A stretch of DNA of 52,423 nt, taken from positions 1 through 52,423 of the forward strand of contig CANQDG010000011.1 of NCBI GenBank assembly GCA_947591495.1, read 5' to 3'. Numbering within the stretch: the first letter of the stretch is position 1; the number at the start of each line of letters is the position of its first letter. This document shows positions 1 to 52,423 of this stretch, piece after piece. The notes beneath the pieces were generated by a model. It was not told the DNA's origin. It was given only the letters and a program-made list of their open reading frames with translations, and did not search any database. The position numbers and the translations under genes were made by a program. The stretch comes from an uncultured Bacilli bacterium (GTDB lineage: Bacteria > Bacillota_I > Bacilli_A > ML615J-28 > CAG-313).

Positions 1-63
1 TATAGCTTCTCCTAGTGGAGCATTACAACATTTACATCTTCTTATTTCGATTGATTGATTCAT
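1..63 (-). CDS. Partial CDS, Cys-rich N-terminus (runs off the window)
   Basis: Only the first 21 codons are in the window. The product begins MNQSIEIRRCKCCNAPLGEA and has a C-x-C-C cluster that could start a zinc ribbon. The ATG is preceded by AGGAG, which overlaps the TAG stop of the AAA ATPase gene upstream, so it is very probably translated as the fifth gene of the SPFH/ESCRT-like operon. Zinc-ribbon proteins are common companions of SPFH and PspA genes, which fits, but the fragment is too short to assign a function. Confidence 0.6.
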   Translation of the reverse strand, partial: MNQSIEIRRCKCCNAPLGEAI

Positions 64-75
64 ATTATTAATCTC

Positions 76-1221
76 CTATATTAGTTCTTTTTGAAATTCT
101 TCTAATTTTCTTATATCACTTAATTGAACGCTTGAGTGAACTTTTTCTAATGCATAATCAATATCGTCTTGGGTAATATATTCATTATCTATACTACCTT
201 TTTCAATGCCTCTTTCAATTGGCATATTTTTACAAACTTCACATAATTCAACTATATCTGAACCATTATATCCTTCGGTTTTTTCTATTAGGACATTAAT
301 ATCGATATCATCAGCAAGCGGTACATTTTCTAAATTTTTTTCAAATAAAAATTTTCTAGCTTTTTCATCAGGTAATGGTATATATAATCTTTCATCAAAT
401 CTACCTGGTCTCATTAAAGCTGAATCAATATTCCAAGGAATATTAGTTGCCGCAATTACTAAGAGGTTATTATTATTATCATTGAATCCTTGTAGTTGTG
501 CTAATAGTTCTGGCACTATTCGATTAGTGGCAGATTCACTACCTGTTCGTTTAGTACCAATAGCTTCAAATTCATCAAAGAAAATAACGGCAGCTTTTTC
601 TTTTCGTGCGGTATCAAATAAGTTGCGAATATTTTTTTCTGATTCGCCAAACCATTTACTGACAACATCACTACATTTTACTTCAAAAAAGGTGGCACCG
701 ACTTCTGCAGCTATGGCTTTTGCCATCATGGTCTTTCCTGTACCTGGCAATCCATACATTAGAATACCTCCACCAACTTTTTTATTAAAACGTTCATAAT
801 AATCAGGATGTAGTTTAGGGTAAATAACTTTTCGTTTAACTGCTAATTTAACATCTTCCATGCCAGCAATATCATTAAATGTTACATTAGGAATTTGAGC
901 TGAAAACCACTCAGTTTCGGTAGAATCTTTGGTTTTTGTATCTTTCGTACGATTAATCATATTGCTTTTAGAATTAGAGTTATTAGACTCTATTTCGCTT
1001 TGTTCATCTAACTTTTCAACATATTCTAAAAGTTTTAAAACCCTTTCTTGTCTAACTTTTTTGAGTTCACCTGTTGAAAGATCGGCAAGTTTTTTTAAGG
1101 TTTCGGCCGCCATAAGCAATTGACGCCTTGCTTCTTTGAGGTTACCTGCGTCTTTGGCGGCAAGACCTTTTTCGTAATAGGTGTTAAAAGCTTTGTATAA
1201 TAAATCACCTTGATTGTTCAT
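76..1221 (-). CDS. Vps4-like AAA ATPase with N-terminal MIT domain
   Basis: 381 residues. Residues 1-75 form a three-helix segment with the MIT pattern (KDAGNLKEARRQLLMAAETL). A Ser/Asn/Thr-rich linker follows to about 105, then one AAA module: Walker A GLPGTGKT (157-164), pore loop SKWFGESE (188-195), Walker B VIFFDE (212-217), sensor-1 AATN (257-260), arginine fingers in RPGRFD (271-275). The K-W-F-G-E-S-E pore loop is the signature of the meiotic clade (Vps4, katanin, spastin). The C-terminus (about 360-380) resembles the Vps4 C-terminal helix; the Vps4 beta-domain insertion is absent. In eukaryotes and archaea such enzymes disassemble ESCRT-III polymers. The next gene upstream encodes a protein ending in a MIM1-like motif, the ligand class of MIT domains. 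AGGTG ribosome-binding site. The AAA call is certain; the Vps4-type role is inferred. Confidence 0.9.
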   Translation of the reverse strand: MNNQGDLLYKAFNTYYEKGLAAKDAGNLKEARRQLLMAAETLKKLADLSTGELKKVRQERVLKLLEYVEKLDEQSEIESNNSNSKSNMINRTKDTKTKDSTETEWFSAQIPNVTFNDIAGMEDVKLAVKRKVIYPKLHPDYYERFNKKVGGGILMYGLPGTGKTMMAKAIAAEVGATFFEVKCSDVVSKWFGESEKNIRNLFDTARKEKAAVIFFDEFEAIGTKRTGSESATNRIVPELLAQLQGFNDNNNNLLVIAATNIPWNIDSALMRPGRFDERLYIPLPDEKARKFLFEKNLENVPLADDIDINVLIEKTEGYNGSDIVELCEVCKNMPIERGIEKGSIDNEYITQDDIDYALEKVHSSVQLSDIRKLEEFQKELI

Positions 1222-1238
1222 AATATCACCTATTCAAT

Positions 1239-1811
1239 TTACTTAAGTTGATTCAATTTCTTTTCAATTAAATCGTCATATGATGATTCTTGATCTGCAT
1301 TTGGGCTAGAATTGATGATTGAATCGACTTCAGCATTAACATCATCTGGCAATTCTACATCAAAAGCATTAAAAGCACTTTCACTAAACTCCATCATTTC
1401 ATTTAACATATTTGATTGAGAGTTTACTTGGGCAAAAGCCTTTGTCATTTTTTTATTAACTTTAGAAGGATTAGTACCTTTACTAAATTTAAAAATATCA
1501 TCACATGCATCTTCGGTTAAGGATAAAAAATCTTTTGTTAATTCGGTAATATCACTCATTGAAGACATTACATCTAACTGAATAATCATTTGTTCAGCAC
1601 GATGTTTAGTTGATAATGCGCTAGCAAGACCAACTTTAGCAATCTTTAAAGAACTTTCGCTTTTCTTTTCTTTGGCAATTCGTGCTTTAGCTGAAAGATC
1701 ATTAATTTTAATGTCTACTTTTTCCACAATTTCATTTAATCTTTGAATTGTTTGATTAAATTTAACTTTACGATCGACTTCATTTACTTCATTATTTACT
1801 CGTTTCTTCAT
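1239..1811 (-). CDS. ESCRT-III-like (Snf7/CHMP1-type) helical protein with C-terminal MIM1-like motif
   Basis: 190 residues, almost entirely predicted helix, no signal or membrane segment. Basic start MKKRVNNEV, long amphipathic helices to about residue 155, an acidic flexible stretch (155-178), and a last helix ending exactly at the C-terminus: DDLIEKKLNQLK (179-190). That end fits the MIM1 pattern (D/E)xxLxxRLxxL(K/R) with conservative I for L and K for R. Size, helix order, acidic linker and terminal MIM copy the layout of CHMP1/Did2. Bacterial PspA/Vipp1 are established ESCRT-III superfamily members, but this protein is not an obvious PspA. It overlaps the upstream gene by 20 bp and sits 17 bp before the MIT-AAA gene. 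GAGGAAG ribosome-binding site. The alternative is an unrelated coiled coil. Confidence 0.65.
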   Translation of the reverse strand: MKKRVNNEVNEVDRKVKFNQTIQRLNEIVEKVDIKINDLSAKARIAKEKKSESSLKIAKVGLASALSTKHRAEQMIIQLDVMSSMSDITELTKDFLSLTEDACDDIFKFSKGTNPSKVNKKMTKAFAQVNSQSNMLNEMMEFSESAFNAFDVELPDDVNAEVDSIINSSPNADQESSYDDLIEKKLNQLK

Positions 1812-2802
1812 CTTTTACTTCCTCACTTTGATTTTTATTATTTATTTGATTTAATTGAGAATCCATCTTTGCTTGTTTTCGTCTTTCATGTTCAATTTGA
1901 GCAGCAGATGGTTCTTTGGCTTTTTGTTTACTTTGTAATTCTTTATTTTCTTCTTTATAAACATCTTTAATACGTTTAAATTCTTTATCTTCATTAATAC
2001 GTTGTTTTTTCAACTCAAGTGTTTCACTAACAACCTTTTTAAAAACATCATTAAATTTATCTTCAGCATATTGGTTGTTTCTAATAAACTTTTCAATATT
2101 TAAATCACCAAAACGATTTAAAAGTTCTTTATGATTAGTTATTTTACTTCTAACAGCGCGCTCTTGATCTTCATAAGTTGCTATTTTTTCATCTATTTCA
2201 TTGATTTCAGCCTCATATGATTCACCATTTTCTTCGTCAGCATCCCATTTTTCATGAATCAATTCTTTTAATTGGATTTCAGCTTGTTTTCGATAAAAAA
2301 TTTGTAATCGTTCCAATTCAAAAGTAATTAAAGTAGAATCTATTTCCCATTCTGTTTTAGCTGCTTCGGCTTTTCTTGCAACTTCTTTTGAATCTTCTTT
2401 GAAAATTGAACTATTTTGTTTAGTAAATAGATTGGCTCTTTCACAAAACATTCGATTAAGAATAGTCATAACTTTGTTAAACATATCCTTGTTAGCTTTT
2501 TGATATTGTTCGGCTCTTATACTATTTTCATCGTTTTTATGGCCTAAGATATTGCTTTGATGTAATGAACTTTCACGATATTTATCCATGATTAATTTGA
2601 TTTTTTCATCTAAAATGATAGCTTCAGGATTATCACAAGGCTCTAAAATAGCAATATTTCTTTTAATTTCTCTAAAATCATTTTTTAGTTCTTCTTCTTG
2701 TGTTCTTCTTATTAATTCATCAAAATAATTTTCTAAACTTTGTTTAGAGTCTTTAACTTGGATGGCAATTTTTTCATTATTTTTTTTCTTTTTAAATAAC
2801 AT
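1792..2802 (-). CDS. Helical/coiled-coil protein with basic N-terminus, ESCRT-like operon component
   Basis: 336 residues from the ATG with an AAGGAG site 7 nt upstream; a longer reading frame exists but lacks a site. The first nine residues MLFKKKKNN are hydrophobic then strongly basic, a pattern that can bind acidic membranes. The rest is charged helix, with strong heptad character around 170-310 and a Lys/Glu/Gln-rich tail. No cysteine cluster, catalytic motif or membrane span. The gene starts 11 bp after the SPFH gene and overlaps the ESCRT-III-like gene by 20 bp, so it is translationally coupled to that unit. I do not recognise the family. It may be a second polymer subunit or an adaptor, but that is inferred from position only. 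Confidence 0.75.
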   Translation of the reverse strand: MLFKKKKNNEKIAIQVKDSKQSLENYFDELIRRTQEEELKNDFREIKRNIAILEPCDNPEAIILDEKIKLIMDKYRESSLHQSNILGHKNDENSIRAEQYQKANKDMFNKVMTILNRMFCERANLFTKQNSSIFKEDSKEVARKAEAAKTEWEIDSTLITFELERLQIFYRKQAEIQLKELIHEKWDADEENGESYEAEINEIDEKIATYEDQERAVRSKITNHKELLNRFGDLNIEKFIRNNQYAEDKFNDVFKKVVSETLELKKQRINEDKEFKRIKDVYKEENKELQSKQKAKEPSAAQIEHERRKQAKMDSQLNQINNKNQSEEVKDEETSK

Positions 2803-2813
2803 CTTTTTTCTCC

Positions 2814-3695
2814 TTATCGATTTTGAGTACTTCCACAATTAGGGCAGAAGCGATCATCTAATTTTAATTGTTCCCCACAATTAGGACAGAATTTATAATT
2901 TTTTCTTTTTTCGCCTTCAGTGGTTGATGGTTGAGGTGCAACATTATTAACTGATTGGCCTTTCGCAAGTTCATTAATAACTTTTACTTCATTCATAGCT
3001 TGATGAGCTTTTTCATCAGAGCATTTACTATCAATTTTAGCTTCTTCTAAACTTATAGTTTTCTTATCAAGTAGTTCAAAGCCTTCAACGGTTATTTCTA
3101 AAACAGTTGTATCATCACATATTAATCCATATAGTTCACCAAATGAGTTCTCAAATTTATTGCTAATTAATTTAGCAACTTCACTGTTTGATGCTTGGAT
3201 TGCAAAACGATTCTTTTTTTGCATAGCTATTTCAGTTAATGCTTCAGCACAAATTGTACAAAGATATTTCTTAATTATTTCATTAAGTTTTTCTTCGGTA
3301 AAATCTTCTTTTTCATCTAGAGCATCATAAAGTCTTTGAGGGTTTTCAATTCTAACACGACTTATACCATAACATTTGGCTTGTAAAACTACGCCGTATT
3401 CTTCATCTTTATAATCAGGATTTTTAATTGTTCCCCATTTAAGTTCAATTACTTTGTTAGTATTAACCCCGTAAACTTCAAAATTTTTATTATCTTTTTT
3501 CGTGAATAGTTTTTCAAAAAAACCTTTTTGATTAATCACTTCGGTTTGACCAGGTAAGACTGTTTTATAAACAGCGCCATTGTGAATAAATAAAACATGA
3601 ACACCACCTTCAGCTGTTACCTTAGTATTAGCTTTAATTTCAAAATCTTCTTTCCAGATAAGTTTATCTTTGTTTGCTTTAACTCTTAATTCCAT
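2814..3695 (-). CDS. SPFH-domain protein with C-terminal zinc ribbon (YdjI/virion-core type)
   Basis: 293 residues. Residues about 25-225 match the bacterial SPFH 'virion core' family to which Bacillus YdjI belongs: FIHNGAVYKTVLPGQTEV, then VNTNKVIELKWGT, then the conserved YGVVLQAKCYG region. After a linker, a zinc ribbon at the C-terminus has Cys270, 273, 284 and 287 in two CPNCG knuckles. SPFH proteins form membrane-attached scaffolds, and YdjI recruits the ESCRT-III homologue PspA in Bacillus, so its place as first gene of this operon is telling. The ATG at 3695 has GGAGG at good spacing; the ATG 12 nt upstream lies inside that site and is rejected. A strong promoter lies 52-80 nt upstream. 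Confidence 0.88.
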   Translation of the reverse strand: MELRVKANKDKLIWKEDFEIKANTKVTAEGGVHVLFIHNGAVYKTVLPGQTEVINQKGFFEKLFTKKDNKNFEVYGVNTNKVIELKWGTIKNPDYKDEEYGVVLQAKCYGISRVRIENPQRLYDALDEKEDFTEEKLNEIIKKYLCTICAEALTEIAMQKKNRFAIQASNSEVAKLISNKFENSFGELYGLICDDTTVLEITVEGFELLDKKTISLEEAKIDSKCSDEKAHQAMNEVKVINELAKGQSVNNVAPQPSTTEGEKRKNYKFCPNCGEQLKLDDRFCPNCGSTQNR

Positions 3696-3746
3696 AATAA
3701 CCTCCATTTAATTTTAAAATAATTTAGAGCTTTTATATATAATTTT

Positions 3747-3775
3747 ATTATATAATATTTGTCGAAAAAAAGCAA
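3747..3775 (-). promoter_or_regulatory. Sigma-A promoter of the SPFH/ESCRT-like operon
   Basis: TTGCTT, 17-nt spacer, TATAAT on the minus strand. The predicted start near 3740 gives a leader of about 45 nt before the ATG at 3695. No other promoter is evident within the five-gene run. Confidence 0.7.
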
Positions 3776-3900
3776 TGATTTTTACCATTTTTTTTACGTT
3801 TTAAAAAATTATCTCAATATTACTATTTTATTTGACACTTTTTTAAGCTATTAAAGTAAAAAAGTAAAAAAAATTTAAACTTTTTTCATCTATAAAAAAT

Positions 3901-3934
3901 AAAAAAAAGGCATTATACCATTCGATAAATGCCT
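3901..3934 (-). terminator. Second hairpin downstream of the spore-protein gene
   Basis: AGGCATT (3908-3914) pairs with AATGCCT (3928-3934) around a 13-nt loop; on the minus strand it is followed by eight U. It lies just beyond a stronger terminator and may be a back-up. Between it and the operon promoter at 3747-3775 I see only AT-rich sequence. Confidence 0.45.
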
Positions 3935-3945
3935 ACTAAAAGCAT

Positions 3946-3976
3946 AAAAAAGTGCAATTTAAGAATTGCACCTTTT
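3946..3976 (-). terminator. Rho-independent terminator after the spore-protein gene
   Basis: GTGCAATT (3952-3959) and AATTGCAC (3964-3971) form an 8-bp stem with a TAAG loop, followed on the minus strand by a U-rich run. It begins about 6 nt after the stop codon of the SASP gene. Confidence 0.8.
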
Positions 3977-3981
3977 CAAAA

Positions 3982-4182
3982 CTATTTACCTTGTAAATTT
4001 GATTGAGCCATAGATACTAAACGACGAGTGATTTCACCACCAACTGAACCGTTTTGACGAGCTGTTGCATCTGGGCCAAGGTTAACTCCTAATTCATTTG
4101 CAATTTCATATTTCATTTGATTGATTGCATTTTCAGAACCAGGTACTACTAATCTATTTTTAGAGTAAGATGAGTTATTCAT
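3982..4182 (-). CDS. Alpha/beta-type small acid-soluble spore protein (SASP)
   Basis: 66 residues. It has both conserved family blocks: [13 protein letters not shown], which contains the GPR protease cleavage site, and the DNA-binding block [17 protein letters not shown]. These proteins coat spore DNA, protect it from UV and chemical damage, and are degraded at germination for amino acids. Start chosen at 4182 because AGGAGGTG lies 6 nt upstream; a longer frame starts inside that region. It is monocistronic with its own terminator. SASPs are forespore products (sigma-G in Bacillus), but I could not find a convincing sigma-G promoter. It is the best evidence in the window that the organism sporulates. 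Confidence 0.95.
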
Positions 4183-4255
4183 TATTTCACCTCCTGTCAA
4201 AAATAGTATTAACCATTTATAATCATTTATAACAAAATTTTATTGGTAATTTATG

Positions 4256-5497
4256 TTAAAATAAATCTTTTAAATCTTGTGTTAAATCTTTTAGATGACT
4301 AGCAATATAGTCATAGTGATGATTTTTTCTAAGTGTTATTTTTTGAACATTATTAATAGCATCATCAATTAATTCATCAAATGTTAATTTATTTTCTTCT
4401 TTGATGGTTAAATCAAGGCGCGGTTTTATTTGAGGATGTTTAGGAACAAAAACCGTACAACAATCCTCATATGGTCTAATCGAAATATCATAAGTTTTGA
4501 TTTTTTTAGCTAAATCAACAATATCTTGTTTATCATATGTAGCAAGCGGACGAATAACACACATATCTACAACACTTTCAATGGTATTCATACTCTCTAA
4601 AGTTTGGCTTGCCACTTGACCTACATTTTCACCATTAACGATAGCTAAAGCATTGATCCTTTTAGCTAGTTTTTCCGTGATCCGATACATCATTCTACGC
4701 ATAATAGTTATGCAATAATCTTCTTTGACATTTTCATAAATAGCTTGTTGAATTTTACTAAATGGAACAATGTATAAATTAAGATTTTGATATTCGGTAT
4801 AACTTGTTAAAACTTCTAATAAATCAATAACCTTTTGCACGGCCAAATCTGATGTATATGGAGGGGAAGAAAAATGAATAGCCTCAACTTGCATTCCCTT
4901 CTTAATTGCTAGATATCCAGCTACAACACTATCGATTCCCCCGGATATCATTAATCCAACTTTGCCAAGGCATCCCGCCGGAAATCCTCCAAGTCCCATA
5001 TATGTATTAGTAAAAAGAAAAGTTCCTTCTTGTCTAACATCTATTGATAAAACAAAATCAGGATGATACATATCAGCTTTTAGACCTAGAACATTTTTAA
5101 ATAAAAAACTACCTACTTCTTTGGTGATTTCAGGTGAAGTTTTGGGAAAGTTTTTATCACCACGATTTGTTTCAATTTTAAAGGTTTTAAAGCCTTCTTT
5201 GAGTTTTTGTTCAACTAATTCTTTCGCAAGTAGATTAATTTCATTTAAATCCGAAAGACATCTTGAAACAACACTAAATGAATAAATGCCAGGAATTTGT
5301 TTTAAAATTTCAATAATAGATGATGCTTCGGTATTATTTAAATTAATATAAAACCTTAAGCCTCTTGCCTCAAAAGTAAGGTTGGAAAAAGGCTCGCATG
5401 AACGTTTTATATGATTTTGAATACGATTAATAAATTGTTTGCGATTGCTTTTTTTTAAACTTAATTCGCCATATCTAACTAAAATATAATCTTCCAT
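4256..5497 (-). CDS. thiI: tRNA 4-thiouridine synthase ThiI
   Basis: 413 residues. N-terminal ferredoxin-like/THUMP region (about 1-170) for tRNA binding, then a PP-loop ATP pyrophosphatase domain with SGGIDSVVAGYLA (about 184-196) and the conserved NGENVGQVASQT block. It adenylates U8 of tRNA for thiolation and in many bacteria also supplies sulfur for thiazole synthesis. The C-terminal rhodanese domain of the E. coli enzyme is absent, as is usual in Bacillota, where a dedicated cysteine desulfurase delivers the sulfur; that gene lies directly upstream with one base between its stop and this ATG. AGGAAA site 8 nt before the start. Confidence 0.95.
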   Translation of the reverse strand: MEDYILVRYGELSLKKSNRKQFINRIQNHIKRSCEPFSNLTFEARGLRFYINLNNTEASSIIEILKQIPGIYSFSVVSRCLSDLNEINLLAKELVEQKLKEGFKTFKIETNRGDKNFPKTSPEITKEVGSFLFKNVLGLKADMYHPDFVLSIDVRQEGTFLFTNTYMGLGGFPAGCLGKVGLMISGGIDSVVAGYLAIKKGMQVEAIHFSSPPYTSDLAVQKVIDLLEVLTSYTEYQNLNLYIVPFSKIQQAIYENVKEDYCITIMRRMMYRITEKLAKRINALAIVNGENVGQVASQTLESMNTIESVVDMCVIRPLATYDKQDIVDLAKKIKTYDISIRPYEDCCTVFVPKHPQIKPRLDLTIKEENKLTFDELIDDAINNVQKITLRKNHHYDYIASHLKDLTQDLKDLF

Positions 5498-5498
5498 T

Positions 5499-6620
5499 TT
5501 ATCTATTTCCTATTCTTTTAAGTTTTTCAATTAAGATATCCATTTCATCTAAAGTATTATCTGCTGATAAACTGATTCTAATCATATTAAGAGCTCGTGT
5601 TTTATCTAAAGTAATGGCCATAATTGATCTTTCTAAAGTTTCGACTTTTTCATTACAAGCAGAGCCAATTCCAACATATATTTGATCTTTTTCTAAATAA
5701 TGCATAACTGTTTCACCTTTGATTTTGGTAAAACTAAGGCTTATAATATATGGTGAATGAAAAGCACCATTTTGATTAATAATAATAAATGGTAACTTTT
5801 TAAGGTTATTAATTAAGTACTCATATAATTTTTTGACCGTTTGGTAGTTATCTTCACTTTTTTTTATTGCTATTCTTAAGGCTTTCGCATTTGCAACAAT
5901 AGCTGCAGCATCCATTGTGCCTGGGCGTAAATTATCTTGTTGATGCCCACCATAAAAAGAGGGGCAAAGTTGAAGGTTATTATTTACAATTAACATCCCC
6001 ACACCCTTTAATCCACCTAGTTTGTGAAAAGTCGCACTCATAAGGTCAATATCATTAAAATTAAAATCCGGTTTTATTTTGGCTAATCCTTGAACTATAT
6101 CAACGTGTAATTTAGCATGCGATAATGATTTAACCATTTGAATAATAGTTTTAATATCATTAATACTACCAATAATATTATTAACCCACATAATTGATAC
6201 TAAAATGGTATCTTTTGTTAAATTTTTTTGTAATTCATTAAGATCAACACTCCCATTAGGACATTTAAGGTAAACAACGTTAAAACCTTCTTTTTCTAAT
6301 TCTTTAAAGGTTTGATAAACAGAAGGATGTTCTATTTCGGTTGTGATAATGGTTTTATGTTGATTAATGTATGGCTTGCAAATTCCCATAATAGCCATAT
6401 TATTAGCTTCGGTTGCACCAGAGGTATAAATAATTTTTTTATTAGTTAAGCCAAGCTCTATCATAATATTATTCGTTGCTTGATCAATTAAATTTTTGGT
6501 AAGAACCGAAGTTGTATACATACTACTTGGATTATACCAATAAGATGTTGCAACTTTTTGAAAAGTATCAATAACTTCTTCACGAGGCTTAGAAGTAGCA
6601 GTTGAGTCTAAGTAAATCAT
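5499..6620 (-). CDS. Cysteine desulfurase (NifS/IscS-like), partner of ThiI
   Basis: 373 residues from the ATG at 6620, giving the typical family start MIYLDSTATSKP; the longer frame adds six residues without a good ribosome-binding site. PLP-dependent fold type I enzyme. The Schiff-base lysine is in MSATFHKLGGLKG and the persulfide-carrying cysteine in GIGSACNEK. It removes sulfur from L-cysteine. In Bacillus the NifZ-ThiI pair is encoded in the same order, so the likely job is tRNA 4-thiouridine formation rather than general Fe-S assembly. Transcribed from a promoter that shares its -35 box with the divergent TSCPD gene. Confidence 0.93.
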   Translation of the reverse strand: MIYLDSTATSKPREEVIDTFQKVATSYWYNPSSMYTTSVLTKNLIDQATNNIMIELGLTNKKIIYTSGATEANNMAIMGICKPYINQHKTIITTEIEHPSVYQTFKELEKEGFNVVYLKCPNGSVDLNELQKNLTKDTILVSIMWVNNIIGSINDIKTIIQMVKSLSHAKLHVDIVQGLAKIKPDFNFNDIDLMSATFHKLGGLKGVGMLIVNNNLQLCPSFYGGHQQDNLRPGTMDAAAIVANAKALRIAIKKSEDNYQTVKKLYEYLINNLKKLPFIIINQNGAFHSPYIISLSFTKIKGETVMHYLEKDQIYVGIGSACNEKVETLERSIMAITLDKTRALNMIRISLSADNTLDEMDILIEKLKRIGNR

Positions 6621-6650
6621 TTTTTTCCCATCTTTCATCTTTATTAATAG

Positions 6651-6679
6651 ATTATACTACAAAAGCAAAAGTTTTGCAA
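6651..6679 (-). promoter_or_regulatory. Promoter of the cysteine desulfurase-thiI operon
   Basis: TTGCAA (6674-6679), 17-nt spacer, TATAAT (6656-6651) on the minus strand. The -35 hexamer is palindromic and serves the plus-strand promoter as well. Confidence 0.75.
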
Positions 6680-6702
6680 AAGGAATAAATCTAAAGTATA
6701 AT
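6674..6702 (+). promoter_or_regulatory. Promoter of the TSCPD gene, sharing the -35 box
   Basis: TTGCAA (6674-6679), 17-nt spacer, TATAAT (6697-6702). The same six bases are the -35 of the divergent promoter, so one polymerase bound here should exclude the other. Confidence 0.75.
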
Positions 6703-6749
6703 TATTAATAGTTAGTAATTAATAAATAATAAATTTTAAGAGGTGTCCA

Positions 6750-7010
6750 ATGAAACATGTTGAATTTGTTCCAAGTGGTGTTTGTTCAAGACTAATTAGT
6801 TTTGATTTAACGGAAAATGGTATTATTCATAATTTAAGTTTTTTAGGTGGCTGTTCTGGTAATCTTCGGGCTATTTCTAAACTACTTGAAGGAAAAGATG
6901 CTAAAGAAGCAGCAGAAATTTTAAGTGGCAATAAATGCGGACCACGACCAACAAGTTGTGCTGATCAATTATCAATTGCCCTTTTACAAGCATTAAAAGA
7001 AAATCTTTAA
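6750..7010 (+). CDS. TSCPD-domain small protein (TIGR03905-like, four Cys)
   Basis: 86 residues. The family pattern is clear: PSGVCS near the start, GGCSGN in the middle, then CGPRPTSCADQL, giving four conserved cysteines that probably bind a metal. The domain also occurs at the end of some vitamin-B12 ribonucleotide reductases; the stand-alone form has no proven function. The usual TSCPDQ is TSCADQ here. AGAGGTG ribosome-binding site. It is a single gene ending in a bidirectional terminator, divergent from the desulfurase-thiI pair, which may hint at a sulfur or thiol link, but that is only context. Confidence 0.88.
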   Translation: MKHVEFVPSGVCSRLISFDLTENGIIHNLSFLGGCSGNLRAISKLLEGKDAKEAAEILSGNKCGPRPTSCADQLSIALLQALKENL

Positions 7011-7021
7011 AAAAGTTTAAT

Positions 7022-7060
7022 AAAAAACGGCTTAAGTCTTATCTTAAGTCGCTTTTTTTA
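7022..7060. terminator. Bidirectional terminator between convergent genes
   Basis: CGGCTTAAG (7028-7036) pairs with CTTAAGTCG (7043-7051) around a TCTTAT loop, with a T run on the plus strand and an A run on the other side. The loop contains the stop codon of the minus-strand gene ending at 7039, and its last codons (S-D-L-R) form one arm. Confidence 0.85.
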
Positions 7061-7797
7061 TATATATAACTATTTTTAATTTTACCGGTAATTTGGACTA
7101 CCTCTAAATAAGCTAAAATATTTAAAGTAAGTCTAGCCTTAGCTAAACTAATCTTTGCGCATTTTGCCAAATCTTGAGAAGTAAACTCTTGGGCAAGATT
7201 GGGTAAATCTAAAAGCTTAAAATAATCTTCTTTATGATTAAGATTAATTTCTTGAACAATTTGTTTGGGTATTTGTTCTTCTTTTAAATATCCGCGACTT
7301 TTAAAATGTTTTTTGGGAATGATGGTTCTATATTCATCAACATCAATTAAAAAGATTTTAAGGTGTAAATGATCATCTTTTAAATATGATTTGATTTTGT
7401 AAAGTTCTTTAAAAGCCTCATAAACTCGTCCGGTTTTAGGTGATTTAATTGGTCCTTTAACTAAACCTTGTTCATCAATTTTGTAGATGTTTTTTTTATG
7501 AGCTATAGGATAAACGATCCAAACTTGATATGATGGCAAAAAGGCTGCTAGTTTATCACGTAATTTATTAAAATTACCGGTTTGAATTTCATAAATCTTT
7601 TGGCCATCATAAATATCTGCATATAAATAGCCACTCTTTCCTTTATTGATTTTAATTTCGTGCTTTTCTTCATCTTCTTCTAAATAATACTTAAGTGTCT
7701 TATGTAAAATCTTTTCTTTTTGAATACCAATAACTGGTGTTTTAGCAACAAATTCTTGGGCTTTTTGATAAGCAATAGTTAGTTTATCATCTGGCAT
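7039..7797 (-). CDS. Conserved protein with PD-(D/E)XK-nuclease-like core and C-terminal winged helix
   Basis: 252 residues, no signal peptide or membrane segment. Residues 56-85 (YLYADIYDGQKIYEIQTG, then FNKLRDKL) have the look of a PD-(D/E)XK core: Asp61, Glu70, Gln72 and Lys78 or Lys82 on alternating strands. A family of uncharacterised Clostridia/Bacilli proteins carries the same ADI...EIQT pattern followed by a VYP block, here WIVYPIAHKK. The last 55 residues look like a winged helix (FTSQDLAKCAKISLAKARLTL). The start overlaps the metal permease gene by 11 bp, so it is co-translated with the zinc transporter, though nothing links it to metal uptake by sequence. Function unknown. Confidence 0.7.
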   Translation of the reverse strand: MPDDKLTIAYQKAQEFVAKTPVIGIQKEKILHKTLKYYLEEDEEKHEIKINKGKSGYLYADIYDGQKIYEIQTGNFNKLRDKLAAFLPSYQVWIVYPIAHKKNIYKIDEQGLVKGPIKSPKTGRVYEAFKELYKIKSYLKDDHLHLKIFLIDVDEYRTIIPKKHFKSRGYLKEEQIPKQIVQEINLNHKEDYFKLLDLPNLAQEFTSQDLAKCAKISLAKARLTLNILAYLEVVQITGKIKNSYIYKKSDLR

Positions 7798-8626
7798 AAC
7801 GATTAGTTAACTTACCAATGATGGCATAAATAATAAAGATAATTAAATTAACTACTACTACACTAGCTCCAAAGGGATAATCGGTTAAAATAAAGAGTGC
7901 TATTAAAAAGGAAGTAACCGAAATAATCGCCGAAGAAAAGATTACATTTCTAAATTTACGGAAAACTTGCATTGATGATAAAGCAGGGAAAATAATAATA
8001 CTTGAAATTAATAAAGTTCCCATAATACGCATACCTATAACAATGGTAATAGCCGTAAGTGAAGCAAATAAAACATTAAAAGCTCTTGTATGAATACCCG
8101 TAGCTTTAGCAAAAGATTCATCGAATGTTACCGCAAAAATTCGGTGATATAAAAGAATAAAGGTGCCAATAACTAAAATAGCTGTAATTAACATAATAAT
8201 AAAGTCTTCTTTATTAGCAAAAACAATACTACCAAACATTAAACTATTAATATCAACAGTAAAACCCCCATGTAAAGTTGAAGCAACGATATAGCCAATG
8301 GCTAGCGCACTTGAGGAAAAAATACCGATTGCCGCATCACTTTTCATTTTTTTACTTTCGCCAATTCTTAATAAAATGTAGGCCGCAAGCACCACAAACG
8401 GAATAACAACTAAAATGGGCGCATTAGTAAAACCAAGACCAATCGATATCGCATATACACCAAAACTAATATGACTTAAGCCATCTCCAATCATCGAATA
8501 TCTTTTTAAGACTAAGACAACCCCTAAAATAGAAGCTGTAATTGATAATAAAATACCAACAAATAATGGATACTTTAAAATATAGAAATTATTAAAGAAA
8601 TTTTGAATAATGCCTTCATTAAACAT
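7787..8626 (-). CDS. znuB: Metal ABC transporter permease (ZnuB/AdcB type)
   Basis: 279 residues with about eight hydrophobic segments and the ABC-3 family pattern: KRYSMIGDGLSHISFG near residue 40 and FDESFAKATGIH in the second half, which is the loop contacting the ATPase. It is the membrane channel of a zinc or manganese importer. I place the start at ATG 8626 (MFNEGIIQNFF) with GGAG 9 nt upstream; an ATG 9 nt earlier and a TTG at 8641 are alternatives. It overlaps the ATPase gene by 8 bp, in the order znuA-znuC-znuB. Confidence 0.92.
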   Translation of the reverse strand: MFNEGIIQNFFNNFYILKYPLFVGILLSITASILGVVLVLKRYSMIGDGLSHISFGVYAISIGLGFTNAPILVVIPFVVLAAYILLRIGESKKMKSDAAIGIFSSSALAIGYIVASTLHGGFTVDINSLMFGSIVFANKEDFIIMLITAILVIGTFILLYHRIFAVTFDESFAKATGIHTRAFNVLFASLTAITIVIGMRIMGTLLISSIIIFPALSSMQVFRKFRNVIFSSAIISVTSFLIALFILTDYPFGASVVVVNLIIFIIYAIIGKLTNRYAR

Positions 8627-9350
8627 CTTGTTCATCTCCAATCTCTAATAATTGATGACGTGATAATAGATATTCTTTTTTCATATGTTTCTTATATTCT
8701 TCCGGGTTGCCACAAAACATACAATCTTGACTTAAATGAATAACTTTATTAGCATGTTTTAATAAGTCTTCCACAAAGTGGGAAACAATAATTAAAGTTA
8801 CATTTAATTCTTTGTTGATTTTATCTAAAACATCATATAATTTTTGGGCTGTAGAGCCATCTAATCCGGTAAATGGTTCATCTAAAATTAAAATCTTATC
8901 GGTTGCACATAAAGCTCTTGCTAGTAAAACCCGTTGTTGTTGACCACCAGAAAGTTCACTAAATGAGCGATATTCCAAATCTTTAATTTCTAAAATATCC
9001 ATCATTTCTTCAACCCGATGTTTTTCTTTCTTGGAAAAAAAGGGGCGAAAACCAATTCGATTTAAACATCCTGATCTTACTACTTCAAAAACAGAAGCCG
9101 GAAAGTCCGAAAGACTTTCATTATGTTGGGGTAGATATCCAATCATTCTTTGGGAAATACCTTTACCAAAATTAATTTCCCCTTTTAATTTAGGAATAAG
9201 GCCTAAAATGGTTTTAACCAAAGTTGATTTACCCGAACCATTATCGCCAAATAAACAAACATAATCTCCGCTTTCTAATTTAAGATTTAAGTCTTTTAAA
9301 ACAGTTCGATTTTCATAACCAATTGAAAGTGCATTACATTCTAAAATCAT
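8619..9350 (-). CDS. znuC: Metal ABC transporter ATP-binding protein (ZnuC/AdcC type)
   Basis: 243 residues. Walker A GDNGSGKST (about 35-43), ABC signature LSGGQQQR, Walker B ILILDEPFTGLDG and the switch histidine in IIVSHFVED, all intact. It powers the importer formed with the neighbouring permease. The ATG overlaps the TGA stop of the binding-protein gene in an ATGA junction, and AAGGAG lies 8 nt upstream. That junction also shows that UGA is used as a stop in this genome. Confidence 0.94.
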   Translation of the reverse strand: MILECNALSIGYENRTVLKDLNLKLESGDYVCLFGDNGSGKSTLVKTILGLIPKLKGEINFGKGISQRMIGYLPQHNESLSDFPASVFEVVRSGCLNRIGFRPFFSKKEKHRVEEMMDILEIKDLEYRSFSELSGGQQQRVLLARALCATDKILILDEPFTGLDGSTAQKLYDVLDKINKELNVTLIIVSHFVEDLLKHANKVIHLSQDCMFCGNPEEYKKHMKKEYLLSRHQLLEIGDEQDV

Positions 9351-10366
9351 TTTTGTTGCTCCTTTTCTAATTGTTCTATTATTTGATTGTCAACCTTTAA
9401 CATTTTAGCAAGATTAACAACGTTTTGCTTCATTATGCTAATAAAAGAAATATTTTCGTTATTAAAATCATTTACACTAACATTGTGACCAGAATGTAAT
9501 TCTAAAATTGTCGCACCTGTATGGTAAGCAATCATTTCACAGGCTTTAATATTAATTAATTCTTTTGAGAAGATATATTTAATATCATTTTGTTTCATTT
9601 TATTGATAATAGCCGTTAAAACCTCAACTGAAGGTTCGGTTTCAGTCGAACAAGTTTTATAAATTAATTCATAATCTAAACCATACCAATAAGCTATATA
9701 ATAAAAAGCAAATGGTGAACCAAAATACATCGTTTTATTTTTAGCATTTGCGACAATTAATTTAAGATTTTGATCAATTAAAGCAAGTTCTTGTAAATAT
9801 ATATCACGATTAGTTTCTAAAACTCCTTTAATATTATTATAAGGGTCTTTTAAATTATCGATAATAGCATCACAAATTTCGATAACCATTTCTTGAGCAT
9901 ATTTAGGATATAACCAATAATGAGGATCATACGAATGAACATGGGTATGTTCATGACTTGGTTCATTTTCTTCTTCGCCATCATCATCTTCAACTTTTAA
10001 AAGTTCAATATTTTCACTTTTAGATAAATTAACAACCGCCGTTTTACTCGTAAAAGTAATACCACTAACCCACGTTTCCATTTCATCGGCTGTATAGATA
10101 AAAATATCAGCATTTTTGATGGTAATAATATCATTAACGCTTGGATCATAGGTATGTGAATCTTGTCCTGGTTTAACAATCATGACAACGTCAAATAAAC
10201 CTTGGGTTTCTTTATTATTCCCAATGATTTTTTTGATCATATCATATTCAGGATAAAGCGTTGTAACTATTAATTTTTTGGTAGTTGATGGTCTTACCAG
10301 ACTACAACTGCTAACTAATAGTAACATTATCAAAACGATTGATGTTAGGATGATGTGCTTTTTCAT
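9347..10366 (-). CDS. znuA: Zinc-binding lipoprotein of the metal ABC transporter (ZnuA/AdcA type)
   Basis: 339 residues. Signal peptide with lipobox LLVSSCS (Cys21), so it is anchored outside the membrane after Lgt action; lgt is in this window at 30.5 kb. The cluster A-1 fold is shown by TLYPEYDMIKKIIG and PGQDSHTYDPS near 80. A mobile His/Glu-rich loop (EDDDGEEENEPSHEHTHVHS, about 125-144) is typical of zinc rather than manganese binders, and conserved metal ligands follow in DPHYWLYP. GGGAG ribosome-binding site. First gene of a znuA-znuC-znuB unit. I see no recognisable Zur box in the 48 bp upstream, so its promoter may be further up. Confidence 0.93.
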   Translation of the reverse strand: MKKHIILTSIVLIMLLLVSSCSLVRPSTTKKLIVTTLYPEYDMIKKIIGNNKETQGLFDVVMIVKPGQDSHTYDPSVNDIITIKNADIFIYTADEMETWVSGITFTSKTAVVNLSKSENIELLKVEDDDGEEENEPSHEHTHVHSYDPHYWLYPKYAQEMVIEICDAIIDNLKDPYNNIKGVLETNRDIYLQELALIDQNLKLIVANAKNKTMYFGSPFAFYYIAYWYGLDYELIYKTCSTETEPSVEVLTAIINKMKQNDIKYIFSKELINIKACEMIAYHTGATILELHSGHNVSVNDFNNENISFISIMKQNVVNLAKMLKVDNQIIEQLEKEQQK

Positions 10367-10414
10367 TTTTAAACTCCCTTTATTGATTGTCTCATTTTTT
10401 TAATTTTTTATTAA

Positions 10415-10753
10415 TTATCTTTTAAGCTTTTTTACACTTGCTTTCATAACTTCTTTTATTCCACAATGAGGGCAAACTAAAATTTTACTAAGATTTCCCG
10501 CATTGTAAGCTGTAACATCTTTAAAAAATGATATTTTAAATTGATGTTGACATTTAGGACAAGTATATATATATATCTTGCTTTTTAAAATGTGAATTGT
10601 AATATAACATGCCATAATTATGATAAATAAAGCAAGATATAGATAAGCGGTCCAATGATATTTAATTAAAAAGACAAAAGTGCTAACAAATATAATTATT
10701 AAGACAAGAAAGATAATTTTTAAAACTTGGATAATTTTTTCTTCTTTTGACAC
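10415..10753 (-). CDS. Small membrane protein with two-CxxC zinc ribbon
   Basis: 112 residues if started at GTG 10753, which has GAGGA 10 nt upstream; the longer ATG start at 10816 would overlap the TPR gene by 41 bp and has no ribosome-binding site. Two adjacent hydrophobic segments (about 9-30 and 35-55) are followed by a cytoplasmic zinc ribbon with TCPKCQHQF and VCPHCGIKE. No family recognised. It lies between a TPR protein gene and the zinc importer; a zinc-related role is possible but not shown. Confidence 0.7.
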   Translation of the reverse strand: MSKEEKIIQVLKIIFLVLIIIFVSTFVFLIKYHWTAYLYLALFIIIMACYITIHILKSKIYIYTCPKCQHQFKISFFKDVTAYNAGNLSKILVCPHCGIKEVMKASVKKLKR

Positions 10754-10775
10754 GTTTTTATATTCCTCAAATATT

Positions 10776-11777
10776 TTATTTTGTTTTAAGTAAGGCTTGA
10801 TGATAACGATCATCATCAGTTAATTCATAAGCTATCGTTAAAAGATAGACTAGGGTATCTTGATCATTTTTTTCTTTGCTATAGGCAATAAATTCTTCTA
10901 TCGCCTTTATGACGATGGTTGAGACGCCATATTGAAGATGATTTTTAGCAAAAATGTTAGTAATATCATCTGGTTTAGTAAGATTTGGTCGACCAATAAT
11001 TTGAGTGATTTCTTTAACTTTTTGTTGATTATTGGGATTTTCTTTAAAATAATCACTTGTTACATATGATACTAAAGCCATTTCATAATTGTTTTTAGCC
11101 AAATAATAACGACCAAAAAATTGATAAGCATAAGCAAGTTGTTCTTTAGTATAAGCATAACGTAGGCTATCTTGCATGATCATAAAAGCTTTTTCAATTT
11201 GGTGATTTTTTTCATATAAAAGGGCTAAATTTTCCATAACATATTGGCATCTAGGGTTATAATTAAGCGCTTCTTCTAATAAGCTAATAGCTTTATTAAA
11301 GTCTTGTTCTTCTTCATAAAGATTGGCAAGTTGATATATATAATATGTAATAGGTTCGGGATATCTTCTAATCTTTAATGATTTAGCTTTTTGAACGTTT
11401 TCGCAAAAAATAAAATATTCAATCATTTGATCAAAATCATAATAGTTTTGATCTTTGATGAAAGTAGCTTTACGAAAAGGATCAATTAATTCTTCTAAAA
11501 TTGTTTTGGCTTTCGTAATTTCTTTTTGTTCAATTAAAGATAAGACTTGTTCATATTTAACTCGCCTTTCATCTAAAACCGCATGGGTTTTTAAATCAAG
11601 GCGTTGTTTTATGGCTGGATCTAAATATTGAAATAGCATATTAGCAATAGCATAAGTAACTTCATCATTTTTCATTTGACGATATATCGCAAGTTCTGTT
11701 TGAAGATATATCACATCAGTTTCTTTAGCTCCTGTTAAATTGTGCTTAATTTGCTCAATAATTTCATCATTTTTCAT
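10776..11777 (-). CDS. TPR-repeat protein
   Basis: 333 residues, soluble, no signal peptide. Helix-turn-helix repeats with the TPR pattern are plainest at about 145-235: YYIYQLANLYEEEQDFNKAI, then ENLALLYEKNHQIEKAF, then YQFFGRYYLAKNNYEMAL. Such repeats bind peptides or assemble complexes. The Met start directly follows the HAD gene with 2 bp between. The ribosome-binding site is weak, so translation is probably coupled. The remaining sequence has no recognisable catalytic domain, and I cannot name a partner. Confidence 0.8.
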   Translation of the reverse strand: MKNDEIIEQIKHNLTGAKETDVIYLQTELAIYRQMKNDEVTYAIANMLFQYLDPAIKQRLDLKTHAVLDERRVKYEQVLSLIEQKEITKAKTILEELIDPFRKATFIKDQNYYDFDQMIEYFIFCENVQKAKSLKIRRYPEPITYYIYQLANLYEEEQDFNKAISLLEEALNYNPRCQYVMENLALLYEKNHQIEKAFMIMQDSLRYAYTKEQLAYAYQFFGRYYLAKNNYEMALVSYVTSDYFKENPNNQQKVKEITQIIGRPNLTKPDDITNIFAKNHLQYGVSTIVIKAIEEFIAYSKEKNDQDTLVYLLTIAYELTDDDRYHQALLKTK

Positions 11778-11779
11778 AG

Positions 11780-12622
11780 TTATGCCAACTCTTCTGCTTG
11801 TTCATCATGTAAATCAATTAATTGACTTGTTAAAGCCATTTGATGAATTAATAATTGCACAACCTTTTCTAACTGTGAACCACTTGAATAATCGGCTTTA
11901 CAAACATAACCAACACGACCATCATTAAATAATCGTTTAGCAGTATCAAAAGTGTCGTGATGATAAATAGCGATTGATTCTCCCCCTCTTACTTTAATAA
12001 GTTTCATACAAGGAACATCCGTTAAGCCATCACCTATATAAATCATATTACGATAAGGGATTCTTCTTTCATTAGGATTAATTAAACTATTTAATTTTTT
12101 ATCTTCTAATTGTTCTAAAACGCCTTTGGAAATCCGGAAAATAAATTGTGTTTTAGTTGTGTAATTAACAACTTGTTTAGGCCAGTCCGCATTACCACTT
12201 TTGTTATAATGAAATTCACAAGCATAAATCTTTTTAAATTCTTTGGCAATTTTAGTTCCTTCAATAATTTCTTTTAAACCGGATGATAAAATATAATGTT
12301 CTACTTCAACACCTAATGATTTACCATACTCATTAATTCTAGAAAACCACGATTTAACTCCTCTTAGAAAAACAACATCTTTACCTAAATTCATAAATGA
12401 TTCTCTAGTAATAGAAAAACCTTTATCTTTTGCGGCTTTAATCATTAAAAACATATATGATAAGATTTTATCCATATTGTTTTTAGTTGCAATATTATCT
12501 GATTCTTGCCAAAATTCATTAGCTTCCATTCCAACACTTGGAATGAAACTATATTCTTGCATATCTTTAGCACAAAGTGTCTTATCAAAATCATACATTA
12601 AAGCAATAATTGTTTTTTTCAT
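11780..12622 (-). CDS. HAD-superfamily hydrolase (phosphatase)
   Basis: 280 residues. HAD motif I is DFDKT (Asp11 and Asp13), motif II the serine of YILSSGLKE, motif IV GDGLTDVPC. Asp11 is the expected phospho-aspartate nucleophile. The helical cap (about 20-100) is of the C1 kind. The substrate cannot be told from sequence; related proteins are annotated only as HAD hydrolases. GGGGGA ribosome-binding site 5 nt before the ATG. It lies between the XRE-membrane gene and the TPR gene in a tightly packed run. Confidence 0.88.
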   Translation of the reverse strand: MKKTIIALMYDFDKTLCAKDMQEYSFIPSVGMEANEFWQESDNIATKNNMDKILSYMFLMIKAAKDKGFSITRESFMNLGKDVVFLRGVKSWFSRINEYGKSLGVEVEHYILSSGLKEIIEGTKIAKEFKKIYACEFHYNKSGNADWPKQVVNYTTKTQFIFRISKGVLEQLEDKKLNSLINPNERRIPYRNMIYIGDGLTDVPCMKLIKVRGGESIAIYHHDTFDTAKRLFNDGRVGYVCKADYSSGSQLEKVVQLLIHQMALTSQLIDLHDEQAEELA

Positions 12623-12631
12623 AATATCCCC

Positions 12632-13264
12632 CTAATGATTTTTTCCTTTTTTAATAATAGCACGATAAAAAGCATAACCATAAAAGCCAATCATTAAAAA
12701 GCCAGATACCAAAGTTATGATTGCAATAGCTGGTGATAACCAAAAAATAAACCACCACTGAAATCGTAAAATTTTTCTTTTGAATATATATACTACTAAA
12801 TAGATTCCACTAATAAAGCCTTCAATTAGATATGTTATAATTATTTGATAACCAATCTTATAGCTATTAGAAATAAGACCTTCTTCAACTAATGGCTTGG
12901 TAATATTACCAATTACTAAAAGACTGATAACAATCACAAGCGGAATCACAATTAAATATGATAAATAAAAAGCAAAATTAACTCTATTTCCATAATACCA
13001 ATCATAAGTCGAACGATTACCATTTTTTTTCATTCTACTTCCTGCATTATTTCTTTCACTTAAAATGTCTCTTTCTAAAAAATCTTCTTCATGAATTCTT
13101 AAAATCGGACACATTCGACTAATCTCTTCACTGGTTGGAGTTAGTTTACCTTTTTCCCAAAGTTTAACGGTTTCAAGGCTAACCGCAAGTTTTTCAGCGA
13201 ATTCTTCTTGGGTAATTCGTGCTTCTTCACGTAAAACTTTGATATTGGTTGGAATGAAACTCAT
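12632..13264 (-). CDS. XRE-family DNA-binding protein with C-terminal membrane domain
   Basis: 210 residues. Residues 3-60 are a Cro/C1-type helix-turn-helix (REEARITQEEFAEKLAVS, then ETVKLWEKGK). After a charged linker, residues about 95-205 contain three to four hydrophobic segments. It is therefore a membrane-anchored DNA-binding protein, a layout often seen as a one-component sensor of envelope or metal state. Two consecutive ATGs (13267 and 13264) are possible; the second has the better distance to GAGGTG. As first gene of the run towards the zinc transporter it is a candidate local regulator, which is inference from position. Confidence 0.85.
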   Translation of the reverse strand: MSFIPTNIKVLREEARITQEEFAEKLAVSLETVKLWEKGKLTPTSEEISRMCPILRIHEEDFLERDILSERNNAGSRMKKNGNRSTYDWYYGNRVNFAFYLSYLIVIPLVIVISLLVIGNITKPLVEEGLISNSYKIGYQIIITYLIEGFISGIYLVVYIFKRKILRFQWWFIFWLSPAIAIITLVSGFLMIGFYGYAFYRAIIKKGKNH

Positions 13265-13338
13265 CATATCACCTCTTGTTTATTATAACATATTTTCTTT
13301 TTTATTTTTTTCAATATGCTTTAAACCTTCTTTTTAAG

Positions 13339-13395
13339 AAAAAAGTATATAAAGAACAAACTAATTTTAGTTAGTCATTCCTTATATACTTTTTT
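13339..13395. terminator. Long bidirectional terminator after hsp20
   Basis: A 14-bp arm (13339-13352, A6-GTATATAA) pairs with 13382-13395 (TTATATAC-T6). The loop contains a further small CTAA/TTAG stem. It ends hsp20 transcription on the minus strand just ahead of the XRE gene. Confidence 0.8.
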
Positions 13396-13398
13396 TAA

Positions 13399-13827
13399 TT
13401 ATTCAACATTAATATATTTACTAGTATCTTTATAAGTTGTATCATCTTCGGGAATTACAACCGTTAAAACACCATTATGATAAGTTGCATTAGCTTTGGT
13501 CTCATTTGAACAGCCTACATAAAAACTTCTTGAATATTCGCCATTAAATCTTTCTTGATGAAGCCACTGACAATCCTCACTATCAGTTGGTGTTGAGCTT
13601 TTAGTAGCATCAACCCAAACATTAAGATAGCCATCGTTTAATTGCACTTTAATGTCATCTTTTTGATATCCTGGAATATCAATATCAAATACATAATTAC
13701 CTTTTCTTTTTGTAATATCAGCTCTCATAAAAGTATTTTTATAAGAATAATTAGAAAAAGGATATGGTGAGAAAAAATCATCAAAAAAATTACTTACGGC
13801 ATTTTGATTAGTTGTTTTTAATTTCAT
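13399..13827 (-). CDS. Hsp20/alpha-crystallin small heat-shock protein
   Basis: 142 residues. The alpha-crystallin domain (about 35-135) starts MRADITKRKGNYVFDIDIPG and ends with the conserved NGVLTVVIPE. Such proteins form oligomers that hold unfolding proteins for later refolding, and GroEL/GroES are encoded at 45 kb. The short N-terminal arm is Phe/Ser/Tyr-rich. AAGGAGG ribosome-binding site. The 48 bp upstream contain no CIRCE element. In place of the usual I-x-I/V C-terminal anchor the tail ends DTSKYINVE, where I-N-V may serve. Confidence 0.93.
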   Translation of the reverse strand: MKLKTTNQNAVSNFFDDFFSPYPFSNYSYKNTFMRADITKRKGNYVFDIDIPGYQKDDIKVQLNDGYLNVWVDATKSSTPTDSEDCQWLHQERFNGEYSRSFYVGCSNETKANATYHNGVLTVVIPEDDTTYKDTSKYINVE

Positions 13828-13875
13828 TTACATTCCTCCTTATAAATTATTATGAGGCAAAAAACAACTTTTATA

Positions 13876-14775
13876 CTATTTTTTAGGAGCTTTTTTGGCA
13901 ATTAAAATTAAGCCCAAAAATCCAATCAAAAACGATACAATGCATAAGATTAAAGTAGTGCTTCCAAAGTAAAACGTATCAAGATGGGGTAAAATTTTTT
14001 CTTCATAAATACTTTTATAAATCGTTAAAGGACTTACAAATAATAAAGCGGTAATAGCATACCAAAATGTTGATGCATGTTTGTTTAAGATATAGGATAT
14101 AATTTTGGAAATGCCAACAATACCAATAATAATCCCTATTACAAAAGGAATAATAAACCATAAATTACTAGTTATCAATTTACCATTACCTATAATAATA
14201 CCAACAAAAGTTTTTTGTAAAACCATAATTAAATCATCATACATGCCAAAGATTAAAAGAATCGTCATACCGCTTGCGGCAGGAACAATCATAGTTGCAC
14301 TTGCAATTGATGCAATCACTAAAATTAATAAGATTGTTAAAATATTACAATTAGAAAACTGGAAAACTTTAAAACCTATTTCATTCGAAAAAGCCATTAC
14401 CAAGCCAAGTGCTAGAAAAATTAAATAGACTAAAAAGTCAAAAAATTTCATTTTATGCTGTTTTAAATCTTTAAAAATGATGATAAGGGTTGCACCAACT
14501 AGACCTACAAAAAAGCTTGCAATGGCAAGAGGGGCTTTGTTTAAAATCAAAGCTATTGTTGTTGTTCCAATGATAACACCAATTATTGAACCTATCCCAT
14601 ACCAAAATAAATTTCGTCCTTCTTTTAAAGGGTGTTTAATTATATTTGCTAAACTATTAGTTATTTTAGGATAAATGCCTAAAATTAAAAGCATTGTGCC
14701 ACCACTAAAGCCCGGCATTATACAACTAATTCCAAGTAAAATCCCATATATTAAATCTCTTAATCGTCTCTTCAT
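13876..14775 (-). CDS. popT: DUF368 polyprenyl-phosphate translocase PopT
   Basis: 299 residues, about eight to nine membrane helices. The family signature is at the start (GISCIMPGFSGGTMLLILGIY) and is repeated in the second half (PAASGMTILLIFGMYDDL), consistent with an inverted-repeat transporter. DUF368 proteins have been shown to recycle undecaprenyl phosphate across the membrane for wall and polymer synthesis. Next to galU and an O-antigen-ligase-like gene, it fits an envelope-polymer cluster. The ribosome-binding site is weak (AGTGAT) and lies at the base of an inverted repeat that may control translation. Confidence 0.9.
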   Translation of the reverse strand: MKRRLRDLIYGILLGISCIMPGFSGGTMLLILGIYPKITNSLANIIKHPLKEGRNLFWYGIGSIIGVIIGTTTIALILNKAPLAIASFFVGLVGATLIIIFKDLKQHKMKFFDFLVYLIFLALGLVMAFSNEIGFKVFQFSNCNILTILLILVIASIASATMIVPAASGMTILLIFGMYDDLIMVLQKTFVGIIIGNGKLITSNLWFIIPFVIGIIIGIVGISKIISYILNKHASTFWYAITALLFVSPLTIYKSIYEEKILPHLDTFYFGSTTLILCIVSFLIGFLGLILIAKKAPKK

Positions 14776-14780
14776 TTTAT

Positions 14781-14828
14781 CACTATTACATCATATTTAA
14801 AAAATCCTTTTTTATGATTGTAATAGTG
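14781..14828. repeat. Inverted repeat in the galU-popT junction
   Basis: CACTATTACA (14781-14790) is matched by TGTAATAGTG (14819-14828), with five further pairs inside across a one-base bulge and an A/T-rich inner part. On the minus strand the 3' arm ends 5 nt before the popT ATG, so it can cover the weak ribosome-binding site. It has no U run on the minus strand, so it is a poor terminator. Confidence 0.55.
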
Positions 14829-14835
14829 TTTTTAA

Positions 14836-15699
14836 TTAATTAAGCTTTTCTAAGAACTTTGATAATTCTTCTTTTAAATCTTCTCTTTGGCGAGCAACCG
14901 AAATGGTTGCCTCAACATATCCAATCTTACTACCAACATCATATCTAACCCCATCAAAACAAGTAGCATATACATCTTCTTTTTGAAGGGCTAAAGCAAT
15001 TGCATCTGTTAATTGCAATTCACCACCATACCCTGGTTTGATTTCATCTAAGTAGTGAAAGATACTATTTTTTAAGATATATCGTCCTACACAGGCCATA
15101 TTAGATGGCGGATTATCTTGAGGCTTTTCAATAATATCATTAATTTTAAAATTGTTGGTTATTTCTTTTTCTGGTTTAACAATTCCATATTTAGATGTTT
15201 CACTTAACAAAACTTCTTTAACCCCTAAATAGTAGTTAGGTTTTTTAGCATAATATTTACAAAGGCTACCTATACCATATGTTTTAAGGCCGTTAGAAAA
15301 AACAAAATCATCACCTAAAATTACAGCAAAATCATCGTCATCGGCAAAAGCTTTAGCATGTTTAATCGCATCGCCTAATCCTTTTGCTTCTTCTTGAAAA
15401 ACATAAGAAACACGTATTTGTTGCTTTAATTTTTTAATATATTTGATTTCTTCATAATCTTTAGTTAAATTTTTGACATATGTGCTTTCAGTATTAAAAT
15501 AGTTAATAACATCATTTTGATTATAACCGATAATAATTAAAGCATCTTTAATTCCAGCATTACTTGCTTCTTCTAAAAGATATTGAATAACCGGTATATC
15601 AATAATTGGAAGTAAGGTTTTACTAATAGTTTTAGTAATGGGTAAAAATCTTGTTCCTTTACCTGCTACAGGTATTACAACTTTTTTTATTTTATTCAT
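14836..15699 (-). CDS. galU: UTP-glucose-1-phosphate uridylyltransferase
   Basis: 287 residues, the usual length. The nucleotidyltransferase signature is complete: PVAGKGTRFLPITKTISKTL near residue 11, then LGDDFV for metal and nucleotide, and the conserved VEKP-type block here as IIEKPQ. It makes UDP-glucose from glucose-1-phosphate and UTP for glycolipids, teichoic-acid glycosylation and polysaccharides. It starts 2 bp after a sugar-1-kinase-like gene, so the pair probably turns a free sugar into a UDP-sugar. AAAGGA site 11 nt upstream. Confidence 0.95.
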   Translation of the reverse strand: MNKIKKVVIPVAGKGTRFLPITKTISKTLLPIIDIPVIQYLLEEASNAGIKDALIIIGYNQNDVINYFNTESTYVKNLTKDYEEIKYIKKLKQQIRVSYVFQEEAKGLGDAIKHAKAFADDDDFAVILGDDFVFSNGLKTYGIGSLCKYYAKKPNYYLGVKEVLLSETSKYGIVKPEKEITNNFKINDIIEKPQDNPPSNMACVGRYILKNSIFHYLDEIKPGYGGELQLTDAIALALQKEDVYATCFDGVRYDVGSKIGYVEATISVARQREDLKEELSKFLEKLN

Positions 15700-15701
15700 A
15701 A

Positions 15702-16844
15702 TTAATTTTTTCCTTTCTCGTATCCTATTTCTTTTAAAGTATCTTTAATAATTTTATCTAGTAATTGATAATTTTTTTCAATTTCACTGGCAAGTTTAAG
15801 TTGGTTTTTTGCTCTTTCTAAATTAATTTTAGGGCGGCATTTCTTTTGAGTTTCGTTTAAAGCAAAATATTTATCACCATCAAGATAGTCGGTTAAAAAT
15901 CTAATTCCTAATTCAATGGTAATAATATAGTAGCCCGCAAGCAATAAATCAATCTCTTCTTTAGTAATAATCTTTTTAGTTGCTTCTAAAAAGCCTTTAG
16001 TAAAAGCTTTAACTAAAGCAAAATTAATAACAACTTTGGTTAAATCAACTTCATCTTCTTTAGCATTGGATGCACCAAGCCTTAAAGCATCACCATAATC
16101 ATAAACAAGTGAGCCTTTCATAACCGTATCTAAATCAATTAAACACATCGCTTTTTTGGTCATGGCAGAAAACATAATATTATTAAGTTTAGTATCGTTA
16201 TGAACAACTCTTTTAGGAATTATTTCTTTTTCTAAGGCGGTTGTAATAATATCTAATTTATCACTTCTTTTGGTAATAAAAAGCGTTTCTTCATAGCATT
16301 CACGCAAGCGATTATAGGAATCATTTTTTATACTAGTAAGTAAGAGTTCATAACGATAAGGGGTATTGTGAAAGTTTTTAATATTATCACTTAAAAGTTT
16401 TGGATGAAAGCCATCTAATAATTCTTGAAATTCGCCCACGGCTAAACCTGCTTGATAAAAGATTTCTAAATCAGTTGTATTATCATATGTAATTCCATCA
16501 ATACAAGTATAACAGCGCCAATATTCATCATTAACAATCGCAAAGTTTTCACCATCAATCGTTTGAATTAAGGTTAAAGTGGCATTACGATAATTTTTAC
16601 CTTCATAAATAACTTTTCTTCTAATATAATTAGTGATTAAACTAATGTTATACATAACCCCAATGGGACTTGGAAAAACATAATCATTAACTTTTTGTAA
16701 TATATATTTTGTTTCAACAAATTCTACTATAAAAGTACTATTAATTAAACCGCCCCCATAAGGCGTTACCTTTAATACTTTACTTGGATTAAAGTATTCT
16801 TTAATAACATTTGCTAATTCTTTTTTATAATCCAATTCTATCAC
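15702..16844 (-). CDS. Sugar kinase of the aminoglycoside-phosphotransferase fold, NahK-like
   Basis: 380 residues. Phosphotransferase motifs: glycine-rich YGGGLINSTF near residue 29, Brenner-type catalytic loop VHNDTKLNNIMF (about 217-228) and metal-binding CLIDLDTVMKGSLVYDYGD (about 236-254). The H-N-D-T-K-x-N-N and IDLDTVM strings closely resemble N-acetylhexosamine 1-kinase NahK, which phosphorylates GlcNAc/GalNAc at C1. Immediate coupling to galU supports a sugar-1-phosphate product. The start is GTG at 16844 with weak upstream pairing; a TTG three codons later is an alternative. The substrate is inferred; other phosphotransferases of this fold act on choline or homoserine. Confidence 0.75.
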   Translation of the reverse strand: MIELDYKKELANVIKEYFNPSKVLKVTPYGGGLINSTFIVEFVETKYILQKVNDYVFPSPIGVMYNISLITNYIRRKVIYEGKNYRNATLTLIQTIDGENFAIVNDEYWRCYTCIDGITYDNTTDLEIFYQAGLAVGEFQELLDGFHPKLLSDNIKNFHNTPYRYELLLTSIKNDSYNRLRECYEETLFITKRSDKLDIITTALEKEIIPKRVVHNDTKLNNIMFSAMTKKAMCLIDLDTVMKGSLVYDYGDALRLGASNAKEDEVDLTKVVINFALVKAFTKGFLEATKKIITKEEIDLLLAGYYIITIELGIRFLTDYLDGDKYFALNETQKKCRPKINLERAKNQLKLASEIEKNYQLLDKIIKDTLKEIGYEKGKN

Positions 16845-16904
16845 ACCAATTCTTTATTTGATATATTGGATTATATGTCAAATTTTGCCATTTTATGAAT
16901 AATT

Positions 16905-17471
16905 TTAAAAATTAATAATGCCTAAATGTTCTAAAAGAATTTTAGTGCCTATTAAGATTAAAATAATACCACCTAAAAGTTCAGCTTTATTGTTCAATTT
17001 TCCTCTAACAAATTTACCAATCAAAACACCAATAACACAAAGAACGAAAGTTACAAGACCAATTGTAAGGCTGGCTAGAAAAATATTAATATCTAAAAAA
17101 GCCAAAGTAATACCTACTGCTAAAGCATCAATACTTGTAGCAATAGCTAAAACAAAAAGTTCTTTTAAATCAAAATGGTTTTTAACCTCATCATCGGTTT
17201 TTTTAAACGTTTCTATAATCATTTTAATACCTAAAATACTTAATAAAATAAAAGCTATCCAATGATCGAACTCTTTAATATAACTTTCAAATTTCATTCC
17301 CACAAGCCAACCTAAAATAGGCATTAACATTTGAAAAACACCAAAAAAAAGAGCAATAATAACTACTTGCAATTTTTTTATTGATGTCATTTTAACCCCT
17401 TTACAAATTGATACGGCAAAAGCATCCATTGCAAGGGCTACACTTACCAATAATAATTCAATTATTCCCAT
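16905..17471 (-). CDS. mntP: Manganese efflux pump MntP
   Basis: 188 residues, six membrane helices in two related halves. The paired motifs ALAMDAFAVSI (about 12-22) and ATSIDALAVGI (about 110-120) carry the conserved aspartates. MntP exports Mn2+ and protects against its excess. AGAGG ribosome-binding site 6 nt upstream. In many bacteria mntP is behind a yybP-ykoY Mn riboswitch, but here a consensus promoter leaves a leader of only about 20 nt, so that control is absent. Confidence 0.94.
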   Translation of the reverse strand: MGIIELLLVSVALAMDAFAVSICKGVKMTSIKKLQVVIIALFFGVFQMLMPILGWLVGMKFESYIKEFDHWIAFILLSILGIKMIIETFKKTDDEVKNHFDLKELFVLAIATSIDALAVGITLAFLDINIFLASLTIGLVTFVLCVIGVLIGKFVRGKLNNKAELLGGIILILIGTKILLEHLGIINF

Positions 17472-17497
17472 CTGTATCCTCTATTAATAGTAAAAAA

Positions 17498-17526
17498 ATT
17501 ATACCATACTTTTAATCTTATGTCAA
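17498..17526 (-). promoter_or_regulatory. Consensus promoter of mntP
   Basis: Perfect TTGACA, 17-nt spacer, extended TGgTATAAT on the minus strand. It is one of the best sigma-A promoters in the window; start expected near 17491. Confidence 0.85.
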
Positions 17527-17573
17527 AAATAATTTTTTTATGCTTCAAAATAAGCTTCTTTTTATAAGATAAT

Positions 17574-17602
17574 TTGCAATTTTCTTGTTAATATGATAAA
17601 AT
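17574..17602 (+). promoter_or_regulatory. Promoter of the O-antigen-ligase-like gene
   Basis: TTGCAA, 17-nt spacer, extended TGaTAAAAT. Expected start near 17609, about 24 nt before the ATG. Confidence 0.7.
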
Positions 17603-17632
17603 ATGACTATCTTTTTTACTTGAAGGTGCATT

Positions 17633-19012
17633 ATGAAAAGAATTACTCATTTTATTATTGCGGGGGTTACCTTTTTAGTTTGGTTAATTTGTTATATTCT
17701 TATTCATTTTAATCTTAATTATCAAATTTTTGAAGGTATTTGTTTAATATTAATTAGTATTGCTTTATGCTTACATTTATGCCTCATCAAAAATACTTTA
17801 AATGTGATTGTCGCTATTCTTTATATTCCTTTTATTTTTGCCCATCCATTTGATGTATATACGATTCCTATTCCTTTAATTGTTGGTGGAATTGTTTTAG
17901 GCATTGGTGTTATCGTTAATGCGATTAGATTTAAACCAAAACTCAAATTGCATCGCCTTTTTCTTAGCTTTTGCTTAATTTGTGGAGCCCTTTTATTAAG
18001 TGGTATTGGCACATCTTTAATTGATTATTTAAAAAGTTTACCGATGATTTTGATTATTTGTTTAGCATTTTTAGCCTTAATCATCTTCTTTTGTTCAACC
18101 GTTGAAAAGGTTAATTTTGAAAAAATAATCTTTATGCTTTGTATTTTTAGTATCTTTTTACAATTACAAGGTTACGCTGCTATTTTTGTTAGTGCCGATG
18201 CAAAGTTTTCTTTAATTAAAGAAACTATGTACAAAAGTCGAGTCTTTGTAGGATGGGGAATATGTAATAATTTAGATTTAATGCTTCTTTTTACTTTACT
18301 TGCCCCACTTTATTATATTTTCTATTTTAAGTTTTCCGTTAAATCCTTAATTTTAGCACCACTTTGCACGACGATTACCTTTTGTTCAATGACAATTTTT
18401 ATGTCAAGAGGATCTTTAATGGTAGGTCTATTTGGCATTGTTTTAGCTTATATCTTTTTCATTATTTATTTCATATATAAAAAAATGCCTAAAAAGATTA
18501 TTTATTTTTTATCAAGCACGCTTGGTTTTATTATCATCATCTGTATTTTTACCCTTGCAATAAAAAAATATATTGACTTACCAAATTATCTTAAAACATA
18601 CCTCAGCAAAATTGATTTTAGTAAATTAAACGGTCGTAAAGCAATTTATTTAAAATGTTTAAACGATGCTAAAGAACATTTAATCTTTGGTCGAGGATTG
18701 CTTGCTGGATTCGTTTATCGTATCGATGTTGCAGAAGGCAATTATCAGTGGTGTCATTCAACCCTTTTACAATCATTATATTCAGCAGGACTTGTTGGTC
18801 TTGTTGCGATGCTTATTCATCTATTTTTCAAATACTTTTATTTATTAAAAAACTTCAGTATTGAAAAACTTTTCTTAATTATGATAATGTTATTACCAGG
18901 ATTATATGGACTTTTTGATGTTAGTTATTTCTTTATTAACTTTATGATTGTTTTGATTGTTATTTTGGTATTAACACAAGATTTATATGACAAAAAGGTT
19001 GTTAACAATTAA
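17633..19012 (+). CDS. O-antigen ligase/polymerase-family membrane protein (Wzy_C-like)
   Basis: 459 residues, about 12 hydrophobic segments. The long extracytoplasmic loop and following helix (about 335-400) carry the O-antigen-ligase pattern: NGRKAIYLKCLNDA, LIFGRGLLAG, then CHSTLLQSLYSAGLVGLV. Proteins of this superfamily polymerise or transfer lipid-linked glycans. In a monoderm it could polymerise a capsule or exopolysaccharide or attach glycans to a wall polymer or protein. The nearby galU and popT supply a precursor sugar and lipid-carrier recycling, but no glycosyltransferase is adjacent. GAAGGTG ribosome-binding site. The last codons form one arm of the terminator. Confidence 0.8.
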   Translation: MKRITHFIIAGVTFLVWLICYILIHFNLNYQIFEGICLILISIALCLHLCLIKNTLNVIVAILYIPFIFAHPFDVYTIPIPLIVGGIVLGIGVIVNAIRFKPKLKLHRLFLSFCLICGALLLSGIGTSLIDYLKSLPMILIICLAFLALIIFFCSTVEKVNFEKIIFMLCIFSIFLQLQGYAAIFVSADAKFSLIKETMYKSRVFVGWGICNNLDLMLLFTLLAPLYYIFYFKFSVKSLILAPLCTTITFCSMTIFMSRGSLMVGLFGIVLAYIFFIIYFIYKKMPKKIIYFLSSTLGFIIIICIFTLAIKKYIDLPNYLKTYLSKIDFSKLNGRKAIYLKCLNDAKEHLIFGRGLLAGFVYRIDVAEGNYQWCHSTLLQSLYSAGLVGLVAMLIHLFFKYFYLLKNFSIEKLFLIMIMLLPGLYGLFDVSYFFINFMIVLIVILVLTQDLYDKKVVNN

Positions 19013-19023
19013 CAACCTTTTTG
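18991..19023 (+). terminator. Terminator built into the end of the O-antigen-ligase-like gene
   Basis: A perfect 15-bp inverted repeat (18991-19005 with 19009-19023, loop CAA). The left arm is coding (K-K-V-V) and the stop codon lies at the start of the right arm, whose last bases are a T run. Confidence 0.85.
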
Positions 19024-19029
19024 TTTGAT

Positions 19030-19249
19030 TTATTCTTGCTTTTTCCAATCATATTGTATATATTCATCAGTTAAATATAATGCAGCTAATTCTGGATTAT
19101 TCAATATTGCCATCTGTTTCACAATTGGCTTCCGTTTTTTCATAATGTTTTAAATTATGTAGATGTTTTTTTATTTTGCAGCCAATTAAAATAAATATTA
19201 TTATAAGAACGATAAAAATACTTATTATTTGAAAAATGTGTTTTTTTAT
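19030..19249 (-). pseudogene. Remnant of a collapsed second LRR-lipoprotein gene
   Basis: Two pieces of a paralogue are joined here. At 19249 the minus strand reads I-K-K-H-I-F-Q-I-I-S-I-F, a lipoprotein signal and lipobox (FILIGC) matching the first residues of the LRR protein (MKKHIFKIISIF...IVGC), with ATA where the start ATG should be. It continues through KHYEKTEANCETDGNIE, then stops. In another frame the following bases encode NNPELAALYLTDEYIQYDW and a stop at 19030, matching the C-terminal NNPELAASYLTGEYISYDW of the LRR protein. So the head and tail of a second copy remain and its repeat body is gone. Confidence 0.8.
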
Positions 19250-22200
19250 AAAGTTTTCCCTTTCATTTTTTATTTTAATCCAATCATAACTTATATATTC
19301 GCCAGTTAAATATGATGCGGCTAACTCTGGATTGTTTAAATCATTAGAAGATAAAATGTTCCCATTTACTTCCCAATTATTTGGATCTTCAAATATTACT
19401 TCACTTAAATTTGTACAATTAGAAAAAGCACCTTTTCCTATACTTGTCACGCTAGATGGAATGGTTATATTTTGTAATTTATTATATCCAATAAAAGCAT
19501 AATTTGGGATTTTTGTTACTCCTTCTAACATTTCTGCTGTTATATTTGTTATTTCTTCTCCATTTATCTTTAATACGACTTCTGCATTTGATAATGGATT
19601 GGCAGATTCATTAGCAAATTCGATTTGACACCATAATGCTAGACTTGTAATATTTATTTCTTTTAAATTTGTACAACCATTGAAGGCAGATTCTCCTATA
19701 CTTGTAACACCAGATGAAATGGTTACACTTTGTAAATTTGGACAGTTATTGAAGGCAGATTTTTCTATACTTGTAGCACCAGATGAAATGGTTACACTTT
19801 GTAAATTTGGACAGCCAGAAAAAGCAGATTCTCCTATGCTTGTGACATCAGATGAAATGGTTAAATTTTGTAAATTTGGACAGCCAGAAAAAGCAGATTC
19901 TCCTATGTTTGTGACATCAGATGAAATGGTTACACTTTGTAAATTTGGACAGCTAGCAAAAGCAGATTTTCCTATACTTGTTACATTACATTGGAGTGTT
20001 ATACTTTGTAATTTATTATATCCTGCAAAAGCATAACTTGGGATTTCTGTTACTCCTTCTAGCATATCTTCGGTGATAGTTGTTATTTCTTCTCCACTTA
20101 TCTTTAATACGGCTTGTTTATTTGATAATGGATTGGCAGAACTACTTTCAAATTCAATTTGACACCATAATGTTAGACTTGTAATATTTACTTCTTTTAA
20201 ATTTGCACAACCAGAAAAAGCACCTGCCCCTATACTTGCCATACTAGATGGAATGGTTATGCTTTGTAATTTATTATATCCTGCAAAAGCATAATTTGAG
20301 ATTTTTATTACTCCTTCTAACATTTCTGATGTTATATTTGTTATTTCTTCTCCATTTATCTTTAATACGACTTCTGCATTAGATAATGGATTGGCAGAAC
20401 TACTTTCAAATTCAATTTGACACCATAATGCTAAACTTGTAATATTTACTTCTTTTAAATTTGGACAGTCATAAAAGGCACCTTCTCCTATACTTGTGAC
20501 ACTAGATGAGAATGTTATACTTTGTAATTTATTATATCCTGCAAAAGCATAACTTGGGATTTCTGTTACTCCTTCTAACATATCTTCGGTGATAGTTGTT
20601 ATTTCTTCTCCATTTATTTTTAAGATAGCTTGTTCGTTTGATAATGGATTGGCAAATTCATTAGCAAATTCGATTTGACACCATAATGCTAGGCTTGTAA
20701 TATTTACTTCTTTTAAATTTGGACAGTCAGAAAAGGCATCTTGTCCAATACTTGTGAGACTAGATGAGAATGTTATACTTTGTAATTTATTATATCCAGC
20801 AAAAGCATAACTAGGAATTTCTATTACTCCTTCTAGCATATCATCAGTAATATTTATTATTTTTTCTCCATTTATTTTTAAGATGGCTTGTTCGTTTGAT
20901 AATGGATTGGCGGACTCGTTTTTAAAACTTATTTTAAGCCATGATGCTAGAGTCTTAATATTTACATCTGTTAAACTTGTTAAGTCTTTAAATGCATCTT
21001 GTCCGATACTTGTTAGACTAGATGAAAATGTTATACTTTGTAATTTATTATATCCAGCAAAAGCATAACTTGGGATTTCTGTTACTCCTTCTAGCATATC
21101 TTCGGTGATAATTGTTATTTCTTCTCCATTTATCTTTAATATGGTTTGTGCATTTGATAATGGATTGGCAAATTCATTAGCAAATCTGATTTGCCACCAT
21201 AATGCTAGACTTGTAATATTTACTTCTTTTAAATTTGTACAGCCAGAAAAAGCATCTTGTCCTATATTTGTTATAGTAGTAGGTAGTGTGATACTAGTAA
21301 GACTTGTTAAACCTCTAAAAGCATTACTTGGAATTTCAGTTATACCTTGTAACATATCTTCGGTGATAGTTGTTAGATTCGATATTTCTTCTCCATTTAT
21401 TTTTAATACAAATTGTTTATTGTTTAATAGAAAATTATTTTTAAACAATGTTGCTAAACTTATTAAATTTACTTCACTTAAATTTGTACAGTCTAAAAAA
21501 GCATCTTCTTCTATACTTGTGACACTGGATGGAAATGTTATACTTTGTAAACTTGTACAGCCAAAAAAAGCATGATAACCTATACTTGTTACTCCTTCTA
21601 ACATTTCTTCGGTAATAGTTGTTATTTCTTCTCCATTTATCTTTAATACGACTTGTTTACCATCTTGTTTACTAGCATATAATGGGTTATCAGATTTATT
21701 AGCAAATTTGATTTGGCACCAAGATGCTAGATTTGTAATATTTACTTCACTTAGATCTTTACAATTATAAAATGATAAAGCTCCTATACTTTCGACACTT
21801 TCTGATATTGTTATACTTTGCAAACCATTACAATCAAAAAAAGCTCTTTCATTTATATTTTTGACATTTTTTTGAATTATTACTTTCGTTAAATTTGTAC
21901 AGCCTGCAAAAGCATAGGAATGTATATTTTCACCACCTATTATAGTAATTTCTTTTAATGTTTTAGGTAATAAATAATCATTCCAAGAATAATTATTTGC
22001 CCCAAATATATATCCAATATATGTATTATCATTACCATCTCCTACAAACGGAATTGTCATAGCCTTTAAATTTATGCAATTTTCAAATGCTCCGAATCCT
22101 ATGCTAATTACGCTAGAAGGTATTATTATATTATCTAGATGATTACAATTATAGAAAGCTTTCTCTCCAATACTTGTAATTCCTTCTTGAATTGTTATTG

Positions 22201-23812
22201 TTTCTAAATTTATGCACTCATAAAAGGCATATGAACCTATACTTGTAATGCTTGTTGGAATAATTGTATCTTTGCATCCTACTATTAATGTATTAGTACT
22301 TGTTTCGATTATGGCATTGCAATTATCTCTTGAATCATATACAGGATTATTTGAATCTACAATAATGCTTGATAAATTTGGGCAGTTATTAAATGTTCTA
22401 TATCCTATATTTGTAATAGTAGCTGGTATTTCTATGCTTTGCAAATTTTTATAACAAAAGGCATATCTTGATATACTTGTTATTCCTTCTAGCATATTTT
22501 TAGTTATATTTATTGCTTCAACTCCATTTATTTTTAATATGGCTTGTTCGTTTTGTAATGGATTGGCAAAATAATAGTGATCAAAATCACCAAATTTAAT
22601 TTTGCACCATGACTCTAAACTTGTAATATTTACTTCTTTTAAATTTGAGCATTCTAAGAAAGCTCTTTCTTTTATAATTTCAATACTAGCAGGTATTTCT
22701 ATGCTTTGTAATTTATTGTAATTGAATGCATACTCCCCTATACTTGTTATTCCTTCTAGCATATCTTCAGTTATATTTATTGCTTCAACTCCATTTATTT
22801 TTAATACTGCTCCTTCACATAAAGGATTGGCAGCATAACCGCCAAAATTAATTTTGCACCATGACTCTAAACTTGTAATATTTACTTCTTTTAAATTTGG
22901 ACAACTTAAAAAGGCAAAATGACCTATACTTTGGACACTGGATGGAATGGTTATACTTTGTAATTGTATGCAATTTTCAAATGCACTGTCTCCAATACTT
23001 ATAACATTGGGTGAAATTTCTATATTTTGTAATTTTTTATAACAAAAAGCATAATTTGAGATTCCTGCTACTCCTTCTAGCATATCTTCGGTGATAGTTG
23101 TTATTTCTTCTCCATTTATTTTTAATATGGCTTGTTCGTTTTGTAATGGATTTGCATGTCTATCAGCAAATTCAATTTGACACCATGATGAAAGGTTTTG
23201 AATATTTATATCTATTAAACTTGGACATTTACTAAAGGCACCTTCTCCTATACTTTGGACACTCGATGGAATGGTTATACTTTCTAAAATTGGACAATCT
23301 TCAAAGGCCCATTCTCCTATACTTGTTACTAATTTATTGTTATAGTATTTTGGAATAATAATATTTATTAAATTTTTATTATTTAAACCCATTACTTCAT
23401 ATGTATCATCATCAAGTAATCTATAATTTAATACATCTTGATAATCGCATACAATACATTTATCATTATCATCAAAGATATGTTTTTCTTTATCAACTGT
23501 GTTATAACAGTTTATACATTCTTTAGCATGTTCTTCGTTACTATATACAAATATATTACTATATTGATGAGGTAATTTTTTTATTGTTACATCACTTATT
23601 TCTTTTTCGCCTTTTGCATCCGAAAAGTATTTGCTACATGTTGTACACTTCCAATATTCGATATTACCATCTGTTTCGCATGTTGCTTCCGTTTTTTCAT
23701 AATATTTTAAATCATGTTGATGATTATCGTTTTTCGTTTTACAACCAACAATATTAAACATTATTATAAAAATAATAAAAATACTTATAATTTTAAAAAT
23801 ATGTTTTTTCAT
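19097..23812 (-). CDS. Giant BspA-type leucine-rich-repeat lipoprotein, fused at its end to a fossil paralogue
   Basis: 1571 residues from ATG 23812 (AAGGAG 8 nt upstream). N-terminal lipoprotein signal ending FNIVGC, then a Cys/His-rich module (about 30-110) with CETDGNIEYWKCTTCSKYF, then BspA-like leucine-rich repeats (ITIPSSVQSIGEGAFSKCPS type, 23 residues each). At least 11 larger units begin near ANPLSNEQAILKINGEE and contain TEDMLEGVTEIPSYAF. Such proteins sit on the cell surface and bind host or bacterial ligands. The last 60 residues repeat the signal and lipobox of the N-terminus because the natural stop was lost and translation runs into the start of a collapsed second copy. Divergent from a serine recombinase gene with which it shares a promoter region. 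Confidence 0.92.
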   Translation of the reverse strand: MKKHIFKIISIFIIFIIMFNIVGCKTKNDNHQHDLKYYEKTEATCETDGNIEYWKCTTCSKYFSDAKGEKEISDVTIKKLPHQYSNIFVYSNEEHAKECINCYNTVDKEKHIFDDNDKCIVCDYQDVLNYRLLDDDTYEVMGLNNKNLINIIIPKYYNNKLVTSIGEWAFEDCPILESITIPSSVQSIGEGAFSKCPSLIDINIQNLSSWCQIEFADRHANPLQNEQAILKINGEEITTITEDMLEGVAGISNYAFCYKKLQNIEISPNVISIGDSAFENCIQLQSITIPSSVQSIGHFAFLSCPNLKEVNITSLESWCKINFGGYAANPLCEGAVLKINGVEAINITEDMLEGITSIGEYAFNYNKLQSIEIPASIEIIKERAFLECSNLKEVNITSLESWCKIKFGDFDHYYFANPLQNEQAILKINGVEAINITKNMLEGITSISRYAFCYKNLQSIEIPATITNIGYRTFNNCPNLSSIIVDSNNPVYDSRDNCNAIIETSTNTLIVGCKDTIIPTSITSIGSYAFYECINLETITIQEGITSIGEKAFYNCNHLDNIIIPSSVISIGFGAFENCINLKAMTIPFVGDGNDNTYIGYIFGANNYSWNDYLLPKTLKEITIIGGENIHSYAFAGCTNLTKVIIQKNVKNINERAFFDCNGLQSITISESVESIGALSFYNCKDLSEVNITNLASWCQIKFANKSDNPLYASKQDGKQVVLKINGEEITTITEEMLEGVTSIGYHAFFGCTSLQSITFPSSVTSIEEDAFLDCTNLSEVNLISLATLFKNNFLLNNKQFVLKINGEEISNLTTITEDMLQGITEIPSNAFRGLTSLTSITLPTTITNIGQDAFSGCTNLKEVNITSLALWWQIRFANEFANPLSNAQTILKINGEEITIITEDMLEGVTEIPSYAFAGYNKLQSITFSSSLTSIGQDAFKDLTSLTDVNIKTLASWLKISFKNESANPLSNEQAILKINGEKIINITDDMLEGVIEIPSYAFAGYNKLQSITFSSSLTSIGQDAFSDCPNLKEVNITSLALWCQIEFANEFANPLSNEQAILKINGEEITTITEDMLEGVTEIPSYAFAGYNKLQSITFSSSVTSIGEGAFYDCPNLKEVNITSLALWCQIEFESSSANPLSNAEVVLKINGEEITNITSEMLEGVIKISNYAFAGYNKLQSITIPSSMASIGAGAFSGCANLKEVNITSLTLWCQIEFESSSANPLSNKQAVLKISGEEITTITEDMLEGVTEIPSYAFAGYNKLQSITLQCNVTSIGKSAFASCPNLQSVTISSDVTNIGESAFSGCPNLQNLTISSDVTSIGESAFSGCPNLQSVTISSGATSIEKSAFNNCPNLQSVTISSGVTSIGESAFNGCTNLKEINITSLALWCQIEFANESANPLSNAEVVLKINGEEITNITAEMLEGVTKIPNYAFIGYNKLQNITIPSSVTSIGKGAFSNCTNLSEVIFEDPNNWEVNGNILSSNDLNNPELAASYLTGEYISYDWIKIKNERENFIKKHIFQIISIFIVLIIIFILIGCKIKKHLHNLKHYEKTEANCETDGNIE
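19500..23190 (-). repeat. About 11 degenerate 270-300-bp units coding LRR super-repeats
   Basis: The block LKINGEEITTITEDMLEGV and its variants recurs at least 11 times within the LRR gene, each followed by one or more 23-residue LRRs and a CPNLKEVNITSLALWCQIEF block. The units nearest the 3' end (19.5-21.3 kb) are nearly identical in DNA and the 5' units are more divergent, indicating recent expansion towards the 3' end. Confidence 0.85.
19670..20010 (-). repeat. Tandem 69-bp LRR units, near-identical
   Basis: Four to five consecutive 23-codon units (consensus LQSVTISSDVTSIGESAFSG plus CPN) are almost identical at DNA level. They are a likely hot spot for slippage or recombination and hence for length variation. 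Confidence 0.85.
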
Positions 23813-23833
23813 AAAATTACTCCTTTTTGATTT

Positions 23834-23855
23834 GTATAAAAAAGTATACTTTTTT
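23834..23855. repeat. 22-bp repeat with 18-bp palindrome, LRR side
   Basis: GTATAAAAAAGTATAC plus six T is identical to 23959-23980 on the recombinase side. Its core 23838-23855 is a perfect palindrome centred on GTATAC and lies in the LRR gene leader, between promoter and ribosome-binding site. Confidence 0.75.
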
Positions 23856-23888
23856 TGACTTTTTGTTTTTGGCACGAATTATCATTTT

Positions 23889-23917
23889 TTTATAAAAATA
23901 TATACAAATACTTGCAA
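23889..23917 (-). promoter_or_regulatory. Promoter of the LRR lipoprotein gene
   Basis: TTGCAA (23912-23917), 17-nt spacer, TATAAA on the minus strand. The palindromic -35 box is shared with the recombinase promoter. Expected leader about 70 nt. Confidence 0.65.
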
Positions 23918-23940
23918 AAAATGAGTATAAATGATAAAAT
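23912..23940 (+). promoter_or_regulatory. Promoter of the serine recombinase gene, sharing the -35 box
   Basis: TTGCAA (23912-23917), 17-nt spacer, extended TGaTAAAAT (23935-23940). A 30-bp palindrome follows from 23957, just downstream of the expected start. Confidence 0.65.
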
Positions 23941-23956
23941 ATTTATGTTTTAGAAG

Positions 23957-23986
23957 AAGTATAAAAAAGTATACTTTTTTATACTT
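23957..23986. repeat. Perfect 30-bp palindrome, recombinase side
   Basis: Positions 23957-23971 are the exact reverse complement of 23972-23986, with the centre at TA in GTATAC. It contains the 22-bp sequence found again at 23834-23855. Size, dyad symmetry and central dinucleotide resemble a serine-recombinase crossover site, but it could equally be an operator. Confidence 0.75.
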
Positions 23987-24062
23987 TTAATATAAATCGT
24001 TTGATTAAATCTCTTATTTAGATAATAATTAATTATTATTTAAATAGGAGGATTTTTTATTT

Positions 24063-24665
24063 ATGAATTATGCTTACATTAGAGTTTCTACCAAGGAACA
24101 AAAAATTGACCGACAATATAAAGAGGTCAAAGAATTTATTAGTGATGATAAATATATCTATATTGATAAAGAATCAGGAAAAGATTTTAATCGAACTAAT
24201 TATCAACGATTAATAAAAAGATTAAAAGAAAACGATTTGTTAGTAATTAAATCAATTGATAGACTTGGTAGAAATTATAAAATGATTATTGATGAATGGA
24301 CTAGAATTACTAAAGATATCAAAGCTGATATTAAGGTGCTTGATATGCCTCTTTTAGATACAAGAATTGATAATAAAAATTTAGTAGGAACACTTATTAG
24401 TGATATTGTTTTACAATTATTAAGTTTTGTGGCAGAAAATGAGCGAATTAATATTAAAACAAGACAAGCTGAAGGAATTAAAATTGCTAAAGAAAAAGGG
24501 ATAAAGTTTGGTAGACCTAAACTTATTTTATCAACTAGTGCTAATGATATTTTAAAAAAATATCTAAATAAAGAGTTAACGTGTAATCAAGCAATTAATT
24601 TGATTGGTGTATCACGTGGAACTTTTTTTAAGCTTGCTAAAAGAAAAAATTCTGATACCTTTTAG
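24063..24665 (+). CDS. Serine recombinase (resolvase/invertase family)
   Basis: 200 residues, the length of small resolvases and invertases. The catalytic serine is Ser9 in YIRVSTKEQ; the conserved arginines are in IDRLGRNYK (about 66-74), and the E-helix region contains FVAENERINIKTRQAEGI. The C-terminal helix-turn-helix follows (CNQAINLIGVSRGTFFKLAK). Such enzymes invert or resolve DNA between two dyad sites. The candidate sites are the palindromes at 23838-23855 and 23957-23986 just upstream. It is divergent from the LRR lipoprotein gene. GGAGG is present but 11 nt from the ATG, so translation may be modest. The stop lies in the terminator hairpin. Confidence 0.93.
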   Translation: MNYAYIRVSTKEQKIDRQYKEVKEFISDDKYIYIDKESGKDFNRTNYQRLIKRLKENDLLVIKSIDRLGRNYKMIIDEWTRITKDIKADIKVLDMPLLDTRIDNKNLVGTLISDIVLQLLSFVAENERINIKTRQAEGIKIAKEKGIKFGRPKLILSTSANDILKKYLNKELTCNQAINLIGVSRGTFFKLAKRKNSDTF

Positions 24666-24680
24666 TACCAGAATATTTCT
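24649..24680 (+). terminator. Terminator of the recombinase gene
   Basis: ATTCTGATAC (24649-24658) pairs with GTACCAGAAT (24665-24674) with one mismatch; a T-rich tract follows. The TAG stop codon (24663-24665) lies in the loop and at the start of the right arm. Confidence 0.65.
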
Positions 24681-24685
24681 TTTTA

Positions 24686-24752
<67 letters not shown>

Positions 24753-24762
<10 letters not shown>

Positions 24763-25406
24763 AATTTTTGTTCAGAGGTAATACGATAAGAATCCTTCAT
24801 TTTCGAAATAGCTTTTTGATATACAGATAAAGACATTTCTTTTATTTCATTTAAATGTGCATATAATAAATCAAAATTATAACTTGCCATTGTACAAATA
24901 AGCCAAGCGCATCCCATATCAATATAATAATTACCATATTGAATATCTTTTAACATCGATAAAATTTCTTCATATGGTAATACTTTAACAAAGTATTTAT
25001 TCAAAAAAATTATACCACAACGAACCATCATATCATCTTGTTTTAATAAATATTGAATTATTGTAAGTAGTGTTTGATATTCATTTTTCTTAAAATTAGT
25101 GTTGCAAACAAAAGTATCACATGTTAACCAATTATCTAATTTTTTAGTAAAATTAATTAAATAATGATAATACTTTTCATCTTTAATTTTACCTAATTTA
25201 TTTAAAAACATTCCATATAAAACATCTTGTTCAACATATTGATTTAATGGTATTTGATCTAAAAGATTATAAGTAATATCATGATTTTTGACAAATGTTT
25301 TAATTAGAGGTATTTTAATTCCTAAAAAAGGAATTTTAGTTGGTGTAATTTTTTTAGAAAAAGCAACTGATTTAGGATCTTTTAATTGATAAAATTCTTC
25401 TAACAT
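24753..25406 (-). CDS. DNA alkylation repair protein, AlkD-like HEAT-repeat fold
   Basis: 217 residues, mostly paired helices. The C-terminal half matches the family closely: NYYIDMGCAWLICTMA (about 163-178), then YQKAISKMKDSYRIT at the end, the stretch lining the DNA cleft in AlkD-type glycosylases. AlkD removes bulky or cationic alkylated bases without base flipping; family members vary in substrate, so the exact lesion is open. GGTGAT ribosome-binding site. The last ten bases, including the TAG stop, are also the 5' end of the tRNA-Arg gene. Confidence 0.85.
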
Positions 25407-25473
25407 TTTTTATCACCATTAATATTATAACTTATTTTTACTAATTTGTCCAAAATTATATCTTTGTAAACTA

Positions 25474-25507
25474 AAAAAATGAGAAAACAAAATGATTCTC
25501 ATTTTTT
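25474..25507. terminator. Terminator after the YdcC/GerS-like gene
   Basis: A 12-bp stem (25474-25485 with 25496-25507; AAAAAATGAGAA/TTCTCATTTTTT) and a 10-nt loop, with T runs on both strands. It separates the lipoprotein gene from the AlkD-like gene. Confidence 0.85.
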
Positions 25508-25534
25508 AAAATATTTGTTGACTTTTTTACTATA

Positions 25535-26539
25535 TTACTTAATATCTGATGTCTTTAATGATTCACCCATTTTAATCATCTCAAAGACTTCAACTTCATT
25601 AGAAGCAATGGTGTATTGGATTCCTTCTGAATAAAAAGTAATATTATTAGAATTAATAAAGGTAAAAACTCCACCCATAACATATATATCACCATTAACA
25701 TATTCAACCGTTGGCATATCATCATCATTAATAAATTTTTGAATAATCGTATAATTAGATGTTCCGCCAAATTTCATTACCGCAAATTTATTAAGCGTAT
25801 CACCCGTAATAGCTTCTTCTTTAAGGGAAGTTCCTTCTGGATAATAAGTAGGATAATTAACCATTCTTTCATAAGTTAAGGGATTTTCTTTGTAATAAAC
25901 ATTTAAAGTTTCTAATGATTCCGTGGCTTTAAAAATTGATGGATCAATTTCTAAATCAGTTTCGATTGATTCAACCACAAATCGGCTTAAAAGATTACGA
26001 TTGCTATCGTAAATTAAAACTTCTTTAGGCATTTTATTTTCATCAAAAATAATTTTTTGAATTGTATTTTCATCACCATTAAATAACTTTGCTTTTAATT
26101 CTAAAATAGTATTATTTCCTTCTTTTGTGGTTATCATATTATTATCAGTAATTATGTCATTACTAATTGATTGTAATAAATATGGATAACTAGAATTAGT
26201 TGGCCATGATGAATTTACTTTAAATGTTTTATTGATACTTGGAACAAGTACAAATACACCATTTTCGTTTTTAATCATTATTTGAGTTTCAATCGTATTG
26301 GGATTTTGTAATTCTACTCGATATAAATTAGGAGATTTATAATAAGTAGTAATATTACATTCTTTTGTGCCACTTGGAAAATTGGATTCTAATTTACCTT
26401 TTAATTTGTAACTTTTTAATTTGTTAACAATTTCTGGAAAAGTTTGTTCAACTGGTTTGTTTTTTTTACAACTTGTAATAAAAAGTCCCGTTATAAATAA
26501 ACATAGCAACAAACATAATCTAAATATTAATTTTTTCAT
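25535..26539 (-). CDS. YdcC/GerS-type sporulation lipoprotein (LolA-like fold)
   Basis: 334 residues. Signal peptide with lipobox LFITSC (Cys24). The LolA-like half-barrel has the block YKSPNLYRVELQNP near 67, then FVLVPSINKTFKVNSSWPTN (about 96-115), which is characteristic of Bacillus YdcC and clostridial GerS. YdcC is made in the mother cell during sporulation and GerS is needed for cortex processing and germination in Clostridioides. With the SASP gene and whiA this supports a spore-forming host. An extra C-terminal part (about 225-334) is likely another LolA-related half. GAGGTAA ribosome-binding site 7 nt upstream; I found no convincing sigma-E promoter. Confidence 0.85.
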   Translation of the reverse strand: MKKLIFRLCLLLCLFITGLFITSCKKNKPVEQTFPEIVNKLKSYKLKGKLESNFPSGTKECNITTYYKSPNLYRVELQNPNTIETQIMIKNENGVFVLVPSINKTFKVNSSWPTNSSYPYLLQSISNDIITDNNMITTKEGNNTILELKAKLFNGDENTIQKIIFDENKMPKEVLIYDSNRNLLSRFVVESIETDLEIDPSIFKATESLETLNVYYKENPLTYERMVNYPTYYPEGTSLKEEAITGDTLNKFAVMKFGGTSNYTIIQKFINDDDMPTVEYVNGDIYVMGGVFTFINSNNITFYSEGIQYTIASNEVEVFEMIKMGESLKTSDIK

Positions 26540-26694
26540 AGCATTACCTCACTTGTTAGATTTTATTCATTCTATAACAAAAAAATTACAAAAATAATAA
26601 TAAATTTTTAATTATTCACTATTTTTTACCACTAGTATTTTTATGATATTCGGTTAAAATAATAATGTAAATTTGTAATAGGAGGTAATTTATT

Positions 26695-26928
26695 GTGAAA
26701 ATATTACGAAATATAGCTTTAGTATTCTTAATCATTGGTGGCTTAAACTGGGGATTAGTTGGTCTATTTGACTTTAACCTTGTTGCATTCCTATTTGATG
26801 GATTTAGCGTAATTATTTCGCGTATTATATATTCAATTGTAGGTATTGCCGCAGTGATTGCTGCAGTAGCTTGGGCTATTCCTGATGAAGATAAAGAGTA
26901 TTCCTATAAGCATAGTTACGATGCATAA
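26695..26928 (+). CDS. DUF378 small membrane protein
   Basis: 77 residues with a GTG start and GGAGG 9 nt upstream. Two membrane helices: the first contains the family signature GGLNWGLVGLFDFNLVAFLF, the second IVGIAAVIAAVAWAI. The tail is charged. DUF378 proteins are widespread in bacteria and have no established function. Monocistronic, divergent from the YdcC/GerS-like gene and followed by a strong terminator. Confidence 0.9.
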   Translation: MKILRNIALVFLIIGGLNWGLVGLFDFNLVAFLFDGFSVIISRIIYSIVGIAAVIAAVAWAIPDEDKEYSYKHSYDA

Positions 26929-26940
26929 CAAGTTTATGTA

Positions 26941-26976
26941 AAAAAATTAAAGGCCTAAAAAGGTCTTTAATTTTTT
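26941..26976. terminator. Bidirectional terminator after the DUF378 gene
   Basis: A 16-bp stem (26941-26956 with 26961-26976, one G-T pair) and an AAAA loop, with A and T runs on the two sides. It serves the DUF378 gene on plus and the COG2865-like gene on minus. Confidence 0.88.
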
Positions 26977-26992
26977 AGTTTATATTAATTTG

Positions 26993-27895
26993 TTAATCTA
27001 TTTTTTGTATTTCCCAGTATCCTTCTTTTTTAGAACCTACTCTTTTTAATAAACCTTTTTCAGTAAGAACTTTTATATTTCTTCTAATTGTTTCTTCTGA
27101 TCTATTAAGTTTTATTGCAAGTTTAGCATAAGTAATATTGGGATTAGCGGCAATTTCTTTTAATATTATTTCTTTGATGTTATTTAATTTAACATCAACA
27201 TTTTTATTGTTATTTTCATCATTATAATTTAAATTTGGTAATTCAACTCTAAAGAAATTAAAGGTAATATCCCAATAAACCGCTTTATTATATGGTTTGT
27301 AGGCATTAATAATACGTGGTAAACCTGTACCATAGTTTTCAATAAATTTTAATCTATATAAAATATTTACTAATTTAGGATTCCGATAAGTTTGCTTACC
27401 CTTCATTATTTCTTCGAAAGTTCCATCATAAATTCCACCTGGCGAAGTAATAACACATTTGTCTTCAAAAAATTCAATTTTTATATTACTAGCCCATGAA
27501 TAATCAGCATGAGCAAAAGCGTTTAAAATAGCCTCTCTTAATGATGAACCCGGAAATGATTCAGTTTCTACCCTTTGGGCTTTACCAGGAATTATTTTAG
27601 CAGAAATAATATTCTGTGCTTCTGCAAATTTTAATACTTGATCACAAATGAAAATAATTGAACCTGTATATTCTTTTTTAATTTTAAAATCTAAATTTTG
27701 ATCATATATTGCCGTTTTTACAATGTAAGGATTTTGATCAGAAAGTAATAATCCTAAATTAGTATATAGTCCATTGGTATTTTTAATTCCTAAGGCTATT
27801 TCTTTATTTTCAACTTCTAAATATTTGTATTTAGCAAAAATCGCAAAATCAGTAAATGTTAAATCTTGATTAGGTGATACGATATCCTCATACAT
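26993..27895 (-). CDS. COG2865-type ATP-binding protein, lacking the N-terminal AlbA_2 domain
   Basis: 300 residues. GHKL-type ATPase core with N box REAILNAFAHADYSW (about 119-133), G1 box VITSPGG and G2 box ENYGTGLPRI; then an Asn-rich linker (NDENNNKNVDVKLNN) and a winged helix (YAKLAIKLNRSEETIRRNIK). These proteins usually have about 450-500 residues and begin with an AlbA_2/Schlafen-like domain; here the frame begins in the region after it, with in-frame stops upstream and no ribosome-binding site. It is probably a 5'-truncated gene, perhaps a pseudogene. Repeats just upstream (27969-28015) look like NVGI-type coding debris from the same family. Confidence 0.75.
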   Translation of the reverse strand: MYEDIVSPNQDLTFTDFAIFAKYKYLEVENKEIALGIKNTNGLYTNLGLLLSDQNPYIVKTAIYDQNLDFKIKKEYTGSIIFICDQVLKFAEAQNIISAKIIPGKAQRVETESFPGSSLREAILNAFAHADYSWASNIKIEFFEDKCVITSPGGIYDGTFEEIMKGKQTYRNPKLVNILYRLKFIENYGTGLPRIINAYKPYNKAVYWDITFNFFRVELPNLNYNDENNNKNVDVKLNNIKEIILKEIAANPNITYAKLAIKLNRSEETIRRNIKVLTEKGLLKRVGSKKEGYWEIQKID

Positions 27896-27968
27896 AATTT
27901 ATACTATATTAGGAAATTTACCTAAAATCCTTTCTCTAAAATTAATTAATTTTTTTAATAAATAATTT

Positions 27969-28015
27969 TATACCCACATTTATACCCACATTATACCCAC
28001 ATTTATACCCACATT
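27969..28015. repeat. Four tandem copies of a 12-bp unit
   Basis: TATACCCACATT occurs at 27969, 27981 (one base short), 27992 and 28004. On the minus strand it reads AATGTGGGTATA, in frame N-V-G-I. N-V-G-I repeats are typical linkers of COG2865-type proteins, one of which starts just downstream, so this may be coding debris. The missing base breaks the frame. Confidence 0.8.
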
Positions 28016-28044
28016 TTACTTTTATAAAGGGGAAAAGGTAATTT

Positions 28045-28989
28045 TTAGATATTTTTCTTTGTTACTTCTTCATAATACCGAAGTAAATCTTGGAAACAAT
28101 GACTAATACCTGACTTGGATAATTTTTTACCAAAAAGGTTACTTGAGTATTCACTTAATTCTTCAAGGGTTGATTCTGGATATTCTTCACGCATTAACGC
28201 AATTGTTTGAAGTCGGACTGGCATTGTATCAAATTTATCAATTCTTTTTAAATGTTTAATCATTTGTAATTGCTTTCTTGCAACAAGCGTTGTTCTTTTT
28301 ACATTGGCCAAATCACAATTAGCTACCCGATTTGCCATATTAGAAAAGTCACGAAAGATGCGTGAATCTTCAAAGTAAAAAACTCCGCTTGCGGCACCAA
28401 TTAAAGCAAGCATTGAAGATATCTCTTCACTTTTTTTAATATATACGACATAACTTGTTTTTCTAACTTTAATTTTAGCATTAGTAATTTGACTATTCAT
28501 TACAATTTTTTGAATGATTTGAGCAAGTTCTAAACTTTTACAAGATATTTCAAAATGATAACAATTTTTTCTTGGATCATTGATTGAACCTTTCGCAATA
28601 AACATGCCTCTAACAAAAGCATTCCGGCAAGTAGAATTTTGTAAAAGGGGATGTGTCATTTTTAACTCTACTAGTGGTGAAAGATTATATTCTTTAATGA
28701 TTTCGTTAACATAAGTGTTGATTTCTAAATAATAATATTTTAATTTGTTAATGTTTTTTTCAGTATTATATTTAATGGTTGTATCAATATCATAGTCTTG
28801 TTTTAAAATAAAATTCGCTTTTTGAATGAGGGAAAGTATATATGATTTTACAACAATTTTGGGTTTACTTTGACTAATAACAATGCTACTACTACCTTGT
28901 AAAATACCTAGTAACATTGCTTTTTGCGTTTCTTTACTTTCATCTTCTAAAGAAAGTAATTCTTTTTTTACTTCACTAGCAAAACTCAT
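28045..28989 (-). CDS. whiA: DNA-binding protein WhiA
   Basis: 314 residues. An N-terminal LAGLIDADG-like part (about 1-200; CRNAFVRGMFIAKGSINDP carries the family signature) and a C-terminal helix-turn-helix part with the conserved NCDLANVKRTT and SKSGISHCFQDL. WhiA controls sporulation septation in Streptomyces; in Bacillus it influences division and chromosome segregation. It starts 1 bp after trxB. In Bacillus and relatives the order trxB-rapZ-glmR-whiA is common; here rapZ and glmR are missing between trxB and whiA. The ribosome-binding site is weak, suggesting coupling. Confidence 0.95.
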   Translation of the reverse strand: MSFASEVKKELLSLEDESKETQKAMLLGILQGSSSIVISQSKPKIVVKSYILSLIQKANFILKQDYDIDTTIKYNTEKNINKLKYYYLEINTYVNEIIKEYNLSPLVELKMTHPLLQNSTCRNAFVRGMFIAKGSINDPRKNCYHFEISCKSLELAQIIQKIVMNSQITNAKIKVRKTSYVVYIKKSEEISSMLALIGAASGVFYFEDSRIFRDFSNMANRVANCDLANVKRTTLVARKQLQMIKHLKRIDKFDTMPVRLQTIALMREEYPESTLEELSEYSSNLFGKKLSKSGISHCFQDLLRYYEEVTKKNI

Positions 28990-28990
28990 A

Positions 28991-29893
28991 TTAAATATTC
29001 TTTATAATAGCAGAAGCACAGATCATTCCATCATAAACAGCTGTAATTATTTGTTTAATTTCTTTAGAAATGCAATCCCCTGCTGCATATAATCCTTTTA
29101 TTTTTGTTTCACAATTATTATCAACCTTGATATATTTATTATCATCTAAGATATTAAAGTTTTCAAGAATAACAGAAGATGGAATAAAGCCTATGTATAT
29201 ATATGCACCATCAACGAAAAGTTCTTGAGTTGAACCATCATGGACATGTTTGATACATACTTTTTCTAATAATTGATTACCATCAAAACCAGTAATTTCA
29301 TAATTTTCTAATATTTTAATTTTATGATTTTTTCTAACTTTATCAATTAGATATTCTTCCGCATGTAATTCGTTGCCTCTTGCAATAATGGTGACTTTGC
29401 GACAAATTCTTGCAAGATATAAAGCACTTTCTAAAGCCGAATTGCCACTACCAATTACAACAACTTCTTTTTCACTATAAAAACTACCATCACATACTGC
29501 ACAATAACTAATACCACGACCAACAAATTCTTTCTCGTTTCTAACGTTTAATAATTTAGCAATCGAGCCAGCTGCCCAAATGACTTTTTTAGTTTCATAA
29601 CTAGCCTTTTTTGTATGCACAATAAAAGTATCATCAGCTCTTTTTTCAATTTTAATTACCTCGGAGAATTTATATGGTATTTGAAATTTTTTAGTCTGTT
29701 TATACATTTTAATGGCTAAGTCGGCACCAATATTTTCAACGCATCCAGGATAATTATCAATTTGCATTGCAATATTTAATTTACCACCGGGAGTTTCTTT
29801 TTCAATAATCATAATATCAAGATTAGCACGCTTAAGTGTTAATGCAGCGGACATTCCTGCTGGTCCTGAACCACATATTATTACATCATACAT
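28991..29893 (-). CDS. trxB: Thioredoxin reductase
   Basis: 300 residues, two Rossmann domains. FAD-binding GSGPAGMSAALTLKRA at the start, redox pair Cys-Ala-Val-Cys in SYCAVCDGSF (about 133-142), NAD(P)-binding GSGNSALESALYLAR, and the FAD-closing GLYAAGDCISKEI near the end. It reduces thioredoxin with NADPH and supports protein thiol balance and ribonucleotide reduction. Gene order lgt-HAD-trxB-whiA matches Bacillota chromosomes. No thioredoxin gene is in the window. Confidence 0.94.
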   Translation of the reverse strand: MYDVIICGSGPAGMSAALTLKRANLDIMIIEKETPGGKLNIAMQIDNYPGCVENIGADLAIKMYKQTKKFQIPYKFSEVIKIEKRADDTFIVHTKKASYETKKVIWAAGSIAKLLNVRNEKEFVGRGISYCAVCDGSFYSEKEVVVIGSGNSALESALYLARICRKVTIIARGNELHAEEYLIDKVRKNHKIKILENYEITGFDGNQLLEKVCIKHVHDGSTQELFVDGAYIYIGFIPSSVILENFNILDDNKYIKVDNNCETKIKGLYAAGDCISKEIKQIITAVYDGMICASAIIKNI

Positions 29894-29897
29894 AAAA

Positions 29898-30551
29898 TTA
29901 TTCTCCTAAAATCCTTAATATTTCTTGTGGTTCATCAACGATATAACTTGCGTTATGTTTCTCGAAGTCTATTCTTTTTGTTTTACACCACGTAACACCA
30001 ATGGTTTTGATATTGGCATTTTGACCAGTTTCAATATCAATGATACTATCACCAATCATTATTGCCTCATTCGTATGATAGTGTTTTAAAACTTGATAGA
30101 TGCCATCAGGATTAGGTTTAGCTGCTTGCATTTTTTCTGCACCTATAATTAAATCAAAGTATTTATCAAGATGACAAATTTTAAGTCCCATCATTACGGA
30201 TTCGGTTACTTTATTAGAAACAATGGTTAAAAGATAACCTTGTTTTTTTAATGTTTTGAGTAAAGCTTCCATACCATCATAAGCTTTGATATAACTACTC
30301 ATTAATTCATCATTAATTTTACGATAACAATTAATTAAAGCTTGTAAATCTGCTTGATCTTTAGCATACATCTTAAAAGTATCATCTAATAAAGGGCCAA
30401 AAAAGCGATGTGCCTCATCAAGAGTTAAATGATACTCTGGTCGCATAATTTCAAAAGTTTTAAAAACCGTTTTTTCAATTAACAAAAAAGTATCTAAAAC
30501 AGTTCCATCACAGTCAAAAATAAGAACTTTATTCGCCTGGTTGATCCTCAT
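29898..30551 (-). CDS. HAD phosphatase (PpaX/Gph-like)
   Basis: 217 residues from ATG 30551, which has GAGGA 8-9 nt upstream. HAD motifs: FDCDGTVLDT (about 12-21), the threonine-serine stretch LLTIVSNKV, lysine in AAKPNPDG, and GDSIIDIETG. In Bacillus, ppaX (P-Ser-HPr phosphatase) sits right after lgt, so that activity is possible; phosphoglycolate phosphatase is the alternative. hprK is not in this window. The start lies within a 15-bp repeat shared with the end of lgt, giving three in-frame ATGs, each with its own GAGGA; the last is preferred because it overlaps lgt least (23 bp). Confidence 0.85.
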   Translation of the reverse strand: MRINQANKVLIFDCDGTVLDTFLLIEKTVFKTFEIMRPEYHLTLDEAHRFFGPLLDDTFKMYAKDQADLQALINCYRKINDELMSSYIKAYDGMEALLKTLKKQGYLLTIVSNKVTESVMMGLKICHLDKYFDLIIGAEKMQAAKPNPDGIYQVLKHYHTNEAIMIGDSIIDIETGQNANIKTIGVTWCKTKRIDFEKHNASYIVDEPQEILRILGE

Positions 30552-31659
30552 TTGATGTATCCTCATTTGATGTATCCTCATTATTAGAATCTTTTTGCTT
30601 TTTCTTCTTAAAGAAATTAATAATTTTTTCAAAGAAGTAAGGTTCAATTGGCGTTTCATATCCTTCTTCCATGAGTGATGATTCTTTTGAATAAAGTGCC
30701 TCTTTACATGGAATCATCTTATATTTAACAATTCGGCGAATAATCATAAAGGCAAGTCCTGCCACAATACAACAGCCAGAAACTACTTCAGCAATTTTAA
30801 TACCCGTATTACCAATTACAAGTGGATCAGTTCGCATAGTTTCAATGAAGAATCGCACAATTCCATACCATATTAAATAAAAACTAATACCATCACCAAC
30901 AACTACTTTTTTCCAATATTTTCTTACAATCATATAGACTGTAAGACCAAATAAATTAGCAAGTGATTCAAAATAGAAAGTTGGATAATAATATCCTGGA
31001 CAAATCCATCCTTCTGCTACATTGTGTTCTACATACATCCTATCAATTATGAATTTAGGGACTAATAAATGTGATAATGCATCACGCTGAGCTTGAAGAA
31101 TATCATCAGGTAAAACGGTAGTTGAAGTAAGCTCATTTATATTAAGTCCAGCAACTTTTACAAGGCCACCAAATGCTTCTTGATTGGCAAAATTTCCCCA
31201 TCTACCAACTACTTGTGCAAACATAATAAGCGGCATAACAATTTCAAAAATATAAATTAATTTAACATGTTTAATTTTACAATAAATAATAACGAAAATA
31301 GCTGCTCCAATAACGCCACCATGAATAGCAAGTCCACCATCACCAGGATAAATGACTTCCCATAAGTTAGCATAATAACCACCATTAGATGCATCAAAAA
31401 TAACATAATATAGTCTTGCACCTAAAATACCAAAGAAAAGGCCTAAAACAAAACCGGTAAAAACGGTATCACTATTAACGCCTAATGGTTTAGCAAAACG
31501 ATAATATCCATATAAAGCAACTATTAAAGCACCGGTTAAAATAATGATGGCATACCATCTAACAGGATGATTAAAAATTTCAAAAGCAATCGCTGAATCA
31601 GGATCAAATTTTGGTCTTAACTCAGTTAAATATAAGACTAAGCGATGAAAAATATCCAT
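30529..31659 (-). CDS. lgt: Prolipoprotein diacylglyceryl transferase Lgt
   Basis: 376 residues, seven membrane helices. Family signatures: WYAIIILTGALI near residue 35, GDGGLAIHGGVIGA, and the central GRWGNFANQEAFGG. It transfers diacylglycerol from phosphatidylglycerol to the lipobox cysteine; substrates in this window include ZnuA, the YdcC/GerS protein and the LRR protein. The protein is longer than usual because of a cytoplasmic tail (about 320-376) with Lys-rich KKKQKD and D-T-S-N-E repeats. AAAGGA ribosome-binding site. It overlaps the HAD gene by 23 bp. Confidence 0.95.
   Translation of the reverse strand: MDIFHRLVLYLTELRPKFDPDSAIAFEIFNHPVRWYAIIILTGALIVALYGYYRFAKPLGVNSDTVFTGFVLGLFFGILGARLYYVIFDASNGGYYANLWEVIYPGDGGLAIHGGVIGAAIFVIIYCKIKHVKLIYIFEIVMPLIMFAQVVGRWGNFANQEAFGGLVKVAGLNINELTSTTVLPDDILQAQRDALSHLLVPKFIIDRMYVEHNVAEGWICPGYYYPTFYFESLANLFGLTVYMIVRKYWKKVVVGDGISFYLIWYGIVRFFIETMRTDPLVIGNTGIKIAEVVSGCCIVAGLAFMIIRRIVKYKMIPCKEALYSKESSLMEEGYETPIEPYFFEKIINFFKKKKQKDSNNEDTSNEDTSNEDQPGE
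30545..30582. repeat. 15-bp tandem repeat at the lgt/HAD overlap
   Basis: On the minus strand the unit ATGAGGATACATCAA occurs twice and a third partial time. It encodes D-T-S-N-E in lgt and M-R-I-H-Q in the HAD frame. Each unit contains a GAGGA and an ATG, so every repeat adds a potential start site while keeping both frames. Confidence 0.8.
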
Positions 31660-31681
31660 ATGTTAATCCTTTCTTAAAGTT

Positions 31682-32173
31682 TTATACTTGATTTGTTTTT
31701 AAGTTGGTTGACTCTTTCGTTTTAACTTTTTTTATACATATATATCCAATGATAACTCCGATCATATTTAAAACTATATCTAGTAAATCAAAAATTCCCC
31801 TTTTGGTTAGATACTGAGCACTTTCAATTAGTAAAATAATTAAACAAGCAATTAAAAAAGCTTTAAGGGGGAGAAGTTTTAAATACTTTAAAAGCATTCC
31901 TAAGGGGATAAATAAAAAAATATTACCAACTAAATTAATAAAAACAATGCGACTCGTAAAAATTAATTTAATCCATTTAGTAATATATAAACCATTTGTA
32001 TATCGATTAGTCGCTAAGTTATCCCGATCAAATAAGACAAAATAGCCAAGTAGAATATATATTACAAGATAAATTAATATTTTTGATGATCGATATTGAT
32101 GGGTATTTAACATCATATCAAAACAAAACCATAGCATCATAATTGATAAAATCGCAATTGCTACTAGATTCAT
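31682..32173 (-). CDS. VanZ-family membrane protein
   Basis: 163 residues with five hydrophobic segments. The VanZ pattern is NIFLFIPLGMLLKYL (about 86-100) followed by ESAQYLTKRGIFDLLDIVLN, with the conserved Glu-x-x-Q and Asp-x-x-D-x-x-x-N. VanZ gives low teicoplanin resistance in the vanA cluster; most chromosomal members have unknown function. GGAG ribosome-binding site. First gene of the vanZ-lgt-HAD-trxB-whiA run. Confidence 0.85.
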   Translation of the reverse strand: MNLVAIAILSIMMLWFCFDMMLNTHQYRSSKILIYLVIYILLGYFVLFDRDNLATNRYTNGLYITKWIKLIFTSRIVFINLVGNIFLFIPLGMLLKYLKLLPLKAFLIACLIILLIESAQYLTKRGIFDLLDIVLNMIGVIIGYICIKKVKTKESTNLKTNQV

Positions 32174-32277
32174 TATACCATATCTCCTTTTTCTTTTTGT
32201 CTTTTTTGCTATTCATATTTTATGTGATATTTATTTTTTTATAATTATTTTAAAAAGTTTAAATTTTCATATCATAA

Positions 32278-32308
32278 AAAAAAGTTTAAGATGGTCTTAA
32301 ACTTTTTT
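32278..32308 (-). terminator. Terminator of the groES-to-uvrA gene run
   Basis: A 14-bp stem (32278-32291 with 32295-32308) and a TGG loop, with A and T runs either side. It lies just after the uvrA stop. The rest of 32174-32277 is AT-rich, with nothing further recognised. Confidence 0.88.
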
Positions 32309-32314
32309 AGTTAT

Positions 32315-35161
32315 TTATATGTTATTATTTTTACTCCATTCACCAACTAAAACTTTTCTTAAAAAATAACCAGTTGAAGATTGGGGTTGCATCATTAACT
32401 CCTCAGGTGTGCCTGTTGCGATAACTTGACCACCATCATCCCCACCATTAGGGCCTAAATCAATAATGTAGTCGGCCAGTTTTATGACATCAAGGTTATG
32501 TTCAATAATTACGACACTAGCACCTAAATCAACAATATTTTGAATCATCTTCATTAGGCGATCAACATCATATGAATGTAATCCTGTTGTTGGTTCATCA
32601 AAGATAAAGAGCGTCTTTTCGGTAACTTTTTTATGAAGTTCACTAGCAAGTTTTACTCTTTGTGCTTCACCACCTGATAAAGTAGTTGCACTTTGGCCAA
32701 GTTTGACATAACCAAGGCCAACATCTTGCATTGTTTTAATTTTCGGATAAATTGAAGGAATATTAGCAAAAAATTGGGTGGCCTCATCAACGGTCATATT
32801 TAATACGTCCGCAATTGATTTGTCTTTATATTTACACTCTAACGTTTCACGATTATATCGAGAACCATGACATGCCTCGCATGGCACATAAACATCGGGC
32901 AAGAAATTCATTGAGATTCTAATTACGCCATCACCACCACATGATTCACATCTACCACCTTTAACATTAAAGGAAAAACGACTCTTCGTATAACCACGTT
33001 TTTTAGCCTCAATTGTGGTCGCAAATAAATCTCTAATTGGATCAAACACCCCCGTATAGGTTGCAGGATTACTTCTTGGTGTTCTTCCAATTGGGGCTTG
33101 GTCAATATTAATAACCCGATCGATTTCTTCTAGACCAATAATTTCATCATGCTTACCAATTTCAACTCTAGATTTATAAAGATAATTAGCTAATTTATTA
33201 TATAAAATATCGTTAACTAAAGTTGATTTACCAGAACCTGATACCCCTGTTACTAAAACTAATTTTTGTAAAGGTATTTCTACATCAATATGTTTTAGAT
33301 TATTTTCGCATGCACCTTTAATAATTAAAGATTTGCCACTGCCTTTTCTTCTTGTTTTGGGAACTTCTATTTTTCTTTTTCCACTTAAATATTGACCAGT
33401 AAGGGAGTTTTCGGCTTTCATAATTTCTTCTTTGGTGCCTGCTGCAACAACATATCCACCATTTACACCCGCATATGGACCAATATCAACGATATAATCA
33501 CATTCATGCATAATTTCTTCATCATGTTCAACTACAATTAAAGTATTGCCTAAATCACGCATTTCTTTTAAAGCGTTAATTAATTTATGATTATCTCTTT
33601 GATGTAAGCCAATTGATGGTTCATCTAGGACATATAAAACTCCGGTTAATTTAGAACCTATTTGGGTTGCAAGTCTAATACGTTGAGCTTCTCCACCAGA
33701 AAGCGTTCCAGCTTTTCGTGATAAAGTTAAATATTCAAGTCCTACTTCTTTTAAGAAAGCAAGGCGATTTTTGATTTCTTTGATAACTAAGTTACCTATT
33801 TTTTCTTCTAAAGCCGATAACTTTAATTGATCAATAAAATCAAGGGCTTGAATAACTGACATTTCAGTAAATTCATGAATATTTTTTCCGCCAATTTTAA
33901 CTGATAATGCTACTTCAGATAATCTTTTACCACCACATATTGGACAAGTTAATTCTTTCATATATGAGCCATAATATTCTCTTTGCATTGAGGATGATGT
34001 TTCGGCATATCTTCTGGTAATAAGCGTAGCTAAACCTTCAATTGGTTTATTTTTACGCATTGTAATACCACCACTAGAATGAATTTCATATTTAATTGGT
34101 TCTTTAGAGCCATTAAAGATAATATCTTTTTGTTCATCGGTTAAGTCTTTATATGGTTTAAAAAGATCAATTTGATAATATTCAAATAAAACTTTATACA
34201 TTTGCCATTCGAGATTTTCCGTAAATATGATATTTTTAAGATATCTAATAGCCCCATCTGCAATCGATAAATTTTCATCAGTGACTAATAAATTAGGATC
34301 AATTGTGGAAACAAAACCTAAACCATGGCAATTAGGACAAGCGCCCATCGGCGAGTTGAAGGAAAATAGAGAAGGCTCTAATTTACCAACGGTAAATTCA
34401 CAATAAGGGCAAGCATAATGTTCTGAAAAAAGTAATCTTTCACCATCAATATCAACATAGATAACCCCTTCTGATAAGTTACAAGCAGCCTCTAGTGATT
34501 CATATAATCTACTTCTTACATCTTGATGTAATTTAATTCGATCAACAACAACTAAAATATTATGTTTTTTATTTTTATCAAGATTGATTTCTTCATCTAG
34601 CTCATACATTTCATCATCAATAATAGCTTTGGAATAACCATCTTTTCGCAGTAATTCTAAGGTTTTTTCAAAGGTTCCTTTACGATTTTGAGCAATCGGT
34701 GATAAAATCATAATTTTCGCATCTTCTTCGTAACTTAAAACTTTATCACACATTTGTTCAATGGTTTGGGAAGTAATTTCAATATGATGATTAGGACAAA
34801 CAGGCCTTCCAATTCGAGCATAAAGTAGTCTTAAATAGTCATATATTTCCGTAACCGTTCCAACAGTTGAACGAGGATTTCTGCTCGTTGTTTTTTGGTC
34901 AATCGAAATTGCCGGAGATAAGCCTTCAATTGAATCCACATCAGGTTTATCAACGTTATCTAAAAATTGTCTAGCATAAGCTGATAAACTTTCTACATAA
35001 CGTCTTTGTCCTTCCGCATATATTGTATCAAAAGCAAGGGAACTTTTACCAGAACCTGATACACCAGTCATAACAACTAATTTATTACGGGGAATTTCAA
35101 GATTAATATTTTTTAAATTGTTTTCTCTTGCACCTTTAATAATAATCTTTTCGTTATTCAT
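32315..35161 (-). CDS. uvrA: Excinuclease ABC subunit A
   Basis: 948 residues, the normal length. Two ABC ATPase halves: Walker A GVSGSGKSSLAFDT (about 32-45) and GVSGSGKSTLVND (about 640-652), two LSGGEAQRI/V signatures, and zinc fingers CPYCEF...CPNCHG and CESCGGDG...CEACHG. UvrA finds bulky DNA lesions and loads UvrB for nucleotide excision repair; uvrB and uvrC are not in the window. Last gene of the long run; AAAGGA ribosome-binding site and a strong terminator after the stop. Confidence 0.97.
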   Translation of the reverse strand: MNNEKIIIKGARENNLKNINLEIPRNKLVVMTGVSGSGKSSLAFDTIYAEGQRRYVESLSAYARQFLDNVDKPDVDSIEGLSPAISIDQKTTSRNPRSTVGTVTEIYDYLRLLYARIGRPVCPNHHIEITSQTIEQMCDKVLSYEEDAKIMILSPIAQNRKGTFEKTLELLRKDGYSKAIIDDEMYELDEEINLDKNKKHNILVVVDRIKLHQDVRSRLYESLEAACNLSEGVIYVDIDGERLLFSEHYACPYCEFTVGKLEPSLFSFNSPMGACPNCHGLGFVSTIDPNLLVTDENLSIADGAIRYLKNIIFTENLEWQMYKVLFEYYQIDLFKPYKDLTDEQKDIIFNGSKEPIKYEIHSSGGITMRKNKPIEGLATLITRRYAETSSSMQREYYGSYMKELTCPICGGKRLSEVALSVKIGGKNIHEFTEMSVIQALDFIDQLKLSALEEKIGNLVIKEIKNRLAFLKEVGLEYLTLSRKAGTLSGGEAQRIRLATQIGSKLTGVLYVLDEPSIGLHQRDNHKLINALKEMRDLGNTLIVVEHDEEIMHECDYIVDIGPYAGVNGGYVVAAGTKEEIMKAENSLTGQYLSGKRKIEVPKTRRKGSGKSLIIKGACENNLKHIDVEIPLQKLVLVTGVSGSGKSTLVNDILYNKLANYLYKSRVEIGKHDEIIGLEEIDRVINIDQAPIGRTPRSNPATYTGVFDPIRDLFATTIEAKKRGYTKSRFSFNVKGGRCESCGGDGVIRISMNFLPDVYVPCEACHGSRYNRETLECKYKDKSIADVLNMTVDEATQFFANIPSIYPKIKTMQDVGLGYVKLGQSATTLSGGEAQRVKLASELHKKVTEKTLFIFDEPTTGLHSYDVDRLMKMIQNIVDLGASVVIIEHNLDVIKLADYIIDLGPNGGDDGGQVIATGTPEELMMQPQSSTGYFLRKVLVGEWSKNNNI

Positions 35162-35186
35162 ATGTTTCCTTTCAAACCACTTTGGT

Positions 35187-37906
<2,720 letters not shown>

Positions 37907-40000
37907 TTAAGCAATTTTTACAAGAGTTGGATGGTCTTTAGCAATCTTTTTGATTGAATTATCTTTATCAAATAAAATTTGAACATATTTATCATCTTTG
38001 CTAATGACAATTCCTTTACCAAAAAACTTATGGTTAACCCTTGATCCTACCTCAATTGTTCCTTGGGATAAAACTTCTTTTTCTTCACTTACTGCTTCTT
38101 TAACTTCTTCTGCATTTAAGTATTCCATTAAGAAACGTGATTTAGCATTACGAACTAATCTACCATATATTAGTCTTCTTGTCGCACAAGTTAAATAAAG
38201 GCGCTCTTTAGCTCGTGTAAAAGCAACATAAGCTACTCTTCTTTCTTCTTCCATATCAACTTCTTCTCTAATTGATGGGAAAATACCTTCTTCTAATCCA
38301 ATGACAAAAACAGCTTTAAACTCTAATCCTTTAACCGAATGAATAGTTGATAAAATAACTCCATCTTTATTATGATCATCAATTGTTGAAGTATCGAGTA
38401 ATAAGTCATCAAGTCCTATTTCAAGCTTTTCAGCTGGGCTTAGATCACTTTCTAAATTGTCATATTCAAGTTGATATAAAATCGATTTAAATTCTTTAAC
38501 ATTATCCATTCTATTAGTTTCATCAATTTCAGCTTCTGCTTTTAACATTTCTAAATATCCGGTTTTATCAAGCATATAATCAAAGAATTCAGGTAATGGC
38601 ATTTTATTTAAAGCCTCAATTAAGTCTTCAATCATTTGTTTAAATTTAACTAATGCTTCGGTTTTAGATGTCGCGTTATTTTCTTTAAAATAATCAATTG
38701 ATTCTAAAATATCGCAATTATATTTTTGCATATAGTCTTGCAATTTTTCAATCGTCTTTTCCCCTACGCCTCTACTTGGAACATTAATGATACGTTTAAA
38801 GTGTAAAATTTTAGAAGGAGAAGCGATGAAACGTAAGTAACTAATAATATCTTTTACTTCTTTTCTTTTAAGGAAAGAAAAACTTCCATAAACATTATAA
38901 GGAATCTTTTCTTGAATAAAAGCTAGTTCAAAATTACGTGATAAAGCACTATTACGATATAATACCGCAATATCATGATAACTATAGTCGTCATGACGAA
39001 CAAGGGAAGCAATTTCATTAACAACATAACGGACTTCATCTTCATAATAATATGCTTCTTGAACAATGACATCACTTTTTGAACCTGCGATATTACTAAA
39101 GAGTTCTTTTTCTTCTCTGATTTTATTATTTTTGATAAGGGCATTAGCACCTTTTAAAATAATATTAGTTGAACGATAGTTTTGAACTAATTTGATGATT
39201 TTAGCACCTTGATAGTCTTCTCTAAATTTCATCATATTTTCAATTTTAGCACCTCTAAAAGAGTAAATGCTTTGATCATCATCGCCTACAGCGAAAATGT
39301 TATGATGATTCTTACATATATAATTTACAATATCATATTGAATGGCATTCGTATCTTGAAGTTCATCTACTAAAACATATTGAAATTCATTTTGATAAAA
39401 TTGTAAAACATTAGGATGTTCCGTAAATAATTTTTCGGTTAAAACGAGAAGATCTTCAAAATCCATCATATTATGTTCTTGCAAATATGCTTGATATTTT
39501 TCATATACTTTTTCTAAAAGACCAACAAGTTCTAAACATGATTTATTTTTATAATCACCAATAGCTTTAATGGCAACTTTAGGGGAAATAACATTTTTGT
39601 TAATATCTTCTTTTTTGTAAATTTCATTTAAAGCTTTGATTTGATCGTCTTCATCAATGACTTCAAAGTTTCTTTCATAGCCAATAAGTGGGGCATCTTT
39701 TCGTAAAATCATTGCGCAAAGGGAATGAATCGTAGAAATATGAACAAGTTTAGCCTCATCACCAATTGCATGTTCAAGGCGTTCACGCATTTCGTTAGTT
39801 GCTTTTTTAGTAAAAGTAATAGCCAAAATATGGAATGGTCTAATATGACATTCTTTAATCATATAAACAATTCGACTAATTAAAGTTTTAGTTTTACCTG
39901 TTCCTGCCCCCGCAAACACCATAACTGGACCATCGACGGTTTTAACGGCTTCAAGTTGTTCTTTGTTTAAGTTTTTTAAATAATCTAGACTTTCTTCCAT
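37907..40000 (-). CDS. pcrA: ATP-dependent DNA helicase PcrA/UvrD
   Basis: 697 residues from ATG 40000; a TTG four codons upstream is less likely. Superfamily 1A motifs: Walker A FAGAGTGKTKTL (about 29-40), AITFTKKAT, motif III DDQSIYSFRGA, VQNYRST, and motif V/VI STIHSVKGLEF and VAYVAFTRAKERLYL. The C-terminal tail (KFFGKGIV) is the short Tudor-like part that contacts RNA polymerase in PcrA. It works in repair, plasmid replication and removing RecA. The ATG lies one base after the glnS stop with no own ribosome-binding site, so it depends on translation of glnS. Confidence 0.96.
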   Translation of the reverse strand: MEESLDYLKNLNKEQLEAVKTVDGPVMVFAGAGTGKTKTLISRIVYMIKECHIRPFHILAITFTKKATNEMRERLEHAIGDEAKLVHISTIHSLCAMILRKDAPLIGYERNFEVIDEDDQIKALNEIYKKEDINKNVISPKVAIKAIGDYKNKSCLELVGLLEKVYEKYQAYLQEHNMMDFEDLLVLTEKLFTEHPNVLQFYQNEFQYVLVDELQDTNAIQYDIVNYICKNHHNIFAVGDDDQSIYSFRGAKIENMMKFREDYQGAKIIKLVQNYRSTNIILKGANALIKNNKIREEKELFSNIAGSKSDVIVQEAYYYEDEVRYVVNEIASLVRHDDYSYHDIAVLYRNSALSRNFELAFIQEKIPYNVYGSFSFLKRKEVKDIISYLRFIASPSKILHFKRIINVPSRGVGEKTIEKLQDYMQKYNCDILESIDYFKENNATSKTEALVKFKQMIEDLIEALNKMPLPEFFDYMLDKTGYLEMLKAEAEIDETNRMDNVKEFKSILYQLEYDNLESDLSPAEKLEIGLDDLLLDTSTIDDHNKDGVILSTIHSVKGLEFKAVFVIGLEEGIFPSIREEVDMEEERRVAYVAFTRAKERLYLTCATRRLIYGRLVRNAKSRFLMEYLNAEEVKEAVSEEKEVLSQGTIEVGSRVNHKFFGKGIVISKDDKYVQILFDKDNSIKKIAKDHPTLVKIA

Positions 40001-40001
40001 T

Positions 40002-41645
40002 TTACGATACAAAAGAAGATTTTAAACCAACAATGCGGTTGAAAACCAACTTATCTCCTTTCGAAGTATAATCGGTTGTATAATAGCCATTTCTAATAAA
40101 TTGATATTTATCTTCTTTTTTGGTATCTTTTAAAAATTCTTCAACATAGCCTTCTACTGTTTGCCATGAATGAGGATTGATATGTTCTTTAAAGTTAGTT
40201 AATTGAACTTTTTCATCAAGAATTAAAGGTTCAAAAAGATTAAAGGTTGCTTTAAGAGCAGTGGTAGCCTCAACATAATGAATAGTGCCATTAGGTTTAC
40301 GTTCATTAAAGGCGGTTCCTGATTTTGTTTTTTCATCATATGTGCAGTGAAGTTCAATAATTTTACCATTTTCATCTTTAATTACTTCATTACATTTAAT
40401 AAAATAAGCATGCATTAATCTTACTTCTAAGCCCTTTGAAAGTCTTTTCCAGTGTTTATTAGGCTTTTCTTCACAAAAATCTTCTTCTTCAATATAAATT
40501 GTTCTACCAAAAGCCATTTTATGGGTGCCTAAACTTTCATTTTCCATATTATTTAAAGCATCAACATATTCAATTTGACCTTCAGGATAATTAGTAATAA
40601 CAACCTTTAAAGGATGTAAAATAGCCATTGGTCTTGGAGCTTTTAATTTTAAGTCTTCTCTTAAACAATGTTCTAGCATCCCATAGTCAACCGTTGAATT
40701 AACTTTGGAAAGACCAGTTGATAAAATAAAATTCTTGATCGCATCAGGGGTAAAGCCTCTTCTTCTTAACCCAACAAGCGTTGGCATTCTTGGATCATCA
40801 TAACCTGTTACAAGCCCTTCATCAACTAATTCTTTTAAATATCTTTTACTCATAATCATATGAGTAATCCCAAGACGTCCCCATTCAATTTGGCGAGGAT
40901 GTGCCTCAACTTCACAATTATTGATAACCCATTCATATAAAGGGCGATGGTCTTCAAATTCAATACTACATAAAGAATGCGTAATTCCTTCAAAAGCATC
41001 TTGTAATGGATGGGCAAAATCATACATCGGATAGATACACCATTTATCTTTGGTTTGATGATGATTAACATGCATAATACGATAAATAACGGGATCTCTT
41101 AAGTTAATATTAGGACTTGCCATATCAATTTTAGCTCTTAAGGTTTTTTCACCATTTTGGTAAACACCTGCTCGCATTTGTTCAAATAGGAAAAGATTTT
41201 CTTCAACTGAACGATTGCGATATGGTGATTCAATTCCGGCCCCATTATTCGTATCACGATATTTAGAAAGGGTTTCTTGATCTAAATCATCAACATAAGC
41301 TAGATTCTTTTTAATTAATAGCACCGCTTTTTCATAAGTTTTTTCAAAATAGTTAGAGCCATAAGTTATCTTTTGAGGTGTATAACCAAGCCACTTAAGA
41401 TCTTCTTTAATGGCCTCAACATATTCAGTATCTTCTTTTGATGGATTAGTATCATCAAAACGTAAGTTAGTTGCCCCATTAAAAAATTTAGCTAGTTCAA
41501 AATTGGTAATAATTGCTCTAGCATGACCAATATGTAAGTATGCATTAGGTTCAGGAGGAAAACGTGTTAAAATATGATCTACTACTCCACTTTCTAATTC
41601 ATTTTTCATAATGGTTTTGATAAAGTTTGAATTATCGTTCATCAT
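40002..41645 (-). CDS. glnS: Glutamine-tRNA ligase
   Basis: 547 residues. Class I synthetase: [19 protein letters not shown] (HIGH motif at about 37-40), [10 protein letters not shown] (KMSKR-like), the GlnRS-specific DDTNPSKED, and two C-terminal beta-barrels ending [11 protein letters not shown]. It charges tRNA-Gln directly. Many Bacillota lack it and use GatCAB transamidation, so its presence is a useful lineage marker; I cannot tell whether gatCAB is also present. GGAG site 11 nt before the first of two ATGs. Confidence 0.95.
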
Positions 41646-41650
41646 AATAT

Positions 41651-42325
41651 CTAATTCTCCTCATCTGTTATTTTTTGTAAATTCTTAATTTTCAAATATT
41701 TATTTAATAGTTCAATCATTTTGATTTCATCTTCTTTATATTCTTCACTAAAGTTGATTAACATAATTAAAACTTTTTTGGTATCTTTTGTAATAGCAGT
41801 ACGCGCTGTATCGCTAGTTGGACAGCCAAAAGGTGATATTTCATCAACATAAAGTGGTAAGTTTTCAACATTAATTTTGCCCCGATTGATGCCATAATAT
41901 TCATCATCTTTAGTGCCTATTCTAATTGTAATATCACCTGAAATCTTATCTGCATCAGCCACACAAACACTTTTTAAAAGCATTAATGATAAAAGATTTC
42001 CGATATCAATTACATCACCTAAACGATAAATAGTTTGGTCATCTTTTAAAATTCTTCTTAATAAAGCCTCACATGCAGGTCTAGTATGTGATGGATCTTT
42101 ACCAAGGGTTTTATAACCATCCCGAATATCTTTGATTTTATCAATCTTTACTACATCATCTAGATGATAATATAATTTATATGTCTCTTCTAAAAGATTA
42201 AAAGCCTCCGTAATTTTATTTGATAAATGGTTGGGATCATTTGGTTCTAATAAATCGATGGTATAAGCACTAATGCTAAACTTAGGCAGTTTTTCTTTTA
42301 ATTGATTAGAAATTTGCAATTTCAT
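41651..42325 (-). CDS. B3/B4 domain protein (PheRS-beta editing-like)
   Basis: 224 residues. The B3/B4 fold as in the editing domain of phenylalanyl-tRNA synthetase beta: [20 protein letters not shown] (about 68-87), [20 protein letters not shown], and [18 protein letters not shown] near the end. Free-standing members are thought to hydrolyse misacylated tRNA or free aminoacyl esters. It is directly followed by glnS, so a proofreading role is plausible but unproven. It overlaps the coiled-coil gene by 20 bp and has GAGGAAC upstream. Confidence 0.88.
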
Positions 42326-43895
42326 TTTCTAGTTCCTCGATTTGTTCTTGCAAACTATCATAATCACTACATTTAGCCTTTGCACTAGAAACCTCAAGAT
42401 ATTTATCATTAATAAGCGTACTTAAACTTTTTTGTTTATCATATAAAATAGGTAATTTATTTTCACATAATAAATAATCTTCATAGACACTAATAATCTT
42501 ATAGCCTTGTTCATTTTGTTTAAGTGTATAGATGATATTTTCGAGTCTTCTTTCTTCAGTCGTATAATTATCGATATCATCTTGAACAATTCTTAATTCA
42601 TCATCTAATTTAATTAAATCAGTTTTACCATAAGGATTATTTAAGATTTGTTTTCTTGTTTCGGCTAGATTTTTTTCTCTAATGAGAATCGTATCAAGTG
42701 TTGTTTTTACAGCTTCAAGTTTAAATTTAGCATCACTATAATCTTTGATTGTTTTCGTAAAAATTTGATTAGCGTCTAAGATTTTTTTAGCTTCTGTTAT
42801 ATAATTTTCAATTTCTTCGATATTTTTGTTAATTGTTTGATACATTCCTTGAAGTTCGTTATATTCATTGTTTTGTTCATCATAAAGCTTTTTATAAGGT
42901 AAAATCTTGGCTAACTTATCATTTAATTTAGTTAGTTTAATTTTCCTACTAGCTATTTCATTAGAAGCAGTATCAACTGTTAGAAGTCTTTTTTTATAAT
43001 CAAGAATCATTTCATCAAGTTTTAAAGCCACTTGTTGATTAGTATATTCTAAGATTTGGAAATGTTTAATTTCATCTTTGATTTCTTTTTCGTTTTGTTT
43101 TTTAAGATCACTAAATAAATTGCTTAACTCTTCTTTAGTATTTTTTTTCGTCGTAATTTCATAAATTAAATCATCAAGTTGTTTTTCGGTTTCTTCAAAA
43201 GAAATTGTTTCAATTTGATCAGTTAAGGTTTTGCGTTCATTTTCTAAACTAACATTTTCATTTTTAACTTCATATTCTAAAGTGTTTAAAGCCTCAAGAT
43301 GGCCTAAAGCTTTTTTAGCATCATTTAAATATCGAATGACTTCATTATATAAAGTGTATTTTAAAACATCACTGACAAAATTCATATACTCGATTGTATC
43401 TTCCATATTACCGATACTAAGTTTATTTAAAAGATTATTGTAATAATCTAAGTTAGCATAATAAATGTTATTTTCTAAATCAGTTACTGCATTTGCTTCT
43501 TCTTCAAAAGCACTAGTAGCATTTTTTAGTTTTTCATCATTTTGAGTAATTTTTTCATTAATAGCATTTAATCTCGAATTAATTGTTTCATTATTTTTGG
43601 CAATTTCTTCTAAGCGATCTTCTTTAGAAGTAAGTTCACTATATGCTTTTTCACATTCTGCTAATTCATCATCTAAAGTTTGTAAACGATTATTTAAAAC
43701 AAAATTATGAATTTCAGCATAGCGATTAAGATAATATTCCACAAGAGGTGACTCTACAGGAACACTATTTACCGAGTTTAATCCAGCAACTTTTGTATTA
43801 AGTCTTCGAACTTCTTCTTTTAAAAATTGATTTTCTTCTTTAAGACGATTTACTTCTTCTTGGGGATTAGATTCGTTAAAATCATTATTCATCAT
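42306..43895 (-). CDS. Large coiled-coil protein in the chaperonin operon
   Basis: 529 residues, nearly all predicted coiled coil (about 10-45 and 75-525), rich in Glu, Lys, Asn and Leu. No signal peptide, membrane segment, cysteine motif or nucleotide-binding site. The pattern recalls SMC- or tropomyosin-like rods without heads. The ATG overlaps the groEL stop (ATGA) and its end overlaps the B3/B4 gene by 20 bp, so it is locked between two well-known genes. I do not recognise a family. A structural or scaffold role is the only inference I would make. Confidence 0.85.
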   Translation of the reverse strand: MMNNDFNESNPQEEVNRLKEENQFLKEEVRRLNTKVAGLNSVNSVPVESPLVEYYLNRYAEIHNFVLNNRLQTLDDELAECEKAYSELTSKEDRLEEIAKNNETINSRLNAINEKITQNDEKLKNATSAFEEEANAVTDLENNIYYANLDYYNNLLNKLSIGNMEDTIEYMNFVSDVLKYTLYNEVIRYLNDAKKALGHLEALNTLEYEVKNENVSLENERKTLTDQIETISFEETEKQLDDLIYEITTKKNTKEELSNLFSDLKKQNEKEIKDEIKHFQILEYTNQQVALKLDEMILDYKKRLLTVDTASNEIASRKIKLTKLNDKLAKILPYKKLYDEQNNEYNELQGMYQTINKNIEEIENYITEAKKILDANQIFTKTIKDYSDAKFKLEAVKTTLDTILIREKNLAETRKQILNNPYGKTDLIKLDDELRIVQDDIDNYTTEERRLENIIYTLKQNEQGYKIISVYEDYLLCENKLPILYDKQKSLSTLINDKYLEVSSAKAKCSDYDSLQEQIEELENEIANF

Positions 43896-45484
43896 AAGAG
43901 ATTCTCCTCACTGGCTGGTTCTTTTTTTTCATTACTAATAATTGCACATTCGGTAGTTAAAAAGATTCCCGCAATACTAATTGCACTACTAATGGCACTT
44001 TTTTCAACACTAGCAGGGTCAATAATTCCTGCTTTTTTCATATCAACAATTTCGTCTTTTAACGCATCATACCATAAATCACCTTGGATTTTGGCTAAAA
44101 CATCTTGATATGATACCCCCGCATTTTCACATATTTGTTCAAAAGGAGCTTTTAAAGCATCTTCTAAAATTAATCGAGCATCTTCATATTCTTTAGGTGC
44201 TTCAATATCTTTTAGGGCTTTCGCAATGTTATATAAAATCTTTCCGCCACCTTCAATAATACCAGATTTCATCGCAGCTCTTGTTGCATTTAAAGCATCC
44301 TCAATTCGCAATTTCTTTTCTTTTAAAACAACTTCCGTTTCCGCTCCTATTTTAATTTGAGCAATACCACTTAAAAGTTTAGCAATTCGCTCTTCTAGTT
44401 TTTCTTTATCATATTGACTAGTAGTTTGTGTTAATTCTTCTTGTAAGGAAGCAACATATGTTCCTATTTTATCATTTAAATCAGCATTACTAATAATAAT
44501 AGTTTGATCTTTAGAAACAATAATTTTTTCCGCCATTCCCATGACGCTTGTTCCAGCATTACTAAGTTCCATTCCAATATTTGAATCAACTAAAGTAGCA
44601 CCAGTTAAGACGCAAACATCTTGTAAATGTTTTAATTTTCTTTCTCCAAAAGATGGAGCTTTAACTACTACCGCATTAAAAACACCACGAAGTTTATTTA
44701 AAACAATAGCTCCTAAAACTTCTTGTTCCATATCATCACATAAAATGAATAGTGGTTTACTACGTTTAATAGCTTCTTCTAAATAACCTAAAACTTCTTG
44801 CATACTAATTATTTTTTTATCAGTTACAAGCACTAATGGTTTATCTAAAACAGCTTCATTTTTGTTATCATTATTAGCCATATAACTTGATAAAAAGCCT
44901 CGATCAAACGAGTAACCTTTAACAACATCTAAATAGTCTTCTAAGCCTTGTGATTCTTCAATTGTAATAATACCATCACTACCAACACTTTGATAAGCAT
45001 CTTTAATTAATTTACCAATCTCAAAAGATCCCGAAGAAATGGTGGCGATTTTTTCTAAATCAGCACTTGATGCAACCGGAGTTGATACATCATCAATCAT
45101 TTTATTAATGATATTACCATAATAGTTAAGTCCGTTTCTTAAAATAACCGGATTTTTATTTTCATTAAGTTTTTTCATTCCTTCATCAATCATTTTAGAG
45201 GTCAATAAAATAGCCGTAGTGGTGCCATCTCCTACTAAATCATTCGTTTTAGTAGCCGCTTCAATTAAAATAGAAGCACCTAAATTTTCGTATTTATTAG
45301 CTAAGCTAATTGACTTAGCAATCGTAACACCATCATTAACAATTAACGGAGCACCAAAATCTTGTTCAATTACAACATTACGTCCTTTAGGACCAAGTGT
45401 AACTTTAACTGCACTTGAAAGAAGGTTAGCACCATCAGCCATCTTTTCTCTTGCTAATTTTGAAAATAAAAGTTGATTACTCAT
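43892..45484 (-). CDS. groEL: Chaperonin GroEL, divergent, without the Gly-Gly-Met tail
   Basis: 530 residues from ATG 45484 (GGAGG 7 nt upstream). Conserved chaperonin blocks: VTLGPKGRNVVIEQ, GDGTTTAILL (ATP site), KAPSFGERKLKHLQD, and RIEDALNATRAA with the catalytic aspartate, followed by IIEGGGK. The usual (GGM)n tail is replaced by charged SNEKKEPASEENLL, and several normally constant positions differ, so it is a fast-evolving GroEL. It folds substrate proteins in the GroES-capped cavity. It overlaps groES by 8 bp. Its TGA stop overlaps the ATG of the next gene. Confidence 0.95.
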   Translation of the reverse strand: MSNQLLFSKLAREKMADGANLLSSAVKVTLGPKGRNVVIEQDFGAPLIVNDGVTIAKSISLANKYENLGASILIEAATKTNDLVGDGTTTAILLTSKMIDEGMKKLNENKNPVILRNGLNYYGNIINKMIDDVSTPVASSADLEKIATISSGSFEIGKLIKDAYQSVGSDGIITIEESQGLEDYLDVVKGYSFDRGFLSSYMANNDNKNEAVLDKPLVLVTDKKIISMQEVLGYLEEAIKRSKPLFILCDDMEQEVLGAIVLNKLRGVFNAVVVKAPSFGERKLKHLQDVCVLTGATLVDSNIGMELSNAGTSVMGMAEKIIVSKDQTIIISNADLNDKIGTYVASLQEELTQTTSQYDKEKLEERIAKLLSGIAQIKIGAETEVVLKEKKLRIEDALNATRAAMKSGIIEGGGKILYNIAKALKDIEAPKEYEDARLILEDALKAPFEQICENAGVSYQDVLAKIQGDLWYDALKDEIVDMKKAGIIDPASVEKSAISSAISIAGIFLTTECAIISNEKKEPASEENLL

Positions 45485-45728
45485 TTTTTTCCTCCACAAT
45501 TGCCACAATATCTTTAGCATCTATAATATAATATTCTGTTTGCCCATCAAGATATTTAAAAGGCGTCTTTAATAAAACAACCACATCACCTGCTTTAATA
45601 TCTTGAACAGTATTTCCAACATTTAAAACATAATAACTTTCACCATTATTGGTAGGCATATATATACCATTAGTCATATTACTTGTTTTTTTTACAAGTA
45701 CAACATTATTACCAACAGCTTGAATCAT
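45477..45728 (-). CDS. groES: Co-chaperonin GroES, short
   Basis: 83 residues from ATG 45728, with GGAGGAAG 6 nt upstream; an earlier ATG lies inside that site. It starts MIQAVGNNVVLVKK and has the mobile loop as MTNGIYMP (normally GGIVLP), then DIKAGDVVVLL and a C-terminal YYIIDAKDIVAIVEE. It is about 10 residues shorter than usual, and the loop is divergent like its GroEL partner. First gene of the long run; promoter at 45754-45782. No CIRCE inverted repeat is present upstream, so HrcA control is unlikely. Confidence 0.9.
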   Translation of the reverse strand: MIQAVGNNVVLVKKTSNMTNGIYMPTNNGESYYVLNVGNTVQDIKAGDVVVLLKTPFKYLDGQTEYYIIDAKDIVAIVEEKNE

Positions 45729-45753
45729 AATTTCTTCCTCCATATTTATTTTA

Positions 45754-45782
45754 ATTATAACACATCTTACCAAAATATTCAA
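45754..45782 (-). promoter_or_regulatory. Promoter of the groES operon
   Basis: TTGAAT, 17-nt spacer, extended TGtTATAAT on the minus strand; start expected near 45747, about 20 nt before the ATG. Upstream is a CTTGA-GGG-CTTGA direct repeat of unknown meaning; CIRCE and CtsR boxes are not seen. Confidence 0.75.
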
Positions 45783-45872
45783 GCCCTCAAGATATTTTTT
45801 CTAAAAAAGTTTTTTTGCTATCTTTCGTTATTTTTTTAAAAAAATAGCCAATTTAGGAAATTATTAATAAGT

Positions 45873-45909
45873 AAAAACTAAGATTAGCTTTTAACTAATC
45901 TTAGTTTTT
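45873..45909. terminator. Bidirectional hairpin terminator
   Basis: A 15-bp stem (45873-45887 with 45895-45909; AAAAACTAAGATTAG) and a 7-nt loop. It lies just past the LRR relic on the minus strand and may be what remains of that gene's terminator. The rest of 45783-45962 is AT-rich without a recognisable gene. Confidence 0.85.
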
Positions 45910-45962
45910 AGTCTAGATATCCATATTATATATTAGTTAAATATGTCGAAAAGTTGTTGCTT

Positions 45963-46021
45963 TTAACCCTTGAAAGTTTCCAATATTACTTCTTTTAAAT
46001 TTGGACAACATTGAAAAACAT
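45963..46021 (-). pseudogene. Relic of an LRR-lipoprotein gene (C-terminal end)
   Basis: The minus strand encodes V-F-Q-C-C-P-N-L-K-E-V-I-L-E-T-F-K-G and a TAA stop. C-P-N-L-K-E-V is the hallmark of the LRR units at 19-23 kb, and 24 consecutive bases here are identical to one of them (near 22.89 kb). An in-frame stop lies just upstream, so it is not a gene now. It sits between the groES promoter and the NrdD-like gene. Confidence 0.7.
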
Positions 46022-46039
46022 CCCTTTTTTACAATAAAT

Positions 46040-46076
46040 AAAAAGGCTTAAGATTTTATTTTTCTTAAACCTTTTT
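46040..46076 (-). terminator. Terminator of the desulfoferrodoxin unit
   Basis: AAAAAGGCTTAAGA (46040-46053) pairs with 46063-46076 with one mismatch, followed by a U run on the minus strand. It starts 26 nt after the stop of the NrdD-like gene. Confidence 0.75.
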
Positions 46077-46102
46077 TGATTGTTTAAAGATATGTATATA
46101 TA

Positions 46103-46384
46103 TTAATTCCATTCTTTAACTGTCATATGTTTTACGCGATTTTCAACTTCATCACGTTTTGCGTCATTAAAACGATCGAGAGTTCCAACTAAATATCCTG
46201 TTATTCTTCTAATTCTTTGAAAAGGAACATTTTTAATATGATAATGTAAATTAACATATTCCCCATCTATTTCGATGTCAATTCCTTCTAAATTTTCTTC
46301 ACCATATTTTTCAATGCCTCTTTGAATATAAGCATTTTTTTCTTCTTCACTAATACTTTCACCAATTATTTTAACATTTACCAT
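46103..46384 (-). CDS. Small protein with a NrdD C-terminal-like motif
   Basis: 93 residues from ATG 46384, with GGGAGG 7 nt upstream that overlaps the end of the desulfoferrodoxin gene. The C-terminal part RRITGYLVGTLDRFNDAKRD and NRVKHM resembles the end of anaerobic ribonucleoside-triphosphate reductase (NrdD: ...GYL.G...R.N..K..E..DRVKH). The zinc cysteines and glycyl-radical loop of NrdD are absent, so this cannot be a reductase by itself. It may be a regulatory piece or an unrelated protein with a shared motif. Co-transcribed with superoxide reductase, which suggests a role in oxidative stress of an anaerobe. Confidence 0.7.
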   Translation of the reverse strand: MVNVKIIGESISEEEKNAYIQRGIEKYGEENLEGIDIEIDGEYVNLHYHIKNVPFQRIRRITGYLVGTLDRFNDAKRDEVENRVKHMTVKEWN

Positions 46385-46386
46385 TT

Positions 46387-46755
46387 TTATGCCTCCCATA
46401 AACCATGTAAGTTACAGTATTCATATACGTGTACAACTTTTTCATCATTATCTAAAACAAATTTAGCAATTGGTTCTTCGTTTGGTTTTAGATTCTTTTT
46501 ATATACACCTTTGTTAGTTTCAACAATTATCCATTCAATCAAATGTGTATCAAGCATTGGATGTTTAACACTACCTACGGTTACTGTTACAAGATTTTCT
46601 TTAACTTCAACCACCGGAACATGTTTTTCAACCGCCGCATCAGTTGATGATGGGATAAGTTCTTTCATTGGCGTGCCACAACAATCAAGGCCATGACATT
46701 TTTCATTTACAAATGTAATAATGTTTTTACAATGTTCACAATAATAAAATTTCAT
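46387..46755 (-). CDS. dfx: Desulfoferrodoxin (superoxide reductase)
   Basis: 122 residues. The N-terminal desulforedoxin-like iron centre has Cys6, Cys9, Cys25 and Cys26. The catalytic centre II has His45 (EKHVP), His65 (KHPM), His71, Cys114 and His117 (YCNLHG), with Lys44 for superoxide attraction. All ligands are present, so it should reduce superoxide to hydrogen peroxide without releasing oxygen. It marks an anaerobic or microaerobic organism. GAGGAT ribosome-binding site; own promoter at 46795-46823. Confidence 0.96.
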   Translation of the reverse strand: MKFYYCEHCKNIITFVNEKCHGLDCCGTPMKELIPSSTDAAVEKHVPVVEVKENLVTVTVGSVKHPMLDTHLIEWIIVETNKGVYKKNLKPNEEPIAKFVLDNDEKVVHVYEYCNLHGLWEA

Positions 46756-46794
46756 AATACCATCCTCTTTCTTTTTTGCTTTTTAGTTTAATTT

Positions 46795-46823
46795 ATTATA
46801 CACCATTTTTTTTGCCTTTGCAA
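46795..46823 (-). promoter_or_regulatory. Promoter of the desulfoferrodoxin unit
   Basis: TTGCAA, 17-nt spacer, TATAAT on the minus strand, between the MATE stop and the dfx start; leader about 33 nt. Confidence 0.75.
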
Positions 46824-46828
46824 GAAAG

Positions 46829-48244
46829 TTATATGATAATTTTGTTTTTGGTTTGTTTGTGAAAACTTTTATATGTATAAAAAATAACAATACCAGAGAA
46901 AACGGCTGTGCAAATATCTGCTGCTGGCATCGAATAAAGAACACCATCAAGACCAAAGAAATGGGGTAAAATGATCGCAAAACCTACACCAAAAATAATT
47001 TCTCTAATCATGGAAAGAAGCGTTGAGACAATGGGTTTACCCATAGCTTGTAAGAAAATAAAGGTTGCTTTATTAATGCATGCTAAAACAATCATACATA
47101 AATATATTCTAAATGCCTTAATCGCAAACTGTGTATAATAAATGCTTTCATTATGAGAACCAAAAATACCAATTAATAATTTAGGACAAAGTTCAACGAT
47201 TAAAAAAGCCACAAGACCTAAAATACTTTCATATATTAATAATAAAGTAAAAAGTTTGCGCACTCTTGAAATGAGTTTTGCCCCTATATTATAACCTACA
47301 ATTGGAATGCAACCAGCAGCCATACCAATGACAATTGAAATAACAATTTGAAAGACTTTCATAACAATTCCAACAACTGCCATTGGGATTTGGGCATACA
47401 TCGGTTGACTAAATATTTCATCTTGCATTCCATATTTTTTAATCATATTATTAATCGTTGCCATTGCAATAACAAGTGATATTTGTGCTAAAAAACTACA
47501 TAAACCAAGTGATAAAGTTTTAAGAATAATACGTCCCTTTAATAAGAAAGCATCTTTACTAATATGAACTGTTTTACAATGAAAAAGATAAATCGCTGAA
47601 AAAATAGCACTAACAATTTGACCTATAATGGTGGCGATGGCAGCTCCTTTCATTCCTAGTTTAAAAACAAAAATAAAAATTGGATCTAAAATAATATTTA
47701 AAATTGCTCCTCCTAAAATCGAAAGCATTGCTAGTTTAGGACTACCATCTGCACGTATAATCGGATTTAAGGCTTGCGCAAACATATAAAAAGGAATACC
47801 TAAACAAATATAAAAGAAATATTCTTTCGCATAATTAAATGTTTCTAAATTAATGGTTCCGCCAAATAGTTTTATGATTTGATCATCAAAAAGCATATAT
47901 ATCAAAGTCAAAATTAAACTTGCTATTATAATTAAAATTATGGCATTACTAATACAACTTGAGGCATCTTTAGGTTTTTTCTTACCAAGCGAAAGACTAA
48001 TAAAAGCACAACTTCCATCACCAATCATAACCGAAATAGCCAAAGCAATAACCATAAGGGGGAAAACAACTGTGTTTGCTGCATTACCAAATGAACCAAG
48101 ATAACTAGCATTCGCAATAAAGATTTGATCAACAATATTATAAAGGGCACCAACTAAAAGTGAAATAATACAGGGAATAGTATATTTTCTCATTAGTTTA
48201 ATAATATGTTGTGTTTCTAAATAAGATTGATTTAATTGTTCCAT
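46829..48244 (-). CDS. MATE-family efflux transporter
   Basis: 471 residues, 12 membrane helices in two halves. MATE landmarks: LLVGALYNIVDQIFIAN in helix 1, NPIIRADGSPKLAM after helix 4, and GAILNIILDPIFIFVFKLGM. It exports cationic drugs or metabolites in exchange for H+ or Na+. AAGGAG ribosome-binding site. Its leader contains a terminator-like hairpin and a 17-codon upstream ORF, so expression is probably controlled by attenuation, as for several antibiotic-resistance genes. Confidence 0.93.
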   Translation of the reverse strand: MEQLNQSYLETQHIIKLMRKYTIPCIISLLVGALYNIVDQIFIANASYLGSFGNAANTVVFPLMVIALAISVMIGDGSCAFISLSLGKKKPKDASSCISNAIILIIIASLILTLIYMLFDDQIIKLFGGTINLETFNYAKEYFFYICLGIPFYMFAQALNPIIRADGSPKLAMLSILGGAILNIILDPIFIFVFKLGMKGAAIATIIGQIVSAIFSAIYLFHCKTVHISKDAFLLKGRIILKTLSLGLCSFLAQISLVIAMATINNMIKKYGMQDEIFSQPMYAQIPMAVVGIVMKVFQIVISIVIGMAAGCIPIVGYNIGAKLISRVRKLFTLLLIYESILGLVAFLIVELCPKLLIGIFGSHNESIYYTQFAIKAFRIYLCMIVLACINKATFIFLQAMGKPIVSTLLSMIREIIFGVGFAIILPHFFGLDGVLYSMPAADICTAVFSGIVIFYTYKSFHKQTKNKIII

Positions 48245-48248
48245 TTTT

Positions 48249-48318
48249 TTATCTCCTTTTCGTAAAAAAAGATGCGCAAATCCTTAAACTGGACTTACGC
48301 ATCTTTTTGCTACTCGTT
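48249..48318 (-). promoter_or_regulatory. Attenuator-type leader of the MATE gene, with a 17-codon upstream ORF
   Basis: Between the promoter (48325-48353) and the MATE start lies a 13-bp hairpin (48271-48283 with 48291-48303, two G-T pairs, 7-nt loop) followed by seven U, a full intrinsic terminator ending 19 nt before the ATG. An ORF from ATG 48302 to TAA 48249 encodes MRKSSLRICASFFTKRR, runs through the whole hairpin, and its last codons contain the MATE ribosome-binding site. Ribosome stalling in this ORF could block the hairpin. The ORF's own ribosome-binding site is weak. Confidence 0.6.
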
Positions 48319-48324
48319 ATGATT

Positions 48325-48353
48325 ATTTTAACATTAAAATTGCAAAAAAGCAA
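48325..48353 (-). promoter_or_regulatory. Promoter of the MATE leader
   Basis: TTGCTT, 17-nt spacer, extended TGtTAAAAT on the minus strand, upstream of the hairpin. The remainder of 48354-48468 is AT-rich with no other feature seen. Confidence 0.7.
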
Positions 48354-48468
48354 CCCTTTAACTTTAAAATTTTTTTAAATTTATATATATATTTTCTTAA
48401 ATTAGTTCATTTTTCATTTTTAAAAACTATACAAAATATGATAAAAATAACTTATTCATAATAATGCT

Positions 48469-49794
48469 TTATCTTTTATATTTACCAATCCTATAAAAAT
48501 ATTCTTTAAGTTTTGCTTCATAACCGATGTCGGTTAATTCATATATTTTAGTATTAACCAAAGCATCAGGAAGATATTGTTGGTCGACATAATGGTTAGG
48601 ATAATTATGTGGATATTTATAACCTACCCCTCTTCCTAATTTACTTGCGCCTTTATAACTTTGATCTCTTAAATGCATTGGAATCGGAAGATTACCAGTC
48701 TTTTTAACCAAATCAAGCGCCTTTTCAATTCCTAGATATGCAGCATTAGATTTAGGAGCACAAGCAACATAAGTAGCAGCTTGAGCTAAGATTATTCTTG
48801 CTTCAGGCATTCCTACTCTTTCAACTGCTAACGCACAAGATGTTGCAACTTCTATGGCTCTAGGATCGGCATTTCCTACTTCTTCTGATGCCGCAATCAT
48901 AATGCGTCTGGCAATAAATTTAATATCTTCACCTGCTTCTAACATTCTTGCTAGATAATAAAGGACTGCATCGGGATTAGAACCACACATTGAGATAATA
49001 AAGGCCGCAATCGTATCATAATGATTATCACCCGTTTTATCATATCTAATTGCCTTTTTTTGAATACATTCTTCGGCGACTTTTAAAGTAATATGAATTT
49101 GCCCATTTTCATCTTGATCAGTTGTTAAATAAGCTAGTTCAATTGCATTAATTGCTACTCTTGCATCACCATCGGCTAAATCAGCTAAAAACTCTTTGGC
49201 ATCTTCATCAATTTGAATGATAGCTTTTTTTTCTTTATTTAAAGTTATTATGGCTTTATCAATCAAAGTTTTTATATTATCTTTAGAAAGTGGTAATAAT
49301 TCAAAAATGGTCGACCGTGAAAGTAAAGCACCATTTACTTCAAAATAAGGATTTTCTGTAGTTGCACCAATTAAAATGATCGTGCCATCTTCCACAAATG
49401 GTAGTAAATAATCTTGTTGACTTTTATTAAAGCGATGTATTTCATCAATAAAAAGAATGGTTCTTTTTTGATACATACCAAAGTTTTCTTTAGCCATTTT
49501 AATAACATTTTCTAAATCTTGTTTGCCCGCATTAGTTGCATTAACTTGTTTAAAATAAGCTGAAGTAGTATGAGCTATAACTTTAGCTAAAGTTGTCTTA
49601 CCTACTCCTGGAGGGCCATAGAAAATAATTGAACTAAGTTTATCTGCTTTGATAGCTCGATATAACAATTTATCTTTACCAATAATATGTTCTTGTCCTA
49701 CAATTTCATCTAATGTTTTAGGACGCATTTTTGAGGCAAGTGGTTCTAATTGTTGATGATTTTCTTCATATGATGCTTCAAATAAATCCTTCAT
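48469..49794 (-). CDS. rarA: Replication-associated recombination protein RarA (MgsA)
   Basis: 441 residues. AAA+ clamp-loader-like ATPase: MRPKTLDEIVGQEHIIG near the start, Walker A GPPGVGKTTLAK (about 60-71), Walker B ILFIDEIHRF, sensor GATTENPYFEVN, then the C-terminal tetramerisation domain with YLARMLEAGEDIKFIARR and the conserved HLRDQSYKGA. It acts at stalled replication forks. GGAGG ribosome-binding site. It lies between the MATE leader and a beta-lactamase-fold gene. Confidence 0.95.
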   Translation of the reverse strand: MKDLFEASYEENHQQLEPLASKMRPKTLDEIVGQEHIIGKDKLLYRAIKADKLSSIIFYGPPGVGKTTLAKVIAHTTSAYFKQVNATNAGKQDLENVIKMAKENFGMYQKRTILFIDEIHRFNKSQQDYLLPFVEDGTIILIGATTENPYFEVNGALLSRSTIFELLPLSKDNIKTLIDKAIITLNKEKKAIIQIDEDAKEFLADLADGDARVAINAIELAYLTTDQDENGQIHITLKVAEECIQKKAIRYDKTGDNHYDTIAAFIISMCGSNPDAVLYYLARMLEAGEDIKFIARRIMIAASEEVGNADPRAIEVATSCALAVERVGMPEARIILAQAATYVACAPKSNAAYLGIEKALDLVKKTGNLPIPMHLRDQSYKGASKLGRGVGYKYPHNYPNHYVDQQYLPDALVNTKIYELTDIGYEAKLKEYFYRIGKYKR

Positions 49795-49828
49795 TTTATC
49801 CTCCTTATATATCTATTCTAATAAGTAT

Positions 49829-50827
49829 TTATTTTGTTAAATTTAATTTTAGATATTCAACGATATTATTTTTCAAAATTTCTGTATCAACATTACCTAT
49901 ATTAGTTAAAAAAAGACATCTTAGATTAAGTTTTGGTGAAAACAAAATAAAAGTATTAGTGCCTATTGTATCTCCACAATGATAAAAAATTAAATAGTCT
50001 AAAACCTTAATAACTTTTATTCCATATCCATAACAAATATCCTCGCCATTATCTAAAATGGTAGTTTGAAACATTGTTTCTTTTAAATCATCATATTGAC
50101 TAAGTAAAAAATCTATCCATTTGTTCAAATCATCTATATTAGAATAAATACCACCATCACCAATAGTTGCACTACACCAATATTGATCCTTTTTAATTAA
50201 GTTATTATGATTAATTAAATGACCATAAGCTCTTTTGTTAATATTAGTTTGTCCTTCATAGTTGACATATGTATCATTCATTTTAGCTTTACTAAAAACA
50301 TACTTTTCAAGATATATATCTATTTTCATTTGTGAAACTTTTTCAATGATTAAACCCAATAAAATAAAAGCTGTATTGCTATAACGATAATTAGTTCCAG
50401 CCGTAAAGTAAGGATGCGTCGTCTTTTTTAGAAAAGTTAAAATATCTTCATCATGTATTTGTTTATCAGTCGTATCATGAGGTATATCTTCATAATCTAA
50501 AATACCCGATGTATGATTTAATAAATGTTTGATTTGAATTTTTTGAAAATAGCTAGGTAAATCATTAAATATATCACTAACTTTTGTATCAAGACTAACC
50601 CCATAATTTTTAACTAACATTAAAATACCATAGGCTATAAATTGTTTTGTAACTGAGGCTAATCTAAAATTAGTATATTGGTCAATAAATGATGATGGTA
50701 TATTAATATCTCTTAAGCCTTGATATGCCGTAATTTTAGTATTATGATCTTCCCAATAAAAAGCATAACCTTGATTTTCATTTATAATTAAATTTTTTAA
50801 TAATCTATCAGTTAATTTACTTTGCAT
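49829..50827 (-). CDS. Serine hydrolase of the beta-lactamase/DD-peptidase fold
   Basis: 332 residues, no signal peptide, so probably cytoplasmic. Motifs of class-C-like esterases and peptidases: S-x-x-K in RLASVTKQFI (Ser58, Lys61), Tyr-Ser-Asn in NYRYSNTAFILLGLIIEKVS, and His-Cys-Gly in FYHCGDTIG replacing K-T-G. Members act on D-amino-acid peptides, esters or, rarely, beta-lactams; the lack of an export signal makes a classic beta-lactamase unlikely. GAGGA ribosome-binding site and its own promoter, divergent from the sirtuin gene. Confidence 0.85.
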   Translation of the reverse strand: MQSKLTDRLLKNLIINENQGYAFYWEDHNTKITAYQGLRDINIPSSFIDQYTNFRLASVTKQFIAYGILMLVKNYGVSLDTKVSDIFNDLPSYFQKIQIKHLLNHTSGILDYEDIPHDTTDKQIHDEDILTFLKKTTHPYFTAGTNYRYSNTAFILLGLIIEKVSQMKIDIYLEKYVFSKAKMNDTYVNYEGQTNINKRAYGHLINHNNLIKKDQYWCSATIGDGGIYSNIDDLNKWIDFLLSQYDDLKETMFQTTILDNGEDICYGYGIKVIKVLDYLIFYHCGDTIGTNTFILFSPKLNLRCLFLTNIGNVDTEILKNNIVEYLKLNLTK

Positions 50828-50863
50828 AAATTTGTCCTCATTTTCTACTTATCATCTATTTTT

Positions 50864-50892
50864 ATTTTAACATAAATTAATTTTTATTACAA
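50864..50892 (-). promoter_or_regulatory. Promoter of the serine hydrolase gene
   Basis: TTGTAA, 17-nt spacer, extended TGtTAAAAT on the minus strand; leader about 30 nt. Confidence 0.65.
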
Positions 50893-50913
50893 TTTAGATA
50901 AATAAAAATTTTA

Positions 50914-50922
50914 TGCTATAAT
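50914..50922 (+). promoter_or_regulatory. Extended -10 promoter of the sirtuin gene
   Basis: TGcTATAAT with only a poor -35 (TTAGAT) 17 nt upstream. The start is expected near 50929, about 20 nt before the ATG. Confidence 0.55.
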
Positions 50923-50949
50923 TAGTTATGTTAATTAGGAGGTTTTTAA

Positions 50950-51669
50950 ATGGACAAATATGAACAATTAAAACAAATTATTAATAATAGTCAATTTTTA
51001 GTTTTCTTTGGTGGTGCAGGAGTATCAACTGAAAGTAATATTCCTGATTTTCGAAGTGATAATGGCATATATCAAAAACAAAAATATCCCTATCCTGCTG
51101 AACAAATGTTATCACGAAGTTTTTTTGATTATCATAAAAAAGCCTTTTACGAGTTTTATCTAAATGAAATGCTTTATCCTAATGCTTTACCAAACAAAGC
51201 TCATCTTGCGCTGGCTAAATTAGAACAGGCAAATAAATTAAAAGCCATTATTACGCAAAATATTGATGGATTACACCAAAAAGCCGGCAGTAAAAAGGTA
51301 ATTGAATTACATGGAAATACCGATCGAAATTATTGTATGGGATGCCAAAAGTTTTATAATATGGCTCAATTAATTAAATATCGTGGTATATGTCCTGCTT
51401 GTCAAAATTATATTAAACCTGATGTTGTATTATATGAAGAAGCGCTTGATGCTACAGTAATTGAAGATGCGATTAATTATATCAGTCAAGCCGATACTTT
51501 AATTGTTGGCGGAACATCTTTATCAGTTTATCCGGCTGCGAGTTTCATCCGTTATTTTCATGGTAAAAATTTAATTTTAATTAATAAAACTCCTACTGAT
51601 TATGATAAATATGCGACGCTTGTCATAAACGATTCAATTGGTAAAGTTTTATCTTTTATCATTGATTAG
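50950..51669 (+). CDS. cobB: NAD-dependent protein deacylase, Sir2 family
   Basis: 239 residues. Rossmann core with GGAGVSTESNIPDFRSDNG (about 21-39), TQNIDGLHQKAG (catalytic His in the following ELHG), a four-cysteine zinc module (CMGCQKF...CPACQ) and NAD-binding GGTSLSVYPAA. It removes acetyl or longer acyl groups from lysine using NAD. Tyr and Arg of the desuccinylase pocket are not both evident, so deacetylation is the simpler guess. AGGAGG ribosome-binding site. Confidence 0.95.
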   Translation: MDKYEQLKQIINNSQFLVFFGGAGVSTESNIPDFRSDNGIYQKQKYPYPAEQMLSRSFFDYHKKAFYEFYLNEMLYPNALPNKAHLALAKLEQANKLKAIITQNIDGLHQKAGSKKVIELHGNTDRNYCMGCQKFYNMAQLIKYRGICPACQNYIKPDVVLYEEALDATVIEDAINYISQADTLIVGGTSLSVYPAASFIRYFHGKNLILINKTPTDYDKYATLVINDSIGKVLSFIID

Positions 51670-51685
51670 TCTCCTAGCACCTTTT

Positions 51686-51714
51686 TTGACATAGATTATT
51701 ATTAATGATAAAAT
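51686..51714 (+). promoter_or_regulatory. Promoter of the membrane protein gene at 51738
   Basis: Perfect TTGACA, 17-nt spacer, extended TGaTAAAAT; start expected near 51721, just before AAGGAG. Confidence 0.8.
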
Positions 51715-51737
51715 ATAAACATAAAGGAGAATGAAAT

Positions 51738-52331
51738 ATGAAGAAAAAAGAAATATATAAAAAACGTTTAGCTGCTTTGAAACAAGATATTAAGAAAAAA
51801 TATACTAATAAAAAATTTATTGAAGAACGTTCAGGCGATCAATTTACAACCGTTATTGATGTTTTATTACCTGAAGATTTTAATATTTTTAATCCATTAT
51901 CTCCTGCCAAATATGGAATGTTGAATCCTGATATTTATCAATACATTGATGAACAAGTATATTTTATTCCTTCAGAATATGATATAGTTATTAATTTTAC
52001 AGGTCGGGAATTTTCTTCTGATGAAAAGGATCAAATTACTAAAGCTGTAGAAAAACATTATAATTTGCAAGTGTATGATAAAATAGATGATATATATCGC
52101 AATCGTTTATTAGGCATTTTCTTATTAATCTTTGGCATTGTGGCATTAGCAATCTATTTTTTGATGAATTTTCGTAATAAAAATTTAATTATGATTGAAA
52201 TTGTTAGTATTGTTGGAACTTTTTCTATTTGGGAAGCGGTAGATTGTTGGTTAATTCAAGGACATGAACGTCGTGTTAATTTACGTAATGCTTTACAAAT
52301 GGCTCATTTATCAGTTACTTTTAATAAATAA
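51738..52331 (+). CDS. Membrane protein of unknown function
   Basis: 197 residues, strongly basic N-terminus (MKKKEIYKKRLAALKQDIKKK), a soluble alpha/beta region (about 25-120) and two membrane helices (about 125-145 and 150-168), ending in a cytoplasmic tail (HERRVNLRNALQMAHLSV). The soluble part contains PSEYDIVINFTGREFSSDEK. I do not recognise the family. AAGGAG ribosome-binding site and a near-consensus promoter suggest good expression. It stands alone, after the sirtuin gene. Confidence 0.8.
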   Translation: MKKKEIYKKRLAALKQDIKKKYTNKKFIEERSGDQFTTVIDVLLPEDFNIFNPLSPAKYGMLNPDIYQYIDEQVYFIPSEYDIVINFTGREFSSDEKDQITKAVEKHYNLQVYDKIDDIYRNRLLGIFLLIFGIVALAIYFLMNFRNKNLIMIEIVSIVGTFSIWEAVDCWLIQGHERRVNLRNALQMAHLSVTFNK

Positions 52332-52392
52332 AAAAAGCTGTATTATGTAAGCGTGTAAAATAAGACGTCTTTAAAAACATTAAAAAAATAGG

Positions 52393-52408
52393 TATACTAT
52401 TAATAGTA
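52393..52408 (+). promoter_or_regulatory. Possible -10 box and operator at the window edge
   Basis: TATACT (52393-52398) overlaps a perfect 14-bp palindrome TACTATTAATAGTA (52395-52408). It could be a repressor site over the promoter of a gene that starts beyond the window. The stretch 52332-52392 has no recognisable gene. Confidence 0.35.
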
Positions 52409-52423
52409 ATGTTAAAGAAAAAA

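Follow-up and report, generated by a model that had tools for sequence, protein, structure and literature searches.

The ESCRT-III/Vps4 machine cuts and repairs membranes in human cells and archaea. In a 2024 census of ESCRT-III/Vps4 systems, bacteria were without them. Bacterial Vps4-like genes in which snf7 has been displaced by a TPR-6TM gene have been described (PMC11237479, Ravi et al. 2024), as have PspA or TM-bearing Snf7 homologues accompanied by other AAA ATPases (PMC11237479). In B. subtilis, membrane recruitment of PspA, an ESCRT-III homologue, requires the SPFH-zinc finger protein YdjI (PMC8581546), and the archaeal Meth_adaptin ESCRT loci include an SPFH-zinc ribbon protein (PMC10936438).

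Here, we analyzed a 52,423-nucleotide stretch of DNA from an uncultured Bacilli bacterium (hereafter the window), at one end of which an operon occupies positions 1-3695 of the minus strand with four complete genes and one that is truncated by the contig end (Table 1). We consider it probable that this operon encodes a bacterial membrane-remodelling module of the ESCRT-III/Vps4 type, which likely plays an accessory role in the response to envelope damage or phage. Together with its relatives, it resembles archaeal ESCRT loci (CdvB/CdvC; Meth_adaptin, Main, Halo_FHA; Makarova et al. 2024) in combining a MIT-AAA gene with an upstream ESCRT-III gene, in the SPFH-zinc ribbon protein (Meth_adaptin), and in the presence of a Ser/Thr kinase and a phosphatase (several archaeal loci). 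It differs from these in its bacterial host, the TIR-zinc-ribbon partner seen in relatives, and an AAA domain that forms a clade of its own, and no wH, CdvA, or adaptin-appendage genes were seen. The pairing of an SPFH-zinc-finger protein with an ESCRT-III superfamily protein is shared with the PspA-YdjGHI system of B. subtilis; that system, however, lacks a MIT-type AAA motor, and the PspA/IM30 model PF04012 is matched neither in the operon, including its helical protein, nor by any host genome. As in the loci reported by Ravi et al. (2024), a Vps4-like ATPase is found in bacteria, but whereas snf7 is displaced there, the ATPase gene here retains an ESCRT-III-like neighbour whose product ends in a MIM-like tail. 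With eukaryotic ESCRT-III (CHMP1B, CHMP2A, CHMP3) and Vps4, the operon has in common the predicted helix layout, a C-terminal MIM1, and the succession of MIT, AAA, and a putative C-terminal helix, while a full-length profile identity of about 12% between the helical family and the CHMPs, a single ESCRT-III gene in most loci, and an AAA domain nearer to Cdc48 D2 set it apart. We found no description of the operon in the open-licence literature, and a prior description elsewhere is possible.

Table 1 Features of the operon in the window.
Feature	Position	Strand	Basis
SPFH (Band_7_1) and C-terminal zinc ribbon protein, 293 aa	2814..3695	-	Pfam PF13421 E=1.8e-14, Zn_Ribbon_1 7.3e-9
Basic-headed coiled-coil protein, 336 aa, N-terminus MLFKKKK	1792..2802	-	Pfam: no match
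ESCRT-III-like helical protein, 190 aa	1239..1811	-	AF2 model, family profile, Foldseek
MIM1-type motif DDLIEKKLNQLK, helical-protein residues 179-190 (C-terminus)	1242..1277	-	pattern match
MIT-AAA ATPase, Vps4/CdvC architecture, 381 aa	76..1221	-	PF00004 2e-43, CdvC model, AF2
Predicted MIT three-helix bundle, ATPase residues 2-81	979..1218	-	AF2; PF04212 in relatives
AAA-domain Walker A, GLPGTGKT (followed by pore loop KWFG and by Walker B, VIFFDE)	730..753	-	sequence
Cys-rich (CxxC) gene, 5' part only, start at 63 (MNQSIEIRRCKCCNAPLGEAI)	1..63	-	truncated: window base 1 = contig base 1

The five minus-strand reading frames listed in an initial annotation of the sequence are all present and tightly spaced, with gaps of 11, 17, and 12 bp and a single 20-bp overlap. 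From this spacing, the single promoter that had been assigned to them is plausible, but promoter-like sites were no more frequent than in shuffled sequence. The upstream neighbour of the operon is an alpha/beta SASP gene, which marks the host as a spore former and has a separate terminator at 3978-3945. About 15 other loci of Bacilli and Clostridia, those of Inordinaticella fortuita and Candidatus Coproplasma among them, show the order SPFH, coiled coil, helical protein, and MIT-AAA again, so that chance does not account for this set of genes. Among the loci read, a zinc-ribbon gene is sometimes inserted ahead of the ATPase; the exception to the order is L028, where neither SPFH nor MIT-AAA is encoded within 15 kb.

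The distribution of the operon is patchy. A pattern scan with the window ATPase identified no close relative in named genomes, and when the window's genome and related ones were searched, the helical gene was recovered only in the former and in two other Bacilli, both of which have the operon, there with genes for an SPFH-zinc ribbon, a small helical, a coiled-coil, a helical, and a MIT-AAA protein. When 395 Bacilli genomes were searched with a profile, 13 matches resulted (10 convincing and 3 marginal partial ones); a phylum-level search yielded matches in 10 of 392 genomes, a set that overlaps with the former, and the class to which Candidatus Coproplasma belongs yielded 4 of 391. Among the hosts that have names are Inordinaticella fortuita 4B, a MAG of the Haloplasmataceae, and two MAGs of Candidatus Coproplasma. 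These data bear on the suggestion, made in the initial annotation, that the operon serves cell division or sporulation engulfment. Such a core function could draw on the facts that the host sporulates, with a SASP gene adjoining the operon, and that archaeal Cdv divides cells with the same two core parts; yet the helical gene was absent from all four same-genus and all ten same-family genomes searched, and its prevalence is about 2-3% in the Bacilli sampled and 1% in Clostridia, which makes this function very improbable. The patchy distribution and the neighbour contexts described below fit an accessory function in responding to envelope damage or phage better than they fit core division.

The helical protein was modelled with AF2 from a 12-member alignment. 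The model has helices at residues 2-48, 52-109, 115-149, 157-167, and 177-189 and a pLDDT of 75.7, with 81-91 in the hairpin, a low-confidence last helix, and a moderate overall pTM of 0.58. It thus predicts an alpha1-alpha2 hairpin and alpha3-alpha5 in the ESCRT-III layout, as had been proposed for this protein, plus a C-terminal MIM helix. A Foldseek search of the PDB with this model returned nothing below 1e-3 (best E=0.11, the hits being individually non-significant), but CdvB of S. islandicus ranked first and second, followed by CHMP1B, IST1-CHMP1B, and Vipp1, and the list also held Loki CHMP4-7, CHMP2A-CHMP3, and Asgard ESCRT-IIIB, interspersed with unrelated helical proteins. Taken by itself, the protein of the window is divergent: it matched no ESCRT-III model and remained below significance against CHMP, and single-protein Pfam and profile-versus-PDB sequence searches gave no ESCRT-III match. 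At the family level, hhalign aligned the helical-family profile with a profile of four human CHMP sequences (verified against PDB chains) over the full length, in 193 columns, with a probability of 71% and P=4.8e-6. In the controls, the reversed profile reached 0.8%, the two coiled-coil families from the operon reached 1.7% and 0.2%, and 100 heptad-block shuffles of an enlarged helical profile gave a maximum score of 19.2 compared to 35.9 for the real one. In addition, a relative (L029:2853-3461) matched Pfam Snf7 over residues 11-155 at 6.1e-6, with 26.4 bits against a cut-off of 27.3; in a genome search with the Snf7 model, the sole control matched was Sulfolobus acidocaldarius, likewise under the cut-off. 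By these comparisons, homology of the helical protein to Snf7/CHMP holds at the family level only. In one lineage, the ESCRT-III-like domain is fused to an FtsK/SpoIIIE motor.

The MIM-like C-terminus implied initially for this protein turned out to be an exact one, since DDLIEKKLNQLK fits the MIM1-type pattern [DE]xx[LIVM]xx[RK][LM]xx[LI][KR], which occurred inside the last 20 residues in 1.6e-4 of shuffles. Most relatives carry a degenerate version in which the spacing of hydrophobic residues is retained, several of them fitting the pattern loosely only, and the stand-alone helical copy of L028, a locus without the ATPase, does not match it. The prospective partner of this tail, the N-terminus of the ATPase, is confidently predicted to be a MIT three-helix bundle: the AF2 model places helices at residues 2-24, 28-48, and 52-81, mostly with pLDDT 86-92, and a disordered linker after the bundle, and Pfam MIT (PF04212) is matched by 7 of 13 members of the ATPase family (best 3.4e-5). 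Caution is called for in that the MIT profile also has matches of 25 residues to designed TPRs. Together with the hairpin and the conserved gene order, this bundle completes the three features on which the initial annotation had staked its reading.

In addition to AAA, Pfam identified AAA_lid_3 in the ATPase (9e-8), whereas Vps4_C (PF09336; E=9e-4) stayed just under the cut-off with 19.6 versus 21.3 bits; the AF2 model, with a pLDDT of 80 for the whole protein, has a helix there at 367-380. The NCBIfam CdvC model covers residues 13-377. Walker A and B, the Arg finger, and the pore loop are intact, and the respective columns are invariant or near-invariant in an alignment of nine relatives. Makarova et al. 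(2024) recognize Vps4 by a MIT domain or ESCRT genes nearby, and the predicted bundle and the adjacent ESCRT-III-like gene correspond to both. The AAA core is nearest to the D2 domain of Cdc48/p97 by both sequence and structure. This proximity is compatible with Vps4, given that the yeast Vps4 protein itself scores higher with the CDC48 model than with CdvC, and the best model for the L022 ATPase is CdvC, end to end. In two trees, neither of which included an archaeal CdvC sequence, the bacterial MIT-AAAs formed a group separate from Vps4/spastin and from Cdc48, and the trees did not place the root among the three; nesting of the ATPase inside the Vps4 clade was not supported. For the Vps4-like ATPase named initially, the MIT-AAA architecture is upheld and membership of the Vps4 clade is putative. 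One tree joined the MIT-AAA group with a long-branch haloarchaeal AAA, a join that is suspect.

The Cdc48 affinity raises the question of convergence, in which an AAA of the Cdc48 type, equipped with an N-domain that is alpha-helical and MIT/TPR-like, would act on an unrelated coiled-coil polymer. The MIT profile's matches to designed TPRs are in line with this, as is the tendency of long helical hairpins to match many folds weakly. We nevertheless regard a look-alike as unlikely, given that more than half of the ATPase family matches the MIT model, that yeast Vps4 shows the same preference for CDC48, and that the helical profile scores against the CHMPs far above its reversed, block-shuffled, and sister coiled-coil controls.

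Of the remaining proteins, the SPFH-zinc ribbon protein has the YdjI-type architecture that had been claimed for it, with Band_7_1 and zinc ribbon matches, a C-terminal zinc finger, and an adjoining ESCRT-III superfamily gene; a homologue is found upstream in nearly all relatives. The 336-aa protein corresponds in position and N-terminus to a coiled-coil gene of 192-335 aa in the relatives, and aligns weakly (18-28%) with the L029 and L030 proteins at the same operon position. We considered the coiled-coil gene as a second ESCRT-III, an idea already implied for the basic-headed protein, and do not adopt it: there was a weak hint in the short-form family (A9 vs A7, P=3.4e-4) and none for the window's 336-aa family.

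The YdjI-like partner leads to the reading that the operon is an envelope-stress or membrane-repair system which functionally replaces PspA-YdjI and has no immune role. YdjI brings PspA to the membrane, and no host genome contains PspA. However, nothing can be read from this absence: PspA is rare in the class as a whole, where 11 of 296 genomes match, and it is equally missing from sister species without the operon. This reading also leaves the TIR domains of the relatives unexplained, and we regard it as possible but rather doubtful.

These TIR domains reside in a neighbouring zinc-ribbon gene. The operon had been taken as complete within the window, but a further, truncated zinc-ribbon gene follows the ATPase. 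In relatives, the gene that follows the helical protein or the ATPase encodes two N-terminal CxxC pairs, often with TPR and membrane segments, and it usually bears a TIR domain. TIR_2 was identified in the adjacent zinc-ribbon protein of nine scanned loci; the motif WxxxEW with Glu at the catalytic position is present in eight of them, and the ninth matches it more loosely, with a Glu that aligns with the others. The genome of the window has three TIR matches, none positioned as a continuation of the gene at the contig end. Moreover, a BrxL gene lies inside one relative operon, and Ser/Thr kinase, PP2C, and vWA genes flank two of the loci (Pfam was run on one). On a haloarchaeal plasmid, a MIT-AAA gene adjoins two coiled-coil genes, kinases, and PP2C, a context that echoes those archaeal ESCRT loci in which a kinase and a phosphatase are encoded (Makarova et al. 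2024).

Such neighbours invite the view that the operon confers anti-phage immunity resembling abortive infection, whereby the polymer or the ATPase would sense or localize to membrane injury by phage and activate TIR, leading to NAD+ depletion or another halt. The retained motif Glu, the defence-related company, and the patchy distribution agree with it. On the other hand, the SPFH, coiled-coil, and helical proteins had no match in the defence library, several loci lie among housekeeping genes and not in clear defence islands, no TIR gene is visible in the window, where the downstream gene is truncated, and L022, L029, and L059 lack a TIR match. A dedicated role of this kind is a real possibility that falls somewhat short of an even one. 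The anti-phage and the PspA-YdjI-replacement readings both keep the core module and differ in the role given to it.

Overall, the ESCRT-III/Vps4-type module most likely serves as an accessory system that responds to damage of the envelope or to attack by phage. The SPFH-zinc-ribbon protein would line the inner membrane face as a scaffold and recruit the basic-headed coiled-coil and the ESCRT-III-like proteins, the latter of which would assemble into a membrane-bound polymer. The ATPase may dock through its MIT domain onto the C-terminal MIM1-like helix, and the ATPase hexamer could extract subunits in an ATP-driven manner, so that the polymer is remodelled and recycled. In most relatives, the adjacent zinc-ribbon protein, usually with TIR and often with TPR and membrane segments, would couple the module to a signalling or effector function.

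It is close to an even call whether bacteria possess a genuine and long-diversified ESCRT-III/Vps4 system that is wired to TIR signalling as a membrane-remodelling innate immune module. If so, the Vps4/ESCRT-III pair would not be confined to archaea and eukaryotes. An operon that is conserved among bacteria and unites both parts with a MIM-type tail and with the SPFH partner known from PspA-YdjI as well as from archaeal ESCRT loci bears on the age of the pairing of polymer and motor. The operon also provides a small system, present among others in the named strain Inordinaticella fortuita 4B, in which the turnover of ESCRT-III could be studied, and its link to TIR suggests a putative membrane-damage arm of bacterial immunity.

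At L028, a relative's locus, the ESCRT-III-like domain is joined to a DNA-translocase motor, and neither SPFH nor MIT-AAA was found in the 15 kb of that locus. Beside the fusion gene lie one further ESCRT-III-like gene, the second at this locus, and a gene that codes for a TIR-LRR protein. Among family members, the product of the L029 paralogue is nearest to Snf7, the Pfam ESCRT-III model. In the window, a terminator-like hairpin accompanies the SASP gene.

A gene neighbouring the operon in the window and features of other loci
Feature	Location	Strand	Remark
Alpha/beta-type SASP gene	window 3982-4185	-	directly upstream of operon
Operon among Ser/Thr kinase, PP2C, vWA genes	L022:1108-12086
Operon among Ser/Thr kinase, PP2C, vWA genes	L024:2240-12100
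MIT-AAA, kinases, PP2C, two coiled-coil genes	L062:5364-8242		haloarchaeal plasmid (Halarchaeum)
ESCRT-III-like N-terminal domain + FtsK/SpoIIIE motor, one protein	L028:8171-10042	+	motor PF01580, 1.2e-43
ESCRT-III-like paralogue, second copy	L029:2853-3461	-	across MIT-AAA gene, opposite side
BrxL (BREX Lon-like) gene	L023:5528-6952	-	flanked by TIR gene and MIT-AAA
Putative BrxL-like gene	L048:10052-11491	+	looks similar to the L023 gene; position as in L023

The vWA, PP2C and Ser/Thr kinase surroundings in L022 and L024 resemble a TerY-P type signalling set.

Follow-up and report, generated by a model that had tools for sequence, protein, structure and literature searches.

The eukaryotic ESCRT-III proteins CHMP1-3 carry a MIM1 consensus in which a C-terminal helix near the stop codon has hydrophobic residues at positions 4, 8, and 11. 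The MIT domain of VPS4 binds the tails of late-acting ESCRT-III proteins with affinities from nanomolar to mid-micromolar, according to the available portions of one account (PMC9477494), and Leu-to-Ile changes are also mentioned in the excerpted account of MIM1 in Asgard archaea (PMC7240154). According to the part of a survey at hand, ESCRT-III with Vps4 occurs in archaea and eukaryotes only (PMC10936438). Transfers of Vps4 to bacteria are reported, in the sections of another study that treat them, with snf7 displaced by an unrelated gene (PMC11237479), while a further source mentions bacterial ESCRT-III-like proteins and, in its available passages, names no bacterial Vps4 (PMC7618577). A bacterial ESCRT-III/Vps4 pair was not found in the published literature searched, which held few subscription papers and had preprints outside its scope.

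Here, we analyzed a window (the whole stretch of DNA under study, 52,423 nucleotides from an uncultured, gut-type Bacilli bacterium) in which an ESCRT-III-like gene directly precedes a Vps4-like ATPase gene, in the following arrangement:

1-63, reverse strand: start of a zinc-ribbon-like gene (MNQSIEIRRCKCCNAPLGEAI...), downstream of P0002 and cut by the contig end.
76-1221, reverse strand: P0002, a predicted Vps4-like ATPase of 381 aa (AAA 2e-43; CdvC model spanning residues 13-377) with MIT, a single AAA, and a partial Vps4_C domain.
1006-1221, reverse strand: MIT domain of P0002 (about residues 1-72), assigned from the family sequence and the fold of a homologous MIT.
1239-1811, reverse strand: P0001, the ESCRT-III-like gene, 190 aa, with profile matches to CdvB/Snf7 and a five-helix ESCRT-III-like model.
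1242-1277, reverse strand: MIM1-like C-terminal helix DDLIEKKLNQLK, P0001 residues 179-190, with D179, I182, L186, and L189 conserved.
1311-1340, reverse strand: equivalent of helix alpha-5, P0001 residues 158-167, well conserved, with a short linker to the tail.
1792-2802, reverse strand: P0003, a helical protein of about 336 aa, whose residues 1-72 correspond to an operon family of ~110 aa (profile E = 1.5e-7).
2814-3707, reverse strand: P0004, an SPFH protein (Band_7_1, 1.9e-14) of 297 aa with a C-terminal zinc ribbon (Zn_Ribbon_1, 7.5e-9).

The P0002 gene begins 17 bases past the P0001 stop codon, and the 3' end of the P0003 gene overlaps the start of the P0001 gene by 20 bases. The best explanation of this arrangement, and one that we consider probable, is a bacterial ESCRT-III/Vps4 system whose conserved C-terminal MIM1-like helix would recruit Vps4.

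Compared on its own with the PDB and Pfam, P0001 has no detectable sequence similarity to ESCRT-III, and profiles were needed because the single-protein PDB search came back empty. With a 19-member profile against 177,635 PDB sequences, archaeal CdvB2 (E = 0.035) and CdvB (E = 0.099) ranked first, both weakly. A Pfam scan of the 19 members gave the most matches to Snf7 among the matches listed (7/19, best E = 0.0079), and the 25 listed, out of 38 Pfam families with matches to members of the family, did not include PspA_IM30. Genome-wide, the best match of the Snf7 profile was the operon gene in G377 (E = 2.7e-5) and in G269 (E = 1.1e-3); none of the 17 bacterial genomes rose above the Pfam cut-off, a threshold that the control S. 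acidocaldarius, a genome with real ESCRT-III, also failed to reach, and nothing was found by this profile in 7 of the 17, the window's own genome included. Alignment of the family by hhalign with 17 archaeal ESCRT-III sequences gave a modest probability of 25.5 (E = 7.5e-4, score 31.6), with reversed controls at E = 0.27 and 0.36 and with 50 and 40 column shuffles scoring at most 13.6 and 14.9. Part of that signal may be shared helical character, since a second operon family of ~200 residues also scores 23-24 against the P0001 family.

These comparisons were complemented by an AlphaFold model of P0001 from 11 sequences (mean pLDDT 76.7, pTM 0.58), in which helices at residues 2-48, 52-109, 116-149, 158-167, and 175-189 follow the order of ESCRT-III, with the layout of an alpha1-alpha2/3 hairpin, alpha4, alpha5, linker, and tail helix. 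Foldseek placed three CdvB chains at the top, all with weak E-values (0.13-0.17). VIA-align superposed the model in register on Asgard ESCRT-IIIB (Z = 9.7, 2.2 A over 114 residues) and on Snf7 (Z = 8.8, 1.8 A over 102 residues), with similar scores and mostly worse rmsd for unrelated helical proteins and with Z under 13 being weak for helical folds. No single test is decisive; independent ones agree on homology to archaeal ESCRT-III, and sequence profiles and the predicted model together mark P0001 as a probable divergent ESCRT-III. Alternatively, P0001 might belong to PspA/Vipp1, the known bacterial branch of ESCRT-III, with its AAA neighbor present by chance or as a lineage-specific feature. 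Such an assignment would accord with bacterial PspA being encoded alongside SPFH proteins, as described in the available portions of two accounts (PMC10936438 and PMC11237479), and with Vipp1 appearing at Foldseek rank 35 for the P0001 model, but it is opposed by the lead of Snf7 in the family's Pfam matches (among those listed) and of CdvB in the PDB profile search, and by an AAA neighbor, Vps4 by tree, that is kept across Bacillota and a Planctomycete. We give this alternative little credence.

The ATPase gene had been described as encoding a MIT-AAA protein, and the AAA part of this description holds for P0002 as such; Pfam calls no MIT on P0002 itself, whose N-terminal domain is small and helical, and the MIT part is borne out at the level of the family, by sequence and by fold. 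Pfam MIT matches 5 of 18 ATPase family members (best E = 3.6e-5), and a PDB profile search recovers the MIT domains of Calpain-7 (3.4e-5) and CdvC (5.5e-4), which are outscored by designed TPR repeats that gain from repetition over 25 residues. The MIT of the L016 homolog was modeled as three helices (pLDDT about 91-97), and its best structural match is the Sulfolobus CdvC MIT in complex with ESCRT-III (2w2u), with the MITs of VPS4, MITD1, Calpain-7, and LIP5 among the other matches. On P0002 residues 339-379, Vps4_C (PF09336) scores 19.6 bits against a cut-off of 21.3. Profile scores are ambiguous, with CDC48 slightly over CdvC for P0002 and CdvC first for L006. An AAA-only tree was built after dropping ten of the 63 rows (long-branched, duplicate, partial, or outgroup); in it, the 18 bacterial sequences group together (99/95), and a branch supported at 100/98 puts bacterial and archaeal Vps4 apart from Cdc48 D1/D2; a tree of all 63 rows with an FtsH outgroup returned the same Vps4 grouping (SH-aLRT 98). 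P0002 is homologous to archaeal Vps4, and by its tree position and the modeled fold of a homologous MIT it is a predicted bacterial Vps4 that groups with archaeal Vps4, not with Cdc48. Separately, in a single protein at L022 5765-7870, a MIT-like domain at the N-terminus is combined with two AAA domains, of which one precedes an AAA_lid_6.

The original prediction concerned the tail of P0001, where an exact MIM1-like motif was placed at 1239-1275, at the very C-terminus and behind an acidic linker. The location was correct, with an upstream end two bases short: the motif codons occupy 1242-1277 and are immediately followed by the stop codon at 1239-1241, so that the translation of 1239-1811(-) ends in QESSYDDLIEKKLNQLK and the stop. 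All six constrained MIM1 positions are fitted by DDLIEKKLNQLK, allowing I/L and K/R exchange, and both basic positions (7 and 12) are K in P0001. The residues immediately preceding it, NADQESSY, are mildly acidic. By scanning 801 proteins with a strict form of the motif, [DE]xx[LI]xx[RK][LI]xx[LI][KR], matches were found at 8 of 264,481 12-mer starts (3.0e-5); within the last 30 residues, the pattern occurred in none of 758 proteins from the other loci (L014-L093) and in 1 of 43 window ORFs, namely P0001. This rarity argues that the match is real and unexpected by chance, as had been claimed. It also bears on the idea that the tail matches by accident and that P0001 is an unrelated helical protein, for which the lack of detectable ESCRT-III similarity in P0001 alone might be cited; with the tail core conserved in homologs, and with independent profile evidence in which the real comparison scores roughly twice its reversed and shuffled controls or more, we find this idea hardly credible.

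The conservation of the tail was examined in 22 ESCRT-III-like genes from operons with a MIT-AAA gene, by scoring the best 12-residue tail window of each out of 9; these rows contain near relatives and correspond to 12 effective sequences at 60% identity. L009 and L025 were excluded because no MIT-AAA gene directly follows, and L015 because no ESCRT-III gene was found there by profile, its MIT-AAA gene being present (a DO-GTPase2 gene at L015 1105-2454 lies upstream of the latter). In the L017 row, a deaminase-like gene, labeled by eye, stands between the ESCRT-III and AAA genes. It had been proposed that homologs with the AAA neighbor would also keep the motif, and this holds for the three core hydrophobics (LxxxLxxL), which are kept in 19 of 22; the exact six-position pattern is private to the window (1/22, P0001). 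When the last 32 residues were shuffled over 1,000 rounds, a mean of 5.1 and a maximum of 11 rows showed the three hydrophobics. A tail score of at least 7 was reached by 18/22 homologs versus 19/112 other proteins of the same loci, a score of at least 8 by 5/22 versus 2/112, and a score of 9 by the window's P0001 versus 0/112. The third hydrophobic is broken in L023 and L123, and the motif lies further from the stop in L007, L010/L011, and L099. L007 was entered at its top-scoring window, with two of the three hydrophobics, which gives the count of 19; an alternative register, SDDLDNILQTLD, has all three.

These observations were further refined with an alignment not anchored on the motif. 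The hydrophobic fractions of columns 182, 186, and 189 were 0.92, 1.00, and 0.92, with the remaining well-filled columns of the last 18 (173-190) at or below 0.28, and relative entropy among the well-filled columns of this stretch was highest at 186, 179, 189, and 182. Position 1 of the motif is D, S, N, T, or G across the family, most commonly D. Most rows have E at position 7 (K185 in the window), with K in three, and about half of the rows carry K or R at position 12. Neither position is conserved as basic; four of the six motif positions (D179, I182, L186, and L189) are therefore conserved, not all six. Whether tail position 7 pairs by charge with MIT residues was inspected by eye and set aside, as independent sequences with K are too few. 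Overall, the original interpretation is partly supported, in that its core was right and its detail overstated.

The spacing of three hydrophobics is what any amphipathic helix shows, and this counts against the MIM1 reading: a bare i, i+4, i+7 hydrophobic pattern occurs somewhere in the last 32 residues of 50/112 other same-locus proteins. The tail helix could then be conserved for membrane insertion or for an autoinhibitory fold-back on the ESCRT-III core, with the AAA protein recruited elsewhere on the polymer, and the conserved core would be an amphipathic pattern of three hydrophobics. The monomer model gives the predicted tail helix (175-189) little confidence (block pLDDT 49-65), which this alternative would accommodate, as it would the use of MIM2 by archaeal CdvB, which lacks MIM1 in the available part of one account (PMC7240154). 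Against it, the core tracks the MIT-AAA neighbor: L009 and L025, which have no direct MIT-AAA partner, end in GIKNKF and TNKNRF, unlike the core. Moreover, the Lokiarchaeal ESCRT-III L140 ends in AELEKELNRLKSDE, with the same LxxELxxLK form and E at position 7. We judge this alternative unlikely. The L016 tail and MIT, modeled as one chain joined by their native linker (tail helix pLDDT ~80, linker 46-53, pTM 0.64), gave values compatible with packing of the tail on the MIT.

Under the preferred ESCRT-III/Vps4 reading, the SPFH-zinc-ribbon protein P0004, a candidate membrane platform, would mark or organize a membrane patch on which P0001 would polymerize. The free C-terminal helix DDLIEKKLNQLK, behind its linker, would dock on the P0002 MIT in a MIM1-like manner through I182, L186, and L189, and the P0002 AAA ring would extract P0001 subunits, thereby remodeling or clearing the polymer. 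From homology and motif conservation we infer MIT binding and the groove that it would use, as well as P0001 polymerization, its membrane target, and disassembly.

The gene order SPFH-zinc ribbon, ~110 aa, ~200 aa, ESCRT-III-like, and MIT-AAA recurs in L014, L016, L018, L022, and L064 from Clostridia-type MAGs (with one additional small gene in L018 and L064). Slightly altered versions occur in L006, L007, L008, L017, L019, and L099, and the Planctomycetota MAG L020 has a shortened one. Relatives often have a zinc-ribbon/TIR gene at the place of the window's gene at 1-63. Within the window's class, a P0001 search at E = 1e-3 matched 8/395 genomes, one falsely; the G192 match (L012) falls inside a DnaG primase gene and was dropped. 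An AAA alignment search at 1e-60 matched 22/395 genomes, nine of which extend into the MIT part (query start at or below 10), and an ESCRT-III alignment search matched 4/391 genomes in the class of the Clostridia MAG G396. No P0001 match was present in the window's four congeneric genomes, and tblastn at 1e-3 found none among 72,556 plasmids and 50,697 phages. The distribution is sporadic, across Bacillota and one Planctomycete.

Some of these operons likely encode a second ESCRT-III-like protein, as suggested by an hhalign comparison of the ~200-residue upstream family (14 sequences) with archaeal ESCRT-III (probability 81, E = 1.2e-5). When L006 and L008 were left out, the probability was 16 (E = 1.6e-3), with reversed controls at E = 0.12-0.18. 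A PDB search with this family gave CHMP2A only, weakly (E = 1.4), its Pfam search gave no Snf7, and the archaeal ESCRT-III HMM also picks the ~110-residue operon proteins; the window's P0003 has no significant match to the ~200-residue family and matches the ~110-residue family only. The call of a second ESCRT-III-like protein is therefore limited to the Clostridia-type operons, and in the window it is unproven. Further arrangements were noted at individual loci. L172 (G377) has ESCRT-III-like genes on both sides of the MIT-AAA gene (2853-3461 and 4723-5277). At L171 7171-9042, an apparent ESCRT-III-FtsK fusion matches the ESCRT-III-like profile at its N-terminus (as in L009/L013) and FtsK/SpoIIIE at its C-terminus (1.2e-43). 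At L025 6009-7819, an ESCRT-III-like domain apparently runs into an AAA domain, in a frame interrupted at a masked stretch.

The surroundings of the operons vary as well. TIR-domain proteins (TIR_2 above cut-off) adjoin or neighbor the operons at L181 2330-5602 (L099/L181), L023 1805-3394, L174 902-3685, L171 9058-13854, L178 4516-7524, and L179 8230-11469, and BrxL (BREX Lon-like) genes above the NCBIfam cut-off lie downstream of the MIT-AAA gene at L016 4261-5715 and L178 7528-8952. TIR and BrxL are kinds of gene found in anti-phage systems. Genes for trypsin-like proteases accompany the operons of L016, L022, and L182; the operon at L176 1764-12086 (G048) has PP2C, protein kinase, and vWA genes on its flanks, and that of the Planctomycete L183 has a kinase-zinc ribbon gene nearby (10371-11504). 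The archaeal ESCRT survey, in its available portion, lists kinases, phosphatases, and SPFH proteins too (PMC10936438). The TIR, BrxL, and kinase surroundings give a hint of the role of the operon.

More tentatively, these genes may form a true, old bacterial branch of ESCRT-III/Vps4 with MIT-MIM1-type recruitment, set inside a membrane-stress or anti-phage response with host-exchanged effectors (TIR, BrxL, trypsin-like protease, and kinase/phosphatase/vWA), with a second ESCRT-III-like protein in some operons and one ESCRT-III-FtsK/SpoIIIE fusion; we put this forward as a possibility about which we are rather doubtful. If such an old branch were true, MIT-MIM1 coupling would not be an invention of Asgard archaea and eukaryotes. 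Should the narrower ESCRT-III/Vps4 reading be true, the existence of such a pair in bacteria, complete with a matching docking helix, would revise views of where and when this machine arose, and it would provide a small bacterial system for rebuilding ESCRT-III recruitment and disassembly.

By comparing the locus with described systems, likenesses and differences were found for each. IetAS resembles it in that PADLOC IetA models match the AAA domain (2.6e-40) and a serine protease gene lies near some operons here, and differs in that the match is limited to the AAA domain and linker, with CdvC and CDC48 models scoring far higher. We know of no ESCRT-III partner for IetA. PspA/Vipp1 with an SPFH partner, of the B. 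subtilis YdjI type, likewise joins a bacterial member of the ESCRT-III superfamily with an SPFH-zinc-ribbon protein encoded alongside it (PMC10936438 and PMC11237479, in the parts at hand), whereas a MIT-Vps4 partner does not feature in those parts and the P0001 family is closer to Snf7/CdvB. In CHMP1-3 (Vps2/24/46), as in P0001, alpha-5 and a linker lead to a C-terminal helix that has hydrophobics at 4, 8, and 11 and lies near the stop, but the basic MIM1 position 7 is K in three of the sequences here and E in most. The archaeal Cdv/ESCRT machinery (CdvB with CdvC, and Asgard ESCRT-III with Vps4) differs in host, and the bacterial sequences are too distant from Snf7 and CdvC for curated cut-offs; their operons neighbor SPFH and TIR, BrxL, protease, or kinase/phosphatase genes, and CdvB is described as without MIM1 in the part of that account at hand (PMC7240154). 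The likeness to this archaeal machinery lies in an ESCRT-III-like gene that adjoins a MIT-AAA gene, in a bacterial AAA domain that groups with archaeal Vps4, in a MIT fold nearest to that of CdvC, and in a Lokiarchaeal ESCRT-III tail of the same form as that of the P0001 family.
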